Positions 1-21,464 of a stretch of 21,464 bases of DNA are shown piece after piece. The notes under the pieces were generated by a model. That model was given only the letters and a program-made list of their open reading frames with translations, did not search any database and had not been told where the DNA came from. A program made the translations under genes and the position numbers. The DNA lies in IMG/VR virus record IMGVR_UViG_3300030108_003700, positions 1 through 21,464 of that record, one strand, 5' to 3'. Positions within the stretch are counted from its first letter, which is position 1, and every line of letters starts with the position of its first letter. The DNA is from a virus.

Positions 1-665
1 AATTCTCTTATTTTGTGAGTTGCTTGATGTTGTAATGTATAACCTGTTCCAAATCCAACATCTTTGTAACTTCCTTTTTGATTAACAACTATTAATCCGT
101 CTGAGTAAAAAACATTACCAATAACACTACCACTTCCTTGAGCGTTAACACCTTGAGCCATATCAAAATCATTTGACTTGTGTGTTGCATAACTCGATGA
201 AAAAGCAAAATCATATAGATTTCCATCTCCGTCATCTCTAATGTCAAATGTTTTACCATTAGAAGTATCGGTTAATTTTATTGACCCTGGTTTTATTTTT
301 TCTCCGTATAGATTTCTGCTTATGCTAAATACTGAAGATGATGTGTGAAGACTTCTACTTTGGTGTGAATATTTAAATATATCGAAAGGAACATAATTAC
401 CTTCTTTAGGTCTGTTAAAATCAAAAAATTTGTAATATCTGGTGTTGATTAAATGATGAGTTGGTTGACCAAAAAAGTTTGTTGTTACTGAACCTGAAAC
501 TATTGGTGTATTTTCATCTGATGAACTAACATAATTTCTGAATGAACCACTACGAGCTTTTACAGCGAATACTCCACTACCACTATCATTGTTTGTTGAT
601 ACGAAAGTTTTGAAAGTCTCTATGACTCTAAGTGATTTATCAGACGATTCGAGAGTCTTAAACAT
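1..665 (-). CDS. Virion structural protein, C-terminus cut off by window edge
   Basis: An open frame runs from an ATG at 665 down to base 1 without a stop, giving about 221 residues and continuing outside the window. The protein begins MFKTLESSDKSLRVIETFKT. The start is supported by AGGAG five bases upstream (minus strand) and by lying only 8 bases after the stop of the preceding virion gene. The sequence is rich in Ser, Gly, Asn and aromatic residues, with short SGS-type stretches and no Cys in the visible part. That composition is typical of beta-rich baseplate or fibre proteins of marine myoviruses. It is the last visible gene of the late operon. I do not recognise a named family; the structural role is inferred from context and composition. 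Confidence 0.8.
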   Translation of the reverse strand, partial: MFKTLESSDKSLRVIETFKTFVSTNNDSGSGVFAVKARSGSFRNYVSSSDENTPIVSGSVTTNFFGQPTHHLINTRYYKFFDFNRPKEGNYVPFDIFKYSHQSRSLHTSSSVFSISRNLYGEKIKPGSIKLTDTSNGKTFDIRDDGDGNLYDFAFSSSYATHKSNDFDMAQGVNAQGSGSVIGNVFYSDGLIVVNQKGSYKDVGFGTGYTLQHQATHKIRE

Positions 666-673
666 TTGAACTC

Positions 674-2035
674 CTAATAATCTAATTTAACTTTTACGAC
701 TGCTTCCCTTGAAAAAGATTTTAATACTGGTTGACTAAGTTTTGCTACCGCTAATAAGTCATTATTATTATCGTATAATCCAACTTGAGTAATGTATGCT
801 CTTGGGTCACCTTGGAATGAAGGAACTTTAAACAATCCAGTAGTTACATCAAAACCACCACCAGCTTTAGCAACTTTACTACCTGTTGAATAAGTTGGGT
901 TTGAACTAAAATTAAATTGGTCGTTTCTAGCTCTTGCAAAATAACTTACTGAACTTACTTCTTCTTCTCTACGAGCTGCGAAATATGCAGAAGAACTTAT
1001 GGCGTTGTAGAGTTTTCTAGCATTGTTTCCAAATGTATTAGCTCCCTTTGAAGGAATGAAATTTCTTCCAGAATTAATCATCAACCAATCTGGATTCAAC
1101 AATATGATTCCTAAGTCTGGGTAAAATAATCCTGGTGCACCATTAGCTGTTTCAGCTGAAGCTGCTGTTTTGATTGATGCCGTTCCTGATTCGATAGAAC
1201 CACTAACAACATTAAACACTCTACCTGCTATGTTAACATCTGTATTGGTTGTTGCACTACTATCGTCAATTAATTTAATTGATGAACTCGCACTTAGTAA
1301 AGAACCTGAGATTCTTAATTCCCAATTACCTGGGTCGACTTTTTCTCTCATTTGTGCTCTGTTAAAAGTTATGAAATAAAAATCATCGTGGCCTGATGAT
1401 GAATTCGGCGCTGATGTAAAATCAAATTTATTATCATTTGGTGCTAACAATACATTTCTAAATTGTCTGTATAGTGCAGCTGTTTCTCGGTTTCCAGCTG
1501 TTGTCTTGGTTGTGTTTCCAATAGAACCACTTCCGTTAATGTGTGCATATCCAACTGAAAATTGAACTTGAGCTGCTGCGTTACTTGCAGCTTGGTCGTG
1601 GACTTCAATAAATGAAGCTGAAGTATCACCAAGTAAAGAAGCTGTTGCTGCATTAAATGATGTTAGTTTTGCTAAACCTCCACTAAACAAACCTGAAGTA
1701 ATTGTTTGTTTGTCAACTTCAGATATATCGTTTACCCCGAATGTTCTAAATATGTTTACATTGACATCTGCACCTGCTTGTTCTTGGTCAACATCGTCGT
1801 CATTACCACCACCACCTCCATTTGGCCCCCCGTTTGGGACACCTCCATTTGCTGCCTCTTCTTGGTCTACCGCAGAGTTAAAATCTGCTGCAGCGGCTGC
1901 TACTTCTCCTGGTGTTTCTGCACCTAGAAATCTAGCTCTATCTTGTGGTGCAACTCTGTCCTGAACATATTTTTGTGCTTCTTCAAGACTCCCTACTGGT
2001 AAATTTGCTATATCTATTTTACTTCTGCTTGCCAT
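674..2035 (-). CDS. Virion structural protein with Gly/Asp-rich linker (unknown family)
   Basis: This 453-residue protein lies in the late operon, 14 bases downstream of the 204-residue gene. AGGAAG five bases before the ATG supports the start. Residues about 1-60 are helical and Ala-rich (LEEAQKYVQDRV, EVAAAAADF). Residues about 62-88 form a low-complexity linker of Gly, Asn and Pro followed by an acidic DDDVDQE stretch. The rest (about 95-453) looks beta-rich, with many Ser/Thr/Asn residues and FNRAQMREKVDPGNWELRI-like segments. There is no signal peptide or membrane segment. The two-part layout suggests a helical virion-docking region, a flexible hinge and an exposed beta domain. Placement after the baseplate wedge genes suggests a baseplate-periphery or fibre-connector role, but I recognise no named family. 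Confidence 0.8.
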   Translation of the reverse strand: MASRSKIDIANLPVGSLEEAQKYVQDRVAPQDRARFLGAETPGEVAAAAADFNSAVDQEEAANGGVPNGGPNGGGGGNDDDVDQEQAGADVNVNIFRTFGVNDISEVDKQTITSGLFSGGLAKLTSFNAATASLLGDTSASFIEVHDQAASNAAAQVQFSVGYAHINGSGSIGNTTKTTAGNRETAALYRQFRNVLLAPNDNKFDFTSAPNSSSGHDDFYFITFNRAQMREKVDPGNWELRISGSLLSASSSIKLIDDSSATTNTDVNIAGRVFNVVSGSIESGTASIKTAASAETANGAPGLFYPDLGIILLNPDWLMINSGRNFIPSKGANTFGNNARKLYNAISSSAYFAARREEEVSSVSYFARARNDQFNFSSNPTYSTGSKVAKAGGGFDVTTGLFKVPSFQGDPRAYITQVGLYDNNNDLLAVAKLSQPVLKSFSREAVVKVKLDY

Positions 2036-2049
2036 TATTACTTCCTATG

Positions 2050-2664
2050 TTATGCGAATTGTCCTTTTGAATTATTTTGTATCACCACACTACCATTAGC
2101 GCCAGTTGTTTGACCAGCGATTAAAACTACGGTAGTCGATATGGTTGTTGCTGAATTTGTAAGATTTTTGTAATTAACATTTATAGTACGAACATCTTTA
2201 ATTACTTGACTTCTACCATTTCTACTAAATGAACCTTGTTCTCCGTTTGGCCCGGATATAGTAGCGACATCGGTATTTAAAATTGTGAATGTGTAAAGTT
2301 CATCAGTTCCATAATTATTTGTAGTTGGAGCTATTTCCTTTGAATCACCTGCGTCACCAATTTGTGGTGTTGATAATGTTCCTAATGTAGCTAATGTTGG
2401 TAAGTCTTTATCAGCTGTGAATAATTTATATCTCATCACTTGTGTTTCATCAATAAACGCCTCTAGTAGTGGCATATTTTCTAAAACTGCTCCATAAAAT
2501 GAAGAGCCATTTGGATGACTTACATCGTATAAATTGTAATCTATTTCATCATCTGCAAAAGCGTATTTAGTAATATCTAAATTACCTTCTCTTGCTAGTT
2601 TTTCACGACCTTTTCTTGTTAAAATCGCATCTATGGTTATTGTTGTATTGTCTAAAAATCCCAT
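2050..2664 (-). CDS. Conserved marine-myovirus-type virion protein, function unknown
   Basis: This 204-residue protein begins MGFLDNTTITIDAILTRKGR. The start is supported by AGGAG seven bases upstream. The N-terminus (residues 1-60) contains LTRKGREKLA and FADDEIDYNLYDV, a pattern I associate with a small structural protein encoded near baseplate genes in marine T4-like phages; that is memory, not a search. The C-terminal half is Thr/Asn-rich and likely beta-stranded. It is separated from the upstream 1560-residue gene by 71 bases, the largest gap inside the late operon, so a separate promoter is possible although I see no clean late-promoter core in the right direction. No catalytic motif is visible. 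Confidence 0.8.
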   Translation of the reverse strand: MGFLDNTTITIDAILTRKGREKLAREGNLDITKYAFADDEIDYNLYDVSHPNGSSFYGAVLENMPLLEAFIDETQVMRYKLFTADKDLPTLATLGTLSTPQIGDAGDSKEIAPTTNNYGTDELYTFTILNTDVATISGPNGEQGSFSRNGRSQVIKDVRTINVNYKNLTNSATTISTTVVLIAGQTTGANGSVVIQNNSKGQFA

Positions 2665-2735
2665 TAATTTACTCCTGTGATAATAATATAACTATTCTTA
2701 TTCAGTAATAAATATAAGAAAGTTAAATTTTATCG

Positions 2736-5700
2736 TTATTTAGTTTTTAATCTTGATTTACCTGGCTCTTGTGTTACGAGCTTTGTTGGTGCAGTAAAGG
2801 TTATCTCTACTGGGTCTTTTCCATCTTTTGAAGTGTTTTTATTTAATTTAACACCTTCGTAAAATAATTTTTCTTGTATAGTGTTTTCAGCTAAACTTTC
2901 TAAATCTGTTCTATCTAATGAAGAACTAATGACAAATAAATTACCTGGTATACCATAACTCGCTCCAAATCCTGCTGATATTGAATCACTTAAAGAACCA
3001 TAAAAAAATGTTCTAATTCTATTCGTGGTTGATAACCTGGAAGCGCTTATAAATGGTTGGACTGCTTCAGTAAATTCTACTGAAGTTCCTCCTCTTGTTA
3101 CACTAGCGGTAGCATAAGCAACACTATCCGCTACTCTTTTATTTAATTGATTTAAGTGAACGTGTGTTGGTCTGTTAGTTGCTCTTACTGAACCAGTTGA
3201 TTGTGCAATTACACTTTCATAATATGGAAACTCACCAAATATATTTAAGTTATTATCATCTGAACCACTAATGAATCTACTTATTTTTAATCCTGATTCA
3301 AAATCATTAGCGTTTTCAAAGTATCTATTTGTAAAACTAGGTTTCCTATTAACAATTTGTTTATTTCTTTCTAAAATGTTGGATTCAATCAAATTACCAA
3401 AATCAGTTTTTGCTCTTGCTGGTACAAATTGTTCCAATACATTAAACACACTATTATCATAAAAATCTAGTATTCTTAGATAATCAAAAAAACTATTGTG
3501 AGCACCACGATACCTTTTAAAGTAATCAAATCTTGTTTGTTTTAATCCTCGATAAAAAGGTTCAAATTCATCTCTTGGGTCACCAATTTGATTATCAAAA
3601 TTAAAATCTGCAAATGTATAAATTATATCTTCATTTATTACATCAGTAGGTGAAAAATAAACTCCTAACTTATTACTATCGAGTGGCGCAAAATCTAACG
3701 ATGATACTTCTTGTTTTTGTTCTGGGTCAAGTTGTGCATTTTCTGGTAATGAATTATTTTCTAATCTAATCTTCGTAGCGTTTCTTCTGATTCCAATATT
3801 AGGTATTTTAACTTTTTCTTGGTCTACTAAATCTCTGTAAAAATTACCTGTAAACCCATTTATATTACTACCACTAATGTTTCCTTGATAAGTTTTTATA
3901 TGTGCTATGTTTGAAGCTGTTAATGTAGCGTTTGATGATGATAAAGATATGTTGTCATCTAATGGTAATCGTAGTAAAAGATTATCATATGCTGATGATG
4001 TTGTGTTTCCGTTGTATGCTTTTGGTGTACGAACGTGATTATTAAATACACTTTGACTTAATGGTTCTGACCAATATCTAAATTCCATCATAGAACCACT
4101 AAATTGTTGAGAGCCAAAACTCGCACCATTACCACCGATAAAAGTTGAAGTTGATGAGTTATTTACAACTCTTTGATTGTAAGATGCGGACAAAGCAGAT
4201 GCCCCATCTACGGTTAAAGTTGTACTTCCTTCATAAATAATTCTTTGTCTTGTTGAGTCATATTGTTTTGCTGTTATTGTATAGTCAACACTTCTACTTG
4301 CATTGTTATCAACTAATTTTTCTCCACTTGACGATACTCTTGTCAACATAACTGACCACATATCATCATTGAATAATTTTAATTTTGGTGTGTCTAAATG
4401 TGATACACCCGTACCTGAACTACTTACTGCAAATCTTACATTACCATATTCAGTAGAACCACTATTGATAAGTTGTATTCCAAATCCAGCTGCTTTTCTA
4501 AATAATACTTGGTCTGCTTTGTATGGTGTTTTATATCTAAATTCTATTGTTTGTGGAACTTCACCATTTGAATCATTTTTCCAAGGAACTCTTATGTATT
4601 GTGAACCTTTAAAATCTAAAGCGTAAGTAAACTTTCTTTTTATTTCGTAACTTACCCTAGTGCCTGTGTCTGGCCCGCCAAACTCTCTAACTCTTAATAC
4701 TGAACTAGGGATACCATAACAATTCAAAATTCCCTTTAGTGAACGCTCTGTTCCTTTTGTTTTAATAAAGAAAGGTAGATTTGCTAATATTCTTTTCCAT
4801 ATTTCTTCTGTAAGTTTTTCCGACTCAGTCTCGTTTGAAGAACCATCATCTTTTTCACCGAGTAAATACTCAGATAATCCAACAAGTGAATTACCATCAA
4901 ATAATTTTATACCTAAAGCATCAGCATAATATTTAGAAACATCTTTTGATATACCTTCAGAAATACTACTTACTCTAAAGTTTACATCAGTTAAGGATTT
5001 TGTATAAGTCCATACTTCATCAAATTGTTCACCAACCATATCCATAAATTCTAAAAATGGATTGTTTGTAGTGTCTTGATGAATGTGTTCTGGTAAAGTA
5101 AATCTTAGAGAGTTTTGATTGTTAAAATCATACTTAGATGCGCTGTTAATCATATTGTCATAATAAGCTATACCAGTTGAACCTGTTGTGTGTTGTAATT
5201 TATAAGGTTTTGTAGAAGTCATTTTTGGCCAAGCGGTATCGTGGAATATTCCGTTTGAACCACTTATGTAAGATGAACTTTCAAAATATAAGTAATCTTC
5301 GTATGGTGTAAAAGAATCTATGACTCTTTGTCTTTTCTTTTCAATGTTTTGTATTTTAGATAATGAACTCGATATACTTAATAAAGATGAACTATCTTTT
5401 GTATATCCTTCAATAAGTCTTAATTTTTTTCTAAAGTTTATTACCCTACTTTCAGCTGATGAAAAATGAACGAAGTTTCCAAATCCAATATCATCATCTT
5501 GTTGTAATAAATCCGTAGTGGTTTTTTGATAACTAATATTTGGTTTTACATCCAACAAACTACCTGATACTAATAATCTTTCAATTTTTCTATTTTTCTC
5601 ATCATCACTTGTTAATAAGGTGTTGTGGCTTTTATAATCTGTTTGTTGTATTATGACATCGTTTTTTGCTCCGTCAAAATTAGCCGGTAATAAAAATGTA

Positions 5701-7418
5701 TCACTAACATATTGTTTTGGTATAAGAGTGATATTATCATTGTAATCAGCCAATACCTCTTCAACAATATCTACTTTTAAATCTTGTAGTTCAATATTTT
5801 GTGCTAAGGGTGTTTGAAGTTTCAGTAATAATCCACTATCTCTTTTAAGGGTATTGGTGATTAAATATAAATCTTTATTGTTGTTGTCTAATCTAAGATA
5901 TGTTTTGTAATTATTAACATCATTTATTTTTTCTTCAACATAGAAAGTTTCTGAAAACATATTTTTAAATTCTAACTCATTGATTTTACCAGTTCTATAA
6001 TTATCTTCTCCAATTGATAATATTTTAAATCCTGCTTGTCTTAATTTAAAATAAGAATCTTTTAAATTTGATTTAACTCTAATTGTATTTTTATCAATAA
6101 CATCTACGATTCTTGTTTCCCAATCTATGAAAACTTCTTCTAAATTATCACCTAATGCATATGGTTCGTTAACTTTTAGAATACCATCTAAGTCAACATT
6201 ATCAATATCAGTTTGTCTATTGTATGAATATGGAAAAGTTCCCTCTAATTCATAATCAAGTCTACCACTAATTATAGAACTAAAGTCTCCGTCTTTTGGC
6301 CCTCTATCGGTGGTTTGCCATATATTTTTTGGTAGATTTGAAATACTATTGATATTAAAATTTTTATTTAACTCTCTAATAAAATAACCTTGTCCATCCG
6401 TAACTTCATCCCCAACAACTTTAGATACCAACAAGTCTTTACGCTTTTTCATAAACATAATTTCTAAACCGGGTCTTGGTGGAAACCCTACATTTAGTTG
6501 CCAGATATAATCTGTTTTATCAATAAATGTATCTTCATTAATTGAACCTGGAACTATGTCGTTTTTCCAAAGTCTAGTTCTTCCTTTTCCACCAACATCC
6601 TGTGCTCCGGATTTAACTGCAAGGTATTGTCCTTTATAGTGTGTAGGGATTTGAGCTTTGAAAAAGTTTTCGAATACAATTCTATTACCATTCATAGATT
6701 TAGTAAATCCAATTAAATCGTTATCGGGTATTCTTAAAACATAACTATCTTGTTGAAATTTTGATTGGTCAAAAGTTATTTTCTTTTCTTGTTGGTTTAA
6801 TGATAAAAGTGGACTAAATATTAAATCGTCGTTAACTAAACTAAGTTGTCTATTAAGTATGTCTGATATTTCTCCACCTCGGTCTGTTAAGTGTGGGTCT
6901 GGTGTGATTAATAATTCATTTCTACTTTGGTTAGTTTCAATGATTTCATATGCTAATTTCTTTTTAAAAATTTCTCTTTCAGTAGATTCAGATTTATCAT
7001 CATCGTCAGCTAAAGTAAAATATTTTATTTGTCCATTTACATCTTCTGACCTAAACTGACCATTATGGATTTCATCTCTAGCTGGGTCATAAAAAACTTC
7101 TGATTGGATATTACCTGCAACTATTCGAAGAAATTTATAAACTACCTGATAATCACCCTGACTAAGATTAAAAAATTCTCTAAGGTGTTGTCCAACATTA
7201 AGTTTAATGGTATCACTTGAATAATTTTCTTGAACTAAATTTTCAAAATCTAAAACTATATCGCCAATTAATCTACTTTCGGTATCAAACACAAATAGTT
7301 GAACAAAGTCTCTTGCTCCGGTAGCGTTATCTTTTAATAAATTACCGAATCCAGTTCTTCTTTTATTTAGAGTAAAATATTTTTCTCTTTGTCTTTCTGT
7401 TAATCCGAATGTAGCCAT
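2736..7418 (-). CDS. Giant baseplate wedge-type protein (gp7/tail protein I-like) with LamG-like insertion
   Basis: This 1560-residue protein follows gp25, gp6 and two smaller genes, where T4 places gp7 just after gp6. Its ATG overlaps the preceding stop as TAATG. Residues about 790-900 include EFMDMVGEQFDEVWTYTKS and LPFFIKTKGTERSLKGIL. This resembles the signature of phage tail protein I (P2 gpI family), the simple-phage counterpart of T4 gp7 in the wedge heterodimer with gp6. Residues about 930-1150 look like a concanavalin/LamG-type beta-sandwich: an ALDFKGSQYIRVPW opening, a DDMWSVMLTRV strand and an FSGSMMEFRYWSEPLS closing strand. The N-terminal 780 residues are long, beta-rich and unassigned; the C-terminal 400 contain SGS-rich segments. 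It is longer than T4 gp7 (1032 residues). I infer a wedge core carrying an extra carbohydrate-binding module; the exact gp7 equivalence is uncertain. Confidence 0.65.
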   Translation of the reverse strand: MATFGLTERQREKYFTLNKRRTGFGNLLKDNATGARDFVQLFVFDTESRLIGDIVLDFENLVQENYSSDTIKLNVGQHLREFFNLSQGDYQVVYKFLRIVAGNIQSEVFYDPARDEIHNGQFRSEDVNGQIKYFTLADDDDKSESTEREIFKKKLAYEIIETNQSRNELLITPDPHLTDRGGEISDILNRQLSLVNDDLIFSPLLSLNQQEKKITFDQSKFQQDSYVLRIPDNDLIGFTKSMNGNRIVFENFFKAQIPTHYKGQYLAVKSGAQDVGGKGRTRLWKNDIVPGSINEDTFIDKTDYIWQLNVGFPPRPGLEIMFMKKRKDLLVSKVVGDEVTDGQGYFIRELNKNFNINSISNLPKNIWQTTDRGPKDGDFSSIISGRLDYELEGTFPYSYNRQTDIDNVDLDGILKVNEPYALGDNLEEVFIDWETRIVDVIDKNTIRVKSNLKDSYFKLRQAGFKILSIGEDNYRTGKINELEFKNMFSETFYVEEKINDVNNYKTYLRLDNNNKDLYLITNTLKRDSGLLLKLQTPLAQNIELQDLKVDIVEEVLADYNDNITLIPKQYVSDTFLLPANFDGAKNDVIIQQTDYKSHNTLLTSDDEKNRKIERLLVSGSLLDVKPNISYQKTTTDLLQQDDDIGFGNFVHFSSAESRVINFRKKLRLIEGYTKDSSSLLSISSSLSKIQNIEKKRQRVIDSFTPYEDYLYFESSSYISGSNGIFHDTAWPKMTSTKPYKLQHTTGSTGIAYYDNMINSASKYDFNNQNSLRFTLPEHIHQDTTNNPFLEFMDMVGEQFDEVWTYTKSLTDVNFRVSSISEGISKDVSKYYADALGIKLFDGNSLVGLSEYLLGEKDDGSSNETESEKLTEEIWKRILANLPFFIKTKGTERSLKGILNCYGIPSSVLRVREFGGPDTGTRVSYEIKRKFTYALDFKGSQYIRVPWKNDSNGEVPQTIEFRYKTPYKADQVLFRKAAGFGIQLINSGSTEYGNVRFAVSSSGTGVSHLDTPKLKLFNDDMWSVMLTRVSSSGEKLVDNNASRSVDYTITAKQYDSTRQRIIYEGSTTLTVDGASALSASYNQRVVNNSSTSTFIGGNGASFGSQQFSGSMMEFRYWSEPLSQSVFNNHVRTPKAYNGNTTSSAYDNLLLRLPLDDNISLSSSNATLTASNIAHIKTYQGNISGSNINGFTGNFYRDLVDQEKVKIPNIGIRRNATKIRLENNSLPENAQLDPEQKQEVSSLDFAPLDSNKLGVYFSPTDVINEDIIYTFADFNFDNQIGDPRDEFEPFYRGLKQTRFDYFKRYRGAHNSFFDYLRILDFYDNSVFNVLEQFVPARAKTDFGNLIESNILERNKQIVNRKPSFTNRYFENANDFESGLKISRFISGSDDNNLNIFGEFPYYESVIAQSTGSVRATNRPTHVHLNQLNKRVADSVAYATASVTRGGTSVEFTEAVQPFISASRLSTTNRIRTFFYGSLSDSISAGFGASYGIPGNLFVISSSLDRTDLESLAENTIQEKLFYEGVKLNKNTSKDGKDPVEITFTAPTKLVTQEPGKSRLKTK

Positions 7419-7726
7419 TATATTAAATCTTTGAACTCCGAATCTATTTTTGTATCATATCTTTTGATAAAATTTCTTGACTTTAATTCTATCGTAACTA
7501 ATTCATATCCTTGTTCTTCAGCAGCTTTTCCAAAAGCAAATGGGTCTTCAAATGAAACGATAAACCCACGTGAGTCTCTTGTTAGTTGTTCTGAAAATTT
7601 AGGATTTGATTTATAGTCAGTTCTTTTACCTAAGATTTCTAATCTTTTTCTTTCAAGTTCCTGTTGTCTATAAATCCCATAGAACTCAGAACTTTCTACT
7701 GCTGCGTCTGTTGATTTATATGGCAT
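7418..7726 (-). CDS. Small late-operon protein of unknown function
   Basis: This 102-residue protein sits between the DNRLRE-like gene (4-base gap) and the 1560-residue gene (one-base TAATG overlap), so translation is probably coupled to both. Residues about 15-40 are charged and helical (YRQQELERKRLEILGKRTD). The remainder mixes short strands and helices (RGFIVSFEDPFAFGKAAEEQ, GYELVTIELKSRNFIKRYD). There are no Cys, membrane segments or catalytic motifs. Its place inside the baseplate block suggests a small wedge or assembly component, but no family is recognised. Confidence 0.75.
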   Translation of the reverse strand: MPYKSTDAAVESSEFYGIYRQQELERKRLEILGKRTDYKSNPKFSEQLTRDSRGFIVSFEDPFAFGKAAEEQGYELVTIELKSRNFIKRYDTKIDSEFKDLI

Positions 7727-7730
7727 TGTT

Positions 7731-8888
7731 TTACCTCACGACTCTGAATTCAAATTCATCGTCATATATGTTGATTTCTTTACTTGCTCCACTACCACTA
7801 ACCACTTGAACTAAGAACCTGTAATTTCTTTCTGCTTGAAAAGCGTCCATCTGTATATTAAAAAAGTTACTTGTTGAATCACAACTGATTGCTGAACCAG
7901 AACCAAATGGAATAATTACCTCTTCAGTTTCGGCGTCTCTTACTGAGTAAAAAACTGAAGCACTAGGTAAATATTTAATTGTTAATTCTGATGGTGTTGT
8001 GGCGAATGTTGTTGTTGGATAAAGTTCCCTACCAACAACTCTTAATTTCACTATTGATTTTTCTTGATACTCTTGTCTAAGGTTTTGAAAATAAATCTTT
8101 AATCTTTCTAAATCTGATGAAGATAAAGCTGATAAACTACCTGTATCCCAAGAACTATCGTTCCAAACAACCTCTAACTTAGGTGGATATATAGTATGAG
8201 TATCAGTTGAAAAGAATTTTAAATTACCAAATCTTGTAGAACTGCTTTCGTCTTTTGTCGTATCACTGCCTGGATTAAATGAAAAGTCTACTGAACTAGT
8301 ATATAGAGATTCCCTCTTGACTAAGAATCCATTGTTAGGAAATAATGATGAAGAATACAAATGGTTCTTTACCAAATCTGTTACATCAACTCTTACATCT
8401 CTAGTGGCCTTTGTTAGAGCAAAAGATGAACTAACTTTAAATTGACCACCCATACTTCCTGTAAACCAAGCACCTCCGTCAGTCAATACTGAACCAGTAA
8501 CCCAAGGTGTTTTTGCGTCTTGATTACGATATTGGTAGGACGCTCCGTCAGTAGTGACTGGATTGTGGTCAAGTTTTCCTGTTCCTTCTGACCAACTACC
8601 ACTAACCATATAAACAAATAAGTTTTGGTCAGCTAATAATTCCTCTGATGATGCGTCATATAAATTTAAATAATACTTTGCGGTTGAAGGTATTCTTCCT
8701 TCTATTACTGATTGTGAAATATTAGCGTAATCAAAGTCAATTAATATTCTTGAAATGTTTTGTATTGTTCCGTCATTTGCAACTATTTTATTTACTTCTA
8801 ATATTTCATCTAGTCCGGTGTTTATTGATGAAGTCGTACCACCGGAAAATATTGTTGTGTCTCTGTTTCCGAATTGAAAAAAGTGCAT
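7731..8888 (-). CDS. DNRLRE-like beta-sandwich baseplate/tail protein
   Basis: This 385-residue protein starts immediately after the gp6-like gene (TAATG overlap). Residues about 45-250 follow the order typical of DNRLRE-type carbohydrate-binding modules: a strand ISRILIDFDY, a buried AKYYLNLYDAS strand, a VYMVSGSWSEGTGKLDHNP segment, a DGASYQYRN turn, a VRVDVTDLVKNHLYSS helix-strand, and a final PKLEVVWNDSSW strand. That module normally acts as an adhesion or polysaccharide-binding beta-sandwich on extracellular proteins. The C-terminal part (about 255-385) looks like a second beta domain, with FFNIQMDAFQAERNYRFLVQ near its end. Its position after gp6 suggests a baseplate component, possibly replacing gp8 of T4, but I see no clear gp8 similarity. 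Family call is by pattern only. Confidence 0.6.
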   Translation of the reverse strand: MHFFQFGNRDTTIFSGGTTSSINTGLDEILEVNKIVANDGTIQNISRILIDFDYANISQSVIEGRIPSTAKYYLNLYDASSEELLADQNLFVYMVSGSWSEGTGKLDHNPVTTDGASYQYRNQDAKTPWVTGSVLTDGGAWFTGSMGGQFKVSSSFALTKATRDVRVDVTDLVKNHLYSSSLFPNNGFLVKRESLYTSSVDFSFNPGSDTTKDESSSTRFGNLKFFSTDTHTIYPPKLEVVWNDSSWDTGSLSALSSSDLERLKIYFQNLRQEYQEKSIVKLRVVGRELYPTTTFATTPSELTIKYLPSASVFYSVRDAETEEVIIPFGSGSAISCDSTSNFFNIQMDAFQAERNYRFLVQVVSGSGASKEINIYDDEFEFRVVR

Positions 8889-10825
8889 TAGATATCTCCT
8901 ACTACTTTACCTAAAATATCTTGATTAGGATATTTTACTTCAAAGATACTTGGGTCTAATGATGGATATACGATTCCATTTCTAGATGCTTTTTCAACAT
9001 CATATACATTACCACTATATCCTTGTGATATGGTCGCTTTGTTTTCTATTAATATTAATTGTTTGTCTGGATTACCAGATTCTGGTGGAACAATACTAGC
9101 TACTCCGTCCACCAATGATATTTCATTTGCAATATCACTCAACACAATCGGTTGGTTTATTTGCCACTTCGAAATATCAAAGTGTCTTTTAACTGCTTGA
9201 ACACAATTAAACAATACTTCACTTTTGTTAAATCCACGATTTGTTATAATTGAAAATTTTACACCTATATTAATTACATACGCACTTTTTAGATTAATCG
9301 CATCTGTTAAAATTCTGTATTGTGATAAATAAGTTTTTAAATTATTTTTTACAGCGTCATTGATTGTGGTTAATTTTTTCTGACCATCGTATCCTAGCAA
9401 ATACATATTAAGTGCTAGTGGATTTGAAATTGGTGTAGCGTCATCATTTTGTTCATTCATTTGATTCACTTCATCTTGAATTACATATGCTTTTGCTATG
9501 TTTCCAAATTTTTGTGGTAATGAATAAACTCTCGTTAAGTAATCTTGTCTTGTTACTGCACGATTTTGTGTATTCAACATAGCTAATGCGTTTTGTTTTA
9601 TATCGATTAAAGTTTCTTTAGAAGCTCCACCTGTTGCTGGTAACACATTATTGAATGATAAACTATCTTGTGCAGTTTGTACTAAACCTGAATTTAGGTT
9701 TCCATTATCAATGGTGAATGTTACATCTTTTGCAGAGTTTATAGAATTAGCTCTGACATTATGTTCAACTGCTCCACCATATCTATATTTAATCGTAAGT
9801 GTTGTGTTAGCTGGGGCTAATCCATAAGTTTTTGTTTTCATAAAATTACTTGGGTCGAATGACTCATCTAATCTTGATACACCAAAACCTAACGCTGAAC
9901 CTACATTGTCTGGATTAGGAATAATAACCTCGTCTGGATTATCACTAACACCCGCTCCAAATCTAACCTCTGTTTTGTCATCCGCTGTAATTCTTGTTAT
10001 AAATCTTCTTGATGACTTAATTAACTTCAACATATAAGGTGTATCATTTTGGTGTGATGATAATGTTGGTTCGTTTAATGATGTGTTTTCTATTGATTGA
10101 AAAACTGTATCTTGTGCTAAGAAAGGAACTTCATACCAAGTATTATTGTTAGAGTCTGTAATTGAAACTATTTCACTAACACCTTTGTTTCCTAGTGTAA
10201 CTTTATCAAACTTTTTAGCATTGTTAAAAGTAAATGTTTGTTCAACTGTGGTTCCTGATTGTGCTACTACATTTTTTTTAAGTATAAAATCAGTAGGTAT
10301 GTTTCCACTACTTGGTGTAACTATCTCTACTGACATTGGGTCTAGAGAACTTGATACTTTGAAATTTACCTCATCTAATAAAGTAAAATCTACACCAGTT
10401 TCAGATGTAACAACTGCGCCAGTAGATAACACACCAGCGTAATCTAAGTCAGCGATATATCCACCACTTCCATCAGACTTAGCCGGTACAGTTTGCGTAA
10501 CCTCTAGTTCAACTGAAGAAGGAACTGCGGTCTTTGGTTTATAACCATATGACTGAGCTATATCGTAAACATTTTTCTTTTCTTCTGCATAATTTAAAAG
10601 TGTTTCTTTATATTGATTATCAACATAGTAATTCAATACATCACCAACATAAGATGTCATTTCAACAAACATCATACCTGGTGATGATTCGTTAAAATCA
10701 TTATACTGATTTGGAAAGTATGTCTTAGCAAACTCTATAAGATTTTGTCTTATGGATGAAAAGTCTCTACCAAGGTAACTTATTTCTTTTTTAACTATTT
10801 TTTTATTTGTGTTATAATCTGACAT
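8888..10825 (-). CDS. 6: Baseplate wedge protein gp6-like (baseplate J family)
   Basis: The product (645 residues; T4 gp6 is 660) would form the wedge core and the inner ring of the contractile-tail baseplate with a gp7-like partner. The N-terminus shows the family hallmarks: YLGRDFSSIRQNLIEFAKTY, then SPGMMFVEMTSYVGDVLNYY and VDNQYKETLL, then an AQSYGYKP turn. The conserved C-terminal half of baseplate J proteins is also present: NRAVTRQDYLTRVYSLPQKF at about residue 420, followed by AKAYVIQDE, a helix-rich section, and a strand pair near FSIITNRGFNKSEVLF. It starts 1 base after the gp25 stop codon and overlaps the next gene by one base, the same gp25-gp6 order as T4. No truncation is seen. 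Confidence 0.9.
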   Translation of the reverse strand: MSDYNTNKKIVKKEISYLGRDFSSIRQNLIEFAKTYFPNQYNDFNESSPGMMFVEMTSYVGDVLNYYVDNQYKETLLNYAEEKKNVYDIAQSYGYKPKTAVPSSVELEVTQTVPAKSDGSGGYIADLDYAGVLSTGAVVTSETGVDFTLLDEVNFKVSSSLDPMSVEIVTPSSGNIPTDFILKKNVVAQSGTTVEQTFTFNNAKKFDKVTLGNKGVSEIVSITDSNNNTWYEVPFLAQDTVFQSIENTSLNEPTLSSHQNDTPYMLKLIKSSRRFITRITADDKTEVRFGAGVSDNPDEVIIPNPDNVGSALGFGVSRLDESFDPSNFMKTKTYGLAPANTTLTIKYRYGGAVEHNVRANSINSAKDVTFTIDNGNLNSGLVQTAQDSLSFNNVLPATGGASKETLIDIKQNALAMLNTQNRAVTRQDYLTRVYSLPQKFGNIAKAYVIQDEVNQMNEQNDDATPISNPLALNMYLLGYDGQKKLTTINDAVKNNLKTYLSQYRILTDAINLKSAYVINIGVKFSIITNRGFNKSEVLFNCVQAVKRHFDISKWQINQPIVLSDIANEISLVDGVASIVPPESGNPDKQLILIENKATISQGYSGNVYDVEKASRNGIVYPSLDPSIFEVKYPNQDILGKVVGDI

Positions 10826-10826
10826 T

Positions 10827-11243
10827 CTATACTCCTAAATCAAACTTGAATGATATTGTATCTAAAGCGGTTGGTTCAAGTGTAGTTGAATATTCTAATG
10901 ATACACCTACTTGATTTGGATTTCTATCATCTTGAACAACAACTAAATTTGCAACTCTCACATAAGGTAACCAAGTTGATAAACTTTGTCTAATACTATC
11001 TTCTACATTAGATAAAGATTGTGGTGTTATTTGTTCAAATAATATATTTTTTAAATCTGAACCAAAGTTTGGTTGAAAGACTCTTTCACCTTTTGATGTT
11101 AAAAGTAAATTTCTAATATTTGACTTTACTTGTTGTCTAACATTTTTTGTTTTTCTTAAAAACCCATCAACACTAAAATCTAATGGAAATTCAACACCTA
11201 CATAAATGTCATCGTCTTTATCTATTTCTCTTACATTAGCCAT
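10827..11243 (-). CDS. 25: Baseplate wedge protein gp25-like (GPW/gp25 family)
   Basis: This 138-residue protein matches T4 gp25 (132 residues) in size and layout. The core family motif is visible as LLLTSKGERVFQPNFGSDL at residues about 47-65, containing the conserved Glu-Arg-x-x-x-Pro-x-Phe-Gly pattern, followed by LKNILFEQ. The C-terminal half has the expected beta-strand run (YVRVANLVVVQDD, VGVSLEYST). In contractile phages this protein sits in the inner wedge and clamps gp6/gp7 near the sheath start. It is coupled to the upstream gene by a TAATG overlap and followed at once by gp6. Confidence is high because both motif and gene order agree. Confidence 0.92.
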   Translation of the reverse strand: MANVREIDKDDDIYVGVEFPLDFSVDGFLRKTKNVRQQVKSNIRNLLLTSKGERVFQPNFGSDLKNILFEQITPQSLSNVEDSIRQSLSTWLPYVRVANLVVVQDDRNPNQVGVSLEYSTTLEPTALDTISFKFDLGV

Positions 11244-11725
11244 TATGGTCTATAATTACCTTCGCCTTTTTTCTTATTGTTTATAGCTTTCATCAAACCA
11301 GAGTAATCACGAGTTAGTGCATTTTGAACATCCTCTGGTACAGCATCTACCGAAACACCAGCTTTTTTAATTGAATCAACTGCCGCCATTTCTCTAGCCC
11401 TTTCTTTATTTTGTCCTCTACCTAAATCACCATAACCTAAGACATCTGCCATATTGTCAGAACCTAATACTCCACCTCCCAATGTTGGATACTCATCAGT
11501 TTCCTGTTGTCCGAGTGGTTTTGTATTATTCAATACTTCATTTAACATTTTGTCTTTTGAATATTGTTTTTTTGGTTTGACAACCTTTTTAGGTTTTGGT
11601 TTAGAAATCGCATCTGAAAGTTTGACTTCTTTTTGTTCATTAATAAATATCTCGCTCAGTTGTTTTTTAACTTCTTTACGAACAACTAATTCAATAATAT
11701 TTTTTAATTTATCTTTATTCATCAT
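11243..11725 (-). CDS. Basic helical late-operon protein, unknown function
   Basis: This 160-residue protein lies between the spike-like gene (5-base gap) and gp25 (TAATG overlap). Residues 1-35 form a predicted amphipathic helix (IIELVVRKEVKKQLSEIF). Residues about 42-60 are Lys/Pro-rich (KPKPKKVVKPKKQYSKDK), which suggests an unstructured, possibly nucleic-acid- or acid-binding linker. The middle is Gly-rich (YPTLGGGVLGSDN), and the C-terminus is helical and ends in a basic KKKGEGNYRP tail. There is no membrane segment or catalytic motif. Similar short proteins occur near baseplate genes in marine T4-like phages as far as I recall, but no role is known to me. A baseplate chaperone or assembly factor is possible. 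Confidence 0.75.
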   Translation of the reverse strand: MMNKDKLKNIIELVVRKEVKKQLSEIFINEQKEVKLSDAISKPKPKKVVKPKKQYSKDKMLNEVLNNTKPLGQQETDEYPTLGGGVLGSDNMADVLGYGDLGRGQNKERAREMAAVDSIKKAGVSVDAVPEDVQNALTRDYSGLMKAINNKKKGEGNYRP

Positions 11726-11730
11726 TACTC

Positions 11731-12633
11731 CTACTTTAACTTTACATTTTTACTTAAAATTTTATCACTAATAATACTTTTTAATTTACCTAAAAATGGA
11801 AATGGTTTAGTGGCTTGACCAGCTCCTATATCTGTGTTTTCAATAGCGTCAACTATTTCCTCTAATACTTCTTTTAACTTATTCCCTAAAACTGCGTTTT
11901 CTAAATTTTCATCATCACCTAAATTTATTGAATCAGAGTAAACATTAAATTCGTTTCTTCCGTGAAAAACTATTTTGTCTGATTGAATAGTAATTTGTGG
12001 TTCGTCTATACCATTTATAAATTTATCCTTGAAAGGAAACGAGACACTTTCATTTGTTGTTAAGTAAACTGAACTAAGTTCACTTTGTAAATTTTCCTCA
12101 TATGTCTGTGAAATATCTGGATTGTCTTCATTTATTCCAGCTATTATTTTAATATTAGGTGACTCGTTATATTTTCTGCTAGCTCCTTCATTACCATCTG
12201 TAAAGTCCTCAGACTGATTACTACTTAATCTTATAGCACTTCCGAACCTACTTTGTATAATAGTATCACCCTCGTGTGGTCTTAACTTTTTTGAACCGCT
12301 TGGTTGTTCAAAATATAGTCCTAACTTATTATCAACTGGTTCTGAAGAATAACTACTTATGTTAAATTTAGTGTTAGCTATTTCTGAATTTTGAAAATTT
12401 AACTTCTGTCCATAAAAATATTTTCCTAAAAACTCTGTACCCATAACAATTTCACCAACAACTGGAACTTGAAATGTCCCTGGTTCTAATGGATAGAATG
12501 TATGTAATTCTTTAGTTGGACTATTTTGCTGTGACAAAATAAATCTCCCTTGAATCGAATTTACCTCTAATGTGTCAACATCAGTAAGAACTTTTTTGAC
12601 CTCAATTGGTTCAAAGTGTAAACTCATTCCCAT
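11731..12633 (-). CDS. Baseplate central spike/hub-like OB-fold protein (gp5/gpV-like)
   Basis: This 300-residue protein has an N-terminal strand-rich region (about 25-75: GRFILSQQN, FQVPVVGEIVMGTEFLG) that resembles the OB-fold of gp5/gpV/VgrG spike proteins. At about residue 117 the motif RPHEGDTIIQSRFGSAIRLS matches the 'GD-x-x-x-x-GRFG-x-x-IRL' signature seen at the OB-to-beta-helix junction of such proteins. Residues about 205-240 (PQITIQSDKIVFHGRNEF, NVYSDSINLG) look like repeating short strands of a spike shaft. No lysozyme domain, which T4 gp5 carries between these parts, is visible. The C-terminus is helical. The first ATG forms a TAATG overlap with the upstream stop and has AAGGA upstream; a second Met two codons on is less likely. 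It precedes gp25, consistent with a baseplate role. Confidence 0.65.
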   Translation of the reverse strand: MGMSLHFEPIEVKKVLTDVDTLEVNSIQGRFILSQQNSPTKELHTFYPLEPGTFQVPVVGEIVMGTEFLGKYFYGQKLNFQNSEIANTKFNISSYSSEPVDNKLGLYFEQPSGSKKLRPHEGDTIIQSRFGSAIRLSSNQSEDFTDGNEGASRKYNESPNIKIIAGINEDNPDISQTYEENLQSELSSVYLTTNESVSFPFKDKFINGIDEPQITIQSDKIVFHGRNEFNVYSDSINLGDDENLENAVLGNKLKEVLEEIVDAIENTDIGAGQATKPFPFLGKLKSIISDKILSKNVKLK

Positions 12634-13022
12634 TAGTTTTCCTTATTTAATGAATTGTCTATTTCGTCTTTTTTAATTTGTAACTCCTGAACATCTGATT
12701 CTATTGCGTCCATTAATTGTTGTTTCTCTGCTTCTGATAAACCGAACTCATCTCCTGAATCCGATGCTCTTCTTTCAGCCGCTGTAATTCTTTGAACGAT
12801 AGTTGCCAACTTAACTAATTGTTCATCGTTCTTGACATTGATTTCTAAATACTCTTTTAGCATTGGGATAATCTGAACGGCCGTATCTCCGTCCTTGATA
12901 AATCCCACAACCTCTTTCATCAATACTTCTAATTGCTGTTTATTAGTTTTGGAATTATCATATATGTCTTTAAAGACATCAGATAGGGTTTTACCCTCGA
13001 ATATTTCGTAATCGTTTGACAT
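12633..13022 (-). CDS. Small helical protein, first gene of the late operon
   Basis: This 129-residue acidic protein is predicted to be almost entirely helical, with coiled-coil-like stretches (QLEVLMKEVVGFIKDGDTA, KQQLMDAIESDVQELQIKKD). It is the first gene behind the TATAAATA late-promoter core, with a leader of roughly 40 bases if transcription starts 6-7 bases past that core. A weak AGG lies about 8 bases before the ATG. It overlaps the next gene by one base. No enzyme motif or membrane segment is seen. A tail/baseplate assembly chaperone would fit its position and composition, but that is inference and I recognise no family. Confidence 0.75.
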   Translation of the reverse strand: MSNDYEIFEGKTLSDVFKDIYDNSKTNKQQLEVLMKEVVGFIKDGDTAVQIIPMLKEYLEINVKNDEQLVKLATIVQRITAAERRASDSGDEFGLSEAEKQQLMDAIESDVQELQIKKDEIDNSLNKEN

Positions 13023-13070
13023 AGTTTTTACCTAACAATAAATATACAATTGTAAAAAAATAGGGATATA

Positions 13071-13078
13071 TATTTATA
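13071..13078 (-). promoter_or_regulatory. T4-type late promoter core TATAAATA for the structural operon
   Basis: The minus strand reads TATAAATA here, exactly the core of T4 late promoters, which are recognised by RNA polymerase carrying gp55. It lies 49 bases upstream of the first late-operon ATG at 13022, in an intergenic gap, and points toward the block of baseplate genes. A gp55-like sigma gene is encoded about 350 bases away. The flanks are AT-rich and partly self-complementary (TATATA on both sides), so the exact register could shift by a few bases. Confidence 0.75.
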
Positions 13079-13120
13079 TATCATTTGATTTTTTCAATAT
13101 TCGCATATAGTTATTATACG

Positions 13121-13138
13121 AGTCGGGTAAAACCGACT
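13121..13138 (+). promoter_or_regulatory. Leader hairpin upstream of the plus-strand gene
   Basis: AGTCGG (13121-13126) pairs with CCGACT (13133-13138) around a six-base GTAAAA loop. It stands out as GC-rich in an AT-rich gap. A possible -10 element (TATTAT, 13112-13117) lies just before it, without a convincing -35, so a transcript starting near 13124 would carry the hairpin at or near its 5' end. It could stabilise the message or, because TTTTA follows the stem, act as a weak attenuator. Which of these it does cannot be decided from sequence. Confidence 0.5.
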
Positions 13139-13165
13139 TTTATAGTAATAAAAGGGGGAAACACA

Positions 13166-13387
13166 ATGAAAAATACGATGGCTATGATAATGGAAGCGAT
13201 TACTGGAATTAAAGAAGTATTGCTTCACATTGTTGGTCTTGGGGTTCTCGTACAATTAATATTTGTAGGCGGATTCCTAGGTATGGATATTGTTGGTAAT
13301 TTAATTAATTTAGTGAATCTGATTGCAGGCGCAGGATTCGCTGGATTTATATCACTATTGGTGATATTAGGATTACTCAATAAATAA
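13166..13387 (+). CDS. Small two-span membrane protein, the only plus-strand gene
   Basis: This is a 73-residue protein starting MKNTMAMIMEAITGIKEVLL. The ATG at 13166 is chosen because AAAGGGGG ends seven bases upstream; an in-frame ATG at 13085 would place the leader hairpin inside the gene and has no such site. After an amphipathic N-terminus there are two hydrophobic segments, about residues 18-38 and 43-70, the latter Gly-rich (NLIAGAGFAGFISLLVILG). The charged residues cluster in the first 21 positions. The gene has its own leader hairpin and a perfect terminator 10 bases after its stop. Size and topology would fit a holin-like or other small phage membrane protein, but nothing in the sequence proves this. 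Its orientation opposes all neighbours, suggesting separately timed expression. Confidence 0.8.
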   Translation: MKNTMAMIMEAITGIKEVLLHIVGLGVLVQLIFVGGFLGMDIVGNLINLVNLIAGAGFAGFISLLVILGLLNK

Positions 13388-13397
13388 AGGTGGATTC

Positions 13398-13425
13398 AAA
13401 AGGGCAGTAGAAATACTGCCCTTTT
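13398..13425. terminator. Perfect 12-bp hairpin, bidirectional intrinsic terminator
   Basis: AAAAGGGCAGTA (13398-13409) and TACTGCCCTTTT (13414-13425) form a perfect 12-bp stem with a GAAA tetraloop. On the plus strand it sits 10 bases after the stop of the small membrane protein gene and ends in TTTT. On the minus strand it begins 3 bases after the stop of the sigma gene and also ends in TTTT. It therefore lies between two converging genes and can stop both transcripts. Confidence 0.92.
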
Positions 13426-13428
13426 AAT

Positions 13429-14154
13429 TTACAAATTGTCCCAACTACCTGTCCACTTGGTTTCAATTGAACCAGTAGCTAAATAATTCTTTTGTAAATT
13501 GTTATGATGTTTTTTTAAAACATTTATAACTCTAGTAATATGTTGTGTATTACTTCCGGTCATTTCTCTAATCAAAATATATAATGCCTTCTTATTGAAG
13601 TTCTCAATATTTTTTCTATTCTCCATTAGATATAAAACTGAATTAGCAACATCAATATCTTGTTTTCTTTTAAACACCGTAGTTAGATTGTTTGTCCAAT
13701 ACTCAACAAACATATCCATATATTCTTTTTTAGCATCCAACAAATCTTCTCGAGCTGATTCTGTGATTGGGTCTCTTTTGTAATCAGTAACTTCTTCACC
13801 TTGATGTTGTTTAAGTTTTTTGTAATTATTGTTATTGTGTAAGATAAGATAATTCTTAGCGACTATACTGAAATAACTAAATGCCTTACCTTTACCTTCA
13901 GTAAACTTATGCATATTCATATACAAGAAACTAACCACCTCGTGTTTAACATCTTCACTCGGAACATCAAAGTAATAAAACTTAAATGTATGAATAATGT
14001 TTTCAGCCAACTTCTCAAAAGGTGTTCTAATATGTTCATTATAAATTCGTTCCCTCATATGTGGACGAGTTTCTTTATTATGTCTAATAACTGCTTTCTC
14101 TGTATCATCAGTAAAGTAATATCTTGTTGAACCTTTTTTGGCTTTTCTTGGCAT
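13429..14154 (-). CDS. 55: gp55-like late-transcription sigma factor
   Basis: This 241-residue protein is related to T4 gp55, the minimal sigma subunit that directs host RNA polymerase to late promoters. T4 gp55 is shorter (185 residues). The family signature is visible as VPSEDVKHEVVSFLYMNMHK at about residues 64-83, followed by FTEGKGKAFSYFSIVAKNYL and then the basic stretch HNNNNYKKLKQH; this corresponds to sigma region 2. The C-terminus (about 170-230) is helical with ALYILIREMTGSNTQHITRV, reminiscent of a helix-turn-helix, and ends with a short hydrophobic/acidic tail. It is coupled by TAATG to the small membrane protein gene upstream and ends at the terminator hairpin. The TATAAATA site nearby would be its target. 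Confidence 0.88.
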   Translation of the reverse strand: MPRKAKKGSTRYYFTDDTEKAVIRHNKETRPHMRERIYNEHIRTPFEKLAENIIHTFKFYYFDVPSEDVKHEVVSFLYMNMHKFTEGKGKAFSYFSIVAKNYLILHNNNNYKKLKQHQGEEVTDYKRDPITESAREDLLDAKKEYMDMFVEYWTNNLTTVFKRKQDIDVANSVLYLMENRKNIENFNKKALYILIREMTGSNTQHITRVINVLKKHHNNLQKNYLATGSIETKWTGSWDNL

Positions 14155-14405
14155 TATAACTCCTCTTCTGTTATTGTGTTTAACTCATCCATAGCTTCTT
14201 TGATAGTGCTAAATACTGAACCGACTTCATCGTCAGATTCAAAGTGCCCAGTTCTATCGACTTGGTCTAATAGTTGTTTAGTATCTTGAATTCTTTGTGC
14301 ATAATTTTCAATCCAAGTTTCTAATCGTTCTACTTTTCTTGTTAGATTGAATGTAGTCCAACCTAATGTTAATGCGATTAATCCTAAAATTATTTCAAGT
14401 ATCAT
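14154..14405 (-). CDS. Small single-span membrane protein with coiled-coil tail
   Basis: This 83-residue protein has an N-terminal hydrophobic segment (residues 2-19, ILEIILGLIALTLGWTTF) followed by a charged, heptad-like helix (LTRKVERLETWIENYAQRIQ, DTKQLLDQVD) and an acidic C-terminus. The layout suggests an inner-membrane anchor with a cytoplasmic coiled coil. The start overlaps the upstream HD gene as ATGA, and its stop overlaps the sigma gene start as TAATG, so it is translationally coupled on both sides. No family is recognised; it could tether a partner protein to the membrane. Confidence 0.8.
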   Translation of the reverse strand: MILEIILGLIALTLGWTTFNLTRKVERLETWIENYAQRIQDTKQLLDQVDRTGHFESDDEVGSVFSTIKEAMDELNTITEEEL

Positions 14406-15190
14406 TTCTTTGCCTCCCCAAATAGTTCATTAAATATATCTTTAGCGTCTGTTGACTTTGTGAACTTTTCTTTTACTTCTGTATCAACCGCATCTTTAAT
14501 TTTGTTTACTGACTTCTGAACCTTTTGTGATTCTTTTTTATCTTCACGATGCCACTCGTCGTATTCAGTATGAGTCGCCATCATATCTGCTTGATGTATT
14601 ATGTAAGCGATATTACTCTTTAGTCTCCAAGCTGGATTATATCCTTTTAGATACTTTTCGTTAGCGTCTTCATACAATCCGTCAGCTAGTTTTAATCCAA
14701 GATATTCCCACTCTGACATTTTAAGTCCGTAGTGTTGTAGGATGTAAAGTGCTCTATCTGTAACATTCATATAAGATGATAGATTATCATTATGTGTGTA
14801 AATCTCACCCATATTTTTTACTCTCCAATCATTGTCTTGGATTACATAATAATCATTTCCTTCAACATCCCCAATCTTACCCAAGTCGTGGTGCATAGCT
14901 GCGAATACTAATTCTTCATCAGTAAAGTTTATCATCGCTCCATTTGATTCCCAGACTTCTTTTATCTGTCTGGACATTTTGACCACGTGTAAAATGTGTT
15001 CTACATAACCACCAACCATTGCGTTGTGAAATGCTTTTTTAGCACTCGCTGGTGCCACGACCATTCTGTCTTCTAATTCATCATACATTTTATTTAGTTT
15101 TGCTAATCTTTCACCATCAAATGTATCATTGATAATTTGTCTTAATTCAGACCAATTATCTTGTATTTGTTTTTCTGTTAATTGCTTCAT
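14402..15190 (-). CDS. HD-domain metal-dependent phosphohydrolase/nuclease
   Basis: This 262-residue protein carries an HD domain with all expected metal ligands. His55 lies in FHNAMVGGYVEHILHVV (His65 is also conserved), His101-Asp102 in AAMHHDLGKIGD, and a distal Asp202 in YIIHQADMMATH. The 'H-x6-GG-x-x-EH-x-L' pattern resembles the HD domain of YhaM-type 3'-5' exoribonucleases, but the nucleic-acid-binding OB-fold of YhaM is missing. Possible substrates are therefore nucleotides, cyclic nucleotides or nucleic acid. Residues 205-262 are charged and helical. It overlaps its neighbours by 4 bases on each side (ATGA), placing it between the glycosyltransferase and the small membrane protein. 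A role in nucleotide turnover during DNA modification or host takeover is inference. Confidence 0.85.
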   Translation of the reverse strand: MKQLTEKQIQDNWSELRQIINDTFDGERLAKLNKMYDELEDRMVVAPASAKKAFHNAMVGGYVEHILHVVKMSRQIKEVWESNGAMINFTDEELVFAAMHHDLGKIGDVEGNDYYVIQDNDWRVKNMGEIYTHNDNLSSYMNVTDRALYILQHYGLKMSEWEYLGLKLADGLYEDANEKYLKGYNPAWRLKSNIAYIIHQADMMATHTEYDEWHREDKKESQKVQKSVNKIKDAVDTEVKEKFTKSTDAKDIFNELFGEAKK

Positions 15191-16521
15191 TTATTTATAA
15201 CCTCATATCTATCTTTTGTTAATTTTATATCTTTTTCATTTCTTAGTCTATTTCTATAAGAAGTAAATTTTATCCTAATACCCCAGTTTCCCATATAGTC
15301 TAGTATTTCTTTTTTAGTAACTGATTTTTTATCTCTAATAAAATTTACTATTCTATCATATGATTCTGTTTTACTGATTGTTTTTAGATTGTCAATAGCG
15401 TTTTGAAATGTTGTATTTATTTTATTAATTTGTTTATCCCACTTACTATCTTCAAATCTTTGTATTGATTTTTTTGAATACTCATTTCTAAACTCATCAT
15501 CATCCAATACTTTGTTTATTAGTTCAAGAAAGTCATCTGAGTCTTTGTAATATATTCCAGCTTCATCTGCTAACTCGTGATAACTTCCGTCATCTGAAAA
15601 CATATAAGGAACTCCAACTGACATTCCGTCCGTAGCAGATACTGCCCAACCTTCATACTTTTGTTTACAACAAACACCAACTTTACAAGAAGACAATTTT
15701 GAAAAATAACCAAACCTATCATATTTATCATTCGTCATATATTCTTTATCAATCGAATCTGCTAATGGAATCCACACTACAAAGTCTTTTCTTTGTTCCC
15801 AAAGTTTATCCATTTGCTCTACAAACCAAGGATAGTTTTTGTATGTATGTGGTCTATGATTGTAAACTATAATATTTTTATCAGTAGTTTGCTTTTCATA
15901 GTTTGGTGTTTCCCATCCAAGATAATGTGGTTCAAGAATATCATCTAGTCTTTTAACTACACTATCATTAAAATGTTCCCTAGCATTTTTTAACACAAGT
16001 TGCTTTTGAGCTTCTGTATTGATACCACATTTTTCTTGTTGTAGTAAACCAATGATATTAAATACTAGACCAACTTCATATTCATAGTTTGTTATTTCTT
16101 TGAACTCAGTCCAATGAGTATATCCTATGATTGTGGGTTCTATATTTGTTGTATTATAGAGTAGGTTTTTTAGTTGTCCAGTATGCTCTGGTAAATGTGA
16201 ATACACAATATCATAATCACTATTTTTCCAGTCGACTGCTTTTAGAACTTCTTTAAATGGAAATGACATACGCATAGAATTTGGATATGTCAATTGTGGG
16301 ACGATTAATTGTTCAGTATTATCAAATTGTAAACTTGGTATGAGTTCTGGTGATAATATTGTCCAATCTAAATCATCCCTTATTTTATTCATCTCTTTGA
16401 TGATATTTCCTAAGACAACAACATAACTATCTTTTTCTAAATCTTGCTGAAAAGTTATATTTGGATATACAAGTATTTTATACTTGACTTCCTTGTCATT
16501 GGTATCGAATCTGAAAGACAT
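15187..16521 (-). CDS. GT-B glycosyltransferase with C-terminal winged-helix-like region
   Basis: This is a 444-residue protein. Residues about 1-380 look like a GT-B fold: N-terminal strands KYKILVYPNITFQQ and DIVYSHLPEHTG, then a second half with NIIVYNHRPHTYKNYPWFVE and DFVVWIPLAD. The nucleotide-sugar site resembles family GT4 (KYEGWAVSATDGMSVGVPYM, then DDGSYHELADEAGIYY), where the acidic residues usually bind the donor sugar. Residues about 385-444 (SYDRIVNFIRDKKSVTKKEI, LDYMGNWGIRIKFTSYRNRL, then a basic hairpin) look like a winged helix-turn-helix, unusual for a cell-surface transferase and suggestive of DNA as acceptor. The first 30 residues contain no signal peptide. It overlaps both neighbours (TAATG and ATGA). 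T4 keeps its alpha-glucosyltransferase gene close to gene 55, a similar arrangement. Glycan or DNA acceptor remains unproven. Confidence 0.72.
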   Translation of the reverse strand: MSFRFDTNDKEVKYKILVYPNITFQQDLEKDSYVVVLGNIIKEMNKIRDDLDWTILSPELIPSLQFDNTEQLIVPQLTYPNSMRMSFPFKEVLKAVDWKNSDYDIVYSHLPEHTGQLKNLLYNTTNIEPTIIGYTHWTEFKEITNYEYEVGLVFNIIGLLQQEKCGINTEAQKQLVLKNAREHFNDSVVKRLDDILEPHYLGWETPNYEKQTTDKNIIVYNHRPHTYKNYPWFVEQMDKLWEQRKDFVVWIPLADSIDKEYMTNDKYDRFGYFSKLSSCKVGVCCKQKYEGWAVSATDGMSVGVPYMFSDDGSYHELADEAGIYYKDSDDFLELINKVLDDDEFRNEYSKKSIQRFEDSKWDKQINKINTTFQNAIDNLKTISKTESYDRIVNFIRDKKSVTKKEILDYMGNWGIRIKFTSYRNRLRNEKDIKLTKDRYEVINK

Positions 16522-17756
16522 TATTTAATACTTTCCATATTAACATTAATCTCTCCGTTTAATTCTTTAACATCACCATAAACAACTTTATAGTTCTTTT
16601 TGTCGTTACTATGGTTTTTATAAACATTCTTAATTGGTAACTTATGACCGGACATAATACCACCACCAGTTCTTTCCCAATCTTCTTGGGTTAATGTTGT
16701 GAATATTACACACCAATGTGATGCGGTTTCATCATAAGTAATAAGAATATATTGACCTTCTCGAATACCTTTACCACCTTTCCAGTTAGTCTTTTTTCCT
16801 TGGAACTTAGCTACTTTTATCTCAACCTTATCTTCAATATCTCTATGATAAATATCTGGGTCAGTTGGGTGTCCAGTAGCTGCGACAACATCGTGTCCTT
16901 CTGACTTTAGAACACGAGCAATAATCATCTCACTTAAGTGTGAAATAATCCCTGAAATAGAACCATCTGTAAAATCCTTGAATGGTTCATAGTCTTCACC
17001 ATCAACTTTAGTGCTTATTTCTAAAGTAGAAATAATCGTATTATAGATTCTATTGAATGAAATACTAAACACATCATTTGTGTAAATTTCTGTCCAGTCT
17101 CTATCAAGATTGTTAGAAGTTATAACCTTTACTTTGTTTTTACCCATAGCTTCATCGTGGGCAGATTTAACTGACATATCGCCATCATCTACTTTTTTAA
17201 GTAAATCTTTTCCGTTTACACTATTCTTGATATCTCTAAGTTTTTTAAGAGTCCCCATACTTGTTCCCAAGTCTTTAATATGGGAATCTCTTTCTTTAGG
17301 TGGTCTCGCTACACCATACTCATCCATATACGCTTTCTCAGCGACATCAAACTCATTCAGTTTTACTGATGGTTTCATATCACGATATATGTTAGTGCTC
17401 GTTGTTGTTCTGAAGTTTGAATATGGTTTGTCATCACTTGGATATTCTTCTTGAGACATAGTAATCCAAACCTCATCGAGTCCAGCTAATTTAGCAGCCG
17501 ATGTTCTGGTGTGTCCTGCTTCAATGAGTCCGTCAGGCCAAATAATTATAGCCGCTGAATTTGGAACTAATCCTCTTCCAACTCTATCCTTCATACTATC
17601 ACATATTTCAACTTGTTTAGATGTCTCTTCATCAATATTGTCGTATATCTTTTTGTTAAGTTTGTTTGGTGTAAAGTCATTTGGGTCTGCAAACAACTTT
17701 ACCTCACCATTAATTTTCTTTTTTATTATTTTTATTTTATTTTTTATTTTATTCAT
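16521..17756 (-). CDS. ParB/Srx-like domain fused to PD-(D/E)xK nuclease
   Basis: This 411-residue protein starts MNKIKNKIKIIKKK. The ATG at 17756 is chosen because it overlaps the upstream stop as ATGA and has AAAGGA nine bases before it; an upstream in-frame ATG at 17798 would overlap the previous gene by 46 bases. Residues about 18-110 are ParB-like, with GLIEAGHTRTSAAKLAGL at 76-93 (Gly-His-x-Arg box). Residues 130-205 are helical and basic, similar to a ParB HTH region. Residues 265-365 resemble a restriction-endonuclease fold: Glu276 in a helix, Pro300-Asp301, then Glu312-Ile-Lys314, with a Lys/Gly-rich KKTNWKGGKG loop and QYILITYD strand following. This fits a PD-(D/E)xK catalytic core. 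It lies between the DUF4338 and glycosyltransferase genes. DNA cleavage is likely; target unknown. Confidence 0.72.
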   Translation of the reverse strand: MNKIKNKIKIIKKKINGEVKLFADPNDFTPNKLNKKIYDNIDEETSKQVEICDSMKDRVGRGLVPNSAAIIIWPDGLIEAGHTRTSAAKLAGLDEVWITMSQEEYPSDDKPYSNFRTTTSTNIYRDMKPSVKLNEFDVAEKAYMDEYGVARPPKERDSHIKDLGTSMGTLKKLRDIKNSVNGKDLLKKVDDGDMSVKSAHDEAMGKNKVKVITSNNLDRDWTEIYTNDVFSISFNRIYNTIISTLEISTKVDGEDYEPFKDFTDGSISGIISHLSEMIIARVLKSEGHDVVAATGHPTDPDIYHRDIEDKVEIKVAKFQGKKTNWKGGKGIREGQYILITYDETASHWCVIFTTLTQEDWERTGGGIMSGHKLPIKNVYKNHSNDKKNYKVVYGDVKELNGEINVNMESIK

Positions 17757-18943
17757 CGTCCTATATCCTTTAAGTATTTTTCTTTTGCTTGTTCCCAAGA
17801 GATGTTAATCATTCCGGAATAGAATAATTTTTCGGGTTTTATTTTATTTTGTTCCATTAGTTTAGTGTATCGATTTATTGCCTTTCGCTTCCACCAAGTT
17901 TCAATGTACTCAACATCTCTTTGATACATTGACCTCATTACTAAGTCTTCTTCTTTTATTTCACTTCTAAGAAATTCTTTTCCATTTTGATATATGTTAG
18001 CAAAGTAACAACCTCGTTTAAATCCGTGTTCATACTTTGCTCTTTTGATACCTAACTCTTGATATATCATTTGTATAATTTTTTGTTTGATACCTGTAAC
18101 TGGTTGTCCGTTTGCTCTTACACCAACTTTACTATCGTATTCTTCTCGTTTATTATCTTTAATCCATTGGTGCCAAGTATCATAAAATTTGTCATCTGGT
18201 TTTAAACTAATTTTACCTTTGGTTTCACCGAGAGTTTTCCATTGTGGTATTCCATTATACATTGAGTGGATACCATACAAAGCAGTAGTGGATATACCGA
18301 CTAATGTTTGTCCATACATTTTTTTCCAAGTATCACGAACTACTTTTGAAGTAACCATTTGTGCAACTAACTTACCACCCAACATATTATATCCAAGTGG
18401 TTGAACACAACATATCGTAGTTCCGATAGCAGTATGATTTAGTTTTCCATCTTGGAATTTATTTTCTTTTGTCCAGCCGATTAAAGTATCTCTAACTCCT
18501 AAACTCGTTACATCACTTCCTAAACAAATCAAACCTAACACTTTGCCAGATGATTTATCTTTTACATAAAATTTTACATTACGACCTGGATTAGCTGTGA
18601 ACTCCATTGAGTGAATTAGTCGTCTTGTGATAATCCAATCTTCGTTTGCTTGCGCATTACCTTGTTCAACCGGTTCGACGATTGGTTCTATTGAATTGAT
18701 TTCTTGAATAGTGAGTTCTTTATTATAGATGTCTGTTGGTGTCCATAAAGTTCTTTCTAATCTATCAATTGTGTCAGCTCTATCCATAAAAAATTGTGGG
18801 TCTTTATTAAACTCTTCCCACTTCTTCCACAAAGTAGATTCTTCTACTGACATCTCTTTTAGAAAATCCATATTATCTATGAACTTTTGTTTCTCTGCTT
18901 CGTAATTAAACTCTGCTTCACCAAAGAAATTTTCGAAACTCAT
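17753..18943 (-). CDS. DUF4338 (DruA-like) protein, first gene of the early operon
   Basis: This 396-residue protein shows the ordered motifs I associate with DUF4338, the family of the Druantia protein DruA: a Gly120-Arg121 pair and a strand before GLICLGSD (137-144), then RDTLIGW (151-157), TTICCVQPLGYNMLGGKLVA (175-194), WKKMYG (206-211), and TTALYGIHSMYNGIPQWKTL (219-238) ending in GETKG. The region has an acetyltransferase-like look; a relation to Mom-type DNA-modifying enzymes is possible but not verified. About 100 N-terminal residues are charged and helical, and 140 C-terminal residues are basic and helical (KIIQMIYQELGIKRAKYEHG). Translation starts at 18943, about 38 bases behind the -10 of a near-consensus promoter. 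It overlaps the ParB-nuclease gene by 4 bases. Biochemical activity is unknown. Confidence 0.65.
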   Translation of the reverse strand: MSFENFFGEAEFNYEAEKQKFIDNMDFLKEMSVEESTLWKKWEEFNKDPQFFMDRADTIDRLERTLWTPTDIYNKELTIQEINSIEPIVEPVEQGNAQANEDWIITRRLIHSMEFTANPGRNVKFYVKDKSSGKVLGLICLGSDVTSLGVRDTLIGWTKENKFQDGKLNHTAIGTTICCVQPLGYNMLGGKLVAQMVTSKVVRDTWKKMYGQTLVGISTTALYGIHSMYNGIPQWKTLGETKGKISLKPDDKFYDTWHQWIKDNKREEYDSKVGVRANGQPVTGIKQKIIQMIYQELGIKRAKYEHGFKRGCYFANIYQNGKEFLRSEIKEEDLVMRSMYQRDVEYIETWWKRKAINRYTKLMEQNKIKPEKLFYSGMINISWEQAKEKYLKDIGR

Positions 18944-18980
18944 CTATGTAACCTTTTTATTTTTATTTTCATATAACCCT

Positions 18981-19009
18981 AATATACAACATTTATTTTG
19001 CTTTGTCAA
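18981..19009 (-). promoter_or_regulatory. Sigma70-type promoter for the DUF4338-to-sigma operon
   Basis: On the minus strand TTGACA (19009-19004) is followed after exactly 17 bases by TATATT (18986-18981). The -35 is a perfect match and the -10 matches five of six positions of the bacterial housekeeping consensus. It lies in the 75-base gap between the 3D-domain gene and the DUF4338 gene and points into the latter. This suggests expression by unmodified host polymerase, meaning early in infection. Confidence 0.8.
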
Positions 19010-19018
19010 GCTTTTTTT

Positions 19019-19558
19019 TTAATTTGTAACAAATTTTATATCCTCGTTAAGATTTGCTTTCTTAATTTTAGCTTCTGTGAATTTGTATGGTTTAACTCCT
19101 GGACTCTCCAATATATCAATACGATTTACAAATCGTTTGTTCATTGTATCTTTGACTTGATATACTCCGTCCTTTCCGCTTGTTCCACTCAGAACAATGA
19201 AATCTCCAAAGTCTAACCAACCACCCCAGCGTTTCAATAGATTACGACTAACTGCAACATAATTATATTCTGATGCCTTGTGTATTGTAATCTTTGTTCC
19301 GTCTGCTAATATGTCTGGTGTTGCGTCAGTCTGATGTTTGACTGGATGATACATTGTAACAACTACATCGAGTCCATCTAAACGAACTCCGTTTGATAAT
19401 TCATCGATTTTTAATTGTAGTCTTACTCTGTCGTCTTCTAAACTATCAATAGTTTCCATATAAAATTCACGATATCCTTTGAACAAGTTTGTCCAAACAT
19501 ATCCATTAAAAATTAATAGCATTAGAAATGCACTTAAAAACATTTGTTTTAAATTCAT
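19019..19558 (-). CDS. Membrane-anchored 3D-domain (double-psi beta-barrel) protein
   Basis: This is a 179-residue protein. The ATG at 19558 has AAAGGAG eight bases upstream; a longer in-frame reading from 19630 would overlap the preceding gene and lacks such a site. Residues 4-22 (KQMFLSAFLMLLIFNGYVW) are a signal anchor, followed by a short helix to about residue 55. Residues 60-150 look like the 3D domain of MltA/YabE-like cell-wall proteins: VVVTMYHPVKHQTDATPD, ILADGTKITI, VAVSRNLLKRWGGWLDFGDF, IVLSG, and GVYQVKDTMNKRFVNRIDIL with Asp137 and Asp148 as likely conserved acidic residues. Such domains bind or cleave peptidoglycan in the envelope. In a phage it could aid lysis or modify the wall, either as a tethered enzyme or a remodelling factor. 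Activity is inferred. Confidence 0.7.
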   Translation of the reverse strand: MNLKQMFLSAFLMLLIFNGYVWTNLFKGYREFYMETIDSLEDDRVRLQLKIDELSNGVRLDGLDVVVTMYHPVKHQTDATPDILADGTKITIHKASEYNYVAVSRNLLKRWGGWLDFGDFIVLSGTSGKDGVYQVKDTMNKRFVNRIDILESPGVKPYKFTEAKIKKANLNEDIKFVTN

Positions 19559-19566
19559 AGTTTCCG

Positions 19567-19573
19567 CTCCTTT
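19567..19573 (-). promoter_or_regulatory. Ribosome binding site that fixes the 3D-domain gene start
   Basis: The minus strand reads AAAGGAG, eight bases before the ATG at 19558. This site makes the internal ATG the likely start and removes a 24-residue N-terminal extension, leaving a clean signal anchor directly behind the initiator Met. Confidence 0.85.
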
Positions 19574-19601
19574 ATTATAATTATTGATTAATTTAGTTTT
19601 C

Positions 19602-20252
19602 TTAAAATTTTTTATCAAAGTGCTCTTCATAAATAAAATCTTTTTTTCTATTACCCTTCATTAGTTTAAAGTCATTTGGAACACCAAATTCATATCCAAA
19701 TAATTTAACATCTGCTCTAAAATAATGTCCTACTAAAACTATATCATCAATAGTTCTGTAAAAGTCTGTGTAATCATATTGTGGATTTGTATTTAATTTA
19801 GGTAAAGGTTCACACGATAGTTTTTCTAAATCGCAAATTTCTTCCCATTGTTCATCAAGTTTTTCAAAGTTCATAACATAGTCAATACTTTCCTCAGCCA
19901 CAAGAGAATCTTGTTCCATTAACCATTTACATTGTGGCATTGAATCAAAAGTTTGCATATTAAATTGTATGGCACCTTTTCTTAACCAAAGATAAAAAGG
20001 AGCGCCCTTTTGGTCGTAACCTTTTTGTTGTCTATATACATAATGACTAACCATTCGTTCCCAAGGATTTCTTACGATTGCAATTTTAATAGCATTATCA
20101 AAAATAGGTTCTGGTGTATAAGCTTGTAAAACCGACAATGGATAATGTTTAGTTTTTTTTGGTTCTATTTCTAAAACTTTATTCATACTTGTTCCAGCGT
20201 TCTTAGGAATATGAATGAACAATACATTGTGTTTTGCGGAATAATTATACAT
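19602..20252 (-). CDS. Phage-encoded sulfotransferase
   Basis: The 216-residue product starts MYNYSAKHNVLFIHIPKNAG. The ATG at 20252 is preferred over an upstream in-frame TTG at 20258 because AAAGAAGG ends six bases before the ATG and touches the TTG. The PAPS-binding signatures are both visible: HIPKNAGTS at residues 14-22 (5'-phosphosulfate loop) and IVRNPWERMVSHY at about 59-71 (3'-phosphate loop, Arg61 and Ser69). The rest, including YVMNFEKLDEQWEEICD and the typical LPKLNTNPQYDYTDFYR near the C-terminus, fits the sulfotransferase family 2-like group. It would transfer sulfate from PAPS to an OH group of a glycan or small molecule. It overlaps the ATP-grasp gene by 8 bases. Target is unknown; virion or host glycans are candidates. 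Confidence 0.85.
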   Translation of the reverse strand: MYNYSAKHNVLFIHIPKNAGTSMNKVLEIEPKKTKHYPLSVLQAYTPEPIFDNAIKIAIVRNPWERMVSHYVYRQQKGYDQKGAPFYLWLRKGAIQFNMQTFDSMPQCKWLMEQDSLVAEESIDYVMNFEKLDEQWEEICDLEKLSCEPLPKLNTNPQYDYTDFYRTIDDIVLVGHYFRADVKLFGYEFGVPNDFKLMKGNRKKDFIYEEHFDKKF

Positions 20253-21138
20253 TACCAACCTTCTTTATTATAAAATCTACCATCTGTTCAGCTATGTTAC
20301 TTTTTGTATATTTTTCCATACCTTGAAATCCAGGCGCTGAATTAACTTCACATATAACATAACTACCATTATTAAATAACAAGTCCACACCTGCTATATC
20401 TAAATTTAATAATCTTGCACACTCACCACCAATCCACTCAATGTCATCATCTATTTGATAAGGGATTGCTTCTCCGCCTCGTGTGATGTTTGCTCTGAAG
20501 TCTCCATCAACTGATTGTCTCATCATACAACCTACGACTTTACCATTAACAACTAACACTCTTAAATCTTTTCCTAATGAATCTTCAATACATTCTTGTA
20601 TAATAATATTATATCTTGAATTAGTTAACTCTGCCATTTTCATTAATTGTCTAAATTGTTTTTTATCATCAACCATAAAAACACCACTACCATATGAACC
20701 ACTTAAGGTTTTAATTATCAATGGATATTTTAAATTCTTTTCAACCAACTCAATCTTAATTGGATGTTTAACTAACATAGTTTTAGGAACTGGTAGATTT
20801 GATTGTCCAAGAATTTGTTGTGAATATAACTTGTCTTTGACGGCGTCTATTGATTCACTACCATTTATCAATACAACACCTAATCTTTCTAAGTGTCTAA
20901 TGATTGCTTTGATAAAGTATGTGGTTCCACTACCTGTTCTTGGTAATACAAAATCAGGTAATTTTCTTGGTACACCCTCAACCAATATAGACTTTCTATC
21001 ATCTCTATCGACAAATATATCTACATCTTTTGGATTAACTACACGAACCTTGATATCTTGTTTTTCAAATTCTTCTACGAGTCTTTGAACTTCGTGATTT
21101 TCACCTAATTGTTTTTTGTGTATTATCCAACCATTCAT
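20245..21138 (-). CDS. RimK-like ATP-grasp ligase
   Basis: This 297-residue protein is an ATP-grasp enzyme close to RimK/LysX in layout. An N-terminal pre-ATP domain (residues 1-95, ending near VVLINGSESI) is followed by Lys102 in AVKDKLYSQQIL and LPVPKTMLV. Next come the ATP-binding Lys143 and the Gly-rich loop (KTLSGSYGSGVFMV, 143-156), the adenine-side QECIE (181-185), DLRVLVVNGKVVG (191-203), FRANITRGGEA (214-224), and the metal ligands Asp252, Glu264 and Asn266 (VDLLF, ICEVNSAPG). RimK-type enzymes add glutamate or other amino acids to a protein or small-molecule carboxylate. It sits between UvsE (4-base ATGA overlap) and the sulfotransferase, suggesting co-expression. The acceptor, possibly a host ribosomal protein or a peptide-like modification, is unknown. 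Confidence 0.85.
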   Translation of the reverse strand: MNGWIIHKKQLGENHEVQRLVEEFEKQDIKVRVVNPKDVDIFVDRDDRKSILVEGVPRKLPDFVLPRTGSGTTYFIKAIIRHLERLGVVLINGSESIDAVKDKLYSQQILGQSNLPVPKTMLVKHPIKIELVEKNLKYPLIIKTLSGSYGSGVFMVDDKKQFRQLMKMAELTNSRYNIIIQECIEDSLGKDLRVLVVNGKVVGCMMRQSVDGDFRANITRGGEAIPYQIDDDIEWIGGECARLLNLDIAGVDLLFNNGSYVICEVNSAPGFQGMEKYTKSNIAEQMVDFIIKKVGNV

Positions 21139-21464
21139 TTCATAAATCCTTCAATTGCTAATTCTTTGTGTTTAGCTTCTACCATAATATCTACATTATG
21201 TCCATAGGTATTTGGTAGTTGTTTAATTAGGTCTGAATGTGCTTGTGGTCTGATACTTTCATCTAATTGTTCCTTTGAACGAGATTCTGAATAATGAACC
21301 ACCGGAACGATATCATCAGGCCAAGTAGATATGGCAAGTTCTAACGCTTCTTGTTCCGATAGACCACCAGTGCAAAATCTGTGGTGATGATAGTCAAACA
21401 CAATAGGTATACCAATTCGTTTATATATTCCATCGTATAACTCCTTTACTGAATACATTGATGC
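21135..21464 (-). CDS. UV damage endonuclease UvsE/UVDE, N-terminus outside window
   Basis: An open frame enters the window at 21464 and ends at 21135, giving about 109 C-terminal residues. A Met at 21458 is probably internal, since UVDE proteins are near 300 residues and the homology is already in the middle of the fold. The metal-site motif GIPIVFDYHHHRF near residue 20 and VPVVHYSES about 35 residues later match the TIM-barrel active site of UV damage endonucleases, which nick DNA 5' of pyrimidine dimers and other lesions. The C-terminal helix-strand (HNVDIMVEAKHKELA) matches the family end with its conserved acidic residue. Its stop overlaps the ATP-grasp start by 4 bases. A DNA-repair role suits a phage of sunlit waters. 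Confidence 0.85.
   Translation of the reverse strand, partial: ASMYSVKELYDGIYKRIGIPIVFDYHHHRFCTGGLSEQEALELAISTWPDDIVPVVHYSESRSKEQLDESIRPQAHSDLIKQLPNTYGHNVDIMVEAKHKELAIEGFMK

Follow-up and report, generated by a model that had tools for sequence, protein, structure and literature searches.

T4-type phages glucosylate their DNA using a-gt and b-gt, alongside the host-DNA nucleases DenA and DenB. A variant of this glucosylation has been described for RB69 (PMC6024577). Modification-sensing restriction enzymes of the GmrSD/BrxU/SspE type carry a ParB/Srx-fold DUF262 domain together with HNH (PMC4619093), and free-standing homing endonucleases (Seg and Mob) are found in T4-like phages (PMC2988022). 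Here, we analyzed a stretch of 21,464 nucleotides of viral DNA (IMG/VR record IMGVR_UViG_3300030108_003700, positions 1 to 21,464; "the window"), in which a gene designated X is followed by a glycosyltransferase gene (GT). No description of the X-GT combination was found in the literature searched. ORF inspection of the window revealed six minus-strand ORFs at 13429-18943 with stop/start overlaps of 1 or 4 nt (Table 1), confirming the single run of overlapping genes noted in the first-pass annotation.

Table 1. Features of the gene run and its flanks (positions in the window).
Feature	Position	Strand	Basis
Sigma70-like promoter candidate, TTGACA-17-TATATT	18981..19009	-	11/12 consensus match, upstream of DruA
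DruA/DUF4338 protein, 396 aa, first gene of the run	17753..18943	-	Pfam PF14236, PADLOC DruA
X gene (predicted ParB fold + PD-(D/E)xK restriction-endonuclease fold), 411 aa	16521..17756	-	AF2 model, fold comparison, invariant residues
GT, glycosyltransferase of GT-B (GT4-like) type, winged-helix-like at the C terminus	15187..16521	-	Pfam PF00534, AF2 model
HD-domain phosphohydrolase (putative), directly downstream of the insertion site	14402..15190	-	conserved HD residues; present with and without the cassette
Small backbone protein with a coiled coil and a hydrophobic segment at its N terminus	14154..14405	-	weak Rz-spanin-like PHROG match; synteny
gp55-like late sigma candidate, backbone	13429..14154	-	synteny; weak gp55 profile match
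Terminator hairpin between convergent genes	13396..13427	-	predicted RNA folding energy -19.8 kcal/mol (z -4.0 relative to shuffled sequences)

The run had been described as extending from a sigma70-type promoter to a terminator. The folding energy of the terminator hairpin bore out the latter; the promoter candidate matches the consensus closely, but promoter-like sites were no more common in the region than expected by chance (31 seen, 38.5 expected). The six genes had further been taken as one functional operon. This was rejected because the HD, small, and sigma-like genes persist where X and GT are absent, as in Flavobacterium phage immuto. Comparison with relatives shows these three genes to be the backbone of the lineage, and the meaningful unit is a two-gene cassette, X-GT, inserted exactly between DruA and HD.

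The structure of the cassette is evident from comparison of the DruA-HD interval among relatives. Among 55 non-redundant intervals, a count that takes in loci anchored on GT, 38 held both X and GT, six GT only, and 11 neither, and none held X only. When DruA or HD was the only anchor, the tally was at least 12 loci with both genes, one with GT only, 11 empty, and none with X only. At the empty sites, DruA and HD overlap or stand 0-6 nt apart. The X position is occupied by ParB-nucleases, GIY-YIG-ParB, GmrSD-HNH (GmrSD_N (DUF262) and HNH domains in L104), GHKL, Mom, and methyltransferase genes, and by many genes without a recognised domain. The genes upstream of GT fall into 31 BLAST clusters, and the X class changes 50 times over 102 GT tips. 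The GTs of the window phage and of L056 are 99% identical, while their X genes are unrelated; the match between the two DNAs starts precisely at the TAATG in which stop and start codons overlap. Closely related GTs (L070, L071, L072, and L075) are likewise paired with a ParB-nuclease, GHKL, methyltransferase, and GmrSD-type X, respectively. Across these marine phages, GT is kept while X is replaced gene for gene.

The backbone genes were less readily assigned. The HD gene missed the Pfam cut-off, scoring 19.3 bits where 22 are required, and a sequence search of solved structures gave nothing useful, but H65, H101-D102, and D202 are invariant, as would fit the HD phosphohydrolase originally proposed. 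The small protein is syntenic in relatives and had a weak match to an Rz-spanin-like PHROG (E 4e-4). Synteny also favors the proposed gp55-like sigma factor, whose profile match to T4/pelagiphage gp55 is marginal (E 7e-4, probability 26%). Phage immuto and Microcystis phage Mel-JY01 have the nearest counterparts of the baseplate and HD genes, and a pelagiphage origin was dropped on these grounds.

For X of the window phage, neither a Pfam search nor a sequence search of solved structures was informative. The start codon is most likely ATG 17756, giving 411 aa and an ATGA overlap with the DruA stop, rather than TTG 17798. In the AF2 model (pLDDT 86), residues 18-208 match ParB/KorB folds (Z about 10) and residues ~216-411 match PD-(D/E)xK restriction enzymes (NaeI, Z 9.8; EcoRV, Z 8.3). 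Residues E276, D301, E312, and K314 are invariant in 19 homologues, as are the ParB-type residues G81, T83, R84, N122, and R125. GHTR-like and N-x-x-R motifs, corresponding to nucleotide-binding motifs of the ParB family of CTP-binding clamps, are invariant as well, and the protein may bind CTP. A ParB fold and a restriction-endonuclease fold are accordingly joined in the modeled protein, in line with its initial identification.

The GT matched Glycos_transf_1 (PF00534, E 4e-9) and was modeled as GT-B (pLDDT 89; best chain 7qsg, Z 28.7), with three helices and a beta hairpin at residues 386-441. The glycosyltransferase with a winged-helix-like tail was thereby recovered, and structure prediction, which had been suggested as a check, gave the expected folds for both X and GT. 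The modeled tail suggests DNA binding; it is absent from the GTs of lineage 2. The fold is generic GT4, and the enzymes of known structure nearest to it have small molecules or glycans as substrates. No sequence match was obtained to the T4 GT families of Pfam (AGT/BGT), only matches of PF00534 type; T4-type families are also absent among the structural matches listed, an absence that excludes nothing.

The identity of the first gene as DUF4338/DruA-like was corroborated by Pfam (PF14236, E 6e-24) and PADLOC (DruA, E 4e-26). DUF4338 has been termed a GNAT domain (PMC10853773), and DruA is probably a GNAT-type enzyme; profile comparison yielded no match between DruA and Mom, and a sequence search of solved structures gave nothing useful. 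Its neighbors in the window are UvdE, RimK, sulfotransferase, X, and GT, and a Druantia system was rejected, as companion genes such as DruE are lacking nearby. In a bacterial MAG (L244), ParB and DruA are fused in one protein beside GT. This fusion was the only one among 369 genomes of that class, and none was found in the viral contigs searched.

GT relatives were found in 472 cases in viral contigs; no relatives of X or GT were found in cultured phages, and none on plasmids with a distant GT as query. In non-redundant counts centered on X, which pool loci from all anchors, GT lies directly downstream of 14/19 ParB-nuclease, 6/6 GIY-YIG-ParB, and 23/35 GmrSD-type genes. The remaining 12/35 GmrSD-type X, in other phages, lack GT, and DruA-X without GT also exists (L304). 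The gene preceding X-GT is often DruA or Mom, and DruA-X-GT or Mom-X-GT recurs at other loci in other phage lineages, so that, for DruA/Mom-X-GT, the scattering of genes named beforehand as evidence against a shared function was not seen. The co-occurrence expected for four enzymes held for this trio, but HD stays without X and GT. A high-GC siphophage (L119) carries ParB-like, Mom (3e-45), and GT genes in a row, its GT being 45% identical, tail included. In relatives, the same GT adjoins Mom, DNA methyltransferases, TAGT glycosyltransferases, ParB-nucleases, GIY-YIG-ParB, and GmrSD-type nucleases, and several genomes unrelated to one another place it beside genes of DNA-acting families (Mom, DruA, methyltransferases, nucleases, DNA polymerase). 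Elsewhere, the islands found upstream of HD contain TAGT, Asn synthase, a relative of thymidylate synthase, PLP enzymes, and methyltransferases. A thymidylate-synthase-family gene was absent from 11/15 larger records, one of 164.8 kb, although these may be fragments, and there is therefore no recognisable dCMP hydroxymethylase in those records.

We hypothesize, with a confidence just short of even, that X and GT form a mobile cassette for DNA conflict, usually acting alongside a DruA- or Mom-type enzyme encoded just upstream, in which GT marks phage DNA and nuclease-type X attacks unmarked DNA. That DNA is the substrate of GT, and that cutting is gated by the mark, we infer. With its DNA-binding-like tail as a guide, and probably together with DruA/Mom, GT would add a sugar or related group to the phage's own bases; a nuclease-type X would cut DNA without the mark, e.g., that of the host or of co-infecting phages. 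In the window phage, the cutter would be an EcoRV/NaeI-like nuclease that carries a ParB domain of NTP-switch type. A single broad mark could shield against many different nucleases, and X would therefore be freely exchangeable. An X of Mom or methyltransferase type would instead add a further mark; a nuclease role therefore does not apply to every X. The original proposal that the set acts on DNA, by hypermodification or attack, would thus fit the X-GT core by its domain content on both counts, but not all six genes. A more specific version is offered tentatively: a phage-borne, glycosylation-based restriction-modification-like system, in which GT (with DruA/Mom) writes a shielding base mark, while host or rival-phage DNA without the mark is destroyed by a rapidly replaced nuclease with a ParB/Srx sensor. 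Points against the main reading are the generic GT4 fold, the lack of a thymidylate-synthase-family gene in most of the larger records, the missing tail in lineage 2, the GmrSD-type X and DruA-X without GT, the X that are modification enzymes or have no recognised domain, and the single case of ParB-DruA fusion.

The X genes could instead be free-standing homing or exclusion endonucleases parked at a favorable site, cutting relatives that lack them and spreading by repair, with GT as cargo or a neighboring phage gene. Proximity of a-gt to gene 55 in T4, stated in the first-pass annotation, is correct, but a-gt lies downstream of gene 55, and the homing endonuclease gene mobB adjoins the a-gt region at that end. 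Unrelated nuclease families (GIY-YIG, HNH, EndoVII, PD-(D/E)xK) share one intergenic site with very sharp breakpoints, one X has a PADLOC homing-endonuclease match, and X at DruA-HD is a variable-site nuclease gene missing from close relatives, as is typical of homing endonucleases; phage exchange boundaries can be marked by nuclease genes (PMC10448857). A homing gene would not, however, be required to lie directly upstream of GT at several loci in several lineages. Mom and methyltransferases, which occur as X too, are incapable of homing, several nuclease-type X bear ParB/Srx-like sensor motifs that are unusual in homing enzymes, and GT and X are missing together at empty sites. We consider homing unlikely, though a serious contender.

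It is rather improbable that GT, DruA, and Mom serve solely to modify DNA against restriction, at a general hotspot with X as unrelated passengers. The six intervals with GT alone, and the known DNA-modification families at the site in other relatives, would be expected from such a hotspot; X, however, recurs next to GT at separate loci, and therefore shared location alone does not account for the pairing, nor was X without GT seen in this lineage. Glycosylation of a protein (the capsid, or X itself) or a host surface sugar would agree with the nearest folds of GT, and capsid modification has been proposed for phage GTs (PMC4351075). The DNA-acting neighbors in unrelated genomes and the winged-helix-like domain argue against such substrates, and we regard them as improbable.

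If the cassette acts as a DNA-conflict system, T4-like and other phages would have a means of their own to tell self from non-self DNA, in which the cutting module is interchangeable. Exclusion between marine phages that infect the same cell would then have a concrete genetic basis, and such loci would be rich in new enzymes that modify DNA or sense its modification. The pairing would also supply a search rule, as the gene upstream of GT would point to new DNA-conflict proteins, and DruA/DUF4338 as a DNA-modifying enzyme becomes a directly testable question.

The locus resembles T4 glucosylation in its phage GT-B glycosyltransferase, encoded near gene 55, and, if the mechanism holds, in marking self-DNA with nucleases that spare modified DNA. 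It differs in that no T4 GT Pfam family is matched, the nuclease is adjacent, ParB-linked, and swapped, DruA/Mom are involved, and no dCMP hydroxymethylase was recognised where searched. As in GmrSD/BrxU/SspE, one X class has GmrSD_N and HNH, and a ParB-type domain is likewise linked to a nuclease in X of the window; in contrast, X is phage-borne and paired with a glycosyltransferase, and that of the window lacks a GmrSD_N match and has PD-(D/E)xK in place of HNH. The occupation of one intergenic site by unrelated nuclease families, with sharp exchange boundaries, recalls Seg/Mob, whereas X and GT stay together at several loci, X is not always a nuclease, and ParB-type sensor domains are present. 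The DruA/DUF4338 domain is shared with Druantia, but other Druantia genes are lacking nearby and DruA is here a phage backbone gene. Compared with type II restriction-modification, an EcoRV/NaeI-like domain of X adjoins a GT inferred to modify DNA; the window cassette has a glycosyltransferase as the partner, in place of a methyltransferase. Finally, families of phage DNA hypermodification islands (Mom, TAGT, thymidylate-synthase-like, and PLP enzymes) occupy the same site or adjoin GT, but the cassette is distinguished from such islands by a constant GT with a rapidly replaced partner that is often a nuclease.

All six genes that the first-pass annotation had read as a candidate DNA-modification or host-DNA-interference operon lie on the minus strand of the window, with overlaps of 1 or 4 nt. 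DruA was clearly identified (PF14236 match), and the terminator was borne out by a strong hairpin downstream of the run. The HD gene keeps its motif, with a Pfam score under the cut-off; the assignment of the last gene as sigma is weak, and the promoter stands as a candidate. ATG 17756 is the most probable start of the ParB gene, with ATGA common to this start and the DruA stop.

Coordinates of features in the window (a virus record of 21,464 bases) and in related records
Location	Strand	Feature
21135-21458	 	UvdE UV-endonuclease gene, truncated by the window end; 304-308 aa at full length in relatives
20245-21138	 	RimK-like ATP-grasp ligase gene
19602-20258	 	Sulfotransferase family gene (PF03567), adjoining the RimK-like gene
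17753-18943	-	DruA
16521-17756	-	ParB-nuclease (X)
15187-16521	-	Glycosyltransferase (GT)
14402-15190	-	HD
13429-18943	-	Six-gene run
13085-13387	+	Lone plus-strand gene converging on the operon and encoding a small hydrophobic protein; conservation among relatives 67-83%
L194:1296-5929	 	Methyltransferase, thymidylate-synthase relative, asparagine-synthase-like and PALP genes, consecutive, then HD
L244:5962-9344	 	ParB-DruA fusion and GT, convergent
L119:5507-8308	 	ParB-like, Mom and GT genes, consecutive, then terminase

The second gene of the run, X, is predicted to encode a fusion of ParB-type and restriction-endonuclease-type domains. In an AlphaFold2 model built from 19 homologues (pLDDT 86, pTM 0.56), fold comparison matched residues ~18-208 to ParB, KorB and Spo0J, and residues ~216-411 to the restriction endonucleases NaeI, EcoRV, NhoI and DpnI. 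E276, D301, E312 and K314 are invariant among these homologues, as are the ParB-type residues G81, T83, R84, N122 and R125. The third gene encodes a GT-B enzyme according to fold comparison, which covered all but its last 60 residues; from secondary structure (three helices and a hairpin), this tail appears winged-helix-like.

X turns over much more quickly than GT. Genes upstream of GT formed 31 BLAST clusters, some of which were joined by profile comparison (L002-type with L025-type, and GmrSD-type clusters mutually). Their classes include ParB-nucleases, GHKL ATPases, Mom, D12 and N6/N4 methyltransferases, an endonuclease VII relative, GmrSD_N plus HNH, and GIY-YIG-ParB, the last without Pfam match and recognized by motifs read directly from the sequence. 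X classes are somewhat clustered on the GT tree (102 sequences), since they change 50 times against a mean of 74 with shuffled labels. In L056, the record closest to the window, GT and HD are 99% and 100% identical and X is unrelated; the DNA is unalignable as far as the TAATG stop/start overlap and, from precisely that point, ~98% identical, and by sequence one X gene has been exchanged precisely for another. At loci L004, L005, L024 and L062, X genes of unrelated classes (GHKL, GIY-YIG-ParB) encode a common N-terminal leader, MSRQVKRM.., as if the gene start had been re-used by recombination.

Relatives were collected with DruA, GT, HD and the X genes themselves as anchors (472 GT relatives found, 80 kept). 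Across the close lineage, fetched with DruA, the order UvdE-RimK-203-DruA-HD-small-sigma is constant, and the DruA-HD interval is either empty, with the genes overlapping or 0-6 nt apart, or filled, with GT always last and preceded by the variable X. The 55 non-redundant intervals, a partly GT-anchored sample, comprised 38 with X and GT, six with GT alone, 11 empty and none with X without GT; the corresponding counts for loci anchored on DruA or HD only were at least 12, 1, 11 and 0. HD identity is 82-100% among most cassette-bearing close relatives vs 61-74% in empty ones, whereas for DruA and the sigma-like gene many records of the two kinds are similarly close; HD may have been exchanged together with the cassette, L022 and L058 being exceptions. 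Other relatives carry islands upstream of HD with TAGT, thymidylate-synthase-like, asparagine-synthase-like, PLP-dependent and methyltransferase genes, families expected for DNA hypermodification. The L194 stretch is likely a base-hypermodification island.

Judged from gene neighbourhoods, the X-GT pair is not bound to a single site. In a second phage group (records up to 178 kb) it is flanked by Mom-like genes on one side and DNA polymerase on the other, with X again varied and GT without the tail; other members have the order Mom-Mom-DruA-GmrSD-GT or Mom-GmrSD-GT, and a third group DruA-GmrSD-GT. GT directly follows 14 of 19 ParB-nucleases, all six GIY-YIG-ParB genes and 23 of 35 GmrSD-type genes, the latter also occurring without GT in other phages; where the gene directly upstream of X is visible, it is DruA or Mom roughly half of the time. 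An Acidiferrobacteraceae MAG contig with ordinary chromosomal genes (L244) encodes a 621-aa fusion of ParB, seen directly in the sequence, and DruA (E 1e-21), with a GT 40% identical to that of the window. In a high-GC siphophage (L119), GT shows 45% identity over its full length, tail included, beside Mom (E 3e-45) and a ParB-like gene assigned by inspection, without Pfam match. These contexts, one case each, add weight to an association of GT with ParB and with DruA or Mom. No relatives of X or GT were found among cultured phages or plasmids, and no description of the combination in the literature, as far as our partial coverage extends.

The comparisons delineate, at sequence level, a cassette, its insertion point, swapping, recurrence and domain content. 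We propose that GT, probably together with DruA or Mom, places a mark on phage DNA, by which nuclease-type X proteins would tell DNA apart. The main rival is that X genes are free-standing homing endonucleases, whose sites, too, typically house several nuclease families and have sharp boundaries (PMC2988022, PMC10448857); in T4, mobB adjoins the a-gt region. Simple homing, however, fits poorly with the pairing of X and GT at several loci and with X genes that are non-nuclease. Homing and mark-based discrimination can be combined, because a nuclease that leaves DNA with the mark intact would at the same time promote the spread of its own cassette. The distribution of the two genes in this lineage, with GT occurring without X and X absent without GT, resembles the logic of restriction-modification, in which the nuclease needs its modifier.

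Follow-up and report, generated by a model that had tools for sequence, protein, structure and literature searches.

A predicted ParB-PD-(D/E)xK fusion protein in an exchangeable nuclease slot beside glycosyltransferase and DruA or Mom genes of marine T4-like phages

The locus and the predicted architecture of the fusion protein

The window, i.e. the whole virus record of 21,464 bases that was analyzed here, carries structural genes that, judging from their sequences, are typical of T4-like marine phages. It also encodes a protein, here called X, whose gene sits between a gene for a DruA (DUF4338) protein and a gene for a GT4-type glycosyltransferase (GT), the latter being followed by an HD-domain gene (table 1). 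The start codon of X overlaps the stop codon of DruA (ATGA), and its stop codon overlaps the start codon of the GT gene (TAATG). Upstream of DruA, Pfam matches revealed genes for a RimK-like ATP-grasp protein, a sulfotransferase and a UvdE C-terminal protein (window 19602-21458). Among the window neighbors scanned with Pfam and PADLOC, DruA was the only Druantia protein found.

Table 1. Coordinates of features in the window and in related viral contigs, and occupants of the slot between the DruA and HD genes.
Feature	Contig	Coordinates	Strand	Basis or remark
HD-domain protein, 3′ border of slot	window	14402..15190	-	weak Pfam HD match (E 0.0015); PHROG metal-dependent phosphohydrolase (E 3e-8)
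GT4-type (GT-B) glycosyltransferase, C-terminal winged-helix-order tail	window	15187..16521	-	444 aa; Pfam Glycos_transf_1 (E 4e-9); VIA Z 27
X, ParB-PD-(D/E)xK fusion gene	window	16521..17756	-	411 aa, single intact ORF, ATG at 17756
X, predicted PD-(D/E)xK restriction-endonuclease domain, residues 215-411	window	16524..17114	-	VIA (NaeI, 3ndh, NhoI, EcoRV)
X, predicted active site E276/D301/E312/K314	window	16815..16931	-	intact in 22/22 loci
X, helical, mildly basic ParB-type HTH region, residues 127-214	window	17115..17378	-	VIA (PNOB8-like ParB-N); pI 9.1
X, ParB CTP-binding-type domain, residues 18-126	window	17379..17705	-	Foldseek (6sdk, 7bnk); VIA
X, ParB box G81-H-T-R84	window	17505..17516	-	sequence and conservation
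DruA/DUF4338 protein, 5′ border of slot	window	17753..18943	-	Pfam DruA (E 6e-24); PADLOC DruA (E 4e-26)
TAGT-family glycosyltransferase	L096	3603-4469		
TAGT-family glycosyltransferase	L097/L098	4067-4933		
TAGT-family glycosyltransferase	L086	1207-2016		
TAGT-family glycosyltransferase	L089	522-1331		
TAGT-family glycosyltransferase	L061	3-752		
Occupant: ParB-PD-(D/E)xK	window, L076/77, L100			
Occupant: distant ParB version	L051			
Occupant: GIY-YIG-like	L026, L062-66, L068, L071, L074			
Occupant: GmrSD_N + HNH	L038, L060, L061			
Occupant: GHKL ATPase with C-terminal PD-(D/E)xK-like stretch	L006, L007			
Occupant: no assigned family	L004, L059			

Sequence libraries were nearly blind to X, with no Pfam or PADLOC match and two weak ParB PHROGs, and a PDB sequence search with the family profile yielded one weak ParB fragment only. 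X was modeled with AlphaFold2 together with 12 relatives, and the model was compared to known structures by Foldseek and VIA. The model reached a mean pLDDT of 85.4 and a pTM of 0.54, the latter value reflecting two domains of uncertain mutual placement; the linker before D301 has a pLDDT below 50. Foldseek TM-scores were low since the ParB and nuclease halves align separately. The best Foldseek PDB matches were CDP-bound ParB (6sdk, E 1.9e-4), then EcoRV and NhoI, and the N-terminal half matched CTP-binding ParB structures with a Foldseek probability of 1.00. VIA aligned M. xanthus ParB-CDP to residues 19-126 of the model (92 residues, Z 8.5, rmsd 2.4, 23% identity) and a PNOB8-like ParB-N including its HTH to residues 20-208 (171 residues, Z 9.3), the latter covering the middle of X, which is all-helical in the model. 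For the C-terminal half the best match was NaeI (model residues 216-411, 153 residues, Z 9.8), and 3ndh, NhoI, EcoRV, SfiI, BglI and DpnI matched with Z 7.5-8.7 (8.7, 8.2 and 8.1 for the first three), where values below 8 can also reflect a common arrangement; the nuclease assignment is therefore founded both on the many restriction enzymes that agree and on the conserved motif described below. These comparisons support a predicted architecture in which a ParB-type nucleotide-binding fold and an HTH are fused to a PD-(D/E)xK endonuclease fold. An earlier note on this DNA had proposed a ParB-like domain, a basic, HTH-like middle and a C-terminal restriction-endonuclease core, an architecture that the structural matches support.

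The model of the neighboring GT shows a clear GT-B/GT4 fold (VIA Z 22-28) and ends in a tail of about 60 residues (approximately 384-441) whose elements are ordered H-E-H-H-E-E as in a winged helix. The T4 alpha- and beta-glucosyltransferases were not among the best structural matches listed, which is not informative on the acceptor. GT4 folds mostly act on acceptors other than DNA. The tail is limited to GTs in the DruA-HD setting and is absent from those of a second setting (see below), and because of this absence we put DNA forward as a hypothetical acceptor only. A further glycosyltransferase of the TAGT family (PF20691) is encoded beside X in L096-98, L086 and L089, and also in L061. TAGT is the family of the T6 beta-glucosyl-HMC-alpha-glucosyltransferase, which glucosylates DNA bases (PMC13216743).

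Conserved motifs and relation to known systems

The X family comprises 22 viral-contig loci including the window, with 41-100% identity and with several contigs being near-duplicates. Single-sequence searches with X in phages, viral contigs and genome contigs gave no relatives; the first ones were reached via the neighboring DruA, and alignments of two and then 12 sequences reached 14 and then 21 loci. Neither 50,697 records of cultured phages (tblastn with three members) nor plasmids (one member as query) yielded a relative, and two short peptide pattern scans of genome contigs gave a weak negative. The slot GT likewise had no match in the phage records.

All 22 loci encode an intact G[H/N]TR box and an intact E-x24-D-x10-E-x-K signature at constant spacing. 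In the window protein the corresponding residues, G81-H-T-R84 and E276...P300-D301...E312-x-K314, lie on one chain where the earlier note had placed them, except that the distance from the box to the Asp is about 217 and not 190 residues. A relative with only 21% identity (P0002), whose ParB_N domain is recognizable although below the threshold (Pfam E 0.009), is identical at G81, T83, R84, N122, R125, D301, E312 and K314. Conservation of the last three among homologues was an expectation of that note, and neither of the two outcomes that it had named as refuting its proposal was seen. The residue before N122 is T, S or K, giving a family motif [T/S/K]-N-x-x-R, at a position that we take to be that of the catalytic Glu of E-N-x-x-R in ParB CTPases. 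Neither a GERR box nor an E-N-x-x-R motif with the catalytic Glu was found in X. Judging from these residues, nucleotide binding may have remained while hydrolysis may be lost or different; NTP hydrolysis might be absent altogether since T, S or K replaces the catalytic Glu.

X shares with the ParB/Spo0J CTPases (B. subtilis 6sdk, M. xanthus 7bnk, PNOB8-like 5k5d) the N-terminal nucleotide-binding fold, the HTH, the Gly and Arg of the box and N-x-x-R, but differs from them in its G[H/N]TR box, in the substituted catalytic Glu and in a restriction-endonuclease domain that takes the place of the dimerization tail. An ordinary role in plasmid or chromosome partition, which the ParB fold and HTH might suggest, is highly improbable and was rejected: no ParA or other partition gene was detected with Pfam and PHROG among the window neighbors scanned on this record, which is a fragment, a nuclease core stands where partition proteins have their C-terminal dimerization domain, and the setting is that of a T4-like phage.

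The C-terminal fold, the D...ExK motif and the upstream helix Glu are like those of the type II restriction endonucleases NaeI, EcoRV and NhoI. Unlike these, X is fused to a ParB-HTH part, has no adjacent cognate methyltransferase and sits together with glycosyltransferase and Mom or DruA genes. In architecture, though with no sequence relation visible, X resembles the type IV enzymes GmrSD and BrxU (ParB/Srx-fold DUF262 plus HNH), which likewise join a ParB-superfamily nucleotide module to a nuclease, albeit HNH instead of PD-(D/E)xK. The best BFVD match of X, A0A6J5MAP0 of an uncultured Caudovirales phage ('ParB/Sulfiredoxin'), covers the full length (TM 0.68/0.71, 17% identity), which means that the same architecture is already present in that database under an annotation covering the ParB half only. 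In the open-access literature we found no description of a ParB-PD-(D/E)xK fusion or of the slot. X thus appears to unite known folds and a known theme, a ParB-superfamily module with a nuclease, in a new combination and in a striking genomic slot.

Exchange of nucleases in two genomic settings

Where contigs showed both the DruA and the HD gene, X and GT were both present in 18 (the window and 17 others) and both absent in 14, and in these 14 empty alleles the DruA stop is joined to the HD start within a few bases. The GT was never present without X in this setting. The position of X is occupied by proteins of several unrelated types (table 1). Contig L059, for example, shares 98% identity with the window across HD and GT, diverging exactly at the stop codon of X; its X is unrelated to that of the window and has no meaningful Pfam match. 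DUF262 and HNH (DUF1524) domains gave no Pfam match in the ParB-PD-(D/E)xK family and were found in other occupants of the slot. Elsewhere in a relative lacking X, a pair of genes resembling a DUF262-type and a small HNH protein lies between a 241-aa gene and later structural genes (L013:3281-4680).

In a second setting, relatives of X stand after two Mom genes and before the genes for GT and DNA polymerase. The Mom protein of phage Mu is a DNA adenine-modifying enzyme, and the genes flanking X here match the family clearly (PF25680, E 1e-48). X is again exchanged, for a GIY-YIG protein in L093 and for proteins of 598/610 aa without assigned family in L090-92 and L094. In both settings, then, unrelated nucleases replace each other precisely at the borders of genes. 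X of the second setting is part of a replication cluster, in which the genes for DNA polymerase, clamp and clamp loader follow it. This would be in line with a DNA-maintenance enzyme, namely a ParB-loaded nicking or resolving nuclease that aids replication, base modification or packaging; we regard this role as quite improbable, and X does not appear to be a core function since close relatives either lack it or have unrelated proteins in its place.

Altogether 80 GT loci were collected, 77 of them with a readable upstream gene; the phages are interrelated and the counts are hence not independent events. The gene 5′ of the GT encodes GIY-YIG proteins in 28 loci, the ParB-PD-(D/E)xK family in nine, GmrSD-like or HNH proteins in eight, SF2-like proteins (named from Walker-like sequence alone) and an unassigned 583-aa protein in three each, and GHKL proteins in two, while 11 have other genes, in three of them the clamp gene. 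In about 13 of the 77, the GT is immediately preceded by Mom or DruA. Of 56 distinct upstream genes, 30 share the TAATG overlap with the GT, and most of these encode X types; overlaps of this kind are, however, common in compact phage genomes. In most relatives the GT follows directly 3′ of X, whereas it lies 0.9 kb 5′ of X in L096-98; L095 has two GT4-type genes 1.7-4.4 kb downstream of X, as does L101 by sequence similarity. The GT is tightly linked to X with DruA or Mom adjacent, a linkage that might be of the restriction-modification kind. A strict co-occurrence of X and GT in every setting was considered at first and dropped, since the GT of the second setting can directly follow Mom, DruA or clamp.

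Some further observations were made at these loci. G-H-H-T-R boxes in GIY-YIG occupants suggest a shared ParB domain, but we do not propose one since the profile comparison was weak (E 0.015, probability 3%). Two divergent DruA-like genes, recognized by similarity, stand in tandem directly after the GT in L156 (5633-6793 and 6795-8006). Small ORFs that look PD-(D/E)xK-like by eye occur near GTs without a large X in L103 (3290-3763, Pfam DUF6998 just below cut-off) and L171 (507-1091, no Pfam match).

The precise empty alleles and the replacement at gene borders are what would be expected if X were a free-standing homing endonuclease that cuts alleles lacking X and is then copied into them during repair, with the GT travelling along or marking a conserved hot spot. 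Like the phage homing endonucleases T4 Seg/Mob and PhiPA3 gp210, X is a phage-borne nuclease with a recurrent insertion point and empty alleles, but it differs in its ParB-nuclease architecture and linked GT. The slot also houses GIY-YIG proteins with weak SegE similarity, HNH proteins and endonuclease-VII-like genes, which fit homing too, and homing enzymes can double as weapons against competitors, as the intron endonuclease gp210 interferes with a co-infecting phage (PMC11620839). Homing is the main rival explanation, and we consider it somewhat less probable than the modification locus discussed below. Against it, the GT of the first setting never occurs without X, the large GmrSD-like, GHKL and SF2-like occupants are unlike known homing enzymes, and the X family is found between unrelated flanks in different settings with its catalytic set kept in 22/22 copies.

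Possible functions of the locus

Our preferred reading, which we hold tentatively and with somewhat less than even confidence, is that X acts as a nucleotide-gated endonuclease and serves as the interchangeable nuclease of a phage locus for DNA modification, consisting of DruA or Mom and the GT, sparing phage DNA. The ParB-type nucleotide-binding and HTH module would load on DNA, bind nucleotide and gate the C-terminal PD-(D/E)xK cutter. X would then cut DNA without the phage's own modification, i.e. the host chromosome or co-infecting phages, and the modification would spare the phage genome, the linked GT and, where present, TAGT adding the protecting group. ParB-superfamily domains in conflict systems have been described as NTP-regulated DNases (PMC5512222), a modification-dependent restriction enzyme couples the ParB/Srx-fold NTPase GmrS to an HNH part (PMC4619093), and restriction-modification systems include GHKL ATPases that occur with nucleases (PMC2292703). 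In view of this GmrSD and GHKL literature, several of the unrelated slot occupants are of types known from restriction.

Some observations speak against such a modification locus, namely the mostly non-DNA acceptors of GT4 enzymes, the GT tail missing in the second setting, the missing ParB catalytic Glu, some loci at which the GT has no X next to it and the X of L081, which lacks a window-type GT, as well as the occupants that also fit homing. Furthermore, no X-GT specificity is visible, since the same GT tolerates unrelated nucleases. The present data do not separate a modification locus, to which we lean with caution, from homing, to which we give less credence.

The earlier note had also suggested NTP gating or modification sensing by X, and either might apply. 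A modification-dependent, type IV-like nuclease would cut the modified DNA of a competitor while the phage's own GT provides a different, safe pattern. The GmrSD-like proteins in the same slot are consistent with this, as GmrSD cleaves glucosylated DNA (PMC4619093), and the structural neighbors of X include NhoI, Eco15I-N and DpnI, whose structures were determined together with methylated or target DNA. However, X matches enzymes for unmodified sites (NaeI, EcoRV, SfiI and BglI) as well or better, and a modification-binding pocket was not identified in X, which makes this mode of action improbable, if slightly less so than DNA maintenance.

If X does cut DNA that lacks the phage's own modification, marine T4-like phages might possess a plug-in locus resembling restriction-modification systems, in which the genome is protected by a constant set of DNA hypermodification genes (Mom or DruA, GT4, sometimes TAGT) and the nuclease is swapped like a cartridge among unrelated nucleotide-gated nucleases, the ParB-PD-(D/E)xK family being one of them, that destroy unmarked DNA in the infected cell. 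This wider scheme is conceivable but more speculative than the role proposed for X itself. If true, one modification set would shield the phage against many nucleases and thereby allow free nuclease trading at a single locus, and lytic viruses would wield a restriction-modification logic directed against hosts or rivals. X would then also offer a putative ParB-gated EcoRV/NaeI-like nuclease to test, and the slot would offer candidate GT4-fold DNA glycosyltransferases. Even if homing turned out to be the better explanation, the slot would represent a nuclease hot spot of unusual diversity next to genes for base modification.
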